Shown here: piece by piece, positions 1-64,000 of the stretch | Position numbering within the stretch: position 1 is the stretch's first letter | How the letters are laid out: every line of letters begins with the position of its first letter | DNA from: Tridacna crocea | Taxonomy: Eukaryota > Mollusca > Bivalvia > Cardiida > Cardiidae | DNA: 64,000 nt | Assembly (NCBI GenBank): GCA_943736015.1 | Contig: OX031063.1 | Span: forward strand, 37,712,672 to 37,776,671 | Reading direction: 5' to 3' | The notes under the pieces: generated by a model | Told to the model about the DNA's origin: nothing | The model's input: only the letters and a program-made list of their open reading frames with translations | The model's database searches: none | Made by a program: the position numbers and the translations under genes

Positions 1-35
1 AAATGCTATTAAAATTAGATCAGTTATCTGAAAAC

Positions 36-137
36 CTTAACACTTGTATGTCGATTTTCCACTTCTCCAATTCTGTTTGTAAAGTAGATCGTTCCTGTCC
101 TGACAGCTGTAGCGACGCTTTCAGCTGATCGACCTCC
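36..137 (-). CDS. coiled-coil gene (minus), leftmost exon seen
   Basis: 102 bp; acceptor ccaccttag, donor AG|GTTTTC. Encodes EVDQLKASLQLSGQERSTLQ then TELEKWKIDIQVL. The transcript continues beyond the left edge of the window. Confidence 0.7.
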
Positions 138-3100
138 CTAAGGTGGCTTCCTCTGAAAGGAAAATCAACCCAAATCAAAAAGTACTATTTGTTTGTTATG
201 GACAGCTGTTGAAATCATCGTAAAAAAAATACAAAACAATGACTGGGTTGAAAAAAAACCTACGTAAGCATAAACTCGTACTGGTACGTTTCTGTATAAA
301 TAATTTATGGAAAACGAAAATGAGTTTAGAATGATTGCAGCTTCCGTTCAAAACTCTGAAGACAGGTATGTGCCTAAGGGCTATACGCTTGAAGACCTCT
401 ACCCACAAAGTCACAAGACCTAAATTTGACCACACAAATAATGCGGTAACTGTCTCCGGAGTATATCGGCTAGGAAAGGAGTACCTTTGTTTATCTAGCT
501 CTGCTATCAATGACTGAAGTTGAGACTTTGTGTCTGTTAAGGCACTGTCTACGGATTTTCTTTCATCAGAGTCTGCTTTCAAGTTTGCATAGGCAGTTCG
601 CATTGATTCTCTGAAATAATATAAGTTATGTGTCTTAACCCAAAAGTTACCGAGCGCGAATCACTGACCTTTTGCTGACAATGTAGATTAAGATCAGACT
701 GCACAGAACGTGCAGTCTGATCTTGGATATACAATCTCCGGTAGGGATACTTTAAAAAGAATCGAAATAACAACATCTGTTTTTTTAACTATCGACTTGA
801 AAGTTTCATTTTGTTGTATAAGTAAACTTTCGGGATCCCCGTGTAGTGATTAGCTACCCTATATCACAGAACCCAGAGTTTTAACGAACTTGAGAGAGAA
901 GGCTTTTGAGAAATTGTGGGAAAGGGAAAAGGAGATACTGCGGACCAGCATGTTCTTCTTTCCCATAGAGCTTTCTGCCCATTCACTCCCATATTCCTCA
1001 CTCACTTGGACAACCTTTAATTTATTTCTTGCAAATGCATTTATTTTGGTAATATCGAATATCTGGTGAATAGTCAACGTGCTAAAGGCCCAGTTGCAAA
1101 AGTAATTCATGCGAGTATAAAAATGCATTTTAAACTAATAAAAACCATTTAAAGTATGGAAATTATTGTGAGGATGACATTCAGTTATTGTTAGGTCGGT
1201 AAGAGTGTAAGTCGCCGGAAGAAAAATAAATTTCAAGCCAGGTAAAAAGTTGCCAGATTGCTCTATCTGTACTTTTCACAAGATTTTGATATCATTTTTC
1301 TGCAATTGACTAACACTTGTGCCGACCGTATTATAAGTTTTTAAGAGACATTGATGTATCAATACAATTAAACAAATTTCCTTTATCTTTCCGAAAAGGT
1401 TACTTTAAAAAAAAGTAACTTACAATTCTCGATGAAGTTCTGCGATCTTAGCGTCTGCCTCAAGTCTTATTTGTTCGATTGTCTCTTTTTGGCTAAAAAA
1501 AAAGCAATATCATTACAGTTTGAATGAGTATATGTTGCATTTATCACTTCTTCAGTTCACACAATCAAAACATGAAATTCTATGGATTGAAAAAAAAAGG
1601 GGGATGGAAGCGGGAATATTTTAGAGAACTTTCCAGAGCATGGAAAGATTTAAACGCAAGAAGTTTACATCAGTTCTGTTGTCTCCGCTTAAAGTTTCTG
1701 TATATTGTCACTGACCCATTCCGTACTAGATATAATACATAGACAGTTTACTTAAGAAACCTCGTAACTACAGCTTGAAACAAGCTGTACCTACGAGGTT
1801 TTTTAACCCATTACCACACAATCCCTACTTTTGACGCCCTTTAGAAAGAAGCCTTTGGAAAACATTGTGGGAAAAGGAGAAAATGCTGGTAACCAGCATT
1901 TTCTCCTTTTCCCGCAATGTTTTCTGCCCTTCCCAAACCAAATTTCAAATTTTCGGTCATTTTTATTTTGTCGTCTGCAAATGCTTTCGATTAGGACAAG
2001 CCTAAAATTTTGTCGTTTGGTAATGAGTTAAATAAATCGGCAGATTATCTGTTTTTCTTGTTGATGACGAAAGCTCTGTAAAGTTTAAGTCAATAAAATA
2101 TTCTGTATTCTGATGCTCTGTAAATGTGTCCAAAACAAGCACTGAGCCCAGTGGTTATAAACAAGGTTAGTAGTCTATGGATCATTTACTCTATGCCTTG
2201 TACTGAAGTAGTGTTGTGCTTAAATGCAGTAGATGTACAAACCACCATTACTCGAGAAATTGTTCATTTATCTATTTTTTTCTTTTTTATATATTTATAC
2301 AAAAATGGCCGCACTCTGTGAAAAGGGGGCTTAATGCATTTGCGAAAAGTATCGACGGACTGCGCAGGCTGACCTGGGTGGAAAATTTGCTTTTGGTAAG
2401 TTCATTTCATGACCCAGGACCAGTTTACCTCATTGTTCAGTCGATTGTTAGACAAAATGGGTTTTATAGATGCTTGACCATGTGATGACTTGCTTGGTAC
2501 GCTGCATCACATTGCTGCATTAAGCTCCCTTTGGTCAGAGCATGACTCATTTAATACATACACTAGATTTTGATTTTCTTTCTTTCTTTCTCGAAGATCT
2601 TCTTCTATCTGCATTCGTTCTGCACTAGGAAATAAATAAATTAAAAAAAAAAAAATGAAAACACGATGCATAACAAAAATGTCGATTCAGTACAAGTATT
2701 TAGAAATAAAAGTTGTATCAAAATCACCGTCTCAAACCAAAACTTGCAAAATCAACGGAATTAACGACGTATATGACAATAAATATAGTCACTCAGTTTT
2801 TCAATATTTCGGCCAGCGGCCTTTCTCAAGAAAAGAAACGTAGATTTATCTACTTTGTAGATGCACGTCGTATGGCATACGACGTGCATCTACAAAGTAG
2901 ATAAATTTACGTTTCTTTTCTTGAGAAAGGCCGCTGGCCGAAATATTGAAAAACTGAGTGACTATATTTATTTTATTTAAGTGTTGAATTCCCTACGGAA
3001 TTATTTGTATTGATATATGAAATTAGTTCGCTCGCATCCTACTGCACATTATTTTATCATGGATATTGAATTAAAAGTGCATTAATCCTTCTTTTTTTTT

Positions 3101-6100
3101 TTGCATATAATCGTAATACCATTGGTGCACTGAAACAAGTAGCACTTTCTTCGGGTAGTATTGGCTAAGTGAGAAAAAAAAAGGATATCTGAACTGTCAC
3201 CTAGAAATAATCAAAATTACTGTTGACACGGCGTTACTCACCAAACAAGGAAACAAAGGCAGGGAATTTAAAGCTGTGGAATTATAGCTGTTTCCACTTT
3301 GTTTATTATTGTTCGAAAAGGAGAAATCGCTACCTATTGAACAATTTCTACTTTTCCCACCATGTCTGCTGAGTTTTTGATACGTTTTCTTTTTCTGTAA
3401 AAAAACCCAAACTTCCACAGTGACAGTCAACGTCATTTTCTGACGAAATAAGCACGGATTGGTGCATTTTTTTTATATTGTTTAGAATTACAAACATTAT
3501 AAGTGCGGCAAGTTTTTAAAAAAAAGCCTGTCCGGTAAAAAAAATTGAGTGCGTTTTTTTTTTTTTAATTAACCTTAAATTTGATCAAATTATCTCCTTT
3601 ATAAACTCAATGGTCTTTATATAAAATGCATATTTGTACATTTATCATGCTCCAAACCACGCTTTCATTTATTTTTTGTGCAAAAAATATATGAATATTC
3701 ATTAAAATGGTGTATATTTGTATATTTTTCCAGTAATTTTTTTGTTTAAATGACTATTAAAGACAAACGCTTTAAATCTAATGTAAGCCGACTTTTGGAA
3801 CTGTATATCTTTTTCAAAGGCAAATTTCTCAGAAACGAGCACGGTGACCCTCACACCTCTTTTTACTGTAATCTCTTAGAGACATGGTGAGTTTTCATAG
3901 TGTCACAGAAACTATACCCTATTAGAGGTATTGGTAAAATACTGAGGGACTTTTTGCTGATGGCACAGATTCAGATCGACTTCTCAGAACGTGCATTCTG
4001 ATCTTGCATCTATGCCGTCCTCTTTTTTTCAGTCAAGCTGATATCATGAATACCTGTTCTTTATGCCGCCGAAAGGTGAATAATTGTAATGAAAAGTTAT
4101 AGTCACCGTTCACTGGAAAGTTGCTTGAGAAGCTGGTCATATTTGGTTTGCAGAATTGCCCTAGAATTGTGAAACAAAACAATAATTTATCAATTGATGC
4201 GTTCTTTTTCAGCGAAACACAATATTTAATTTAGATAGAGATGGAAAGATAGAGAGACACACAGACTGGTACAGAGATACTGACAGAGAGATAGAAAATT
4301 GATATCTTCTCTAAACTACAATACAGATCGACGGCAGCTACATATGTGAAATGGTGGAAATACCTTTGTTGTTGGTCGGCAAGAAGTTGGACTAGCTGTT
4401 GTTCCTTCAGTTTGATGTTTTCACGAAGTTCCTTGATTTCTTCCAATGCTGACCTGCAATATGACAGTATATTAAACATGAATTCAGTACTTATATGTTG
4501 TTATTTCATAATAATAATGTTTTATGAAACACATTCAACTTGACTGTCAGAGAGAGAAACAGAGACAGTGAGACAGAGAAAGAGACAGAGATAGAGAGAG
4601 CGAATAAATCGGTAATTTACGACGTATCTTGTCAAGTAATTTCTGCAACTAGGCCTATGTCGTCATTTTTTGTCGAAAGTGGTCCGCATAATGCGACGGA
4701 AAAATAGTGGGAAGTCTTTTTAGGTTTTTGATATATGCAAATGTAGTTTTCTATAATATAAGATTATATGTTTATATATACATGTATCTTCTATCAGAAA
4801 ACTTCGGATAGTTATTAGCCCGGGCGATTTAACTGATTCAATGCCAGTTTAATAGATCCGAAGGTTTAACCCTTTACTCCATAGATACTCATTTCTACGC
4901 ATTGCTTGTAGGAGCCTTTGGAAAACATTGTGCCAAAAGGTGAAATTGCTCGTGACGAGCAATTTCACCTTTTGTCACAATGTTTTCTATGCTATCAAAA
5001 GGCGTCATATACACATAAGAAACTGCTTCATCCTTGCTGTTATTTGGGTCAATTAGAGATACCATAGATATGCCTTATGGGGTAAAGGGTTAACCGACTT
5101 CAACCGCAAGTCTATGATGATTTCAGTTGTAGTGGATCATTAGGCAGCGGATGGTGTTGATCTTAGATGAGACTGCACTTTCTTAACTTTTCCATCTGCT
5201 TAATCCAATGAAATCGCTAATGATAGGAACAAAATATCTACGGATCTACCAGTCAGTAGCAAGGGAACAACAAAAAAAACCCAACTTACTCGTAGTTTTT
5301 GGTGTCCAGTTCTTGCCCTCTAATCTCCTTACATTCGTCTCGTAATTTTTGGCACTCGATTTCCAGAGATTTACATCTGTGTTTGAGAACTGTGCTACAA
5401 GTGATATACGTGTATGTAAGAAGTAATATTAAAGATTGAATAGTTAAATACATTGGTCAGTCTATCTTTTTAAATCTTGATCTACTCTATTGATATCCCA
5501 AGCAATTTTAGTCAAAATCGTCAAAATTTTAGATTCCAAAAAGTAAGAACAGATGACAAAACAGGATGTGTCTCTATTGAAAGAATCTGTTATGAAAGGA
5601 CAGACACCATTATGGGAAAAGTAGAAAATGATGGTTACCGACAATTTCTCTTTATTTCCTACAAAGTTGTCAAAAGCTTTTCTCTGCAAACAAACACAGC
5701 ACTTATAATGGGTATTTGGAATGTTGTAGCGGTGCTTTTCAGCTCAATATTAGTTATGTCGCTGGGACCGGTTCCTTTACTTCGAATATCGCTTATTATA
5801 AGATTGAAATATCGTAATATTAAAATACGCAACAGATACTTGAAAGTCTTCAGCTTAACTTTTTTTGTCAAGATACTTCAACAGAACCATTCAAAAAAGG
5901 TGTTGTGTTGGGGTTCAAACTCTACCCATTGAAACTAGATCTCTCCTTTTTCAGACTCAAGGTCTAGATCTTTTTTCAAGGCTGATTCCATGTATCACAT
6001 GTTTACTAGATATATACTTACATTTCTTCTTGATTGTACTTTACATTTTTCTTTAGTTCAGAGTTTTCATGTATCAACTTCGAATTATGGTCCCTGGAAA

Positions 6101-7463
6101 AAGAAAACACAGCAATTTAACAAATTGCTGGGAAATCATGAGATTAAAAAAATCAAATGTCGCATACCAATGAAAAGACTGGGTTACCGAAAAATCGTTA
6201 CCAGAAAATTTTCTTTGTTTCACAGCAGCTAGTTAAACCTTTTTCTGGTCTTCCTTTGTTATTAATAAGCACCATAATATACCCTTCCAAAGGCCATTGT
6301 TTTTTTCTTAACGTGACAAAACTAAGATACTTTTTATCGATAGCAAGGGAAAAATAATGTCTCAATGACTTTCCTAGATACAACACTATCTGTTACAAGT
6401 ATACCCTACCATGTCGCCTTGCATTCGTGTATAGTGTTCATCTTGCCTCTGACTCTGGGACCTGGCCTATTGTTGTCTGATATACGTATATTCAACACTA
6501 CATCATTTGATTGGCGTATCAGACAGCTTTATCTAAAATTTGTCTGTTCTTTTTTCACCGTTTATCAAATAAGGATTTTAATTCATTTCCCAGGGATGCA
6601 AGCACATTCCGATTACGAACTGATTGTGCAACAAATAGCTGCTTGTGTTTCTGAATGGGTGAAATAACGTTGGAAAAGGAGAAAATACTGCTTCCTGGCA
6701 ATTTCTCTTTTTTTCAAAAATGGTTTCGAAAGCTTTTTTTCCGACCCTCCGAAAAACAAAAAATATCGTTTTGGTAAAGGGTAGGACAACAGATACCAAT
6801 CATAGCAGTAAATCTTACCTCAAAGCATTCCCGGACGAATCTTGATACTTTTTCAAATCTGTCTCAGCACTATGAAGTAAAAACGAGAAACCCAGTCATT
6901 ATTTTCTATCAGTTATCATGTTTCAAACATGATCAAAACTCCGGCAAATAAAGGTTTCACCGTTTCGTTCATAGATGTACATGTATCTTACGAAATGCTT
7001 GAACAATTTTGAATAATGTCTTTTTAACGGATAAAAAGTTGGAAAATTTTCAAGTTGTATAGAAATGGGTGTTATCAAATACATGTAGTTTCCAAGTAAT
7101 ACGATGAAAATCTGTCTTTATCTCTATAGATTGTATCCTGAGTTTTAAAAGAGACATTATTGAATTCACTGATATCGATGTCGGGCTTAACCCAGAGCAA
7201 ATCAGTCTTTTATGAACACTGTATTTAAAGATTAGTCTACAGTCTAAATACGGTTCTTTACTGTCTGCAGTGGAGAGTTATTGAGGGAACAGCAGTTATG
7301 GCATTCAACAATCTATTCTTTTATTAAGGTAAAAGCTTTATCTATGTTATAAAGGATGCATAAATCGTCTTACTTTATAAGTGACTCTTGAAACATCTTC
7401 TCTGTAGACCATTCCACTATTCTGTTCTTCTGGATTTCATCCCTGTAATATATGTTCTTATTA

Positions 7464-7506
<43 letters not shown>

Positions 7507-8353
7507 CTACATAGCTATTAGGTCCTAACACATTCTGGTCTAAAACTCCGAGACAGAAACCTACAATTTCGATTTTGCAACTTATTAATAAAACTCTACT
7601 TGCAATTTCAGGGGGAAAGCTCTTGACTTGGTCTTAGTAGAAGCTCTTTTTCTTTCTTCCTTCCTCTGTTCTTGCGTTCATGCCTTTCACTTACACAAAC
7701 ATATCTTCCACTGACTTCCTGACACCCTGACTCACTCTTTTGTGATGCCTTTCGAAATTATATAATATACATGTGCGTGTTTAACCTTTAGTCACATTTG
7801 ACTGATCTATAGTGAAAGCATTTGTAGAGGAGAAATTAAACTTAGTTCGAATGATGAGATGTGTTACTGAAAGAGAATAAAACACGCGGGAAAATGAGAA
7901 AGTAACGTTACTGGGGTTATCAGCATTTTCCCTTTCAATAAAAGTGTTTTCATAAGCCTTTTTTCTTGTCCAGGGTCGTTAAAAGTCAGACATGTGTGGT
8001 GAAGGGTTTACCCTTTACACACAATGAGGACTTTTGACGACCCTTAGTAAGAAGACTTTTGAAAACATTGTGGGAAAAGGAGAAAATGCTGGTAACCAGC
8101 ATTTTCTCCTTTTCCCACAATGTTTTCTATCCTATCGAAGAAAATCATTCCATATGAGCCACATTGAAACTGTCATCAGCAAGTGCTTTCAATTCGGACA
8201 GATGGTAATTCTTGTCGTGTGGTGAACGGTAAAAGTAATACTTACACATTAAACTTTGATCGTAAACATACAAGTTCAGCCTTACATCTGTTGAGCTCTG
8301 CTCGCAGTTCTTCTTGGCCCTCATTCTTAGTCGGTAATGAAAGTCTTTTCGTA
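36..8353 (-). CDS. Coiled-coil protein gene, partial: 11 internal exons
   Basis: Eleven minus-strand exons join without a frame break: 8246-8353, 7374-7442, 6819-6869, 6022-6093, 5290-5376, 4364-4453, 4107-4160, 2562-2624, 1424-1492, 485-610 and 36-137 (891 bp, 297 residues). Each is bounded by AG/GT and each begins with one base and ends with two bases of a split codon, so every intron is phase 2. The peptide is rich in E, K, Q, L and R with heptad-like stretches (for example LRAELNRCKAEL, ENIKLKEQQLVQLLADQQQR, AKIAELHREL); no enzyme motif, membrane helix or signal peptide is seen. A long coiled-coil, probably structural or scaffold, is inferred; the family cannot be named. Both ends are missing: the gene runs off the left edge and its 5' exons upstream of 8353 were not securely found. 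Introns carry several MITEs. Confidence 0.75.
485..610 (-). CDS. coiled-coil gene (minus), exon at 0.5 kb
   Basis: 126 bp; acceptor attatttcag, donor AG|GTACTC. Encodes ESMRTAYANLKADSDERKSV, DSALTDTKSQLQSLIAELDK and Q. Confidence 0.75.
658..740. mobile_element. H-type hairpin element (GATCAGACTGCAC palindrome)
   Basis: Inverted arms around agatcagactgcac / gtgcagtctgatct, flanked by the recurrent gacctttt...gaca arm. This is one of eight dispersed copies in the window and lies in an intron of the minus coiled-coil gene. Confidence 0.6.
853..1050. mobile_element. degenerate TTAA-type palindromic MITE
   Basis: The core still reads gaaattgtgggaaagggaaaaggag and, inverted, ttcttctttccca, but the inner stem has decayed (gatactgcggaccagcatg). 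Confidence 0.5.
1424..1492 (-). CDS. coiled-coil gene (minus), exon at 1.4 kb
   Basis: 69 bp; acceptor tttttttag, donor TT|GTAAGT. Encodes QKETIEQIRLEADAKIAELH and RE. Confidence 0.7.
1744..1803. mobile_element. G-type hairpin element (CCTCGTAACTACAGCTTG)
   Basis: Palindrome aaacctcgtaactacagcttg / caagctgtacctacgaggttt. Its right arm abuts the TTAA of the next MITE, so the two elements are adjacent or one used the other's edge as target. Confidence 0.6.
1803..2031. mobile_element. TTAA palindromic MITE, subfamily C
   Basis: TTAA at both ends; left arm ttaacccattaccacacaat, right arm the imperfect complement ending taatgagttaa. The central 65-bp hairpin (about 1859-1923) is almost perfect, stem aaaacattgtgggaaaagg. 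Sits in an intron. Confidence 0.75.
2345..2388. repeat. E-type short hairpin fragment (GACTGCGCAGGCTGACC)
   Basis: aaagtatcgacggactgcgcaggctgacctgg is one half of a CAGCCTGCGCAG hairpin seen elsewhere with both arms. Confidence 0.45.
2562..2624 (-). CDS. coiled-coil gene (minus), exon at 2.6 kb
   Basis: 63 bp; acceptor atttcctag, donor GT|GTATGT. Encodes AERMQIEEDLRERKKENQNL. Confidence 0.65.
2776..2974. repeat. Near-perfect 199-bp palindrome
   Basis: Arms of about 98 bp meet at a single central base (2875). Comparing arms by eye I see one mismatch in the inner half (tagattt versus taaattt). It lies in an intron of the minus coiled-coil gene and matches none of the MITE families by sequence. 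Confidence 0.85.
3100..3900. repeat. Dispersed duplication, copy 1 (partner 13520-14260)
   Basis: Shares ordered blocks with the partner in the same orientation: gcactgaaacaagtagcact, gggtagtattggc, ggaacaaaggaaggga-like, gtctgctgag, and tttgtatatttttcc...ggaactgtatat...cagaaacgagc. The middle of the unit is diverged. Its nature is unknown; it may be an old transposon or a segmental duplication. Confidence 0.6.
3955..4020. mobile_element. H-type hairpin element, degraded
   Basis: ttcagatcgacttctcagaacgtgcattctgatcttgca; arms are mismatched but the order and the gacggc/gccgtc outer arms are retained. Confidence 0.45.
4107..4160 (-). CDS. coiled-coil gene (minus), exon at 4.1 kb
   Basis: 54 bp; acceptor aattctag, donor CG|GTGACT. 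Encodes AILQTKYDQLLKQLSSE. The intron to the previous exon is only 203 bp. Confidence 0.7.
4364..4453 (-). CDS. coiled-coil gene (minus), exon at 4.4 kb
   Basis: 90 bp; acceptor tattgcag, donor AG|GTATTT. Encodes SALEEIKELRENIKLKEQQL and VQLLADQQQ, a continuous heptad-like helix. Confidence 0.75.
4866..5093. mobile_element. TTAA palindromic MITE, subfamily A
   Basis: 228 bp including both TTAA. Ends ttaaccctttactccatag and the complement ccttatggggtaaagggttaa; central stem around ttgctcgtgacgagcaa. In an intron. Confidence 0.8.
5290..5376 (-). CDS. coiled-coil gene (minus), exon at 5.3 kb
   Basis: 87 bp; acceptor aaacacag, donor GA|GTAAGT. Encodes CKSLEIECQKLRDECKEIRG and QELDTKNY; three cysteines in a charged helix. 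Confidence 0.7.
5560..5720. mobile_element. degenerate TTAA-type MITE core
   Basis: Core tatgggaaaagtagaaaatgatggttacc with a poorly conserved opposite arm; no clear TTAA ends. Confidence 0.4.
6022..6093 (-). CDS. coiled-coil gene (minus), exon at 6.0 kb
   Basis: 72 bp; acceptor tttttccag, donor AT|GTAAGT. Encodes DHNSKLIHENSELKKNVKYN and QEE. Confidence 0.7.
6590..6783. mobile_element. degenerate TTAA-type MITE
   Basis: gttggaaaaggagaaaatactgcttcctggcaatttctc core, followed by a right arm ending ttttggtaaaggg. Confidence 0.5.
6819..6869 (-). CDS. coiled-coil gene (minus), exon at 6.8 kb
   Basis: 51 bp, the shortest exon; acceptor cttcatag, donor AG|GTAAGA. Encodes AETDLKKYQDSSGNALR. Confidence 0.65.
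7374..7442 (-). CDS. coiled-coil gene (minus), exon at 7.4 kb
   Basis: 69 bp; acceptor tattacag, donor AA|GTAAGA. Encodes DEIQKNRIVEWSTEKMFQES. Followed upstream in the intron by a (CT)n tract. Confidence 0.7.
7467..7502. repeat. (CT)n microsatellite
   Basis: About 18 uninterrupted CT units, in the intron between the 7.4-kb and 8.3-kb exons. Confidence 0.95.
7781..8009. mobile_element. degenerate TTAA-type MITE
   Basis: Begins tttaacctttagtcac and ends gtggtgaagggttta; the core hairpin is partly lost (gggaaaatgagaaagtaacg). It is followed directly by another copy. Confidence 0.5.
8007..8235. mobile_element. TTAA palindromic MITE, subfamily C
   Basis: Arms ccctttacacacaatgagg / cttgtcgtgtggtgaacgg around a perfect-looking core gggaaaaggagaaaatgctg. 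Only a few bases from the 8246 splice donor of the coiled-coil gene. Confidence 0.65.
8246..8353 (-). CDS. coiled-coil gene (minus), most upstream secure exon
   Basis: 108 bp, acceptor ...attcag, donor GT|GTAAGT. Encodes TKRLSLPTKNEG then a clear heptad stretch LRAELNRCKAELVCLRSKF. A weaker internal GTAAGG at 8285 would break the frame into the next exon, so the downstream donor is preferred. Confidence 0.7.
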
Positions 8354-8445
8354 CTGAATGAATAAGAAACAATCACTGGAGTGCCAAAATGGATTTACAG
8401 TGTATGACAAAATCTGAGACTTGTCCATTTTTCTCTTTTTTTTTA

Positions 8446-8671
8446 AAACTTTTTACTAAACGACAAAATTTTGGACCAGTCCAAATTAAAAGCACTTACA
8501 GACAAAAAATAATTGTGAATCAAAGAATGATATTTGATTTGGAAAGGGTAGAAAACATTGTGGGAAAAGGAGAAAATGATGGTTACCAGCATTTTCTCCT
8601 TTTCCCACAATATTTTCAGAAGAATTCTTTCTCAGGGTCGACCAAAGTCGTTACTGTGTGGTAAAGGGTTA
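8446..8671. mobile_element. TTAA palindromic MITE, subfamily C
   Basis: Left arm aaacgacaaaattttggacc, core with one A mismatch (gaaaatgatggttaccagc), right arm tactgtgtggtaaagggtt. Confidence 0.65.
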
Positions 8672-8783
8672 CAAGCCTACCAGAGCATAGCAACGATGCT
8701 ATCTGCCTTCAAGGACCATCGCCCATATGGGTAACAGGTGGCGACGATAAATAAACGCAAATTCAATAAATCATTTCAGTTAC

Positions 8784-9040
8784 CTAACAGGGACACTGAA
8801 TGCAAAAATAAAACCAAGCAATGTTAAATTATTTTCACCTTAAAATCTCACCAGAAGCCCATGTTGAACAAGTTGTTCAATGGCAGAAACAGGCTACAGG
8901 CCGTACATTCCTGGTTCGATTTCGGCTGTAGGTGCCAGTCCTTGGTACCACTGAGCCAAAGCTCAGTACTTGATCACATCATTAAAGAAAAGCATAAGCG
9001 AGGTCTAGTTGGATTTTGAGAAAAACTTTTCTCGAAAGCA
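8784..9040. other. Intergenic stretch with scrambled tRNA-like words
   Basis: Contains ggttcgattt on the plus strand and a ggctcagtgg word on the minus strand, in opposite orientation, so no tRNA fold. No supported gene was found; a possible 12-nt microexon is recorded among rejected items. Confidence 0.3.
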
Positions 9041-9058
9041 ACTAAAACTCAAACAATG

Positions 9059-9273
9059 TTAACCCTGTACCGAACGACACATTTTTGGACCAGTACAAAT
9101 TGAAAAAAAGAAAGGAATTCGACAAATCAAATATGGTTGAAATAATGTAGTTTGTGTTTGATAGGGTAGAACACATTGAGGGAAAAAGGAGAAAATGCCG
9201 GTAACCATAATCTTCTTCTTTTCCCACAATGTTTTCTAAAACTTTAATTCCAAGGGTCATTTTTAAGAATTAA
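9059..9273. mobile_element. TTAA palindromic MITE, subfamily C, worn
   Basis: Starts ttaaccctgtaccgaacgac; core cattgagggaaaaaggagaaaatgc with mismatches in the opposite arm. Confidence 0.55.
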
Positions 9274-9582
9274 AAAAGAATATATTTAAAAAGAATTTGA
9301 AAAAAATAAAATATTTAAAAAACACGTGATTCTTTTATGGGTCATATCCAATCAATGGAAGAAACAAAATATGACTGATATTACAACCTGCTTTGTGATT
9401 TCGCTGCAGTAGCCGACTTGCTGTTTTTACTCATTGTGTCACCGGGTCACAAAATCTTGTAGTGTCATGTAAATGCAGGAATAGCTTGTTCTTTAAATTA
9501 TCTCCTCTTGATAGATTCTCATTTAATTTACCCTGCGAATAATCAAATATATATATATATATGAGCCATTTATATAAATATC

Positions 9583-9686
9583 AAAAGTCGGGATTGTGTG
9601 GTAAAATCCCTCTTTCGGAGAACATGATTCAACTCGTTATTCAAAGACAAACTCTTTCTCTACGGTGTTTTTGTTGTTGTTGTTTA
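9583..9686. repeat. Local duplication, copy 1 (partner 10740-10856)
   Basis: Both copies share aaaagtcgggattgt, tttcggagaacatgattcaa, actctttct and a ttgttgttgtt tract in the same order. The TRIM at 9690 begins right after this copy. Confidence 0.55.
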
Positions 9687-9689
9687 TAT

Positions 9690-9895
9690 TGTTACGGGAG
9701 ACCACTCCTTCCTGCATGGCATTCTCCCGATTTAAATACAATACCTGGCTACTGCGTCAGGGAGATATCTCTTTGGCTCAGTGGTTAAGGTATTGGTCTT
9801 GCGTCCGGGAGTCCGGGGTTCGAATCCCGCTCGGACCCTTATTTCTGCCATGCATTTATTCATTTGTTTCTTTGTTACGGACTTTGTTCGTAAGA
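9690..9895 (+). repeat. 5' LTR of the TRIM
   Basis: 206 bp, TGTTACGGGAG... to ...TTCGTAAGA. Contains a TATA-like tttaaata near 9731 and the tRNA-like segment from about 9769 to 9840. Confidence 0.85.
9769..9840 (+). promoter_or_regulatory. tRNA-like Pol III promoter module in the 5' LTR
   Basis: A box TGGCTCAGTGG at 9774-9784 and B box GGTTCGAATCC at 9817-9827, 32 bp apart, both matching tRNA internal promoter consensus. Acceptor and T stems do not pair fully, so it is tRNA-derived rather than a functional tRNA gene. Confidence 0.75.
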
Positions 9896-9913
9896 TGGGG
9901 GCTCGTCCGGGAT
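9896..9913 (+). promoter_or_regulatory. Primer-binding site, tRNA-Pro type
   Basis: TGGGGGCTCGTCCGGGAT directly abuts the 5' LTR. The same 18-mer is the known tRNA-Pro primer site of gammaretroviruses; here it occurs in a short non-coding element. Confidence 0.85.
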
Positions 9914-10000
9914 TGGCCATTGAGCCATTAATCCCATTTGTTGTCCAAAATCGGACTTCCTGCCTAATAAGGCTTTGAGTCATCAATAAATGATGACTTT

Positions 10001-10011
10001 AAGAGGGGGTG
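10001..10011 (+). promoter_or_regulatory. Polypurine tract of the TRIM
   Basis: aagagggggtg ends at the base before the 3' LTR, the position expected for the plus-strand primer. Confidence 0.75.
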
Positions 10012-10217
10012 TGTTACGGGAGACCACTCCTTCCTGCATGGCATTCTCCCGATTTAAATACAATACCTGGCTACTGCGTCAGGGAGATATCTCTTTGGCT
10101 CAGTGGTTAAGGTATTGGCCTTGCGTCCGGGAGTTCGGGGTTCGAATCCCGCTCGGTACCTTATTTCTGCCATGCATTTATTCATTTGCTTCTTTGTTAC
10201 GGACTTTGTTCGTAAGA
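10012..10217 (+). repeat. 3' LTR of the TRIM
   Basis: 206 bp, same ends as the 5' LTR. Visible differences: ggccttg for ggtcttg, gagttcg for gagtccg, ggtacc for ggaccc, and gcttc for gtttc. A box at 10096-10106 and B box at 10139-10149 are intact. Confidence 0.85.
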
Positions 10218-10221
10218 ATAT

Positions 10222-10358
10222 AATCAATTAGCAGGGTAGAAAACATTGCGGGAAAAGGAGAAAATGCTGGTTTCCAGCATTTTCTCCTTTTCGCACAATG
10301 TTTTCAAAAGGGTTCTATCTAAGGGTCGTAAAAACCCGGAATTGTTTGGTAAAGGGTT
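10222..10358. mobile_element. TTAA-type MITE, left arm missing
   Basis: Core gaaaacattgcgggaaaagg with a nearly perfect hairpin, right arm ggaattgtttggtaaagggtt. The left arm is replaced by the TRIM flank. Confidence 0.55.
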
Positions 10359-10567
10359 CACGTATGATGCATGGGTACCAAGTAAATCTTAATGTAATTA
10401 TGGATCCATTTTCGTTCTGTCAAACACGAAACTGGATGGTGGAGTGTATTTTCTCTTGTCGACATGCAGAAAATTGACAAAGAGCCAAAATGTTTCGACC
10501 AAGGTCAGCTTGCGGAGTCCGTGCACTCTGACTTGAATCAATACTTTTTATAGTCAATGAATACTCT

Positions 10568-10768
10568 TTATTAAACAACATAATTTTAGACTAGTCCAAA
10601 AGCATTTGGAGACGACAAAATTAATGTAACCCAAAATTTGAAAATTAATTTTGGAAGGGAAGAAAACATTGAAGGAAAAGAAGAAAGTGCTGGTTAACAG
10701 CATTTTCTCTTTTTCCTACAATGTTTTCTATAGGGATGTTAAAAGTCGGGATTGTTTGGTAAAGAATC
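10568..10768. mobile_element. TTAA-type MITE, worn
   Basis: ttaaacaacataattttagac left arm; core gaaaacattgaaggaaaag; right arm gggattgtttggtaaagaat. Confidence 0.5.
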
Positions 10769-10856
10769 AAGTCCCCCTTTCGGAGAACATGATTCAAATA
10801 CTATTTCAAATATAAACTCTTTCTGTACCGTATCATTTTTGTTGTTGTTAGTGTTG
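10740..10856. repeat. Local duplication, copy 2 (partner 9583-9686)
   Basis: Starts in the right arm of the preceding MITE and continues through cggagaacatgattcaa and the ttgttgttgtt tract; it lacks the TRIM. Confidence 0.5.
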
Positions 10857-10939
10857 TTCTAAAAGAACACGACTTCCTTTGAGGTAAAACACATATCTGT
10901 AAAGTGCAAGTTTGCTAGCAAGAGTAAACTATTTCACGT

Positions 10940-11172
10940 TTAATAAGATAACGCTTTACCATACAGCAGAATATTTTGATTCGCCAAAATTGAAAGAATT
11001 TGCAGACAAATGATAAACTGTGGTAAATTATGATATTTGTCAGTGAAGGTTAGTAAAAATTCCTTTCCAGGAAACGAGGAAAATGATTATTATAAGCTTT
11101 TTTCGTTTTTTTTTTAATGCTTTCAAAAGCAATTTTCTTCACGGTCGTCGATGCGAATTGTTTAGTTAAGGA
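10940..11172. mobile_element. degenerate TTAA-type MITE
   Basis: Left arm ttaataagataacgctttaccatac, right arm gatgcgaattgtttagttaa; the central hairpin has largely decayed. Confidence 0.4.
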
Positions 11173-11486
11173 ATAAAGCAAATAAATCTACAATAAATAT
11201 TCATGAGAAGTAATACATCCGTATGTAAATAAACTGCTGCACAATGCTTTGTCGCATAGATCTGTAGATGAAAAGAGTAATTACTCAGCCTGCGAGGAGT
11301 AAAAAAACAGTACAGGAATTTAGTCTTACAACAGAACACCTTTAATAAATAATTTGCCAAAGGACAAACTGCTCGTAAAAAGCAATTTCTGTTGTAAAAC
11401 CAAACTTTTCACATGGAATCATACGAAAAACTTAAAGCCATTCTGTCGTTTTTCAAATGATGCTAACAAAGTTACGCAGTTTGTTT

Positions 11487-11650
11487 AACTCTTTACGCAA
11501 TGACAATATTTTATAACAAACGAAATAGGAATCATTTGCAGGCGATACATTCTATCAACATCAAAAGATAACTTTTGTCTTTGGAATGGAAGAAGACATT
11601 GTGGTAAAGGGAGAAAACGCCAAAACTCTGGATTGTTTAGTAAAGTATAG
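11487..11650. mobile_element. TTAA-type MITE with internal deletion
   Basis: gaagacattgtggtaaagggagaaaacgcc runs straight into right-arm sequence caaaactctggattgtttagtaaag, so one half of the hairpin is missing. Confidence 0.45.
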
Positions 11651-11689
11651 ATGAGTTACATCAGTTACAGTTAGTTGATTGGCCCAATG

Positions 11690-11900
11690 TCAGGTTTCAG
11701 TGGTTGGTGACAGTTAGTGTGGGGGTGTGACAATGGGCTCTCTCATCAAAGGCTCTGGGTTCGAATCCCATGATGAACTGGGTCAACCTTTGCAACTCTC
11801 ATATCACGGCGGGAGTACTGGTTACAATTTCCAAGAAGCGATTATCGAACTTTGTCAAGACACTAGAGTCACGAAAAAGCTTAAGTGTCTTTATTTTGCT
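11690..11900 (+). mobile_element. tRNA-derived SINE fragment
   Basis: B box GGTTCGAATCC at 11758-11768, then a central block gcgggagtactggttacaat (about 11807-11840) that recurs in the element at 13.2 kb. No convincing A box; 3' end undefined. Confidence 0.5.
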
Positions 11901-11959
11901 TAAATCTGATAACGGTCCAAGTTTCTGACTTAAAGTGAGTTCATTGTTTTAAATGCTCT

Positions 11960-12160
11960 TCAGTAACATTAACAGACTGTTGTAATGTTCTCAAATCCCG
12001 AGATGACATTATGTTTCAGACTCCACTAAGCAAAATGAATAGACTTAAATTACTTAACAGACTTACCGTCTATCATTTTGCCTAGCTGTATCTGAAACTT
12101 TGATTAAACTTTGAACTTAAGAATGTTACATTAGTCTATTAATGTTAGTGAAATGTGTCG
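11960..12160. repeat. Imperfect inverted repeat
   Basis: tttcagactccactaagcaaaatgaatagac faces gtctatcattttgcctagctgtatctgaaa across a short loop; outer arms also match loosely (acattaacagac / agtctattaatgt). Confidence 0.55.
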
Positions 12161-12181
12161 GAAACATCTAATTCATCTTAA

Positions 12182-12425
12182 GCCGGTGTAATGCAGAAAA
12201 ATGACCCCATTACAAAATGACCCCCGGGTCATTTCTCGACGTAGAGGAATGACCCATGGGTCATTCTTCGACGTAGAAAAATGATCCGGGTCATTATTCT
12301 AAGTCGAGAAATGACCCGGGGGGTCATTTCTCGACGTAGAGAAATGACCCATGGGTCATTATTCTACGTGGAGAAATGACCGTAGGTCATTTTGTAATGG
12401 GGTTCATTTTCTGCATTACACCGGC
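12182..12425. mobile_element. P-type palindromic MITE (AATGACCC modules)
   Basis: Ends GCCGGTGTAATGCAG and its complement CTGCATTACACCGGC. The interior is a run of alternating aatgaccc/gggtcatt blocks separated by tctcgacgtaga-like spacers. First of five copies. Confidence 0.75.
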
Positions 12426-13003
12426 ATATAAGTCTGATAGCGGATTTTAGTAAAAGGAGAAACTTGAGTTTTCTTTTCGTGAAACCAATGTATCCTGTTT
12501 CACAATAATTATTGATGTAGGCCTACATGTATATTAGAGGTTCAATCAAAAAGAGTTAGACATCTTGAAATATCTCTGTATACGGTAAATTGCTGTATCA
12601 TTCTTATTTTCACACTGTTCCTCCTTTTATTTCTTTAGAGATATCATCCACTACCTTTGTACAATTCTTGAAAATAGAACATTTTTCCTCTTAACTCATC
12701 TCATAAGCGGTATGTAATCATGTGCGTACACACACATAAAATACTTTAATTCTAACTTACATGTCTTTTGGATTTCTCAATCGTTATTCCACGCTTAGGT
12801 ATTTCCCTTTTTTTCACAGGCGTGAATTACAAAATAAATATCTGAACAACCCTCGAAATTCGAATAGGTTTATCGTATTAACTTCACTCAATAAACGGCA
12901 GTTGGTATACATACAACGAACAAATATACTGAACGGTATATGTATTAACGTAAGGTGGTAAAAAAATAGAACACACCGGAGATCGATAAATTGATCTCAT
13001 CGA

Positions 13004-13185
13004 TTAACCCTTTAACTGCTATGAGAATTTACCATTTCAAATTATAACGATTTTGAGGAAAAATGCCTTTGAAAACATATGCGTAAAAATCGCTTTTTTC
13101 TTTGATATGAACAATGATTTATTTGTCGTTTGCAAGGGCTTCGATTTGTACAAATGTAAGGTTCAGTTGTCTGTTAAAGAGTTAA
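13004..13185. mobile_element. TTAA-type MITE, diverged
   Basis: ttaaccctttaactgctatg at left, ctgttaaagagttaa at right; gaaaacatatgcgtaaaaat is the remnant of the stem. Confidence 0.5.
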
Positions 13186-13189
13186 GCGT

Positions 13190-13390
13190 GCTGTCCGTGG
13201 TCGTGAGGTAGAGCGTCGGCCTCGTACCAAAAGGTCTTGATTTCGATACCCGGGAGCGGGTGTCAACTTCTGGGATTTTTCATAGACCAACACACTCAGC
13301 GCGAGTACTGGTTTAGTTACCAGGAAGCAAAATCGAGAGAGATAAGTTGTAAGAACTTGTTTCTCAGTCTATGTAAAATAAATATGTTTA
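13190..13390 (+). mobile_element. tRNA-derived SINE
   Basis: tRNA-like head gtggtcgtgaggtagagcg...gatttcgatacccggga, then the central block gcgagtactggtttagttac-caggaagc (about 13298-13328) shared with the 11.8-kb element, and an AT-rich tail. Confidence 0.55.
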
Positions 13391-13519
13391 AACTTAAGAG
13401 TTAAGCGTAATTTCAAGCCGACACTACCCATTACTACCACACCCGGGATCGCAAAGTTTCTTTCGGTAAACAAAACTTAAATGATATGAATATATGTCTA
13501 CATTATGCACCTATGTATT

Positions 13520-14260
13520 TTTGCATATAATTGTATTACTGTTCGTGCACTGAAACAAGTAGCACTTTCCTTGGGTAGTATTGGCGAAGAGGAAAAATGG
13601 ATCCTTGGACTGTCACCGAGAAATAATTTAAATGTCACTGACACAGCGTTACACAACAAAAACGGAAACAAAGGAAGGGAATTCATTTCTGTGGAAGTAT
13701 CGCTTCTATTGAGCAATTTCTTATTTTCCCACGAAATGTCTGCTGAGCTTTAATGCTATTTATTTCCTTGAAAAACGACTTGCATACTGACCTTCAACCT
13801 TGTTTTCTGACGAGATAAGCACCGATAGGTGCCATTTTTATTTTTCTTGTTGTTAAAAATCACAATAAATACTGTACATAAGAAGAATCTGTCTTTTAGA
13901 AAGTATGTATTTATCAAAAATATAATCCATAACACAGTCAAAATTATCTCCCTTTTTATTCCTTGGTCTATAAACACGTATATTTCATGCATAATTGTAT
14001 ATTTACAAAGCTCAAAATTAGATCTTTATACACCTTTTTTTTTCTTTTTTGTGTGTGTAGAAATATATGCCTTTTCATTTAATTGATGCATATTTGTATA
14101 TTTTTCCTGTTGTTTACAAGTTTAACCGACTATTAAGAAAAGACGCTATAAATCCAATATAAGCTGAATTATGGAACTGTATATACCTCTTTCTAAGGGA
14201 AATTTCCCAGAAACGAGCTTGGTGACCCACACTTTTTTTAAACTGTAATATCCTAGTGGC
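13520..14260. repeat. Dispersed duplication, copy 2 (partner 3100-3900)
   Basis: Same order and orientation of blocks as the partner. Lies between the two coiled-coil genes, whereas the partner is in an intron. Confidence 0.6.
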
Positions 14261-15013
14261 AGATGAGCTTTGTATTTGCAAATTATTTTTGCAAAAAAAA
14301 TTATAAAGTGTGTCCGTTCGAAACAAATTTGTAATATACGTCGTTAAACTTTTTTTTTCACAGAACATGACCCATATTTAATCATTTGACTTGTATTGGA
14401 CGATTTTGTGGCCTTGTAAAATGTTAGCGTGTTTCGGTTATGCATCTAATATGTACCAGTTTGATGAATGCCTTCAGAGGCCTAACAGAAATCAACATTT
14501 TACAGTTGAAGACATCAACTATAAATTTTTAAATTCTGTAAGGCTACAGCTGGCAAATCATCATTGAATAAGATAGAAATGTTGATTTAAGTGGCAAAAT
14601 GTTTTTTTACGTACTTCTTAATGATATATGTAACCACTTAATGTTCTTTTTGGACTTTGCGCAAAATTTCACAAGGGTTTGTTGGAATGTCAATAACATA
14701 CGTCGATTCATTCGGCATACCTAGGATGATACGCCAAGTCCCTCGGCTGTATCACATAGTTTGCTTTGCACCTACACGGTACATTTATTCGCTGGATGTA
14801 CGCCGGTTCTCTGTTCTTAAAATCATAACACTCCACTTAGGATGCAAACACTCTTGCCAGTTCTCCTTATGATTCTATCTATATACATACATTTCCAATG
14901 ACAAACAGTTTGTATCTTCTTTTTAAAACTCGATTTATCTACTACGTTAACTTTTTTCAGCTATAATTTGCTTGTTACCGTAAATTATTGCCGTTGCTTG
15001 TCGATGTCATGGC

Positions 15014-15259
15014 GCCGGTGTAATGCAGAGAAATGACCCCCATTACAAAATGACCCCCGGGTCATTTCTCGACGTAGTGGAATGACCCTTTGGTCATTTT
15101 TCGACATCGAAAAATGACCTGGGTCATTATTCTACGTCGAGAAATGACCCGGGGGTTATTTCTCGACGTCGAAAAATGACCCATGGGTCATTCCTCTACG
15201 TCGAGAAATGACCCGGGGGTCATTTTGTAACGGGGGTCATTTCTCTGCATTACACCGGC
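15014..15259. mobile_element. P-type palindromic MITE
   Basis: GCCGGTGTAATGCAGAGAAA at left and its complement at right; interior modules use the spacer ctcgacgt(a/c)ga. Confidence 0.75.
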
Positions 15260-15404
15260 ATGTTTAAGATCATGTGACTGGTGGTATTTCAGAATGGAAA
15301 CCCCCTTGATACGGACGAGGTTAAATGTATGTACGGAATCGGCCGAATGTGATGAGTGGTGTCGATTATGTGGGATGTATTCAAATAACGACAATAATGT
15401 TATA

Positions 15405-15573
15405 CCTGGGTCCGTATTCTTCAGAATTTTGTCAATGTGAAAGTAACAGAACTACTGATTGGCTAAACCATTTGGTTTAGCCAATCAGAAGTTATGTTAC
15501 TTTCACAGTCAGAAAATCTTGAACAATAAGACAAAGAATATTCGTAAAAATGGTTGGTGAGTACGGACCCTGG
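15405..15573. mobile_element. F-type hairpin MITE (CTGATTGGCTAAACC)
   Basis: Outer ends gggtccgtattc / gagtacggaccc; central perfect palindrome tgattggctaaaccatttgg...; arms contain gtgaaagtaacagaact and its complement. Confidence 0.7.
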
Positions 15574-15964
15574 TCGGCGATTCCTATTTGGAAACGACCA
15601 TCACGTTACTTCAAACAAGAATTGCTCCCCTTTACTGAGGACAATAGTCCAGTTTTATGGAACTTGACTGTCATAAACATTTCACTCTATCAGATATCAC
15701 AGGTGTTCAAAACAATTTAAGTTTATGAAGGAAGATGTAATTTTGTTGCATTTTTTCAGTCTTTTACCGAACACTTGAATTCATAGCATATTATTTAGGT
15801 AAGCTGCTTTCATGTTAAATATCTGCTCTTATATTCTTATCATTACTGTATTGTCAATCAACCATATTCTTTGTGAATAAACATAATCACATAGAGAACA
15901 ATACTTACACGGTTTATAATTATCAATGGACGTATAGATTGTACATAGAGTTTGTGTCCTTTTT
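15574..15964. other. Unassigned intergenic DNA
   Basis: AT-rich, no repeat or exon recognised. Confidence 0.3.
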
Positions 15965-16205
15965 TTAACCCTTTGAAGAGACGGCAAAATTTTAGACTTA
16001 CCCAAACCGAAGCTTTCGCGGTCAACAAAACGACAATCTATATATAAAGTGGCTCAAATGATGAAATTTGTCCTCTTATAGATTAGAAAAGGTTATAGGT
16101 AACGGAGAAAATGCGAGTTATCTGCATTCTCTCCTTTTCCTGTAATGTTTTTTAAAGCTTTTCTTCGCTGGATCGTAAAAACATAGTTTCGTAAAGGGAG
16201 CTTAA
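15965..16205. mobile_element. TTAA-type MITE
   Basis: TTAA at both ends; stem ggagaaaatgcgagttatctgcattctctcc. Confidence 0.6.
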
Positions 16206-16860
16206 TCTGCAACATAACTTAAATTTAACTTTTCAGCCAATTCGAATCAATAAATGCAATTTTAAAGTTTTCAACAGATTGGTCTGTGTAGAACCGAGAT
16301 CAACCAACACGTTGTGTGCCATCTCATCTTGATCGAAACCTTTAAAAAAATCAAAACTAGTCACCCCAAGCCATGTCTACGGCTAAATGAAATATCCACT
16401 TTTCGTTTTTTTTCCCCGACAAATATCTATGCTTGATTGATTGTATGGTGATTTAAGCCGCTTTCAGCATTACTTCAGACATACTTGTATCACTGTGACA
16501 GCTCACATATTTCTTGTATGTGCAACGTTACACCAGTCATAGGCTTTAAAAATATCTTTACTGGGGACACTCACACGAAGAACTCAGTGCTGAATGAGGC
16601 TCAAAATAGGGTTTTTAAGGTTGATTATCCTACACTTTTACCGCTGACCTAGGACCTCCGACCAGAAGCTATGGTTTTTATCTAGAGTAAGGCCCAAATA
16701 TGTTTTTTTTTTACTACTACTATTATTGTTCTTTTTCACACTTGACATTCCTTCATTAGTCATTACATTTGATCATGTCAGAAGATACTCAACTATCTGT
16801 CTACATAGTAAGGAATCAGCTATATAAACTTCTTACTACCAACTCTTCTTCCTGTGAAAA
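16206..16860. other. Unassigned intergenic DNA
   Basis: Contains a poly-T tract near 16704 and a short GC-richer patch at 16620-16690; no gene or repeat family recognised. Confidence 0.3.
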
Positions 16861-16867
16861 ACCATAC

Positions 16868-16947
16868 CTGAGCATGCAAATCGTTTATCAACAGATGAAG
16901 TTGAAGGAACCGATTTTCGACATTAAGTGATAACGATGCTTGGGGTT
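16868..16947 (-). CDS. Possible 5' exon of the minus coiled-coil gene
   Basis: 80 bp, acceptor ctccaattcag, donor CAG|GTATGG; open frame encodes PQASLSLNVENRFLQLHLLI then NDLHAQ, leucine-rich and helix-prone. It lies upstream of the minus-strand coiled-coil exons in the same orientation. However it ends in phase 0 while 8246-8353 needs phase 2 upstream, so at least one linking exon is missing, and the acceptor abuts a decayed MITE core (16950-17030). May be fortuitous. Confidence 0.25.
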
Positions 16948-16949
16948 CT

Positions 16950-17030
16950 GAATTGGAGGAGAGCATTGAGGCAAAGAAAGAAATTGCTCGTTTCGAGCAT
17001 TTTCTTTATTTACCACGATGTTCTCAAAAA
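16950..17030. mobile_element. degenerate MITE core
   Basis: gcattgaggcaaagaaagaaattgctcg with the inverted partner cgagcattttctttatttacc: a subfamily A-like inner stem without recognisable ends. Confidence 0.4.
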
Positions 17031-17454
17031 TATTGGTTGATACATCAAAACTTTCCTATACCGAGTGAAGAGTAAATTGCATTGTTTAATTGTTTTTGGG
17101 TGTAAAGAACTACTAGAGCTAAATGTATTGAGCCCAGGGATCTTGTTACTGCTGTCAATCGATTTTTCGTGGATATGTGACAATGAAAATTTATATTGTA
17201 GATTTTTTGAAAACATTACGGTTTAGATTTACAGTAATTTGTGGAATATTAAGGTGTAAATAACGGATTATCTAACTTAAAATTGGATGTAAACAGCTAG
17301 ACTGGTGTAAATGGTTCTTACCTTTTTAGTGGTACGGATCTCATTAGGTATGGAACAGTATACTTTTTGTTAAGTTATTTCGTAAATTTAGCAATTTAGT
17401 TGAAACAATTCTTTCTGCTCTGATAGCTCCATGGAATACGTTAGGTGTTTTTGT

Positions 17455-17515
17455 AGACAGTTGAGATTAAAATGGGATTGCACGGTAAGTGCGGTCTGAT
17501 CTTCCCTCTATCAGT
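17455..17515. repeat. H-type hairpin element, degraded
   Basis: gattgcacggtaagtgcggtctgatctt; arms short and mismatched. Confidence 0.35.
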
Positions 17516-17611
17516 TCTGATGCTCTATGAGAAACATATAAGCCTCGAAAACTGCAATATCTTATTCCTTTTCTAGTCTAAAACTTTACGTTATTTCTTG
17601 CATTTTAGGGG

Positions 17612-17822
17612 TTAACCCTTTATCAAACATATCGTGTTTTGACGACCCGACGGTGGAAGGCTTTTTAAAACATTGTAGGTAAAGTAGAAATGTTGGTTAA
17701 AACCTTTTTCTCCCTTCCACGACAGTACACGCAGTTTCAAAGACAAATTCTAGCATTCGAGCAAGATCTAATTAAATTCTGTCGTCTGCAAATGCTTCGA
17801 AATAGCACAACCGTCTGGTAAC
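17612..17822. mobile_element. TTAA-type MITE, degenerate
   Basis: ttaaccctttatcaaacata left arm; core aaaacattgtaggtaaagtagaaatgttgg; right TTAA lost. Confidence 0.5.
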
Positions 17823-17880
17823 GGCTATAGACAGGATGACATTGCAGTGAGAAATGAAGTAAATCAAGGGAGAAAAGTGT

Positions 17881-17947
17881 GCCCAACGTGAGACTCGAAC
17901 CAATGACCCCCGGAACACTATAATTGTACCAAATGAGCTAGCCGGGC
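17881..17947 (-). pseudogene. tRNA-like sequence (pseudo-tRNA or SINE head)
   Basis: On the minus strand GCCCGGC...GTTGGGC can form a 7-bp acceptor stem (two G-U pairs), with A box TAGCTCATTTGG and B box GGTTCGAGTC. The D, anticodon and T stems pair poorly and the total is only 67 nt, so it is probably not functional. Confidence 0.45.
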
Positions 17948-18163
17948 ATCTGGTCGTGATCCTCCTAGCGTCATATATCACAAAAGATAATTAGGCTGGG
18001 AAAGCAGTTAATTTTCCGAGAATTCACTCAGTCCTACAAAATGACCATAAGTGTCACCTGTATGCGTATCAGTTTATACATAACAATATAAAGGATGGGC
18101 GGGTGTTCTATCTTACCGAAAATGTCCGATTTGTATATCTGTTTGTGCAGGCTAATTTAGAGG

Positions 18164-18319
18164 ATGGGAAATTGCCTGGAGATGCCAAAACTCCCGGAAA
18201 ATAATGTACAACACACAGCTACACTGCACCAACAAACCACACTCAACAACTTCCGTCGGAGTGCTCCGATCGTTCTGCCGGTAAACAACTTCACAGCACG
18301 GTCGGACGATATACAAGAG
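18164..18319 (+). CDS. MGNC gene exon 1 (coding part)
   Basis: 156 bp, 52 codons, phase-0 end at GAG|GTAAGT. Starts MGNCLEMPKLPENNVQHTAT. Any 5' UTR limit is unknown; a ttgtgcag just upstream could make this exon 2 of the transcript. Confidence 0.7.
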
Positions 18320-21300
18320 GTAAGTCCGAACATGTGATGATTCGAGAAGATTTGAATTGTTTGCAGAAATGTACACATCGGCTGAAAAACAGTGTTAAAT
18401 CCCTTCTGATGGTTATCGTTGCCGATTTCGATCACACTCACTAATATCATCTTAAGCCTTTGCTAGCTTTGGTCCTGAAGCCCATTATTTGTTGATTATT
18501 CCTTATCACGGTATTTTCATTCGATATAGATCCGTCGCGATATTCTTTTTCTTTGTTAATCAACTTTTTACTATATTCACCCGGATTTTTATGACGATGA
18601 GGAAGAAGGATTTTGAAAACATTGTGGATCTATTCTGTCCGACAAGGAGTTATTTTTCCCAAAGTAGCAACTTTTTTGAATATCACAACTATGGTTTTTT
18701 CCCTTTTTTTTATTACCGGGCTTGAAAGTTTCTTTTAGCTTACTCGTATTAAGCGGGTTACGGGTTAAACCCCACTTTAACCATTTTTTTTAGGCTAAAA
18801 GAGTTTTACTGTTTTTTTTTTTTTTTTCGAAATGCGTTTAATCGTTGTTATATAGTAGTAGCTTTACCGTTACTAACAGAATATGTATAATACAAAAAGA
18901 AATACATGTATGTAGGTCCACCTGTTTTCTACATGTATTTCTATGTATGTTTTGATTTTAGAGACAAATTTGCACATGAACTTAAATTAGAAGTCTTTTT
19001 TAAGATTTCTAGGGGAAAAAATGTTGCAAAACGAAATTTGGCTTATGCCTCTTTAAGTTTTACTTTAAAACTTTCAGCAAACGGAAGTAAAGGAGACGCC
19101 ATTATACGAGGAACAGATGGCCACTTTAGAGGTAGAACCCATGAAGATGGATTCGAACTATATCAGTGGTAGTGCCTCCCAGTATTCTGCAACTTCAAAA
19201 CGGACAGGACATGGAAGGTGGGTCAACTTTGATGATTGGTATATCTTTTTTGATAATTTCAATGCGCCAAGCTCGATTTAAAGGGGGTTCAATGGATCCG
19301 CAAAAAGAATCAACCCTGGTCAGCCTGCGCAGTCTGCGCAGGCTGACCTGGATCGAAGCTTTTTGCTCATGATTGTTAACATGACACTTTACGCAAATGT
19401 CGGAATGACCCTTTTCGCGTGTCGCAAGCCATATACAAGATGACTTCCATAGTATAATGGACCGTTGGGATCTGTTATACCAGTACCACCTCCTTTAAGA
19501 CTATGACTCCTTTTTAAAAGTCTGACCTTCGTTACTCCGTGCTGAAATGAACTCATCGTCAGTTCAGTTTCGAGGCCCCTCAAATTTCTGCCCAAGCACT
19601 GATAAAGCAATTTCTTTTTTGATTACAATGTTTTGTTTTCTCATAGGCGTTTAATGCATTATTAGTAAATTCTTGTTGACAATCTGAATTTCACGTTAAA
19701 GACAATTTTTGCACAAAGCAATGATAAAATCATAGGCGTTTCTAATATTAGAAATCCATTTTAGAATTGAACAAAAAGCAGGGGATAATATACTACTCAA
19801 AATTTGCTAGGGATTACACTAAAAGATTCATCCTAAATATATATGTGACATGTATCATGTATGGTTTTACAATATGTTACATTGCCACACTGATCAATAA
19901 AATGACCAGTGGAAATGGATCTGTAAGCCTCTACCTCACAATGCCTACTATTAAAGACATTGAGAAAGAAGCCTTTGGAAAACATTGTTGGAAAAGAAGA
20001 AAATGCTGGATACCAGCATTTTCTCCTTTTCCAACGATGTTTTCTACCCTATGACAGACAGCATAGTGCACGTTGCATATAGTTTTTGGTCAACAAATGC
20101 TTTCAACTTGGACACATCTAGAATTTTACAGTATGGTAAAGAGTTTATGCAAAACTCTTGTCACATATAAACCCATACAGGAATATGTAAGTGATTCCTA
20201 TCAAAGTTTGAGTAGTATATTTTCCTCCCCCTTTCTTTTTTTCGTCGCTCAGCAAAAAGTAATGATCATACTTAATTGTCTGAATGAACGACAAATTTTG
20301 CACACGAACATTGTGAAAAAGTTTCAAATTGTATTTGTATAACTGCTGTGAACAATACACGAGCACCAGGAAGAGAAAATTATATCCAACTTCAAGGTAA
20401 AAAACTCTGTCAAAGCCCTTAACTCTTTACCAGATAGCAAAATTGTAAACTGGTCCAGGCTGAAACCATTTGACAGCAACCTCAATATGGCCAAGATAAT
20501 GGAGTCTTTGGAAGTGTGGAAAACATTATAGAAAAAATGAAAAATTACTGGTTACTAACCGTCACTCTTTTTCCGAAATTGTTTTAAATGTTTCATTTCT
20601 TTGGATTCTGTTAGAACCTGGGGGAACTGTTTCGTGAAGGATTAAACAGGATATGTTTGAAATACGCTTCGATGATATTAGAAACATTGTGGTTTTTTTT
20701 TCTCTATGACTAGTGAACACTGGGCTAATAGCCCAGTGTTCACCAGTTATGGAGAAAAAAAAAATCCTGAATATGTCCACCTGTGGGAGATTAGAGTTCT
20801 TGAAAAATACTATGACTAAAGGAGAAAATACTGGTCAACAGTCACACTGAATTCATATTCTGCAAAATGAATGAGCCATACTCTGGCAAAAGGGATCTTA
20901 ACCATTTACTCCATAGATACTTATTTCTACGAATTGTTTGAAGGAGGCTTTGGAAGACATTGTGGCAAAAGCTGAAATTGCTCGTGACGAGCAATTTCAC
21001 TTTTTGTCACAATGTTTTCTATGCTTTCAAAAGGTCTCATATACTCATAAGAAATGGCTTCATCCTTACTGTTGTTTAGGGTTAATTAGAGATACCATAG
21101 AAATGCCTTATGGGGTAAAGGGTTAAATACATCTTTGAAAAGTATCGACCCAGGTCTTGGCCGAAACCTTTCGCCATTAGTCAATATTCTGTATTTTCTA
21201 GGACCAATCTACCTTAAGATTAAGTCGGTTGTTAAAATAAAAGAAGATCTGGTGGATCCATAATTGTGTTATGGCTTGCTTGGTGTCTTGACTATATATA

Positions 21301-24300
21301 TGGAGATACATTTAGCCTCCTTAACCCATTCCCAAAGAATCCCTGGTTTTTACGGTTCTGGAATAATAGCCTTTTGAAAACACTGTGTGAAAAGGAGAAA
21401 ATGCTGGTAACCAGCATTTTCTCCTTTTTCCACAATGTTTTCTACCCTATTGTAGACAGAAATCATCTTTTCAGCAAGAGTTGAATTGTCGTCTGCAAAT
21501 GCTTTCAATTTGATCTAGTCCAAAAGTTTGTCGTTTGGGAAAGGGTTAATAGTACTTATGTCAGAGTATAGCTCCAATGTTTTCAATTTGTACCAGTCTG
21601 AAGTAATGTTGTGCTGTAAAGAATGAAACATCAACGTGGACTCTAAATTGAAAGAAAGTTAAACGCATTGCCTCCACTTTGTACTCTTTATTACTCCACT
21701 TCCCCCTGTAACGAACCAACTTTTAAGTTCATGCGTTCATCACAGATTGGGAAAATGAACATTGGAACAGGAGCAAATCTTGTCTCAATCATCTCTTAAT
21801 ATTTGCTCATTGGGTTTTCTTTCCTTTTGTTCAAATGTTTGTCAGATCTTGATTTACACTGTACGCGAAAGCGCAGAAACCCGTGCTTAGCAGTCTGGGT
21901 ATTAACTTCAAGTTTTTTTTCAGCTATATAAAGAGATATCGAAACGAAGAGGAGAAGCTACTTGACATGCTCCAAGAGCGTGAGAGACTATTGAACTCTG
22001 CCATAAAACAAGGACAACAACTGCGGGCAAAATGCACACGATATAAAGAAGAACTAGACAAGTATACCTACTCATTTACAACACGAAAGTTCGCAACAAA
22101 TTCATAGCTGAAATGCAAACCGCACCTGTCGGAATGCGAACCCGTGCGGACAAATATATTCGATTTTTGAGGTTTGAACCCTTTCCCAAACAATCCCTGG
22201 TTTTTACGGGTCTGGAATGGTAGCCTTTTGAAAACATTGAAGGAAAAGGAGAAAATGCTGGTAACCAGCATTTTCTCCTTTTCCCACAATGTTTTCTACC
22301 CTATCATAGACAGAAATCATCTTTTCAGCAAGAGTTGAATTGTCGTCTGCAAATGCTTTCAGTTTGGTCTGGTCCAAAAGTTTGTCGTTTGGGAAAGGGT
22401 TAAAGACCAATAGCATTATTACCACTGAGCTAAAGAATTATCTCCCTACCGTATTCGTTAGATTTTGTATTTAAATCGGGACGAAGCCGTACATGAAGGA
22501 GTGGTCTCCCATAACACTACTTCCATAATTGGCTTGTAACACGTAAAATGGACATTCAGACATTTGCGTAAAGTGTCGTCTCGGATCAGCCTGCGCATGC
22601 CTCAAAGGCTAATCCGAAACGGCACAGTACGACCACGTTAGATTTTGTGATACAGTAGATTTGCCCAAAACAGAAAAATACGTAAAAACGGAAGGTGCTG
22701 TCGAGGACTGCACAGGCAGATCCGAGACGACACTTTACGCAAATGTCCAAATGCCCCTTTTTAAGTGTTGCCAGAACATGAACCCACATAATTTCCATAT
22801 CGTTTGCAGTATTTTCCGTGTATATATATATATATATATATAAAACCTTTAGATTTTATTTTGTCAGCGTGGATTAAAATGATATTGCGTATGATATCAA
22901 ATATCATATGAAATATATTGATGCATGTAGACTCTAGATCATCTATTGATCCTCTACAACGTAAAAGCAGTGTTATTACTTTCGCAGTCGATTGATCTAG
23001 TTTGTTGATAAGCCCAATAATTAATCTCTTCACCTTCTGGTAAGTGTATAAAATGTAGATCGAGGGTCAGTATTTTAGTTGGTTTAGTTTGTTTAGGTAT
23101 TGCTTAAAGTCTAAATGCAGGTACAAGCCTTTCAAATGCCGACATAAAACATCAGATCCAACGAGATGAACTGCATTGGAATTACGAATTAGAAGCAGTA
23201 TTTTTCATTGTACAGGCATCAAAAATGAACTAAAGATTTTATTTTCTAACGACCAAAAAGCAACATCTTTTTGGTAAACATTTTAATTTTTACAGCATCA
23301 AAGACAACACCAACGTAAATGAAAATCAATGGAAAAAGAGATATTATGAAATGGACAAAAAGTACAGAGATATCAAGGAAGAAGTAGATGTGATGGTGGC
23401 TAGAAATAGAAATGGAAGGTAAATCAAAGCACTGAAAGTACTGACAACCGGAAGCAGTTTCTCCGATCACTCTTAATCACTCCTACTCTGTGGAAAGAAG
23501 GTCTGAGGCATTTGCAAAAAAAGTTTCAGTCAAGGTCAACTTGCACGCTCTGCTTAGGCTGACCTTGGGCGAAACATTTTGGCATTGACAGAGAATTTCG
23601 TTCAAACCGTATTTTGATAAGTTCAGTAATGACATTTTCTAGATTAAGTGTACTTTTGTATAACCACTGGTTATCCATCGATAGTATTATTGCATTGTAA
23701 CATGTCAGTAATTTTTGTATTTTTTCTCTTCCAAACTAGTAATTGTAGTCGATCAGTATAACTGCACAATTATACGTCAATAATTTTTATATATTATCTC
23801 TTCCAAACCAGTAACATAAGTCGTAGTTGTGTTGTGTTGTGTTTAGAGAATACAACTTATATAGAAACCATTTTGCTGATTTGTTCTGTCTTAAGCTAGG
23901 ATTGCTCTGCTTCTGAATCATGTCTCTAACTCCTATATTTTTATCTGAAATATCTGAGACATGTTGTAATGCAATTTTATTTAAGTCATAGGGAAAAGTA
24001 TGACGAAACCGTATATGGTCTGCGGCACGCGAAAAAGGCTATTTGGACATTTCCGTAAAGTGTCGGTATGGATTAATCTGTGTTGTCTTTTCGGCTTTAT
24101 GCAATTTTCTGTCTTGCAGAAGTCTACTTTAGCACAAAATCTAATGTATTCGTAAAGTGGCGTCTCGAATCAACCTGCGCGGACTGTGCAGGCTGATCCC
24201 AGACGTCAATTCACGCAATGTCCTAATGTCCCTTTTCGAGTGTTGCAAGTCAATTGTAAAATAGTATACAACAATTAGAATGTATATAAACAAACAGGAA

Positions 24301-27134
24301 AACAAATAGTGTGTGTGTGTTTTTTTAATCATGTGAGTGTATTTTAAGAAATGCGAGACACTGTTTTACGTATTTTGTTTCAGAGACTTCGTAAGGCAAC
24401 AACAGGAGACAATCGATTCACTTAATTTAGAGCTAGAAAGAGAAAAAATCGAAAGACAACGAATGTTGTCAAGCAGGTATTGTACTGTTCAATAGTGAAA
24501 TACAATTTATTTGTGAAAGTTAACAGCCCTGAAACTTGTTTGGCTTTGTTTTTCCTTGCAGTCCTTTATAGTTCCTCAGTTATACCATGGCAACAAGACT
24601 ATGCTCTTCTGTTCATCATTTTCAAGTGATAGCATTGCAAAGCGCTGTCTCCAACACCCCAGCTGCATTTCCAATAACTATTTACATCTATAGACACTGT
24701 TTAGCTTGGGTGGAAGAATAACTGCTTTCATAGTACTTTATATTCTCAATATCTTTTTGTCGAAAAGGACATCTGCATACGTGTTTTTGGAAAAAAAAAG
24801 GGAAGCCTTTGGTTTTGTTAAACTTATCTTTTCGTATATCAAGACGTTAACCCTTTCCCAAACGACAAACTTTTGAGCTAGACCCAATTGAAAGCATTTG
24901 CAGACGACAATTCAGCTCTTGCTGAAAAGATGATTTCTGTCTACGATAGGGTAGAAAACACTGTGGGAAAAGGAGAAAATGCTGGTTACCAGCATTTTCT
25001 CCTTTTCCAACAATGTTTTCAAAAGGCTACTATTCCAGACCCGTAAAAACCAGGGATTGTTTGAGAGAGGGTTAAAGAAAAAAAGGTAGGAGTAGCCTGA
25101 CAACATTTTGTATTGAAGATTTTTGCTCCGAATGTTCCGAGTAAGTAAAAGTTTAAAACTACTAGTGCGCTGGCATAAGTACTGATTGGATTTCCAAGGG
25201 AGTGGGGGTTCATGTCTATTCTCAGAATCTTATTGTTCTACAATCGGCATTGCTTGACAAACGAAAAACATTTTATATAATTGTTTTAGTGCCCACAAAG
25301 CAAGTGATTTGATAATTAGGACTGATAAATTTTGATATTTTATCTATTTCAGCCTGACGAGCTTGCAAAGTTCCGGAATTGGAACTAAACAGAAGAGAAA
25401 GCTCTTATTAAAACAGCTTCACGTAGATAATGCTTTATTACTAAACCGAGTTCAGGAATTGACACAAAGAAATGCTCGAGGACGGTAGGTGTCTCATTCC
25501 TTCAAATTTCGAACAAGTTGAACTCCTGTTAAATAATCTTATATATACATGTATGTATGTGCATAATGTCTTCATTTGAAATAACATTATAACCAAGCTG
25601 GTCCAAGACCTGGCTTGATTTTTCCTTCACTTTGCGCTAAGATGGTCCGTTCACATAACTTGCAAAGACTGTCTTTAAACATGAAAATTTAATTAACCGG
25701 AACTCGACATGCTATCTCAAAAATCATTCAATCTATTCAACTTGATGAACTGTAAAACATAGAAGAGAAGAACAGTTTCATATGAATGATATACATACGG
25801 GATGGTGACATGTGCTTCATTACATCTTTAATCTCCATTCTTTTATGCCTGCATTTTATCCAAAATTTGTTTAGTTCATAACTTTAGAAAAGTCTACATT
25901 AGGAAAAGAAGCAAATTTTTATACGTGTAGTTTGAAATACTTGTTTCCTCTGAAAGCAGTTTATCTTTGTAACGAGCATATTGACAAATGTCAATAACTG
26001 TTTATGAACCAATGCAAAGTTATTTTTAGCCGGAACAACCCATATTCCTGCATGTATTTTCCGAAGAAAAAAATAAACTAGCAATTCCTATTTACCCACT
26101 TTGTTCCAAATTTTGTGGGCTATAAAGATTTCTAAATGTTTTTATTCATACAGAGTAGAGTTTTATTTGCATCTACCAGTCCATAGGCGACACGGAGATT
26201 TCTAAAACTATTAATTATATTATATTGACAAATTTTCTTGCAGAGACTATTTGTCAAAATTAGAAGCTGAAAAGCGAGAGCAAGACGCTTTTATCCGAGA
26301 ACTAAAACAACAACTATTTCATGAGAAGACAGAAAAAGAGAAATTATTGTCAAAGTGAGTCGAATGATTTTGAAAATTATGATACATTACGTAAGATATT
26401 GTTATGAAATTGCATCTACTAAATTTTTAGGTTGTTATTTCTAGATATTCTAGTTAATCTTTGACGGAAGAAGTCTAACTCTATTTATGTACGTCTAGAA
26501 ATTTATACGATATTGTTGGCGTCCATATGTCGATTTACAAAGATCTACTAGTACTGTTCCCATTTTATCTTTACTTCTTTTTCGTAATATAGTAAAGTAA
26601 ATTGTTACACTATATTTTGCTAAGACATGTTTCGATTTCCTCAGGTTTGGGACTGCGGTCAGGTCATGTGAATCACGATACTCAGAAAACTGGAGACAAT
26701 CTCAAAACAGTGTTCAAGACCTTTATGCAAAAGTGCAGAAGAAACGACCCGGACTGGAAACGAGTAACGCACGTAACACAGATGATGAGAAATCAACCGG
26801 TTTCGAAATCAACGACAGTATACATCCAGTCGAAATGGAAAGGAACTATCATGTTCTGAGTGGTGAATATAACGAAGTGGAAATACTTCCCTATGATTCT
26901 GAGAATATGGAACCTAAACGAATATCATCCGAATCTGAATCGACAGATGGAAAGTCTATAAATGAACTGAATGCTGAGGCCATTATAGAACAAATTAATG
27001 TAGAAGCAGAGCCAACACCTCGGGACATATCATCCTTCCATCAAACTGAAACCTTATATGAACTTGTTAAGGAAGATGAAAATGGTATTCCCAATGAATT
27101 GATAAACGTCGAGGAAAACTATACGAAATTCTGA
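18164..27134 (+). CDS. 460-residue coiled-coil protein with N-terminal MGNC motif
   Basis: Eight exons join in frame: 18164-18319, 19078-19217, 21924-22061, 23296-23418, 24384-24476, 25353-25484, 26244-26354, 26645-27134 (1383 bp with TGA). The ATG has a favourable context (aggATGg) and an in-frame TAG six bases upstream. Residues 2-4 are Gly-Asn-Cys, a plausible N-myristoylation plus palmitoylation signal (inference). Residues 1-98 are polar and low in helix; about 99-300 form charged helices (EEEKLLDMLQERERLLN, ETIDSLNLELEREKIERQR, KREQDAFIRELKQQLF); the last ~160 residues are acidic and Ser/Glu-rich. Introns 2-7 are phase 2, like those of the minus gene at 0-8 kb, suggesting the same family. 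Likely a membrane-tethered scaffold; function unknown. A variant poly(A) signal ATTAAA is at 27243-27248. Confidence 0.8.
19078..19217 (+). CDS. MGNC gene exon 2
   Basis: 140 bp; acceptor aaactttcag, donor AG|GTGGGT. Encodes QTEVKETPLYEEQMATLEVE and a Ser-rich stretch ending SKRTGHG. The ATG at 19117 is a possible internal start if exon 1 is not used. Confidence 0.75.
19300..19440. repeat. E-type hairpin plus partial D-type end
   Basis: cctggtcagcctgcgcagtctgcgcaggctgacctgg is a perfect E hairpin (19316-19352); it is followed by the right end of a D element, gacactttacgcaaatgtcgg...gtcgcaagccatat. Confidence 0.6.
19929..20148. mobile_element. TTAA-type MITE, subfamily C
   Basis: Core gaaaacattgttggaaaagaag; arms cacaatgcctactattaaag and acagtatggtaaagagttt. 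Confidence 0.55.
20419..20645. mobile_element. TTAA-type MITE, worn
   Basis: TTAA at both ends (ttaactctttaccagatagc...cgtgaaggattaa); core stem eroded. Confidence 0.55.
20698..20766. repeat. Short strong hairpin (GAACACTGGGCTA)
   Basis: tttctctatgac(tag)tgaacactgggctaa faces tagcccagtgttcacc...atggagaaa; T- and A-runs pair at the base. Not seen elsewhere in the window. Confidence 0.7.
20898..21126. mobile_element. TTAA palindromic MITE, subfamily A
   Basis: 229 bp; ends ttaaccatttactccatag and ggggtaaagggttaa. In intron 2 of the MGNC gene. Confidence 0.78.
21321..21549. mobile_element. TTAA palindromic MITE, subfamily B
   Basis: Left arm ttaacccattcccaaagaat-ccctggttttt; core cactgtgtgaaaaggagaaaatgctgg; right arm tttgtcgtttgggaaagggttaa. 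Confidence 0.75.
21924..22061 (+). CDS. MGNC gene exon 3
   Basis: 138 bp; acceptor ttttttttcag, donor AA|GTATAC. Encodes YIKRYRNEEEKLLDMLQERE then a long charged helix. Resembles the exon at 63882. Confidence 0.8.
22105..22523 (-). mobile_element. Degraded LTR copy of the TRIM, split by a MITE
   Basis: Reading minus strand from 22523: TGTTATGGGAGACCACTCCT, then cccgatttaaatacaa, agggagata, and TAGCTCAGTGG (A box), all in LTR order. Beyond the MITE the sequence resumes with gtccgcacgggttcgcattcc, resembling the B-box part. No second LTR, PBS or purine tract found here. Confidence 0.6.
22173..22403. mobile_element. TTAA palindromic MITE, subfamily B, nested
   Basis: Right TTAA at 22400-22403; left end altered to TTGA. 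It splits a TRIM LTR relic (22105-22523, minus strand): A-box side lies to the right, B-box side to the left. Confidence 0.7.
22533..22775. mobile_element. D-type MITE
   Basis: acattcagacatttgcgtaaagtgtcgtctcgg at left and the complement cgagacgacactttacgcaaatgtcc at right; middle motif ttagattttgtgatacagta. In intron 3 of the MGNC gene. Confidence 0.65.
22819..22841. repeat. (TA)n microsatellite
   Basis: About eleven TA units. Confidence 0.9.
23296..23418 (+). CDS. MGNC gene exon 4
   Basis: 123 bp; acceptor atttttacag, donor AG|GTAAAT. Encodes IKDNTNVNENQWKKRYYEMD and KKYRDIKEEVDVMV. Confidence 0.8.
23515..23582. repeat. E-type hairpin
   Basis: aagtttcagtcaaggtcaac...gctgaccttgggcgaaac; arms imperfect. 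Confidence 0.5.
24018..24250. mobile_element. D-type MITE, worn
   Basis: tctgcggcacgcgaaaaaggc...ttccgtaaagtgtcgg at left, gcgcggactgtgcaggctgatccc and ccttttcgagtgttgcaag at right. In intron 4 of the MGNC gene. Confidence 0.6.
24384..24476 (+). CDS. MGNC gene exon 5
   Basis: 93 bp; acceptor ttttgtttcag, donor AG|GTATTG. Encodes DFVRQQQETIDSLNLELERE. Confidence 0.8.
24847..25075. mobile_element. TTAA palindromic MITE, subfamily B
   Basis: TTAA both ends; left arm is the reverse-oriented form (ttaaccctttcccaaacgac) of the copy at 21321, i.e. inserted in the opposite orientation. Confidence 0.75.
25353..25484 (+). CDS. MGNC gene exon 6
   Basis: 132 bp; acceptor ctatttcag, donor CG|GTAGGT. 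Encodes LTSLQSSGIGTKQKRKLLLK then LHVDNALLLNRVQELTQ. Confidence 0.8.
26244..26354 (+). CDS. MGNC gene exon 7
   Basis: 111 bp; acceptor tttcttgcag, donor AA|GTGAGT. Encodes DYLSKLEAEKREQDAFIREL. Confidence 0.8.
26645..27134 (+). CDS. MGNC gene exon 8, with stop
   Basis: 490 bp; acceptor gatttcctcag. Encodes FGTAVRSCESRYSENWRQSQ, then an acidic tail rich in E, D, S and N, ending NVEENYTKF before TGA. An out-of-frame methionine ORF starts inside but the spliced frame is continuous. Confidence 0.8.
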
Positions 27135-27655
27135 AGTGTCGTGCTTAAAAGCTGGATTCAGACCCAGGACAGTGAACAGACTTTTAAATGATAAAGGTAA
27201 TTTCTTCATAGACCTTGTTTCGTAAACATGCTGTTGGTGTTAATTAAATTGACATCTTTCAAGCAGTTTTTATAGATATCAACGGCATGAGTTTTTGAGA
27301 CGAAAGAACGACGTTTAAGAGGCAGATAAAACCTCCTTGTCCGACAAATCTCTCATTTACATTCCCGGTAGTTCTCATTTGACAGTATTACAGATATCAA
27401 CGAAAGATACGCGACTGATACCAACCGGTTCCACTGCACTGCTAAGTAAATGACACAGCCGTTCTGATTAAAAAAAAAAAAAAACGAAATCAGAAGATTG
27501 GAAATGAAACTTTTTGAAAGCAATGTTGCGATAACTGATGAAGTGTGAGAATTCAAGATATAACTCATGCATTTCGTATAGCTGAAATAAGTCTGCGTCG
27601 TTCGGTTAGTCATTAGCATGCAAGCAGTAAATACTATAAATAAGAGAAAAACACT

Positions 27656-30600
27656 CGTGAAGTTAGCTGCCAGTTGACAGTTGACTATTCGATAGCGAAT
27701 TGGCAACTGTCAGCCAACTTCACTCTTTAGCTGCCAATTCGTTTTTAGTCTTTGAACCGAATTGTCAACTGTCAACTGTCAGCTGGCTGCCAATTCGAAT
27801 TTAATGTGCTATAAAAGCGAATGGGCAACTGTCAACCGTCAGCCAACTTCACACTTCAGCTGCCAATTCGTTTTTAACAAAACCACCGTCTTTGGATCGA
27901 ACTGTCAACTGTCAACCGTCAGCTGGCTGCCAATTCGATTTTAATGTGTTAACCCTTTACCCCATAAGGCATTTCTATGGTATCTCTGATTGACCCTAAA
28001 TAACAGCAAGAATGAAGTCGTTTCTTATGTGTACATGACACCTTTTGATAGCATAGAAAACATTGTGACAAAAGAAGAAATTGCTCGTCACGAGCAATTT
28101 CACCTTTTGCCACAATGTTTTCCAAAGGCTCCTACAAGCAATGCGTAGAAATGAGTATCTATGGAGTAACAGGTTAAAAAAGCGAATTGTCAACTGTCAA
28201 TTGTCAGCCAACTTCACACTTCAGCTGCCGATTCGTTTTTAACAAAACCACCGTCTTTGGACCGAAATGTCAACTGTCAACCGTCAGCTGGCTGCTAATT
28301 CGAATTTAATAACCTATAACAACGAATCGTCAACTGTCAACCGTCAACCAACTTCACACTTCAGCTGCCAGTTCGTTTTTAACAAAACCACCGTCTTTGG
28401 ATCGAATTGTCAACTGTCAACCGTCAGCCAACTTCTCACTTCAGCTGCCAATTCGTTTTAAGTGAAATTACTGTATCTGAAGCGAATTGTCAATTGTCAA
28501 CTGTCAGCTGGCTGCCAATTCGAATAAAATGTCCTATAACAGCAAATTGTCAACTGTCAACCGTCAGCTGGCTGCCAGTTAGAATTTGATGTGTGAAAAA
28601 ACGATTGTCAACTGTCAACTGTCAGCCAATTTCACACTTCATCTGCCAATTCATTTTAAGTAAAAATACTATGTTTGAGGCGAAATGTCAACCGTCAACT
28701 GTCCGCTGGCTGCCAATTCGAATTCAATAACCTATAACAACGAATCGTCAACTGTCAACCGTCAGCCAACTTCACACTTCAGCTGCCAATGCGTTTTTAA
28801 CAAAACCACCGTCTTTGGATCGAATTGTCAACTGTCAACTGTCAGCTGGCTGCCAATACGAATTTGATATCATAAAACAGCGAATCGTCAACTGTCAACC
28901 ATCAGCCAACTTCACACTTCAGCTGCCAATTCGTTTTTAACAAAACCACCGTCTTTGGATCGAATTGTCAACTGTCAACCGTCAGCTGGCTGCCAATTCG
29001 AATTTAATGTGTTAAAAAAACGAATTGTCAACTGTCAGCCAATTTCACACTTCAGCTGACGATTAGGTCTAAGTGAAAATACTGTGTCTGAAGCAAATTG
29101 TCAACTGTCAACTGTCAGCTGGCTGCCAATTTGAATTCAATATGATAAAACAGCGAATCGTCCACTGTCAACCGTCAGCCAACTTCAAACTTCAGCTGCC
29201 AATTCGTTTAACCTAAAAATACGGTGTCTGAACCAAACTGTCAACTGTCAGCTGGCTACCAATTCGAATTTAATTACCTCTAACAACGAATCGTCAACTG
29301 TCAACCGTCAGCCAACTTCACACTTCAGCTGCCAATTCGTTTTAAGTGAAATTACTGTTTCTGAAGCGAATTGTTAATTGACAACTGTCAGCTGGCTGCC
29401 AATTCGAATCTTATGTCCTATAATAGCGAATTCTCAACTGTCAACCGTCAGCCAACTTCACACTTCAGCTGCCAATTCGTTTTAAGAAAAAATACCGTGT
29501 CTGAACCATACTGGCAGCTGTCAGCTGGCTACCAATTCGAATTTAATTACCTATAACAACGAATCGTCAACTGTCAACCATCAGCCAACTTCACACTTCA
29601 GCTGCCAATTCGTTTTTAACAAAACCACCGTCTTTGGATCGAATTGTCAATTGTGAACCGTCAGCTGGTTGCCAATTCGAATTTAATGTGTTTAAAAAGC
29701 AAATTGTTAACTGTCAACTGTAAGCCAATTTCACACTTCAACTGCCAATTCGTTTTAAGTGAAATTACTGTATCTGAAGCGAATTGTCAATTGACAACTG
29801 TCAGCTGGCTGCCAATTCGAATTTAATGTCCTATAATAGGGAATTGTCAACTGTCAACCGTCAGCCAACTTCACACTTCAGCTGCCAATTCGTTTTAAGA
29901 AAAAATACCGTGCCTGAACCAAACTGGCAGCTGTCAGCTGGCTACCAATTCGAATTTAATTACCTGTAACACCGAATCGTCAACTGTCAACTGTCAGCCA
30001 ACTTCACACTTCAGCTGCCAATTCGTTTTAAGAAAAAATACCGTGCCTGAACCAAACTGGCAGCTGTCAGCTGGCTACCAATTCGAATTTAATGTGTTAA
30101 AAAAGCGAATTGTCAACTGTCAACCGTCAGCCAACTTCACACTTCAGCTGCGAATTTAATTTTAGTAAAGATATCGTCTTTGAACCGAATTGTCAACTGT
30201 CAGCTGGCTGCCATTTCGAATCTAATATGCTGTAAAAGCGAATCGTCAACTGTCAACTGTCAGCCAACTTCACACTTCAGTTGCCAAGTCGTTTTTAGCA
30301 AAACCACCGTCTTTCAATCGAATTGTCAACTGTCAACCGTCAGCTGGCTGCCAATTTGTTTTTAATGTGTTAAAAAAGCAAATTGTCAACTGTCAACTGT
30401 CAGCCAACTTCACACTTCAGTTGCCAATTCGTTTTTAGCAAAACCACTGTCTTTAAATCGAATTGTCAACTGTCAACCGTCAGCTGGCTGCCAATTTGTT
30501 TTTAATGTGTTAAAAAAGCAAATTGTCAACTGTCAACTGTCAGCCAACTTCACACTTCAGTTGCCAATTCGTTTTTAGCAAAACCACTGTCTTTAAATCG

Positions 30601-31480
30601 AATTGTCAACTGTCAACCGTCAGCTGGCTGCCAATTCAAATTTAATGTGTTATAAAAGCAAATTGTCAAATGTCAACTGTCAGCCCACTTCACACTTCAG
30701 CTGCCAATTCGTTTTTAGCAAAACCGTCGTCTTTGACCGTCTTTCACCATCTTTAGCTGCCAATTCGAATTTAATGTGCTATAAAAGCGAATATGCAACT
30801 GTCAACCGTCAGTCAACTTCACACTTCAGCTGCCAATTCGTTTTTAATGAAACCACCCTCTTTGGATCTAATTGTCAACTGTCAACCGTCAGCTGGCTGC
30901 CAGTTCATATTTATTGTGTTAATAAAGCGAATTGTCAACTGTCAACTGTCAGCCAATTTCACACTTCAGCTGACGATTCGTTTTAAGTGAAAATACAGTG
31001 TCTGAAGTGAATTGTCAACTGTCAACTGTCAGCTTGCTGCCAATTCGAATTCAATATGATAAAACAGCGAATTGTCAACTGTCAACCGTCAGCCAACTTC
31101 ACACTTCAGCTGCCAATTCGTTTTAAACAAAAGCATCGTCTTTGGATTGAATTGTCAACTGTCAACCGTCAGCTGGCTGCCAATTCGAATTTGATAACCT
31201 ATAACAGCGAATTGTCAACTATCAACCGTCAGCCAACTTCACACTTCAGTGCCAATTTGTTTTTAGTAAAAATACTGTAAATATGTCAATCGTCAACTGT
31301 CAGCTGGCTGCCAATTCGAATTTAATATGCTGTAAAAGCGAATCATCAACTGTCAACTCTCAGCCAACTTCTTACTTTAGCTGCCAATTCGATTTCAGTT
31401 TTGAACCGAATTGTCAACTGTCAACTCTCAACTGGCTGCCAATTCGAATTCAATGTTCTATAAAAACAGATTGTCAAGTT
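27656..31480 (+). repeat. Left arm of the foldback-like element
   Basis: About 3.8 kb of tandem units, plus-orientation. Sub-blocks are homogenised locally: 30363-30482 and 30483-30602 are almost identical 120-bp units. Interrupted only by the MITE at 27949. Confidence 0.8.
27949..28177. mobile_element. TTAA palindromic MITE, subfamily A, in the satellite
   Basis: TTAA at 27949-27952 and 28174-28177. Neighbouring satellite units read aatgtgttaaaaaagcg without the insert, while here aatgtg-TTAA-[MITE]-TTAA-aaaagcg: a filled site next to empty sites. Confidence 0.85.
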
Positions 31481-32335
31481 TTTCACTTAAAACAAATCGT
31501 CAGCTGAAGTGTGAAATTGGCTTACAGTTGACAGTTAACAATTTCCTTTTTAAACACATTAAATTCGAATTGGCAGCCAGCAGACAGTTGTCAATTGACA
31601 ATTCGCTTCAGATACAGTAATTTCACCACTTAAAACGAATTGGCAGCTGAAATGTGAAGTTGGCTGACGGTTGACAGTTGACAATTCCCTATTATAGGAC
31701 ATTGAATTCGAATTGGCAGCCAGCTGAAGGTTGTCAATTGACAATTCGCTTCAAATACAGTAACTTCACTTAAAACGAATTGGCAGCTGAAGTGTGAAGT
31801 TGGCTGACGGTTGACAGTTGACGATTCGTTGTTATAGGTAATTAAATTCGAATCGGCAGCCAGCTGACAGTTGACAGTTGACACTTAGACCAAATTTTCA
31901 GCTAAAGTGTGAAATTGGCTGACGGTTGACAGTTGACAATTCGATCCGAAGACGGTGGTTTTGTTAGAAACGAATTGGAAGCTGAAGTGTGAAGTTGGCT
32001 GACGGTTGACAGTTGACGATTCATTGTTATAGGTAATTAAATTCGAATCGGCAGCCAGCTGACAGTTGACAGTTGACACTTAGACCAAATTTTCAGCTAA
32101 AGTGTGAAATTGGCTGACAGTTGACAGTTGACAATTCGTTTTTTTAACACATTAAATTCGAATTGGCAGCCAGCTGACGGTTGACAGTTGACAATTCGAT
32201 TCAAAGACTGTGGTTGTGCTAAAAAGGAATTGGCAGCTGAATTGTTAAGTTAGCTGACAGTTGACAGTTGACGATTCGTTGTTAGAGGTTATTAAATTCG
32301 AATTGGTAGCCATCTGACAGTTGACAGTTTCGTTC

Positions 32336-33836
32336 AGACACGGTATTTTTTCTTAAAACGAATTGGCAGCTGAAGTGTGAAGTTGGCTGACGGTTGACAG
32401 TTGACAATTCCCTATTATAGGACATTAAATTCGAATTGGCAGCCAGCTGACAATTGACAGTTGAGAATTGGGTTGAAAGACGATATTTTTACAAAAAACG
32501 AATTGGCAGCTAAAGTGTGAAGTTGGCTGACAGTTGACAGTTGACAATTTGCTTTTTTAACACATTAAATTCGAAGTGGCAGCCAGCTGACGGTTGACAG
32601 TTGACAATTCGATTCAAAAACGGTGGTTTTGCTAAGAAGGAATTGGCAGCCGAAGTGTGAAGTTGGGTGACAGTTGACAGTTGACAATTCGCTGTTACAG
32701 CATATTCAATTCGAATTGGCAGCCAGCTGACAGTTGACAATTCGGTTCAAAGACGATATTTTTACTAAAATTGAATTCACAGCTGAAGTGTGAAGTTGGA
32801 TGACGGTTGACAGTTGACAATTCGCTTTTTTAACACATTAAATTCGAATTGGCAGCCAGCAGACGGTTGACAGTTGGCAATTCGATTCAAAGACGGTGGT
32901 TTTGCAAAACACGAATTGGCAGCTGAAGTGTGAAGTTGGCTGACAGTTGACAGTTGACAATTCGCTTTTTTAACACATTAAATTTGAATTGGCAGCCAGC
33001 TGACAGTTGACAGTTGACAATTCGGTTGAAAGACGATATTTTTACTAAAAACGAATTGGCAGCTAAAGTGTGAAGTTGGCTGACGATTGACAGTTGAAAA
33101 TTCGCTTTTTTAACATATTAAATTCGAATTGGCAGCCAGTTCACGGTTGACAGTTGACAATTCGATTCAAAGACGGAAGTTTTGCTAAAATTGGCAACTG
33201 AAGTGTGAAGTTGGCTGACAATCGACAATTCGCTTTTTTAACACATTAAATTCGAATTGGCAGCCAGCTGACGGTTGACAGTTGACAATTCGATTCAAAG
33301 ACCGTGGTTGTGCTAAAAAGGAATTGGCAGCTGAATTGTTAAGTTAGCTGACAGTTGACAGTTGATGATTCACTTTTACAGCATATTGAATTCGAATTGG
33401 CAGCCAGCTGACAATTGACAATTCGGTTCAGACGCAGTATATTTACTTAAAACGAATTGGTAGCTGAAATGTGAAGTTGGCTGACAGTTGACAGTTGACA
33501 ATTCGCTTTTTAACATTAAATTCGAATTGGCAGCCAGCTGACGGTTGACAGTTGACAATTCGATTCAAAGACGGTGGTTTTGCTAAGAACGACTTGGCAG
33601 CTGAAGTGTGAAGTTGGCTGACAGTTGACAGTTGACGATTCGCTTTTACAGCATATTGAATTCGAATTGGCAGCCAGCTGACAATTGACAATTCGGTTCA
33701 GACGCAGTATTTTTACTTAAAACGAATTGGCAGCTGAAGTGTGAAGTTGGCTGACAGTTGACAGTTGACAATTCGCTTTTTAACACGTTAAATTCGAATT
33801 GGCAGCCAGCTGACGGTTGACAGTTGACAATTCGAT
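32336..33836. repeat. 1.5-kb internal duplication, copy 1
   Basis: From cacggtattttttctt to aaattcgaattggcagccag the sequence matches 34518-36018 at an offset of 2182 bp, essentially identical by eye. Confidence 0.85.
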
Positions 33837-34517
33837 TTAAAGACAGTGGTTTTGCTAAAAACGAATTGGCAACTGAAGTGTGAAGTTGGCTGACAGTTGA
33901 CAGTTGACAATTTGCTTTTTTAACACATTAAAAACAAATTGGCAGCCAGCTGACGGTTGACAGTTGACAATTCGATTGAAAGACGGTGGTTTTGCTAAAA
34001 ACGACTTGGCAACTGAAGTGTGAAGTTGGCTGACAGTTGACAGTTGACGATTCGCTTTTACAGCATATATGATTCGAAATGGCAGCCAGCTGACAGTTGA
34101 CAATTCGGTTCAAAGACGATATCTTTACTAAAATTAAATTCGCAGCTGAAGTGTGAAGTTGGCTGACGGTTGACAGTTGACAATTCGCTTTTTTAACACA
34201 TTAAATTCGAATTGGCAGCCAGCTGACGGTTCACAGTTGACAATTCGATCCAAAGACAGTGGTTTTGTTAAAAACAAATTGGCAGCTGAAGTGTGAAGTT
34301 GGCTGACAGTTGACAGTTGACGATTCGGTGTTACAGGTAATTAAATTCGAATTGGTAGCCAGCTGACAGCTGCCAGTTTGGTTCAGGCACGGTATTTTTT
34401 CTTAAAACGAATTGGCAGCTGAAGTGTGAAGTTGGCTGACAGTTGACAGTTGACGATTCGGTGTTACAGGTAATTAAATTCGAATTGGTAGCCAGCTGAC
34501 AGCTGCCAGTTTGGTTC

Positions 34518-36018
34518 AGGCACGGTATTTTTTCTTAAAACGAATTGGCAGCTGAAGTGTGAAGTTGGCTGACGGTTGACAGTTGACAATTCCCTATTAT
34601 AGGACATTAAATTCGAATTGGCAGCCAGCTGACAATTGACAGTTGAGAATTGGGTTGAAAGACGATATTTTTACAAAAAACGAATTGGCAGCTAAAGTGT
34701 GAAGTTGGCTGACAGTTGACAGTTGACAATTTGCTTTTTTAACACATTAAATTCGAAGTGGCAGCCAGCTGACGGTTGACAGTTGACAATTCGATTCAAA
34801 AACGGTGGTTTTGCTAAGAAGGAATTGGCAGCCGAAGTGTGAAGTTGGGTGACAGTTGACAGTTGACAATTCGCTGTTACAGCATATTCAATTCGAATTG
34901 GCAGCCAGCTGACAGTTGACAATTCGGTTCAAAGACGATATTTTTACTAAAATTGAATTCACAGCTGAAGTGTGAAGTTGGATGACGGTTGACAGTTGAC
35001 AATTCGCTTTTTTAACACATTAAATTCGAATTGGCAGCCAGCAGACGGTTGACAGTTGGCAATTCGATTCAAAGACGGTGGTTTTGCAAAACACGAATTG
35101 GCAGCTGAAGTGTGAAGTTGGCTGACAGTTGACAGTTGACAATTCGCTTTTTTAACACATTAAATTTGAATTGGCAGCCAGCTGACAGTTGACAGTTGAC
35201 AATTCGGTTGAAAGACGATATTTTTACTAAAAACGAATTGGCAGCTAAAGTGTGAAGTTGGCTGACGATTGACAGTTGAAAATTCGCTTTTTTAACATAT
35301 TAAATTCGAATTGGCAGCCAGTTCACGGTTGACAGTTGACAATTCGATTCAAAGACGGAAGTTTTGCTAAAATTGGCAACTGAAGTGTGAAGTTGGCTGA
35401 CAATCGACAATTCGCTTTTTTAACACATTAAATTCGAATTGGCAGCCAGCTGACGGTTGACAGTTGACAATTCGATTCAAAGACCGTGGTTGTGCTAAAA
35501 AGGAATTGGCAGCTGAATTGTTAAGTTAGCTGACAGTTGACAGTTGATGATTCACTTTTACAGCATATTGAATTCGAATTGGCAGCCAGCTGACAATTGA
35601 CAATTCGGTTCAGACGCAGTATATTTACTTAAAACGAATTGGTAGCTGAAATGTGAAGTTGGCTGACAGTTGACAGTTGACAATTCGCTTTTTAACATTA
35701 AATTCGAATTGGCAGCCAGCTGACGGTTGACAGTTGACAATTCGATTCAAAGACGGTGGTTTTGCTAAGAACGACTTGGCAGCTGAAGTGTGAAGTTGGC
35801 TGACAGTTGACAGTTGACGATTCGCTTTTACAGCATATTGAATTCGAATTGGCAGCCAGCTGACAATTGACAATTCGGTTCAGACGCAGTATTTTTACTT
35901 AAAACGAATTGGCAGCTGAAGTGTGAAGTTGGCTGACAGTTGACAGTTGACAATTCGCTTTTTAACACGTTAAATTCGAATTGGCAGCCAGCTGACGGTT
36001 GACAGTTGACAATTCGAT
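34518..36018. repeat. 1.5-kb internal duplication, copy 2
   Basis: Second copy; divergence resumes after ttcgattcaaagacggtggt where copy 1 reads ttcgatttaaagacagtggt. Confidence 0.85.
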
Positions 36019-36557
36019 TCAAAGACGGTGGTTTTACTAAAAACCAATTGACAGCTAAAGTGTTAAGTTGGCTTCCAGTTGACAGTTGACAATTCATTTT
36101 TTTAACACATTAAAAACAAATTGGCAGCCAGCTGACGGTTGACAATTCGATTCAAAGACGGTGGTTTTACTAAAAACGGATTGGCAGCTGAAGTGTGAAG
36201 TTGGCTGACAGTTGACAGTTGATGATTCGCTTTTACAGCATATTAAATTCAAATTCGCAGCCAGCTGACAGTTGACGGTTGACATTTCGCTTCAGACACA
36301 GTATTTTTACTAAAAACGAATTGGCAGCTGAAGTGTGAAGTTGGCTGACAGTTGACAGTTGACAATTCGCTATTTTAACACATTAAATTCGAATTGGCAA
36401 CTAGCTGAAAGTTGACAGTTTGCTTTAAGCATTTAAAAAATTGAACTGGCAGCTGGATGAAAAATTGAATAGGCAGCCACATGTGAAGTTAGCTGACAGT
36501 TGCCAGTTGACAATTGAATTGTTAACTGTCAACTGTCAACTGGCAGCTAACTTCACG

Positions 36558-37250
36558 AACATCTTTTTTTGTAGGTATTGTCAATTTATATCACACTGTG
36601 CGATGTGTTTTTATCCATAAAACTTATATAAGTTTTCTCTAAGGATACCAATTGAGACAGATTGTTTAGATATGTCTTCCTATAGTGGTGACCTAACTTA
36701 ATTAGATTATGTTTATCCATTTACATGTTACTTAAATAAAATTGTTCTTTGTGGTCATTTTATTGCAGAATCTTGTGTTTGTGTACACATATATAATTGA
36801 CTGGACATGGCTTATCTATCTTTATGGTTGAAGGGATTTTCATTCATGAACATATATGTAAAGCAATTAAATTACAAAATGAGTGTGAAGTTTTTCAGCT
36901 TTGTATAAAGGTGTATTTTGTGACCTATTCTTTTACTTTTAAACATTGTTTTCCTTTGCCTGATTTTATTGTTCCTCTACTTATCATTCTTTATTTGAAG
37001 TGATCAAAGATCTATTGATGCATTTTTATGAAATCTTGTACATGTATGCACAAGTGAATTGAAACAACTTGAACACATACCGTTTTTTTTGAAGTTTGAC
37101 GAAGATCATTTCTTCAGAAATTTGTCTTCTGTTACATGTGACTCTAAGCCCGTTGATACTCCTAATATATTGCAAAAAGTAACAGACAAATAAAGAACTT
37201 GCGCCGATCACTATTATGCACCCAGGAAAGTACTTTAATTTCCAGAAAAG
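36558..37250. other. Unassigned AT-rich DNA
   Basis: No exon or repeat family recognised. ORFs here are short and show no domain. Confidence 0.3.
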
Positions 37251-37255
37251 GTTTA

Positions 37256-37520
37256 TTTGGCTTGCAACACGCGAAAATGGGCATTAAGACATTTGCGTAA
37301 GGTGTCGTCTCGAATCAACGTTCGCAGTCTGCGCAGGCTAATCCGATACGGCATTTTTACGACGACATTAGATTTTGTGCTACAATAGACTTGCGCACAA
37401 CAGAACATTACATAAAAGGGGAGAGTGCCGTTTCGGATTAGCCTGCGCGGGCTGCGCAAGCTAATGCGAAACGACACTTTACGTAAATGTCCGCTTTTTT
37501 GCGGGCTGCAATCCATATGG
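37256..37520. mobile_element. D-type MITE
   Basis: tggcttgcaacacgcgaaaatgggc at left, ttttttgcgggctgcaatccatat at right; both internal CTGCGCAGGCTAATCCG hairpin halves present. Confidence 0.7.
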
Positions 37521-37529
37521 CAGTCTGCG

Positions 37530-37637
37530 ATGACTATTTAAAACGGTATTTAGACTATTTAAAACGGTATTTAAACTATTCATAACGGTATTTAGACTAT
37601 TTAAAACGGCATTTAGACTATTTAAAACGGTATTTAG
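37530..37637. repeat. 21-bp minisatellite, about five units
   Basis: actatttaaaacggtatttag repeated with small changes. On the minus strand the unit translates as LNTVLNS within an 85-codon ORF (37479-37736), but no other evidence supports coding. Confidence 0.85.
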
Positions 37638-37739
37638 AAAAAGCACCACCAACAACGAAGTATCTATAATATAAAAGAAGAGAAAGAAGTTGCACAGATA
37701 CTCAGATACTGAAACTAATTCGACTTTCCTTGACACTGT

Positions 37740-38980
37740 TGAAGATACGGTGAGGTTTCCGTTAACAGTACGTTTAGAATTTTAGTTTCATTCTATCTGG
37801 CTGTTTGTTTACATTAATATTGTCTTTTTTTCTTTTGGCTGTGGGAGCAAAAACAAGCAATGCCTTTATACTGTATACATACATAAGCGGTTTTTTTTTG
37901 TATTGCGGTATTGAATGGAAGTATTAACCTGTGAATAGATGTCAATAATCGTGCTTTAGATATGTAACCGAAGATTAACATTCACTTGCACTTCAATGAA
38001 TTCAATTGTTTAAAGGGCCTAAGATCACTTTTGTGCCAATGACCTCGACAGACTAGCTATATGTCGCCTTGCCTAGTCACAAGTTACATGATTCTACAAT
38101 AATAATCAAATAAACACCATGCCGACAATCCCATTCTATTCAAACGTTGGTTGTCATATGCAATTTAGGTGGCTTTTCAAATGGGTCAATGAGGGCTTCA
38201 TAAATCTACAAATAGTACCCCAACCCTGGTCAGCAAGCTGGGGTCGAAACTTCTTCCCATTATTGCATAAAACGTGCCTTTTCGGGCCGTTATAAGCATG
38301 TATTAACGGGTAAAAATCGGGCGGATAACGGGAGAAAACGTGTATTAATCAGTAAATTCACGCGCCGTTAACGCCCGGGTTTGTACTATCAATATCCTCG
38401 ATTCGGGCATACCTTGTAAACAACGTTTGTCCTTGTCAGATTTTCCCTAGACTCCGACCATCAAACTGTAGGAATTCGTACCATATTCGATCCTTTTCAT
38501 GGCATGTCTTTGATGATATTAGTACACCACAAACAAACCTTTGCACAGAATCTCAGTCTAATCGAGATCTGAACAAAAATTCACCCGTGAAATGTACTCT
38601 AAACCAGCTACATCCCACCCACTTTTTAACGTGATCGGTCCGCCTCGCTTGATGTATATCGAACCCTCTGTCGCCTTCAGTTACAGAAATTTATATCCAC
38701 GCATTCATCCTAGTTGTAATCGTCCAAATGTGTGCAAGTTTACTCCACATAAGTCCAGTGTGTATTAAAAATCAATAAAAGTGTATTTACAGCGAGAGAA
38801 TCAAAACTGGCATACAGGACTAACGGCCCTTTCCTAATCGTAACAAAAACTTCTTCGCCGACTTCCGGTTTTGACCCATTTGCGTACAGTACATTTGAAA
38901 TTTGCTTATTTGCATTTCTATGGAAATATTTTTGCTATCTGTGCAAATTATTGCTAGAATACCTTTAATTTATGCAATAA
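37740..38980. other. Unassigned DNA between minisatellite and hairpin
   Basis: 38270-38400 has a GC-richer repeat-like patch (gggccgttataagc, cgttaacgcccggg) related to the hairpin at 38984. No exon seen. Confidence 0.3.
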
Positions 38981-38983
38981 TAG

Positions 38984-39122
38984 CGTTAATTCACGTTTTT
39001 TTTCGGTCGTTAACATTCGCAGAGGCCCTCAAAATACTTAAACACCCTCGTGCTTCGCACTCGGGCGTTAAAGCATTTTTCGGGCCTCTGCGAATGTTAA
39101 CGACCTCAAAAACGTGAATTAA
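38984..39122. mobile_element. Hairpin element (GTTAACATTCGCAGAGGCCC)
   Basis: gttaattcacgtttttttt-cggtcgttaacattcgcagaggccc faces gggcctctgcgaatgttaacg-acctcaaaaacgtgaattaac across a ~50-bp loop. Confidence 0.7.
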
Positions 39123-39261
39123 CCCTATATTATTCAATCTCCTGCATGCCTAAAGACCAGTCTTCTTCAGACAATCCATAATTATGTGATGACTTGCTTG
39201 GTACAACGTATCACGGAAATGCACTAAACCCCCTTCTACCAGAACATGACTAAAGGAACAT

Positions 39262-39434
39262 CTAAACACATTTCTTCTGTTCTACAATCTGTATATTCTG
39301 TTTGTAATACTGCCAGCTCTGTGTAAGTCCAAGTATGATGAAACTTCCTATCAAGGAGGAAATCAACACGATACTTATCCCGAATAGTATATAGTTGATT
39401 GTTGTCCAAGGTTGTCTGTTAACGATCAGTTTTG
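39262..39434 (-). CDS. CUB gene exon 6: transmembrane helix and stop
   Basis: 173 bp; acceptor ttcattttcag; TAG at 39264-39262. Encodes KLIVNRQPWTTINYILFGIS, the rest of the helix, and tail TQSWQYYKQNIQIVEQKKCV. Confidence 0.85.
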
Positions 39435-42400
39435 CTGAAAATGAATATGTACAAATTATCTGACATATAACTTAGAATTCTTATTTCTAAGTTTTTTATT
39501 TTTTTTTTTTGTTTTTCGTATGGAAAAATATCTCCTCACCGGACATTGTGGATCAAAGATCAGAATTCACTTTCAGGGCGGTCTAATCTAGATCTATACA
39601 CTCTGTCCGGAAAAGGTCCATGAGTCAGTTTAACAGCCTAAGGGTTAGAATAGAGACGGGTACTTAAAGAAAACAATAAAAATGACGCAGGGCCTACATT
39701 TAAATCTTTACCACACGAGAAAATTTTAGACTGGTCCAAATTGAAAGCAGACGACAAAATAAAGGTGACTAAAAAATAGAAATTTGTTCTGGGAAGGGAA
39801 GAAAACACTGTGGGAAAAGGAGAAAATGGTGTTTACCAGCATTTTCTCCTTTTCCTATAGTGTTTTCAAACGGCTTCTTTCTTAGGGGCGTCAAAAGTAG
39901 GGACTGTGTGGTAATGGGTTAATTCTTTTCTGTCGTCTCTGGTTTCATGGTTGCTTATGAAAGTTCTTTGCAAGTATTGCAATTCTGGGGAACAAACTTG
40001 ACAACTGTCTATATCAATGGCTCTGATAAGAAAATGATTTGTTGGTCTTCCGGCTTGGAAAAAAATCTTGGCTCAGAACAACGCCAGAAGCAGGAAAGCC
40101 TGTCGTTATCTGTACTTATGTGTTCTTCTATCCTTGAAAATCGGAAATAAAAGATTACATCATTAACCCTTTACCCCATAATGCATTTCTATGGTAACTC
40201 TAATTGACCCAAAATAACAGCATGGATGAAGCCGTCTCTTTCGTGTATATGACACTTTTTAATAGCATAGAAAACATTGTGACAAAAGGTGAAATTGCTC
40301 GTCACGAGCAATTTCACGTTTTGCCACAATGTTTTCCAAAGGCTCCTGAAAGAAATGCGTAGAAATGAGTATCTATGGAGTAAAGGGTTAAATGCTTACC
40401 TGGTCCTGGAGTTGCTTCGAGCCGATCGTTTTCAAGCTGGAAGACCAACACGGCATTTTTCATTGCCTCTGATTATGAGGCTTTGTAACTATGTGTATGG
40501 TTTCCTACATTTAGTGAAGTTCCAAAACGGCGAAAAATGTGTCAAACGTACCCGCAGGCATTTCCATGTTCAGTTTGATTTTTCAAACGTTTTGTGAATA
40601 GCTTTTCAGGGGATCTAAATATTTTCTCAAAACCTGTAACACGAATAGTGTTGTATGAAAATTTTCATTCAGTATTCGAGCCGTTCACTGGCCAAGAGAG
40701 GCTATAATGCATCTCCTCATGCATCATGCCAACCAAGTCATCTCATAAATTTTGTGAACCGTCATGCAAAACGAAACCATCTGGAAGATATGGAAAGTGT
40801 CAACCCTGGTCAGACTGCGCGGATTGCGCAGGCTGACTATAAGGTCGACACTTTTTGGTTTTTATGATATTTTTTTTGTATGAAAATCGGTCATTCTACC
40901 TTATTATACAATCATTTGTTTTGAAATATTAACTTAAATTGCACTATCGTTGACCGCATTTTCACCTAATTGATGTATGGAATTTCCAGATTGTGTCCGT
41001 TTTCGCGTGGCGAGTCACAATAGTGACTTGTGAATACAAAAATTCCGGCTGATACCCGAGAAAGAATGGTATACATGTATTAACATTCAGAAAATTAACC
41101 AAAGGCAAAACCTTTCGGCCCGGGTCAGCCTGCGCCGAATGCGCAGCCTGACCTGGGTATATATTTTTGCAAGTATTTTAAACCTCCCTTTTCTCAGAGC
41201 ATGTCATATTCAAAAAGGACCTACGTTTCTTGGCAGCCCAAAAGGCCAAAATAAATCCAGAATAGTCGTTGTTGTCGAAGTCTGTGCTAAATTTGATAAA
41301 TGCAGAAGGTCCAGTGGATACAATTGCTTTTTTCGGAAACTTTGAACCACACCACGATGTTAGAGGAGAATGAAAAAATCTGGTGCCTGGAATTAAAATC
41401 ACACTAAAGTCACTATTTGCTATTAGGGATTTTGGCTGGCCAAAATTGAAAGCTTTTGCAGAAGTCAAATTTAAATATGCTTCAAATACTGGGACTTATC
41501 CTGAAGAAGAAATATATTATGGGAAAAGAAGACGGGTTGGTTTCCAGCATTTGCTCCTGTACCTAAAACAGTTTCCTTGTCTTTACTTTTAAGCTTGGAA
41601 AAGCATATATAGAAACATTTGGCGTAGTCTGCGCATGCCATATTTTCCGAAGATTCAATCTGTCTGCTTTTGAACCATCACCCATCCCCCTATACCTGGG
41701 AAAAGTAGGGCGCACAGAAACTATAAACGACGCCTGTAGGGACTATCTTAATATATGACCGGTGCATACAGGTTACATGCAAGCTGATTACGGCTGAATA
41801 AGTCGCATCAGATAGCATTTTTCTTTATGAGTAAACGTTTCTTTTTTTTTGAAATTCAAAGAAACGGTTGTCGGTTTTGAAAAGTAGTCCGGTTGTGTAC
41901 CCAGAATGCCTAAATTAAATGGATGCCATCTAGTAAAGAGAATGATCGTTTGATGGGCGGTTTTTTTTTTTTTGCCGAATCGAAAATCCTGACTTTCAAA
42001 AATAATATTTGTTGCATATATATTTTTTACCAAAAAAAAAAAATTAGATTGGCTTTAATTGAGCTGTTAAGTAGATAACATTTTGTGAAAAAAAAATCTT
42101 GTCACCAGCATTTTCTTCTTTTTTTCCAAACTTAAAAGCTTAAAAAAACTATCGACTGGGTTCTGAGGTAGAATGGTACCTTAAAGTGCAGAAAATTTAC
42201 AAAAATAGCAAAAAGTTTCGACCCATGTCAGCCTGCGCGAATTGCGCAGGCTGACATGGGTTGGTGCTTTTTGCAGATGACTTAAAGCCCACTTTGCACA
42301 GAATATGGTTCAAATATTTCATCAACTTTTTGTCACCTGACAAATCCGAGCTGCTCCTCTATTTTAAAAACCCGGTAGTGCAGTTGGTAGGTTGCTGGAC

Positions 42401-43397
42401 TTTAAACTGGGGTCTTTATTCACCAACCATCCTTAAGAACTGGTTTGGCTTATTCTTTAGAATTTTCTAACTTTAAAAGTAACAAAAATTCTGATTCGCT
42501 ACAACCAATGGTTTAGAACTTGTGTTATTTTCTTTATCTATAATTAGACAAAAATATTCTTAAGAATGGTTGTTGAATACAGACCCAGGAGGGTCCCCGC
42601 TTCCTATCTCAAACTCGATCAATTTCTCTCCGAGGGTTAATGATAGTCATTGCTACAAGATCCATTCGCTGATCGCTGTTTGTTTCGATTATGGTAATGT
42701 GGGAAAGCAACCAGCGGCTTTGAAAGAATGTTGTGCCAAGATGTGATAATAAATACTTCATGAAAGCATGGATAAGTGCACTGGCCGCTGCGATTATACT
42801 GAAATAATGTTAAACAATGCATTGAAGACTATGCCACTTAATGATTTGATAGATAAATTCCCCTTTTAAAACAAAAACAAAACTGGTTTACAAGCAAGAC
42901 GTAAAATAATGTCTCAAGGAAGTATGAGTTTCAAGGGTGCACGTACCATCAACGACCATCACAGAATCTCTCAGACAGCCTGTCGACGGTTCTAGGGAGG
43001 AATTAAGCACTTGTATCTGTATCACTACGTCATCGAAATCCGGAGCTGCCCGGATTATCCAAGAACAAGAAAGTCGACTGCAAGAAGAAAGGCCTTTCTC
43101 TGTGAAAAAGGAGCTCAATGCATTTGCAAAAGTATCGATCAAGATCAGCCTGCGCAGTCTGCGAAATGAAATAAATTTAGATCTTTCACCGAAATAAACA
43201 AATATCCTCTATTCAAATAATTGATTGATTCATTCATTCATTCATTCAGCAGCTACTTTCATGTGCAACAAGAAACTTGAAAACTTATATCAAAGTTAGC
43301 CGTATACAAAAAATGCTAACGTTTTTCAGACACATATTTCATAAAGATCAGTAAATATGTCTCTTTGTTATGAGTGATCTAAAATCTTTAGAGAGAC

Positions 43398-43437
<40 letters not shown>

Positions 43438-44311
43438 TCAATTCTTACTTACACCCCAAATGCTCCGTAATGTCCTGGATAATTAGGGGACGATATGAAT
43501 TGAGGTCCTTGTAAAGCAAAAAGTGTCACCGAGTCGGCGGGGCACACTGGCGATCAGAAAAAGCACAAATCATTAAGATCAAATATACGTTAATCTGTCT
43601 GGAAAGCGCTGCAAATGTTGAATAAGCAGCACCAAATTAGGTTCTGTGTTCCGCCTACCATGATAACAACTGGTGTTAACTATGGCATTGCCCTGGTGCT
43701 ACCACTTGCGAATATTTGTGATCATCCGAAATTATAAGTTTGCATCAAATGTGGAAGTAATATTAACAAAGGCATTAGAATGTGTTTTACGTATATAGCT
43801 TGCAACATGCAAAAGGGGCATTCGGACATTTGCGTAAAGTGTCGTCTAGGATCAGCCTGCGCAGTCCGCGCAAGCTAATCCGAGACAACACTTGACATTT
43901 TTTTATATGTAATTTTCTGTTTGTGCGATTCTACTGAACATCACGACCCAGTGTAGACGCCAAGTACCATCTCGAAATAGCCTGCGGGGACTGCACAGGC
44001 TGATCCGAGACGACACTTTACGCAAATTTATGTCCGAATGCCCCTTTTCGCGTGTTGTAGGCCAATTATATCCTTCGCATCTGTCCAACACAGACCTGTG
44101 CATATAAAAATAGTTATTCATTGTACTGATATCAATGATATTAATTACTACTCTGAAAGGCTGTTCATAAAGAAGCACCTAACTGGCTACAAAATCTCTG
44201 ACCACAGTTTACCAGATGCGAAAATTCAGAATCTGTAAAAAATAGCACTTTACCTGAATAAGATGGGTTCCAAAGGTTTGCAAGCGCAATGATACAAACT
44301 AAAGCTTTCAT
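39262..44311 (-). CDS. 228-residue single-CUB type I membrane protein, complete
   Basis: Six exons join in frame: 44254-44311, 43453-43546, 42947-43077, 41225-41386, 40400-40468, 39262-39434 (687 bp with TAG). Residues 1-19 are a signal peptide (MKALVCIIALANLWNPSYS). Residues 21-145 are one CUB domain: cysteines 21, 55, 85 and 107 fit the C1-C2, C3-C4 pattern, with FISSPNYPGHYG, SCSWII, GCLRDSVMVVDG and a closing GFILAFWA. Asn76 is in an N-glycosylation site (NSS). Residues about 149-184 are a stalk, 186-208 a transmembrane helix (YILFGISIVLISSLIGSFII), and 20 residues remain for a cytoplasmic tail. Acts at the cell surface, ligand unknown. Single-CUB membrane proteins of this size are not a family I can name. 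Confidence 0.85.
39700..39922. mobile_element. TTAA palindromic MITE, subfamily C
   Basis: TTAA both ends; right arm ggactgtgtggtaatgggttaa; core cactgtgggaaaaggagaaaatgg. In the last intron of the CUB gene. Confidence 0.7.
40163..40391. mobile_element. TTAA palindromic MITE, subfamily A, by a splice site
   Basis: 229 bp, TTAA at 40163-40166 and 40388-40391. Its edge is 7 bp from the exon 5 donor GT (40399-40398) of the CUB gene. Confidence 0.82.
40400..40468 (-). CDS. CUB gene exon 5: stalk
   Basis: 69 bp; acceptor tcataatcag, donor CAG|GTAAGC. Encodes AMKNAVLVFQLENDRLEATP. Phases (2-nt start, 1-nt end) keep the frame whether included or skipped, so it could be alternatively spliced. A MITE ends 7 bp from its donor. 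Confidence 0.7.
40795..40862. repeat. E-type hairpin
   Basis: gtgtcaaccctggtcagactgcgcgg / attgcgcaggctgactataaggtcgacac; arms with three mismatches. Confidence 0.55.
41105..41166. repeat. E-type hairpin
   Basis: cccgggtcagcctgcgc...gcgcagcctgacctggg inside the CUB gene intron. Confidence 0.55.
41225..41386 (-). CDS. CUB gene exon 4
   Basis: 162 bp; acceptor tttaattccag, donor AAAC|GTAGGT. Encodes the CUB C-terminal half with WCGSKFPKKAIVSTGPSAFI and DNNDYSGFILAFWA. Confidence 0.85.
41430..41600. mobile_element. degenerate TTAA-type MITE
   Basis: ctggccaaaattgaaagcttttgcag arm and tatgggaaaagaagacgggttggtttccagc core. Confidence 0.4.
42215..42278. repeat. E-type hairpin
   Basis: gacccatgtcagcctgcgcg / aattgcgcaggctgacatgggttgg: nearly perfect. 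Confidence 0.6.
42407..42595. mobile_element. F-type hairpin MITE, worn
   Basis: gggtctttattcaccaaccatccttaag ... cttaagaatggttgttgaatacagaccc; the central gattggctaaacc palindrome is partly eroded (gattcgctacaacc). Confidence 0.55.
42947..43077 (-). CDS. CUB gene exon 3
   Basis: 131 bp; acceptor ttcttcttgcag, donor GATG|GTACGT. Encodes the CUB middle, RLSCSWIIRAAPDFDDVVIQ to CLRDSVMVVD. Confidence 0.85.
43390..43436. repeat. (GA)n microsatellite
   Basis: Long uninterrupted GA run just downstream of CUB gene exon 2. Confidence 0.9.
43453..43546 (-). CDS. CUB gene exon 2
   Basis: 94 bp; acceptor tgatcgccag, donor GT|GTAAGT. Encodes CPADSVTLFALQGPQFISSP and NYPGHYGAFG, the CUB N-terminal signature. 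Confidence 0.85.
43797..44068. mobile_element. D-type MITE
   Basis: tagcttgcaacatgcaaaaggggc at left, tgccccttttcgcgtgttgtaggcca at right; in the first intron of the CUB gene. Confidence 0.7.
44254..44311 (-). CDS. CUB gene exon 1: start and signal peptide
   Basis: 58 coding bp, ATG at 44311-44309, donor CAG|GTAAAG. Hydrophobic core LVCIIALANLW. Confidence 0.8.
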
Positions 44312-44390
44312 TTTGTAAACATCCTTGGGCACTCCGAAATCAAACGAAGTTCTTATGTTGTATACATAAATGAAGACATTTAGAATCCTC

Positions 44391-44606
44391 TTATCTAAAC
44401 GCATGAAAAAGACGCACAATTTGTAATGAATAATTGATACTTCCAATTAGGAAAAGAGCACCACATGCGAAGAAAATTGCGAGAAAATCGATATTAATAG
44501 GATAATTGGAACTATCGAATTTAAAACTGCGTCCCTGATAAAACGAATCTTCATCTATTAACAGAGTGATATCTAAACAAAACCTGGGCCGAAATTCACA
44601 TACCAT
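44391..44606 (-). CDS. ORF with one membrane helix, uncertain
   Basis: Open frame ending TAA at 44393-44391 contains FKFDSSNYPINIDFLAIFFA then CGALFLIGSINYSLQIV, a likely transmembrane segment plus short tail. An acceptor (cggcccag at 44591) could make it the last exon of a gene to the right, like the final exon of the CUB gene; only ~80 bp separate it from the CUB start codon. No partner exon was found. Confidence 0.22.
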   Translation of the reverse strand: MVCEFRPRFCLDITLLIDEDSFYQGRSFKFDSSNYPINIDFLAIFFACGALFLIGSINYSLQIVRLFHAFR

Positions 44607-44787
44607 CTTATAACATTCTCAACTGTACTCTTCAAGATTGTTCAAATTTTGAAAGTAACACTACCTCTGATTGGCTAAACCAAATGGTTTAGCCAATCAG
44701 AAATAGTGTTACTCTCAAACTTAGAAAATTCTGGGGAAAAGAGTAAACGCGTTCTTAAGTATGATTCGTGAATATGGACCTGTGGTC
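44585..44787. mobile_element. F-type hairpin MITE
   Basis: Perfect core ctgattggctaaaccaaatgg...gccaatcag; outer arms gggccgaaattcacataccatctt and its rough complement. Confidence 0.65.
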
Positions 44788-45006
44788 TAATTGATCCAAA
44801 TTCAATCCTTATTTTGAAATCAAGACTCGTAATGTGATAGGCTCAGACAAATTTTATTCTTTTTTTTAAATTTAGATCATAAACTTCATTTAGACACTTC
44901 ATATACACACAGGCCCAGGATGCAATTTCCGACATCTGAAATTGTTTCCAACAACATTTACACGAAATGATGAGATCATATTTTACTTTATACCCCCATT
45001 CCACTG

Positions 45007-45252
45007 GCGGTGTAATGCGGAGAAATTACCCTCCCTACAAAATGACCCATGGATCATTGCTCTACGTAGAGGAATGGCCCGGGTCATTCTTCTACGTAGA
45101 GAAATGACCGCAGACGGTTATTTCTCTACGTCGAATAATGACCAGGGTCATTCAACTACGTAGAGAAACGATTTCTAGGGTCATTTCTCTACACAAAATA
45201 ATGACGCTGGTCATTTTGTAGGGGAGGGTCATTTCTCTGTATTACAGCTGCA
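45007..45252. mobile_element. P-type palindromic MITE
   Basis: gcggtgtaatgcggagaaat at left, atttctctgtattacagctgc at right; modules use ctacgtagag spacers, a perfect 10-bp palindrome. Confidence 0.7.
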
Positions 45253-45254
45253 TC

Positions 45255-45600
45255 TTCGCTACGCTCCGAAGTTTCAGGCAAAACACCGTGTAACGCAAGA
45301 GAAATGACAACAGCGCAGAAGAAACGCCTTGGTCGTAGTAGAAGAGTATTGGAAGCTTCATGATCGCCACATTGAACCCCTATTCAACTGAACGGAGATT
45401 CCGGTTCGCTTCACAATCTTGGTCCCAGCGCAGTAGAAACGCGTTAATCGTAGGAGAAGCCTATCGTAAGCTTCGAGATCGCAACCTCAAGGCGCTTGTT
45501 TTGATCTTGCTTGAAAATTTGCGTAGCGGGATCGCCGTGGGCTCGAAGCGCCACAAAAAGGTAGTAAAAGTGTAGCGTAAAATACGTAAATGCAGCAGTA
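45255..45600. repeat. Unassigned GC-richer repeat patch
   Basis: Two related blocks (cagcgcagaagaaacgccttggtcgta and cagcgcagtagaaacgcgttaatcgta) about 120 bp apart. Function unknown. Confidence 0.4.
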
Positions 45601-45990
45601 TCGTGGCTTTTGCCGTCGTGCTATGTCCGTCGTCCGTCCAGGCATCAAGAGTTTATTGTGTGCATTCTAGGGCCACAATTTCAGTCACTCATAAAACTTG
45701 GTCAAAATATTAATCTTGGTAATGTCTTGGATGTATTTGAACTTATGTCATGTCTGGTCAAAGAGAAGGTCACCTGACCAAATCTAAAAAAAAAAACTTG
45801 TTTGCACTCATTTTCAGCCTGATACTTATACAACTTCGTCGGAAAGGTTATCTTTTTGAAATCTCAGACAAGTTTTAAATTGGGTCACAACAGATCAAAA
45901 GTAAATGACTTTACCAAATCTTAGAAAAAAACTTGTGTGCATTCTATAGACACATTTTTAGTTTGATACTCATTAAAGGTGTGTATTTAG
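45600..45990. repeat. Dispersed repeat with two diverged internal copies
   Basis: aaacttggtcaaaatatt and tctggtcaaagagaaggtcacctgaccaaatct-aaaaaaaaaacttgt(t/g)tgcattc words recur twice. No coding potential. Confidence 0.4.
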
Positions 45991-45999
45991 AATTTTCAC

Positions 46000-46760
46000 A
46001 TTTCATCAATTTATGAAATATATATATATCACTGAAATTTATATGAAAAAACAATACAAATCATCAATAATTAAGAATCATAAAATTACAAAAAAAAAAT
46101 TGTTTGATGGTATTCCATTAAAAGGCTACGTAGCCTCTTAAGCTATTTTTATATTTCCTGCCAAAAATAAAAAAAAGGCATTGTGGGAATGTTAACAAAA
46201 CAAATATGTAAATATTTTCCATAATGTCTTCTTCGGATGCTATGTTTGAAGCTTCGTCTGTATATTTCCGATATGTTGATTAGCAAGTTGCTTATGTAAA
46301 AATAGACTGTGTTTCCCGTCGGTGTCGACCTGGGCTGTAGTAAATCTCTAATTTCTCTTGTTGTCGGATGGTTTTCGACTACTGGGGTTTTATGGATGAA
46401 AATTATAAGGCTTTGGGAGTATAAGGATGATTTCTTTTTTGTATTCTTGTAAAATTTTCGTACCAAAATCTGACGGGCCACATTTAAACATCAAAATGTT
46501 TGTCTGGATAATATCCCTGACAAGTGTAAATGTCGGGAAAGTTGGACAAAAAGTAGGTCACTTAGACGCATGTGTTTTACATCATCAAAGCCTGTATCTC
46601 TTCAGATTTATCAACCATGGATGACTTTACTCAGGTGAGCGTTTAGGGCCTATGACCCTCTTACCTTCGAAAGCCGATGTTTAACTGCTTGTCAGGGACA
46701 TAAATATTTAGGGTCTATGGATTTTATTTTGACACACATTCTGTAACATGTCATCCAAAT
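46000..46760. other. Unassigned DNA with a 110-codon minus ORF
   Basis: The ORF at 46149-46481 has no recognised domain, no flanking exons and a basic composition; I do not call it a gene. Confidence 0.25.
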
Positions 46761-46765
46761 CTACT

Positions 46766-46994
46766 TTAACCCATTACCAAACAGTCCCTGGTTTTTACGA
46801 CCCTGAGATACAAGCCTTTTGAAAACATTGTGGGAAAAGGAGAAAATGCTGGTTACCAGCATTTTCTCCTTTTCCCACAATGTTTTCTACCCTTCACAAA
46901 ACGAGCTTCAAATTTTCAGTCACTTTTATTCTGTCATCTGCAAATGCTTTCAATTTGGACAAGTCTTAAATTTTGCTGTTTGGTAATGAGGTAA
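46766..46994. mobile_element. TTAA palindromic MITE, B/C intermediate
   Basis: Starts ttaacccattaccaaacagt-ccctggtttttacg (C-like tip, B-like body); right TTAA mutated to GTAA. Core perfect. Confidence 0.75.
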
Positions 46995-47184
46995 CCGTAA
47001 CCGAGAAACAAAGGGCTATTTGTACCCAAAGACTGTCCTGAGACCACACAATTATCAGTCTACTTTATGTACCATTTAACCCTCTACTGCAAAATAATAA
47101 GAAATAAAACTTTTAGTCCCATTCTAAATCTTACATTTTCTTCTTTTAAAGCTGTATTTGGGGAAAATATATCTCTTTATCGCA

Positions 47185-47270
47185 CAGTGTAGATTCAAGA
47201 TCAAACTGCACGTCCTGTGCAGTCTGATCGGCATCTACGCCGTCCGCAAAAGGTCAGAGAGTCGAGCTTA
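47185..47270. mobile_element. H-type hairpin element
   Basis: gtgtagattcaagatcaaactgcacg / cgtgcagtctgatcggcatctac with outer gtccgcaaaaggtc. Confidence 0.55.
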
Positions 47271-47439
47271 GTAGTCTAAGTGTTTATGATCGATTTTAGA
47301 CAGAAACAAATGAAAATTGTTATCAAAATTATCCAATTTCACACTTGCGTGATTCTGGTTCTTGCTAACGAGCCATTTTCTGTCGGGAATGTTTTATGGG
47401 CGGGCAATATTAAAATGTTCAAGACGCTACCCTCGTGAC

Positions 47440-47622
47440 CTTTTACCATAGTACAAAATGTTAGATAGTTCTGAATTTAAAATATTTGCAGTCGACAAAT
47501 TATGAAACCCATGAAAGGGTAGGAACATTTAACAGAAAATTCATTTCTTCTTTTCCACAATCTTTTCAAAAATCATTTTTGGCAGGGTAGTTTAAACTCA
47601 GGATTTTGTTGTAAAGGGTTAA
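47440..47622. mobile_element. TTAA-type MITE, core deleted
   Basis: Right end ggattttgttgtaaagggttaa intact; one half of the hairpin is missing (ggtaggaacatttaacagaaaattc). Confidence 0.5.
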
Positions 47623-47678
47623 ACAATTTGTGCAGATGACTGAGCATCGAGCAAAAAAAAAAGCGCTGTAGCAATAGC

Positions 47679-47881
47679 CCAGGGCCCGTGTTCACCAACC
47701 ATTCTGAAGAACGTTCTTTGTTTTATTCTCCAGAATTTTCTACATTTGTAAGTAAGACAACTTCTGATTGGCTAAACCAAATGGTTTAGCCAATCAGACG
47801 TTGTCTTACTTTCTAAGTTAGAAAACTTTGGTGATTACACTAAGAATATTCTCAAGAATGGTTGGTGCATACGGGCCCTGT
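47679..47881. mobile_element. F-type hairpin MITE, well preserved
   Basis: Ends cagggcccgtgttcaccaacc and ggttggtgcatacgggccctg; core ttctgattggctaaaccaaa. Confidence 0.75.
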
Positions 47882-48790
47882 TTCTTACTTGGTTATGGGT
47901 AATCATTCAAAAAGGGGCACATATAGGGGCTTAATCAACTGGCATTTTACTTGACAGAGAAACTGGTTCATATATTTAACCAACCTGCTGGTAATTCATA
48001 TCGATTGGCAAAGAATTGTGTGACTGAAAAAATAATATAAACAAATCTAGGAGAAAGAATAATTACAACAGGAACAAGTGTACCTTGAGCAAAATCATAT
48101 CAGCAGGACGAAGGGGAGAGAGGTGGTAAGCATTCCGTACGTGTTTTTCTTAGTTATTTCCCTTAATTTCTGGCGCTTCTCTGGGAAAAGAAGGACAGAA
48201 TTTCTTGCTGATTTTCTTTCTGTACCTGATGTTAGATTTAAATACAGTTAGGTTACAGAACGACAAACTTAAGCCGCTTTCCGTTCCAATGTAAATTTAG
48301 ATTGAGTTTTACATTCTGTGTTTTGCAGAAGAGTGTATGTAGCCTACGGTCAATTCCAGTTTCTGATTCCTATGGATATTTAAGACAGAATTTAAAGATT
48401 AGTTTGTCTGTCTTTCTCTCTGTCTGACTGTCTGTCTGCTCGAACCCTCTGTCTCTTTCTTTGTGTCATTCTCTCTCTCTATCTTTGTCTGTCTTTGTCT
48501 TTCTCTACATCATTGTCGCTCTGTGTCAGTCTCTCTGTTCAACAACGTGGATACAACGAACTTTTTCCAGTTTCATTTTGAAATATACATCCTTGTTGTA
48601 ATATAAGGCATATTTCAACCTAGAATACATAGATAGGCAGGCCCAGACTGCAGTTTTGCACTTTGATGCACAATCTCAGCAAAACACTCTCTGGTAGTCC
48701 TTGAGACCAATTAGTATTAAATGTATGATATGAGACATGCTCTGACTAAAGGGGGTTTAATGTTTTTCTGTGATGTATGATACCAAGCAA
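47882..48790. other. Unassigned DNA
   Basis: Includes a CT/TG-rich stretch (48400-48540). No exon or repeat family recognised. Confidence 0.3.
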
Positions 48791-48797
48791 GTCTTTA

Positions 48798-49066
48798 TAT
48801 GGCTTGCAACACGCTAAAAAAGACATTCGGACATCTGCGTAAAGTGTCGTCTCGGATCAGCCTGCGCAGTCCGCGCAGGCTGATCCGAGACGGCACTTCA
48901 CGACTACATTAGATTTTGTGCAACAGTAGACTTGCCCGAAACAGAAAATTACATAAAAGCGTAAGGTGTCGTTTCGGATTAGCCTGTGTGGGACGTGCAG
49001 GCTAATCCGAGAAACATTTTGTAAAAATGTCCGAATGCCCCTTGTCGCATGTTGCAAGCCACATAA
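48798..49066. mobile_element. D-type MITE, best preserved
   Basis: tggcttgcaacacgctaaaa at left and tgtcgcatgttgcaagccaca at right are inverted repeats. Two internal hairpins: 48858-48897 (ggatcagcctgcgcag...) and 48972-49015. Confidence 0.75.
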
Positions 49067-49247
49067 TAATGGATCCGTAAAATCCATTTGGTCCAATGAC
49101 CGTCCGAATTATCAGATAGACTTGTCCTTTGCCATGCATAAAATCATCTTTGCAAGCCAAGGCTGACGATTCACTACGTTACTCTAAGATCCACGTAGTG
49201 ATCGTTACCTTGGCTCGCGAAGATGGCATGAAATTGACCAGTAGCAA

Positions 49248-49308
49248 AAATGTTCGATACAGGTCAGCCTGCGCAGACTGCACAGGCTGACCCGTGTCGA
49301 AACAATTT
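49248..49308. repeat. E-type hairpin
   Basis: ttcgatacaggtcagcctgcgcagact / gcacaggctgacccgtgtcgaa. Confidence 0.6.
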
Positions 49309-49528
49309 TGCAGTTGCATTTAACCCCCTTTTTCCCCAGAGATTTTTTTGTTGTTGTTGTTTTGTTTTGTTTAAACCAAGGAATAAAAAGAGTTTCCTGG
49401 AGAACTAAACATGTCTGACACGGTAGAGAAAGATATAAATGTCCCCACAAACCCTCGTTATTTATCAATTCTCCCGACCAAGTCAGATGATGAGCTTCAT
49501 CAGGAGATAGTAGTATATCATTGTCGAT

Positions 49529-49692
49529 CTACTTTCTGGTATCGACATTTTGTGTCACAATACGCCCACCGTCCGTTATGAACTGTCTGTGCCTGCATGG
49601 TTTGGTGTTCAGCCATATTTTCAAGAGAATTTCAGTCATATTGTAGAGATCGGTGCACCTTTCTGTACGTTCTTGGAGTTTCAGCGCCTGTT
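49529..49692 (-). CDS. Orphan possible last exon, uncharacterised
   Basis: Acceptor tttatgtag at 49693-49694, then 53 open codons to TAG: begins QALKLQERTERCTDLYNMTE and ends DGGRIVTQNVDTRK. Composition is protein-like and starts with a short amphipathic helix. No linked exon was found upstream, so this could be chance. Confidence 0.28.
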
Positions 49693-49792
49693 CTACATAA
49701 AAAATAGGTCAAAACTGTGCTAAAAGCATTGACTGTTGTGCAGTGCAAACGAATGCGAGCCGACGTGTAGCACAAGAGAGGAGTAAATCCTT

Positions 49793-50023
49793 TTAACCCT
49801 TTCCCAAACGGCAAATTTTGGACCAGACCTAATTGAAAGCATTTTGTAGGTGACAAGTAAACAGTTGCAAAAACAATGTTTTTTTTCCATATGACAGGGT
49901 AGAAAACATTGTGGGAAAAGGAGAAAATGCTGGTTACCAGCATTTTCTCCTTTTCCCACAATGTTTTCAAAAGGCTTCTGTTCCTGGCCCGTAAAAACCA
50001 AGAATTGTTTGGGAAAGGGTTAA
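49793..50023. mobile_element. TTAA palindromic MITE, subfamily B
   Basis: TTAA both ends; perfect-looking core of about 66 bp; arms ccctttcccaaacggcaaat and agaattgtttgggaaaggg. Confidence 0.78.
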
Positions 50024-50955
50024 ATGTCTTCAAATCAAAACTGGGAAGAGAAATTAGACAAGTCGAGATTTGAAATCACAGCAATATGGCTGTATTATTA
50101 TCACTGCTCCTTATGATTAAGTTACTATGGTTCTGCTATTTGAACAGAAGATGGCTGCAAAATATGAAATATCGATAGCTAAATCTTTATCATACATAGC
50201 CTTTATATAAAAGCGACCCGACACTTTGTTTTGAGGTGCCGTGCACATCATTACAACAGCATTTATTGCTGATTTACAGTTCTTAGTACTGTACCAGTTT
50301 TTGTTGCGTACAATAAAATAGCATTTGACAGGAAAACAGCTTTTACGGCACAATGATGAACTCAGAACGTAGGCCGAGGGCAGAGGGGTGGGGTGCGAGG
50401 GGAAACAGTGCTCAGCCAACGATTTTAATTTTTTTTTTTGTTACAACAAACGTCCTATTACCGGCTGAGATGTCTGACAAAACGATGAATATTCACTGAA
50501 TCTATGGGTATAAGAGTTTGTAGAATGATGAGTGAATACGATCCTTGGAATGCAAAGACTGGTGTACCACCTTCACTGAACAAAAAACAACTTTATAACA
50601 ATTGAAAACAGCATGGAATACCAAAAGAAGGAATATAGAAGGGTCATAAACCGTTTTCCCAGACTAATGTCTCGCTCTGATAGCCAGAATGAATCTCAGC
50701 ATAGCTGGAAATCCTGCCTTCGAAGATAATATGCAAAAGTGTTAAGAATTGTAAATTTGGGTTGTATCATATATGCTGATTTCACACAGATCTCTTGTTC
50801 AGTCAAACTGGCCCTGTCTCGATCGTAAAACTTATTTGAATCCAGACCGCTATAATCTTTCCTTTCCAAAAAAAAAAGAGTTAAGGAAAGACAAACGGGG
50901 GAACCCAAATGACAATTCTGTTTTTACGTCGTTTGCAACGGAGCCCTAGTGTCGA
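50024..50955. other. Unassigned DNA
   Basis: Minus ORF at 50117-50419 has no domain or splice support. No repeat family recognised. Confidence 0.3.
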
Positions 50956-50958
50956 AGG

Positions 50959-51194
50959 CTGGGGTAATGCCCTCCCTACAAAATGACCTAGGGGTCATTT
51001 CACTACGTAGAGGAATGACCGGGGTCATTATTCTACGTAGAGAAATGATCCCAGAGGGTTATTTCTCTACGTAGAATAATGACCCGGGTCATTTCTATAC
51101 GTAGAGAAATGACCCATGGGTCATTTCTCTACGTAGTGAAATGACCCATGTGTCATTTTGTAGGGAAGGGTCATTTCTCTGCATTGCATCGGCC
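50959..51194. mobile_element. P-type palindromic MITE
   Basis: Contains at least six aatgaccc/gggtcatt modules with tctacgtagaga spacers; ends partly eroded (ggggtaatgccctcc / tgcattgcatcggcc). Confidence 0.7.
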
Positions 51195-51354
51195 AATGTA
51201 ACTGTTAACGAAGTTGTGTCTTTCCGAGCTAGTGACATATTTGTAAGCTGCTCGCCTGCTTTTCCAACCCTCGAGTTCGACTTGGTGACAAAATCTGATT
51301 TTTGCGGATAGTGTTGATTCAAATATACCGGCACAAAACCTAGCCGCACCAGTC

Positions 51355-51780
51355 ACATATGGCTTGAAAAAGAAGGGCAATCGGACATTTTCGTAAGGTG
51401 TCTTCTTGGATCACCCTGCGCAGACTGCGCAGGCTAATGCAAGACTGCATTAGATATGTGCTACAATAGACTTGCATAAATCAGAAAATTATTTAAAAAA
51501 AAAACACGGAAAGTGTTGTTTAGGGTAAACTGGTGTAATGCAGAGAAATGACTCTCCCCTAAAAAAGAAACGGGTCATTATTCTACGTAGAGGAATGACC
51601 CGGGTCATTCCTCTACGTAGAGGAATGACCCATGGGTCATTCCTCTACGCAGAAAAATGACCCATGGGTCATTTTGTAATGGGGGTCTTTTCTCTGCATT
51701 ACACCGGCGCGGACTGCGCAGGCTCAGGACCTGAGCAAATTTCCAAATGACTCTTTTCGCGTGCTGTTGATCATATACTG
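51355..51780. mobile_element. D-type MITE interrupted by a P-type MITE
   Basis: Left part 51355-51529 (atggcttgaaaaagaagggc...ggaaagtgttgtttagggta) and right part from 51708 (gcggactgcgcaggct...cttttcgcgtgctgttgatcatat) make one D element. Confidence 0.65.
51530..51708. mobile_element. P-type MITE nested in a D-type MITE
   Basis: ctggtgtaatgcagagaaat to tctctgcattacaccgg; shorter than other P copies, with fewer internal modules. Confidence 0.7.
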
Positions 51781-52125
51781 TCAGTCACCAATGACGGTCT
51801 AGTGTATTTTTAAAATAAAGGAAAAAAGTGAATAAGTGAGCTGTCGTAAAAGTAAAATGGGGTTAAGATCTCCATCTGAACAAGAACATCTCTAAAGTCC
51901 CAACATTAGTGTACTGTCGACCTACGTAAATCACCCTTACCGCCCTAACTGCACTATCCCACCTATCATATTTTTATTTCTTCTACAACAGATCGAATGT
52001 TCTGCGATTTTTGTGCCTTACACGCAAATTCCAAACTACATGTAAATCAAACAAACGGTGGAGTAAAGTTGTAAAAACCGTAGTAAATACAACTTCAAGC
52101 CTGTCTTCATGATAAAGTGCTCACA
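51781..52125. other. Unassigned DNA
   Basis: Nothing recognised. Confidence 0.3.
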
Positions 52126-52127
52126 GG

Positions 52128-52210
52128 GCCGGACAGTGTAGATTCAAGATCAGACTGCACGTTCCGTGCAGTCTGATCTTGATTCTACACTGTCCGCAAA
52201 GGTTCTAGAG
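52128..52210. mobile_element. H-type hairpin element, nearly perfect
   Basis: ggacagtgtagattcaagat...cgtgcagtctgatcttg: 31-bp arms with a single mismatch and a 3-bp loop. Confidence 0.75.
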
Positions 52211-53550
52211 TCGTATTTTTTTTTTTTTTCAGTAAAAGGGTGAAGGACCGTTCCTACAAAGACAGAGAGAACATGTTCATCACAATTATGGCTTACACAA
52301 TACATCAGTGTCGATGTAATTGAATAAATTCTACTTTCAGCATTTTACTAACACATTATGGCGTCGGAATAATAGATGACGCTATTTCGTGTAACGTTGT
52401 TTAGGAATACAATAGCTAGCGAATCCAGATAATTGTCTTTTACTGCTGTCCCTCCTTTGTTTCTTAAAGCTTTCGACTTATTAAGGATATAATACCTATT
52501 CAGCTCATAGCCTCTCTTGTTGTCAGTGTAAAATACCCATTAAGATTTTTTTTATCATATGAAATCTCCTCCGTCAGTGTAACGTTATTAAGGTAGTGGG
52601 CCCGTAATATTTCTAGTACAGCATGGCATAACCTTTCTTGACAGTTGATGAAGACAAATTTATACAGATACATGTATACTACTTTTGCACATTTTTAACC
52701 GACCAGAAATTCCTTTGATGTCTATCTTGAAATTATTTGTTGATACTTTTGTTAGTTTCCAGAAAAGGGAGGTAATTATCATATTTGCTTTGTAATGAGA
52801 ATATAGTGGTTTTAGATTTATAAATGATAGTTCTGGGAAGGACAAAAAGGAAAAATTGGCTCGGTGACAGTAGTACAATAATACATGTACTCATTTTTAA
52901 TCTTAGCAAGTTTGGAGGGTAATATCATACTGGAAATACATGGCTGTTTTCTATTACGAGTCCACTACGTTAGACCCATGACTTATATTTGATAATACAC
53001 TAGATTATTCTAATTTTTTGCTCCCCGTTCTAATAAGTTTTCAGTCATGAGCGCGTGAAGCCAAAGAAACCAACCACAGGTTGTGCTGTACTTTTGTACT
53101 GTTACACCGTTTCGAGGAAATATATTGCTGTTGCTAAGACGTTAACGTGTGGAAACTTTTTGATTTTCATGTTTGATTAAAACCAAGAAATGCAGCGAAA
53201 GTCTCTTAAGATTAATATTTTTTTGAGAAAATAGGTGGACTTACCCCCTTTATAAACTGTTTCAATTTTCTTTGGGTTTTAAGGTCAAAGAAATATTTAC
53301 GTACTATGCGTTTTGACTGTCCATTGGTCAAAAACTTTGGCGCATCTTTTAATAGCAAATTCACGTGAGTTATAATTCGCTGTGCCATATGAATTGTGCG
53401 ACGTCAGCGCGTGACGAAGCCATTTTTTTAAAGATGAGAGCTATTTGCTTGATGGTAAGGCAAACACTAAATCATAACATGCGACAGACATTGTTCAAAA
53501 AGTAGCAAATAACGTCATGTATCAAGCAACTTCTCCTTTCCTCACAATAT
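52211..53550. other. Unassigned AT-rich DNA
   Basis: No exon or known repeat recognised; 52660-52878 minus ORF is unsupported. Confidence 0.3.
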
Positions 53551-53551
53551 T

Positions 53552-53755
53552 GTAACTCTTTATCACAGAACGTCCAGTTGTGACCCTGAGATGAAAGGCT
53601 TTTGAAAACATTGTGGGAAAAAAGGAGAAAATGCTGGTACACATCCACAATGTTTTCCACACAGTAATGACAAAAATCAACAGTTGAGCTACATTCAAGT
53701 TGCCGTCTTTCATTATTGAACCAGTCTATTATTTTGTCCTGTGATAAAAAGTTAA
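53552..53755. mobile_element. TTAA-type MITE with half the hairpin lost
   Basis: gaaaacattgtgggaaaaaagg-agaaaatgctggtac runs into acatccacaatgttttcc: the distal stem is deleted. Right TTAA at 53752-53755. Confidence 0.55.
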
Positions 53756-53946
53756 GGAAGTTGGTTACTTTAGAGAGGTAAAAGAGCGTAAAAAGTTGAC
53801 CAAATAAACAGAGAACTACAAATTGTGACAGGAGTTCATTTCTTGGTTATTTCCGAGTCGTTAATAGCCCCCGGAAGCTTATTTCCACTGTCAAAACGGT
53901 TCCAGGAATGCCGGACAAGCCTTTTTTTACGAAAAAGGAGGGACAA

Positions 53947-54212
53947 TATGGGATGCAACACACGAAAAGAAGCATTCGAACATTTGCGTAAAGTATCGTC
54001 TCGGATTAACTTGCGCAGTCCGCGCAGGCTAATCCGAGACGGCACTTTACGACTACATTAGATTTTGTGCTACAGCAGACTTGTACAAATAGAAAATTAC
54101 ATAAGAACGGAAAGTGCCGTTTCGTATCAGCCTACGCTCATTGCCCAGGCTGATCCGAGACGACACTTTACGCAAATGTTCGAATGCCCCTTTCGCGTAT
54201 TGCAGGCCATTT
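53947..54212. mobile_element. D-type MITE
   Basis: ggatgcaacacacgaaaagaagc at left, tgcccctttcgcgtattgcaggcca at right, two internal hairpins. Confidence 0.7.
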
Positions 54213-54344
54213 CCGTGATTCATGCAATCAAGCAAGTCATCACATAAATTGTAGATATATAAAATCCATTTTATTTGAAAAACAAAAAAAAAAACTGTTT
54301 CAAGAAGTTGAATAGTCCGTTGACATGCAGAGATATTAAAGACT

Positions 54345-54408
54345 GCAAAAAGTATCGACCCATGTCAGTCTGCGCGGATTGCGCAGGCTGGCATGGTTCG
54401 AAACTGTT
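54345..54408. repeat. E-type hairpin
   Basis: cgacccatgtcagtctgcgcgg / attgcgcaggctggcatggttcg. Confidence 0.55.
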
Positions 54409-54663
54409 TGCAGATGGTTTAAACCCCTCTTTTTTCACAAACCATTACTCATTTGCTTTATAATAAGCCGCACAGGTCATAATAACCACAGCACAAAGTG
54501 AGTCTGATCTGATATTTGATACATATTGTCCAGTCATAAGGAACATTTTCCTGTTCAGGCAACCCAAGAATATTCCATAAATATTTGTGTCTGTCTATAT
54601 ATGGCTACACAACATTTGTCCCCATCAGGAATCTCAAAATTGTTTTTTTTTTTTATCGTCGGT

Positions 54664-54737
54664 CGGTTTACTTCAAAAACCTCGTAACTACAGCTTGTTT
54701 CAAACCGCAGTTACGAGGTTTTTGAAGTAAACTGACG
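54664..54737. mobile_element. G-type hairpin element
   Basis: cggtttacttcaaaaacctcg...cgaggtttttgaagtaaactg, loop near gtttcaaacc. Confidence 0.7.
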
Positions 54738-54879
54738 AAACGTTTGATATAGCTACTTGCATTCAGCATACATCATTTTTTTTATTCCATATATAGTTTA
54801 GAATTTTCAATTGTCAGGTTCTTCTTAAACCAGGTTGAAAGTCTATCCCGATTATTTATCAGTCTGAGGGCGTATTTCT

Positions 54880-55340
54880 TTCACCTGTTCTGATACAATG
54901 TTCTGTGTTCAAGAATGTTGCTCTGAAATGTGCGAAAGGAATCTTACAGAACACAATACTCTGTTCGGGAAGTACATGTATGTTCTGAATGAAGCATGTT
55001 CGGAACATTGTTCATATCGAAATGAAATACATTGTCATGATGGCTGTTGCAAGATCTACGGTCTTAGCTGTGTTAGTTAAGGAAATGATTAGCTACGGAG
55101 AGAGAGTAGCTCTAGGCGAGTCCACAATGCACCTATTTATGGCATTCATATCGTAAAAAAGACAATTGCGAATTTGGCCGTGAAGAATAGTCCGTCTTTC
55201 AGCCATCTTGTATCGCCTAGCAACAGTTCAGCAGGTGCCCTGCACCTCGATTGAATTAGAACAGTCAGAACATGTTCTGAAGAACACGGCACGGTGTTCC
55301 GAAATACTCCATTGACCTAGAACATGTTCGGAGTAGCGGA
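54880..55340. repeat. Region of repeated GTTCTG/AGAACA words
   Basis: Several near-palindromic blocks (gttctgatacaatgttctgtgttc; gaacatgttctgaagaacac). A 60-codon Cys-rich plus ORF here (54898-55080) is probably a by-product. Confidence 0.35.
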
Positions 55341-55387
55341 AGGAATATGCCCTAACGGTGGTAGATATACTTTGCTTCAGACACTTC

Positions 55388-55462
55388 GTCGGTTTATTTC
55401 GAAAACCTCGTAACTACAGCTTGTAACAAGCTGTAGTTACGAGGTTTTCGAAACAAACCGTC
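55388..55462. mobile_element. G-type hairpin element, nearly perfect
   Basis: gtcggtttatttcgaaaacc...ggttttcgaaacaaaccgtc; arms about 35 bp meeting at cttgtaacaag. Confidence 0.75.
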
Positions 55463-55577
55463 AACTTGGTTTATTTGTATGTGTTTGTATTTTGACAGGT
55501 CCAGAAGATATTGTCTATAAAATACAAATTTAACCCTTAATCTGCACAACAAGTGAACCCCTGAGCTTCTAAGCGCG

Positions 55578-55645
55578 ATTCACTGACCTTTTTCGGACAG
55601 TTTAGATCAAGATCAGACTTCACAGAGCTATACTGTCTGATATGG
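55578..55645. repeat. H-type hairpin, degraded
   Basis: tagatcaagatcagacttcacagagctatactgtctgatat. Confidence 0.4.
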
Positions 55646-55811
55646 AGATTTTCTACTTTTGAAAAAGCAACATTCGGAATTTTAGAACCGGCTGGAGAGT
55701 TTCATTTTACTTATTCAGTTGGGTTAGAATTAAATGAAACTTAAAAGTCTATTGTAAAACTCATAATTTGCTCTTCGAAAAAAATTGTTTTCGGGTGAAA
55801 ATATATCCGTA

Positions 55812-55895
55812 TCGAACAGTGTAGATACAAGACCAGACTGAACGTTCTGTGCAGTCTGGTCTTTGATCTGCACTGTCCGCAAAAGGTCAGGGAGT
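55812..55895. mobile_element. H-type hairpin element
   Basis: agtgtagatacaagaccagactgaacg / tctgtgcagtctggtctttgatctgcact with outer gtccgcaaaaggtc. Its pair of C changes (ccagact/agtctgg) is compensatory relative to other copies. Confidence 0.6.
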
Positions 55896-56162
55896 CTCCT
55901 CTATGGTAGCTCATGGGTTAAAGACCCGTGATACAGGAGTAGAGAGATTTGAGGCGATTACAAGTATATCAGTTGCCGTCTCGGTTCTTCCGGAGCAATA
56001 GTTGTTAATAGGACGGAGAAAAAAGTCAATAACCAATTCCCGAAAGGAATTGGAAGTTATTGAAGGACTGTCGCGTCAAACAGGACGGTAATGGAAAATA
56101 AATACACAACATACACAGGGGCGGAAAGTGTATCATTATGGCCTAATACATGTAATTTCCAG

Positions 56163-56310
56163 TTCTGCACAAGGTCCATTTACATTTGGGAATCTTAAAT
56201 ATTTTAGATATTTCCTGTCAATCATGAAGGAAATGCAAGGGCTTGCAATACAAGAGTATTTTGTTCGACTGTCTACAAAGTGGCGGACGGATTCAACAGT
56301 GCTAATCTAG
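56163..56310 (+). CDS. Orphan possible last exon, uncharacterised
   Basis: Acceptor tgtaatttccag, then 49 open codons to TAG: SAQGPFTFGNLKYFRYFLSI, MKEMQGLAIQEYFVRLSTKW, RTDSTVLI. Aromatic and charged composition looks protein-like, but no upstream plus-strand exon was found. Confidence 0.28.
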
Positions 56311-56385
56311 CCAACTCAAAATTGATAGTAAGTGTTCTTTTGTCCAGTGAAAAGTATTGTAAACGAGTTGATGCTGTCAATGTTT

Positions 56386-56585
56386 GGGGTTCAAATTCGC
56401 CAATCATTCTCTAGAAAATGCATAGTCTTTCTTCAATATTTCTGTAGTTGAAAGTAACAAAGCGTCTGATTAGCTAAACAAACTGGTGTAGCAAATTAGT
56501 AGTTAGGCTACTTTGAAATACAGAAAAATCTGGAGAAGAAGACCAAACACATTCTCAAGAATGGTTGGTTAACACAAATCCAGAA
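56386..56585. mobile_element. F-type hairpin MITE, worn
   Basis: cgtctgattagctaaacaaactgg core and ctcaagaatggttggttaacac end. Confidence 0.5.
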
Positions 56586-56915
56586 CTGTCTATAATCATC
56601 TGTACTATATCTTGAAATGCACAGCACGACATAGTTGATCTATATAAAGAAAGGAAAGGAAATTTGGAAGTGATTACATGTACATCCCGATATCACAGAG
56701 GGCCAGTGGGCCAGTGTAAGGTGAATCTTGGAGCTCCTGCCGCTATATTTACTGCATACTAAGCCCCCTCCATAACATACGATTAATCTTGACCGCTTTT
56801 CAGGTCAGAAATAGAAATCCTTAATAAATAAATATTTTTGTTATAACCGAGAATTAGATAGATCAAACACTAGATAAAAGCTAATGACAAGACAGTATGT
56901 TCCAGGGGACGGAAC

Positions 56916-57162
56916 CTTGATATAAAGCATCGGTGAAAAGATTCACGTAAAGAATAAAGTCGTAAAATCTACTCTTAAACATTTCGTACAATTGAAATAT
57001 TTTTTCAGACCCGTTATATTTATATAAGAATGCAGTCAGTGCGGCGTCACTGACGACATTCCATCTATTGTGACTTTTCAACAACAATACAATATGCCTG
57101 TATGGTTCGTGGTTTATAATTTTCTCGTATTCCGCAAATAAGTCATTTATCATTCCTGCCAT
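56916..57162 (-). CDS. Possible first exon, uncharacterised helical protein
   Basis: ATG at 57162-57160 with an in-frame TGA upstream and a good context; 82 codons to AAG|GTTCCG (weak donor). Sequence starts MAGMINDLFAEYEKIINHEP and continues through KSRFYDFILYVNLFTDALYQ: all-helical and leucine/aromatic rich, faintly reminiscent of death-fold domains (CARD-like) but below what I can claim. If unspliced the frame stops at 56881. Confidence 0.35.
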
Positions 57163-57950
57163 ACCTCACTTAGAGGCGAGACAGTCTTGTCAATATGTAA
57201 GCGGACCAATGTGCTGCAATGCACATAAACACGGTAGATTAATCAGAAATAGCGACTTAATCGGCATTTTGATCTGTTGTTACACGATACAATGCAGTAT
57301 AACTTCAGCAAAGCAAAACAATTCAATTTCTCTTATTCATTGAGTATGGACATTCGGTCCGTTAAAATACTTTCCTATTATGTAAAGATTTCCATGAATG
57401 CCATTTCCTATTGGTGCACCGAGAGAAACCGATCGTGATTAAGTTTCGATTTTAATAGAAAGTAATAGATCTAAATTTTCTAAGACTTAACATAAAACTG
57501 TTGTGAATTTATTAGTTGATACTGTACACACAACAGAGATATATTATTATTTTTCGTTGTATATTGTACATGCCAAGAGATGTAACTCAATCCAACATAT
57601 TCTTAAAGCCAATATATATGGTAAATTTCAACATTCCACTATTATTTCTCGATAAATTACCAAAAACAAAAATATACACATGGATATCTATAATTGAGGC
57701 TGTTTTGGGGCACAATATTGTACATAAAAGATGACGCTTGGTGAAGTCATAGTGCTCGAACAAGAAAGAAAAAAATATTCATAATTCATTTGTCTATTTA
57801 TACATATCTATTCAAATAAATTGATTATTATACTACTAACAATAATTATCATAATTGTCTACTTTATTTCATTTCATTTTTTATGCATTTATTTTTTTAA
57901 GAAAATAATCAAACTATTACATACTCTCGTGGTTTCATGCATCACAGAGG
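57163..57950. other. Unassigned AT-rich DNA
   Basis: No exon or repeat recognised. Confidence 0.3.
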
Positions 57951-57953
57951 CTT

Positions 57954-58186
57954 TTAACCCACCCATTACCAAACGACAATATTTTGGACTGGTCCAAATT
58001 GAAAGCATTTTCAGACGACAAAATAAAAGTGACTGAAAATTTGAAATTTGTTTTGTGAAGGGTAGAAAACATTGTGGGAAAAGGAGAAAATGCTGGTAAC
58101 CAGCATTTTCTCCTTTTCCCACAATGTTTTCTAAAGGCTTCTTTCTCAGGGGAGTCATAAGTAGGGATTGTGTGGTAATGGGTTAA
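57954..58186. mobile_element. TTAA palindromic MITE, subfamily C, near-intact
   Basis: TTAA both ends; core gaaaacattgtgggaaaagg perfect; right arm gggattgtgtggtaatgggttaa. Confidence 0.8.
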
Positions 58187-58439
58187 AATAATTAACTATG
58201 GGTGACTTATAACTATACCTAAACAACATTTTAAAAGAACGACATCTGTGTTCCAAAGGAATATACATTGAATACAACCATTTTTATCCAATAAATATTA
58301 TCTTGAAAGGTGCAAACCCAAACTGACCAAACCCATTTCCAGAAATAAATGATAACTATAACATACTCAAAAATTCTGTTGAATGTCTTCTTACACATTC
58401 GAAAAAAATGCCACTGATACCAACTACTGTAAAATTTAA

Positions 58440-58700
58440 ATTATATTTTACAGCTTGAAATGTGCAGTTAGCCCGAACAGACCCAGCTCATTTCCCAGAT
58501 GTAGACAATAAATTTAAAATACAACAAATAATGCGTCTTCTTGTAACGTTATGCCTAATGATTCAAAGCGATTGAAACCAATCCAATTCAATGCGGTTGA
58601 AACCAATTCTTTTCAAACTAATATTCATTGTTTGAAAAGTACACTAAAACCGGACAGACCCAACTCATTTCCCCGATGTAAACAATAACTTAATAACGGC
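58440..58700. repeat. Duplicated AT-rich block
   Basis: acagacccagctcatttccc-agatgtagacaataa and acagacccaactcatttccc-cgatgtaaacaataa about 180 bp apart in direct orientation. Confidence 0.5.
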
Positions 58701-58739
58701 GATTGTCTCCAGGACAGTGTAATTGAACTTATCACTTAC

Positions 58740-58963
58740 AGAATGCGAAGTTTGAGCTCAAGGATATGTTCTGTGACAGTATTGGTTTGATTATGGATCG
58801 TTGCTCTCCATGGAAAGTTATCTCTACCAAAAGCTCAGTTGTCTGCGGGCTCCCGTATTTCCATATCGACGAATTTCTGCGATGTGTTGTTAGGTTTATT
58901 TTTGTGACAATACTGGAGGGATCAATACAAAACTTGATATTTCTAACGGCTATTTTGTGCTTT
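58740..58963 (-). CDS. Orphan internal exon, uncharacterised
   Basis: 224 bp, acceptor tgttttcag, donor TTCT|GTAAGT, one open frame of 74 codons without a methionine: KHKIAVRNIKFCIDPSSIVT, then KINLTTHRRNSSIWKYGSPQ and TTELLVEITFHGEQRSIIKP, ending SLSSNFAF. Alternating beta-like composition with two possible N-glycosylation sites (NLT, NIS) hints at an extracellular domain. Neighbouring exons were not identified; no family recognised. Confidence 0.45.
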
Positions 58964-59481
58964 CTGAAAACATTTATGGCTAGTTACATCGTGTGCGCGC
59001 TATAAGGTGCTATTGGGATGGGTGTTTTTCAGTTTATTCAAGTCTGCTATCTCTTGAGGCTACGGTACATCGGACAACTTTCAAAACTTTCTTGTAAGGT
59101 CGCAATTATCAAAAGCAATCAAACTTCAATGGATGAAAACACGTTTGAAATTTGAAATTAGGCCGAGTAAGATATTGTTTGTCACGAGCTATTTATCCTG
59201 TGTCGCAATCTTCAAAAGTTGTCGGTTGAAAGACGCAAGAAATTATTTGTCGGAAATTTTCGTACATCGGAAATCATACATTCATACAAGATGTTTTAAA
59301 GAATTTAGTGAAGTAAAAGTAAACTGAGGTAGGTTGAATTGTTGTCAAGTGGTGCCAAGTTTTGAATAACGCAATATTTCAAGATTAACTGCAAAATGTT
59401 TTACAAATTTTAAATAAGTATTAGATCTACAGAATACATAAATCAACACTTTCAGCACAATATGCGAACTTATGCTTTTCT

Positions 59482-59550
59482 TACTGACGGCATAGGTCAA
59501 GATCAGACTGTGTTTTCTGAGCAGTCTAATCTGTGATCTCCGCCATTAGC
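59482..59550. repeat. H-type hairpin, worn
   Basis: ggtcaagatcagactgtgttttctgagcagtctaatctgtgatc. Confidence 0.4.
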
Positions 59551-59599
59551 TTGTTCAGTCAATTTCAATCTGTCTCTGTTTCAGTTGATTCCTCTTTGA

Positions 59600-59801
59600 C
59601 TCATTTACCACACAACCCCGAGTAAGAAAGACGGCTTATGAAAAAAAATGCGGGAAAGGAGAAAAACAACATTTTATCCTTTTCCCACAATGTGTTCTAC
59701 CCTTCCAAAATCGAATTGCAATTTCTGGTTCACATTTTTTTGTCCTCTGCAAATTCTTTGAAATTAGACCAATAAAAAAAAAATGTTTCGTAAACAGTTA
59801 A
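59600..59801. mobile_element. TTAA-type MITE, worn
   Basis: ttaccacacaaccccgagtaag left arm; core shortened (gcgggaaaggagaaaaacaacattttatcc); right TTAA at 59798-59801. Confidence 0.5.
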
Positions 59802-59930
59802 GCCGTTGAAAGCGATCAGGTTTACCAAAGGAGCGGCCGAGTTAACTTTTAGGGTGTATAGTTTTGGCTAGAATGGGCATACATTTGATACTGGTATGCT
59901 GCAGTACTTCTGCTTGGTAAATTAAAACCA

Positions 59931-60159
59931 TTAACCCTTTCCCAAACAACAAACTTTTGGACTACACCAAATTGAAAGCATTAGCAAACGGAAATTCATC
60001 TCTTGCTGAAAAGATGATTTCTTTCTATGATAGGGTAGAAAACATTGTGGGAAAAGGAGAAAATGCTGGTTACCAGCATTTTCTCCTTTTCACACAATGT
60101 TTTCAAAAGGCTACTATTCCACACCCGTAAAAATCAGGGATTATTTGGGAAAGGGTTAA
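59931..60159. mobile_element. TTAA palindromic MITE, subfamily B
   Basis: TTAA both ends; core one mismatch (cacacaatg); ccctttcccaaacaacaaac / ggattatttgggaaaggg. Confidence 0.75.
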
Positions 60160-61460
60160 AAGCCAGAAGCGGCTGAAAAATCGGAGCAGGTGTTAAAGTA
60201 TATACTTGAATTTGAATCATACAATTTAAAAAGTATGGAAAATATTGTAAAGATGACAGTGTTATTTTGTGGTCAGACCAAGTGTTAGTTGCTGGCAGAA
60301 AAAAAAAATGAATTTTGAAATCAGGCAAAAAGTAAACAAAAGAAATAGTGATCTGGTAGCTGTAAACCTCGCTTTGAAATTTATTTCTGCCCGGAACTAA
60401 CACGGGGGCTGACCGTACAAAAATATATTGTCATTTTATCAACAATGTTCATACTTTTAAATTGTATGACTTAAACTGAATTGCATTTTAACACCAGTCT
60501 TGTTCACTTTTTGCGCCTAGTGTTACTTTTAAGCTGCTGATTCCATTATGTTTACCTGACATCCTTAATATCTGGTATTTGAGTTATGGAGAATTTACTG
60601 TGTTGGGACGTTTAAAAAGTTTCAGAAGGTGTTTTGTTAATGTCACTCCTAATTTTGTATTCCGACTCTAGTAGTGAATTTTAGATATAGGACAGGAATC
60701 GAAAAGAACAGGACTAAAAACATTTATGGAGACCTATGTATACTGTATTGTCTTTTCAAAATGTATATTTCTATGAATAATGTCATGTGTCTATATACGT
60801 AAAACAGATGAAATGACGAAACTATAGAAAGAAATGTAAAGGAGGACTTTAAAAAAAAAATACGAAATATGATGCTGTTTTGAATTCTTTGGTGCTTGTG
60901 TTTGCTTCGAACTGCTTGAGAAAATTTGATATCGCGAGAGACCGAAGGTCGAGCGAGATGTCAAGATTTCGCGCAGGGAGAACCAAATGATAGCGCCAGG
61001 AAAGTTACTACAGTATAATATTCCTTTTATTACATGCCTACACCTTTTCAACGAAAAGCTGTAGTAATTATTGGCATTTTATTCGAAAACGGTAAGCAAA
61101 ACGAAACAAATATTGGGAAAGTAACCAGTAACTATGTTTTAATGAAGTGCGGATTGAATATTTCATCGTAAAATTTTGAGCTATCAATTTGCAAATTGAT
61201 ACGTATTCAGCCCATGAGTTACGTGCTCATTATGTCACAATACCATATTTGGAACTGTATTTCACAGTGTGTAAATACGATTTTTTTTCCTGTTCTCTGT
61301 GATTTTTTTTCTGTGTGCAACGTTTGATAGTATTTAAGCCGGAACATTTTCGAGTATTATAATAAAAGTAGTTATTCCCCCTTTCCTGCATTGTCTTGAA
61401 AGCATTTCAAAGGTTTGCCACCTTTCATTTGCGTCTATAGTGTGATATTGTGTTACTATT
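60160..61460. other. Unassigned AT-rich DNA
   Basis: A small GC-rich patch at 60930-60970 (tatcgcgagagaccgaaggtc...gcgcagg) stands out but is unidentified. Confidence 0.3.
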
Positions 61461-61462
61461 CT

Positions 61463-61580
61463 CAAACCCTTTACCACACAATCACAAGTTTTAAAGACCC
61501 TGAGAAAGAAGACTTGTGAAAACATTTTTGAAAAAGGAGAAAATGCTGGCCAACAGAATTTTTCCTTTTCCCACAATTTG
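61463..61580. mobile_element. TTAA-type MITE, right part deleted
   Basis: aaaccctttaccacacaatcac left arm and hairpin gaaaacatttttgaaaaagg...ccttttcccacaattt; no right arm. Confidence 0.5.
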
Positions 61581-61754
61581 AGTTTTTGTAGTCTTGAGCT
61601 GGGTCTTCAGTCTTCATTTCCGAAAAAAAATATCCCTAATAACAACCGATCACCTTGTTTCCGGTGAGAGCAAAAGTGAGGCATTTTAAGTTCTTTCTCT
61701 CCCCACGTGTTCGGCCGCAACGACATAGTTATCTGATAAATCCGAAAGTTTATC

Positions 61755-61982
61755 TTAACCCTTTACTCCATAGATACTCGTTTCTACGCATTGCTTGTAG
61801 GAGCCTTTTAAAACATTGTGACAAAAGGTGAAATTGCTCGTGACGAGCAATTTCACCTTTTGTTACAATGTTTTCTATGCTATCAAAATGTGTCATATAG
61901 ACATAAGGAACGGCTTCATCCTTGCTGTTATTTAGGGTCAATTAGAGATACCATAGAAATGCCTTATGGGGTAGAGGGTTAA
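61755..61982. mobile_element. TTAA palindromic MITE, subfamily A
   Basis: 228 bp; shares its right TTAA (61979-61982) with the next element. Confidence 0.8.
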
Positions 61983-62201
61983 CACTTTACCAAACGATAA
62001 AGTGTTAGACTGATCCATATTTAAAGCATTTGCAGACTACAAATTAAATGTGTCTCATGAAATTTGTCTCTGAAAGGACAGAAAACCTCGTGGGAAAAGG
62101 AGAAAATGCTGGTTACCGGCATTTTCTCCTTTTCCCACAAGGTTTTCAAAAACTTTTCTTCACCGGGGCGTAAAAACTAGGGCTTGTTGTTAAAGAATTA
62201 A
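61979..62201. mobile_element. TTAA palindromic MITE, subfamily C-like, abutting
   Basis: ttaacactttaccaaacgat ... cttgttgttaaagaattaa; core cctcgtgggaaaaggagaaa with compensating caaggtt on the other arm. Confidence 0.7.
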
Positions 62202-62283
62202 AATCTATCACACTTAATAAACTTAGCATCGCTCACCAGCCAGTTTCTAATGTTTCTTTTTTCCATGACAAAACTTATATCAC

Positions 62284-62503
62284 CGTACCACTTTTACAAA
62301 CAACAGAATTTCAGATTTGTCCAAGTTAAAAGCATATCCAGACGGCGAAATAAATGTGACTCAAAAAAAGACATTTGTTTGGGAAGAAAAAGCATTGTGA
62401 GAAAAGGATATAATGCTTGTAGCAAGCATTTTTTTTCTTTCAACGATTTTTTCTAAAGCTTTCTTTCTCAGAGTCGTTTAGACTTGGGACTGTGTGGGAG
62501 AGG
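62284..62503. mobile_element. TTAA-type MITE, worn
   Basis: gtaccacttttacaaacaac arm; core agcattgtgagaaaaggatataatgcttg; right arm ggactgtgtgggagagg. Confidence 0.5.
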
Positions 62504-62847
62504 ATTCAAATATTTCTGCAGACAGCAAAAAAACTGTCTTATTGCAAATTTGTTTCAGAAAAAATGAATTAAATTATGGGGTAGTCTAAAAATCTGATAT
62601 CTCTAAATTATGTATTTACCCCGTAATCATAACCATCTAACCACGGGGTTTGGAATGTAGAAGAATCATAGTTGATTATCTCAAAGATATCTTTTGTAGT
62701 TACAAACTATTACGTGCTGATACATGGATGATTTCTTTAAATTGTAATTAATGTCAATTGACATTTGGAACAAATGTCACAAATGTCACGTTATGATGGA
62801 CGTTTGAAAGTATTCATAGGTTTTCACAATTCACGTTGTTTTTCTCT

Positions 62848-63081
62848 TTATATTCCTCTTATGTCTTTCACGAGAGTTACATTTCTACACCTTTTCTGTT
62901 TTGAATATGTTCGACAGCATTGCCATTTTCCTCCCAATAGGTTTTTCTCGCTGTCCTCGACTTGCTTGTATGACCGAATGCCATTTGGTGGCGTGTTTTT
63001 ATGGAAATTTACATCATATTTTGGTAGAAGAAGCAAATCGCTTGGCTCGTCCCGTTTCGCAAAAATCGCCGAAGAATGTAA
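62848..63081 (-). CDS. Minus ORF, protein-like, uncharacterised
   Basis: 77 open codons to TAA: includes DEPSDLLLLPKYDVNFHKNT, PPNGIRSYKQVEDSEKNLLG and CCRTYSKQKRCRNVTLVKDI. Hydrophilic, Lys-rich, four cysteines. No clear acceptor; the ORF may be an exon fragment. Confidence 0.22.
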   Translation of the reverse strand, partial: LHSSAIFAKRDEPSDLLLLPKYDVNFHKNTPPNGIRSYKQVEDSEKNLLGGKWQCCRTYSKQKRCRNVTLVKDIRGI

Positions 63082-63366
63082 TTATGATACCGTGTAGTTG
63101 TCTGAGACAGCGTAAGTTAAAGCGTTCAGTCCGGATTTATGCGAAAGTACAGTGTTTGAGATTCGTAAAAGTATAGGAAAAAGTACTCGAAACAAATAGA
63201 TGATGCACCATCATCTTTTCGTGGGTCCTGTCCAACTTTTTTTAAGTTTAGGTGAGTGATTTAATTCTGCGGGTAAGAAAGTTGCGCTGGTGTTGGTGAC
63301 ATGGGGAGGAACTACTCGATCTGACCCATCATCTTAGTTTTATATGATGATTTACCTGAACGCCTG

Positions 63367-63686
63367 CTAGCTTCCTATAACTACGAGGGCGGCGAGGACG
63401 CTGTCGAATGCTAAGAGTACCTTTAGGACGAAGTCATTCACCAAACCTGTCATTGCAGTAAGGTTGCCTAGAACGAATAGGTTTTCAGCCAGTTCTATAG
63501 TGTAGAGAAAGAGGTCGTCTTTAGGCTGCCGGAGAGAGATAACAAATTAGTAAAACATTCTTGATTGGCAAGTGGTGATCCAAAATGAAGAGTCTTGCTT
63601 ACAAGGGCCGTAATGTTGATTGGAGAAGTTTTGATCTTTTCGGACATATCAAAACTGTTGTAATTGTGTGTAAAGCTCGGTTCCAC
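63367..63686 (-). CDS. Possible two-exon small membrane protein
   Basis: Exon 63603-63686 (ATG, 28 codons, MEPSFTHNYNSFDMSEKIKT..., phase-0 donor CTT|GTAAGC) and exon 63367-63525 (acceptor ctccggcag, to TAG) read through as 80 residues. The second part, LFVLGNLTAMTGLVNDFVLK then VLLAFDSVLAALVVIG, ends in a hydrophobic helix; two N-glycosylation sites (NIT, NLT). The 77-bp intron is very short for this locus. Could also be the N-terminus of a larger membrane protein. Confidence 0.3.
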
Positions 63687-63881
63687 TAAACAAGCCGAAC
63701 GCCAAGGTAAGACGATGGGATTAAGTAGCAGGAGGATTTCTCTCCGTTCTTAGCAGTTCTCCGTTATTGGAGAAAACCGAAACAGGAAATAGACGTGTTT
63801 TTTTTTTTTATAAATGACGAAGTTCAGAATTTTGCCATGGCTGCAAATAACCTCTCTAATATATATTTTCTTTTCATTAAG

Positions 63882-64000
63882 CAAATATTCCAAGCAGAAG
63901 AAAAAATTAGAAGAATTTCTTCAAAAAAGAGAAAGAAGACCGCTAGACAAGAACATGCAAACTGAAAACGCGACAAGAAGGTCAAATTACCGTCATATAA
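63882..64000 (+). CDS. Exon of a third coiled-coil gene, cut by window edge
   Basis: Acceptor tttcttttcattaag, one-base phase then 39 open codons: KYSKQKKKLEEFLQKRERRP, LDKNMQTENATRRSNYRHI. The stretch KLEEFLQKRERRPL resembles KLLDMLQERERLL in exon 3 of the MGNC gene and enters in the same phase, suggesting a paralogue. Upstream exons not found. Confidence 0.5.

Follow-up and report, generated by a model that had tools for sequence, protein, structure and literature searches.

A Helenus-type TRIM with a tRNA-like promoter in its LTRs in Tridacna crocea and its likely Gypsy helper

Several TRIMs and SINEs are known to carry promoters of small RNA genes. Cassandra, a plant TRIM, is said to carry 5S rRNA promoter sequence in its LTRs, and tRNA-derived SINEs (SINE2) have A and B boxes and are mobilised by LINEs. 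The closest described system is Helenus, which comprises tRNA-containing TRIMs of fungi, plants and six animal phyla including bivalves (Kojima 2024, PMC10886601). Some Helenus families have tRNA-Pro primer sites and 4-bp duplications, and the 51 bivalve families come from five orders, all of them Pteriomorphia (PMC10886601). For animal Helenus only similarity of the primer site was reported as a tie to the helper and a Gypsy-type mobiliser was inferred, while Pol III transcription was left unproven and the way in which helper dependence is maintained was stated to be not known (PMC10886601). Another TRIM, biv-TRIM, was described from bivalves including heterodonts and another cardiid; the consulted parts of that report give terminal repeats of 202-218 bp, an internal region of 77-80 bp without a canonical primer site, a GGGGAGA tract in most cases and a sequence, TGATCCCAAAGGAC, conserved in every species but one (PMC6934838).

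Structure and relatives of the window element

The whole stretch of DNA analysed, here called the window, is 64 kb long and contains one complete TRIM and one old LTR copy. Their features are as follows (coordinates, strand, description, basis).

9690-10217, plus: TRIM element, 528 bp, non-coding, ATAT on both sides
9686..9689, no strand: left target site duplication ATAT, 4 bp (sequence)
9690..9895, plus: LTR 1, 206 bp, TGTTACG...CGTAAGA (LTR-LTR comparison)
9730..9739, plus: TATA-like ATTTAAATAC of LTR 1 (best-conserved window between the two LTR types)
9774..9784, plus: A box TGGCTCAGTGG of LTR 1 (A-type vs B-type identity 0.879)
9817..9827, plus: B box GGTTCGAATCC of LTR 1 (identity 0.815, flanks 0.522 and 0.294)
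9896..9913, plus: primer binding site TGGGGGCTCGTCCGGGAT, tRNA-Pro type, 18 nt (abuts LTR 1, no gap)
9896..10011, plus: internal region, 116 bp, non-coding (sequence)
9978..9998, plus: 8-bp hairpin AGTCATCA/TGATGACT with AATAAA within, beside the purine tract (fold)
10001..10011, plus: polypurine tract AAGAGGGGGTG (abuts LTR 2, no gap; 1,284 exact tract-LTR junctions genome-wide)
10012..10217, plus: LTR 2, 206 bp (LTR-LTR comparison)
10052..10061, plus: TATA-like ATTTAAATAC of LTR 2 (sequence)
10096..10106, plus: A box of LTR 2 (regular expression)
10139..10149, plus: B box of LTR 2 (regular expression)
10218..10221, no strand: right target site duplication ATAT, 4 bp (sequence)
22403..22516, minus: old LTR copy (LTR 1-111, about 80%), tRNA-like part interrupted by an inserted repeat (sequence match)

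Each part of the structure in the original prediction (206-bp LTRs, ATAT flanks, 18-nt primer site, purine tract, non-coding interior, A and B boxes) was confirmed, and its reading as a TRIM with a tRNA-like promoter in the LTRs proved right, with the features located in the window element and its junctions repeated genome-wide. The element length of 528 bp leaves no space for a pol gene, and no ORF of at least 180 aa was found in the 64-kb window. The primer site TGGGGGCTCGTCCGGGAT is presumably the complement of the tRNA-Pro 3' end. The letters of the hairpin beside the purine tract are identical in an old copy (L011) whose internal region is 90.5% identical. The two window LTRs differ at 5 of 206 bp, and four of these mismatches fall at sites variable across the TRIM family, which may be due to sequence exchange among copies and not to age. 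Two further copies (L008 and L021) likewise have an LTR pair made of two haplotypes at family-wide variable sites, and such mixed pairs point to copies having exchanged sequence during insertion or later.

The A box occupies LTR positions 85-95 and the B box 128-138 in both window LTRs, 43 bp from start to start, and the TATA-like stretch (LTR 41-50) begins 44 bp upstream of the A box. Using one regular expression on both strands of the 64-kb window, these were the sole A+B pairs. ARAGORN and Rfam recognised no tRNA in the tRNA-like part and a whole tRNA fold was not detected, hence this part is a degenerate tRNA-like promoter and a working tRNA gene was rejected. The single Rfam match, a coronavirus frameshift element (E 0.24, 18 bits vs a cut-off of 46), was regarded as chance.

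The Tridacna TRIM is of Helenus type, being matched to the published families by design and not by sequence. Shared with Helenus are a length below 1 kb, tRNA-derived A and B boxes within the LTRs, a primer site, a purine tract, the 4-bp duplications of animal families, the tRNA-Pro site of some bivalve families and the tandem arrays of one family. The Helenus box A (TRGCY...YGG) and box B (GGTTC) motifs are found in TGGCTCAGTGG and GGTTCGAATCC of both LTRs, and a Gypsy-type element that shares the primer site meets the TRIM at 12 exact chimera junctions and would be the mobiliser. The two cases differ in that the published bivalve hosts are Pteriomorphia, whereas the present host, Tridacna (Cardiidae), is a heterodont bivalve, and in that the helper Gypsy is linked here by chimeras rather than by primer-site similarity only. 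No heterodont Helenus was found in the literature library searched (papers from 2023 on), and the element is a range extension of a known design to a new host group. The original prediction, which knew of no described animal element of this design, was wrong on this point, as Helenus has been published in animals (Kojima 2024, PMC10886601). Membership of Cassandra, which shares a small-RNA-gene promoter in TRIM LTRs but has 5S rRNA instead of tRNA sequence, was rejected because Rfam found no 5S rRNA in the window. SINE2 elements share the A and B boxes but have no LTRs, primer site or purine tract. As far as the consulted parts of its description go, biv-TRIM shares the bivalve host range and a close repeat length (206 vs 202-218 bp); membership was rejected on the 116-bp internal region, the 18-nt primer site, the tract AAGAGGGGGTG and the absence, by eye, of TGATCCCAAAGGAC (PMC6934838). 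A search of a phage collection gave no match.

Family size and conservation of the LTRs

The genome searched comprised 1.049 Gb in 31 contigs. Contig C31 (29,009 bp), of which the first 10 kb were examined, is mitochondrial; its ND5 matches that of Tridacna crocea at 99% identity over 98% of its length and, next, that of T. squamosa at 94%, which fits a host that is T. crocea or a very close relative. A full-length search gave 42 matches at 97-100% (40 scored of 2,953 first-look candidates), while exact patterns gave 1,829 junctions of LTR and primer site and 1,284 junctions of purine tract and LTR, with no hit of the reversed control pattern in either case. Both junction counts are lower bounds for the family because mutated copies escape exact patterns. 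The number and identity of the matches, the junction counts and the empty controls are not explained by chance, and the TRIM family is young and large, with well over a thousand young copies. Among the first 100 primer-site junctions, all on contig C1, 68 had a purine-tract junction at TRIM spacing; of the rest, one belonged to a chimera (L079, at offset 500), one lay within a tandem array (at offset 434) and 30 were without an exact tract junction within 1 kb. Other copies do have both primer site and purine tract. Seven adjacent same-strand pairs, 300-350 bp apart, were found among the same 100 junctions and represent tandem arrays.

Altogether 41 loci were fetched, of which 34 had distinct left flanks and seven repeated a flank already seen (six within a larger duplicated repeat and one in a tandem array). 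An exact 4-bp target duplication was present in 28 of the 34 distinct-flank copies, and their LTR pairs differed on average at 1.9 of 206 positions, gaps excluded, with no mismatch in seven. The tRNA-like part lies inside both LTRs in all 34 aligned copies, which are the best matches to the window element and not a random sample, so that the tRNA-like part does not vary in place among these copies in the way that had been named as an objection. Older copies were frequently truncated or interrupted at the tRNA-like part. As a separate observation, seven of the 41 loci (L002, L003, L013, L014, L018, L026 and L041) have a common flank and the duplication CTGC; here the TRIM is carried within a larger repeat that was itself multiplied.

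Besides the young type, older LTRs occur at identities of about 76-87%. The distance between the boxes is 42-45 bp in the A-type LTRs compared and 48-67 bp in six B-type LTRs, which have different sequence between the boxes and downstream of the B box. Five A-type and six B-type LTRs (30 pairs), hand-picked from 24 aligned rows with omission of nine A-type near-copies and four truncated or badly aligned rows, were compared. Identity reached 0.879 for the A box and 0.815 for the B box; it was 0.522 in the stretch separating them, 0.294 directly downstream of the B box, 0.737 in U3 and 0.554 in U5. The best 11-bp window was the TATA-like stretch (0.936 at LTR 44), and among 195 windows the A box ranked 15th and the B box 41st. 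Judged by these identities and ranks, the TATA-like stretch and the A box seem to be under constraint, and so does the B box, though less clearly. Conservation of the boxes after insertion was not apparent among the 34 young copies, where 10 of 94 singleton changes fell in the 44 of 528 positions that belong to boxes, which is close to chance. Hence, the idea that the boxes are conserved above background appears to hold between A-type and B-type LTRs and is not borne out among the young copies. The shared variants of the young type are concentrated in the tRNA-like part (15 of 23 in 160 of 528 bp, both LTRs counted).

A likely Gypsy helper and the proposed life cycle

The pattern of primer site, TT and non-G occurred at 53 sites, of which 31 were read; apart from one locus (L080), these were 22 TRIM copies, seven sites of a Gypsy and one unusual locus (L056). 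In this Gypsy, the LTR measures about 559 bp and ends with CTCGTAACA, followed by GAAAT and a primer site identical to that of the TRIM, and pieces of the Gypsy code for a SCAN-type gag as well as for an integrase carrying H2C2 and rve domains. A search with this LTR gave 1,879 candidates; the 40 that were scored were all 98-100% identical to the query and included 16 pairs 5.3-6.2 kb apart, showing that the Gypsy is young. Its purine tract, AAGGGGGGAAG in the four 3' ends read, differs from that of the TRIM. The LTR ends are alike (TGTTATG...CGTAACA in Gypsy, TGTTACG...CGTAAGA in the TRIM), but beyond the ends the two LTRs are dissimilar, which, like the difference in purine tract, counts against a helper tie. 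We consider this young Gypsy the likely helper, by which the TRIM would be mobilised. What is new here is that a likely Gypsy helper is tied to the TRIM by chimeras in the same genome.

The exact succession of TRIM LTR end, primer site and Gypsy internal start was found 12 times (reversed control 0), and 19 times with one mismatch allowed. All 12 exact sites were read, together with one of the seven one-mismatch sites (C1:818565, L049), which is a TRIM. A whole chimera with target duplication was seen in one of the 12 (L079); apart from L090 and L092, the right ends of the remaining loci lie beyond the 1.1 kb fetched. The left part of L079 consists of a TRIM LTR, the primer site, about 134 bp of Gypsy internal region and 251 bp of Gypsy LTR through its end, and the right part of GAAAT, the primer site, TRIM internal region and a TRIM LTR. 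Its two TRIM LTRs are identical and CTTG stands at both ends, so the chimera predates integration and was inserted as an LTR element. The breakpoint of L079 (Gypsy LTR 309/310) was considered as an RNA 5' end and dropped, having a 3-nt microhomology and lying about 75 bp away from where the TATA box would place the start. L091 and L093 have a common breakpoint at 8 nt shared by Gypsy gag and TRIM internal region, so the junctions need not all be separate events, and the breakpoint of L095 lies at a 9-nt overlap. L092 has a complex structure, its TRIM LTRs differing at 15 ungapped positions and no duplication being present, and L090 has a partial LTR next to an inverted LTR. Most simply, the two RNAs would be packaged in common particles, with reverse transcriptase switching between them; because the primer site is common to both, TRIM strong-stop DNA can join the Gypsy strand.

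With regard to transcription, TTTT is absent from the sense strand of the window element (528 nt), as it was in 1.3% of 2,000 dinucleotide shuffles of the internal region plus LTR 2, and thus Pol III could read from LTR 1 through LTR 2. It is likewise absent in 31 of the 34 distinct-flank copies, with the next TTTT at a median of 45.5 bp downstream of the element. Several older B-type LTRs carry TTTT between the boxes, which argues against an old constraint on terminators; the absence is confined to the young A type, and selection against Pol III terminators was weakened as an explanation. The TRIM LTR has no AATAAA, the only copy being internal, before LTR 2. The Gypsy LTR has a TATA box near position 202 and AATAAA at 494, and no A+B pair was detected in it by the regular expression used. 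Judged from these sequence features, Pol III transcription of the TRIM is plausible, and the TATA-like box at LTR 41-50, the best-conserved stretch, would also suit Pol II.

Most probably, the element is a non-autonomous Helenus-type TRIM with a Pol III-made RNA, moved by the Gypsy helper via tRNA-Pro priming. Pol III would initiate within LTR 1, shortly before the A box (near LTR position 70), and read through the element into or past LTR 2, giving an RNA that carries the promoter in its repeated end. This RNA would enter Gypsy helper particles, where tRNA-Pro would prime reverse transcription, with an occasional switch to helper RNA; a 3' tail past LTR 2, if any, would be lost at the first strand transfer, and Gypsy integrase would insert the TRIM DNA.

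Three other readings were weighed against this one. It is rather unlikely that the same TRIM is transcribed by Pol II from the TATA-like box, with the A and B boxes as relics of an old SINE or tRNA insertion that do little. The position of ATTTAAATAC, some 27 bp upstream of the start predicted around LTR 70, and its place among the windows most conserved across LTR types (0.936 at LTR 44) suit this reading, and new singletons are not rarer in the boxes (10/94 in 44/528), as dead copies predict. However, the identical pattern is expected of a TATA-containing Pol III promoter, both boxes persisted across LTR types even as the stretches between and behind them were replaced, and the sole AATAAA lies in the internal region before LTR 2 and not in an LTR.

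Equally improbable in our view is that the 12 TRIM-Gypsy junctions arose by DNA recombination at the shared primer site (about 21 nt) instead of co-packaging and template switching. The shared stretch is sufficient for some DNA pathways, in four of the 12 loci (L093, L094, L097 and L098) the LTR is preceded by TRIM internal sequence, as in arrays, and L090 has an inverted LTR upstream, but the perfect 4-bp duplication and identical TRIM LTRs of L079 place its chimera before integration, and the overlaps at two other breakpoints, 8 and 9 nt, are short for homologous recombination. A simple tandem duplication or SINE cluster that mimics an LTR element has practically no chance of being correct: tandem forms exist (the seven adjacent pairs on C1), yet the counts refute it, as 28 of the 34 distinct-flank copies show 4-bp duplications within unrelated flanks, primer-site and purine-tract junctions stand in well over 1,000 places each and 68 of 100 keep the fixed spacing. 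For the preferred reading, a Helenus-type TRIM with Pol III-made RNA and a Gypsy helper, the Tridacna genome lets the finding of a helper by a TRIM with its own promoter be tested, as a young helper and the TRIM coexist there with a common primer site and short LTR ends in common and with different promoters.

Probable copied tRNA primers and neighbouring repeats

In L056, two identical TRIM LTRs surround an unusual internal part, in which 39 nt starting with TGG are followed by the inverse of LTR 57-114, joined over a shared CGCA; no 4-bp duplication was found at this locus. The 39 nt are presumably the complement of the 3' part of tRNA-Pro including CCA. In L081, a Gypsy LTR is followed by these 39 nt with a single G to A change; they end at the same letter as in L056 and continue into unlike sequence. 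The first 24 nt occurred at 714 sites with up to two mismatches, one of them exact (L056) and nine with one mismatch. CCA is added to tRNA after transcription, therefore both pieces are most simply explained as copied primer, and it looks like L056 and L081 carry the tRNA primer, CCA included, copied into DNA. In the numbering of tRNA-Pro, the copied pieces would end just before G37. In the consulted parts of PMC13191261, m1A58 is described as the normal stop of plus-strand strong-stop synthesis and m1G37 as present in tRNAs reading C-starting codons except CAN. In L056 and L081, the copying may have run beyond position 58 and stopped at 37. The breakpoint of L056 at LTR 57 was also considered as an RNA 5' end and was dropped as a single case. 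Together, the chimeras and copied primers would record steps of joint TRIM-Gypsy reverse transcription.

Two side observations concern these loci. L056 (G000:C3 near 97300) sits in a Gypsy element, whose frame gives an integrase followed, as judged by eye, by the beginning of a reverse transcriptase; this order is known from Gmr1-type elements. In L080 (G000:C4:2619500-2620100), a TRIM LTR and primer site pass straight into an inverted LTR, with the joint at GGGATTCGAAC, the point of similarity between the B box and the tRNA T-arm.

A speculative and quite doubtful possibility, to which we give less weight than to the Pol II and DNA recombination readings, is that the tRNA-like part of Helenus LTRs arose and is renewed through template switches, both to the tRNA primer and from one LTR to another, and not by a SINE landing in an LTR. 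The joining of the 39 nt of tRNA-Pro type with CCA in the anticodon arm to the tRNA-like part of the LTR in L056, the joining of the primer site to the inverted LTR at the B box/T-arm in L080 and the retention of both boxes in A-type and B-type LTRs with exchanged blocks between and after them would point in this direction.

A hairpin repeat (GAAAACATTG..GGAGAAAATGCTGG/CCAGCATTTTCTCC) lies at window positions 10239-10305, 21 bp downstream of the TRIM, and related inserts were found at about 22170-22402 of the window and about 700-950 of L011. The inserts in these two old LTRs (window 22403 and L011) stand at the same TTAA-like spot in the tRNA-like part, which suggests that the hairpin repeat is a TTAA-targeting MITE.
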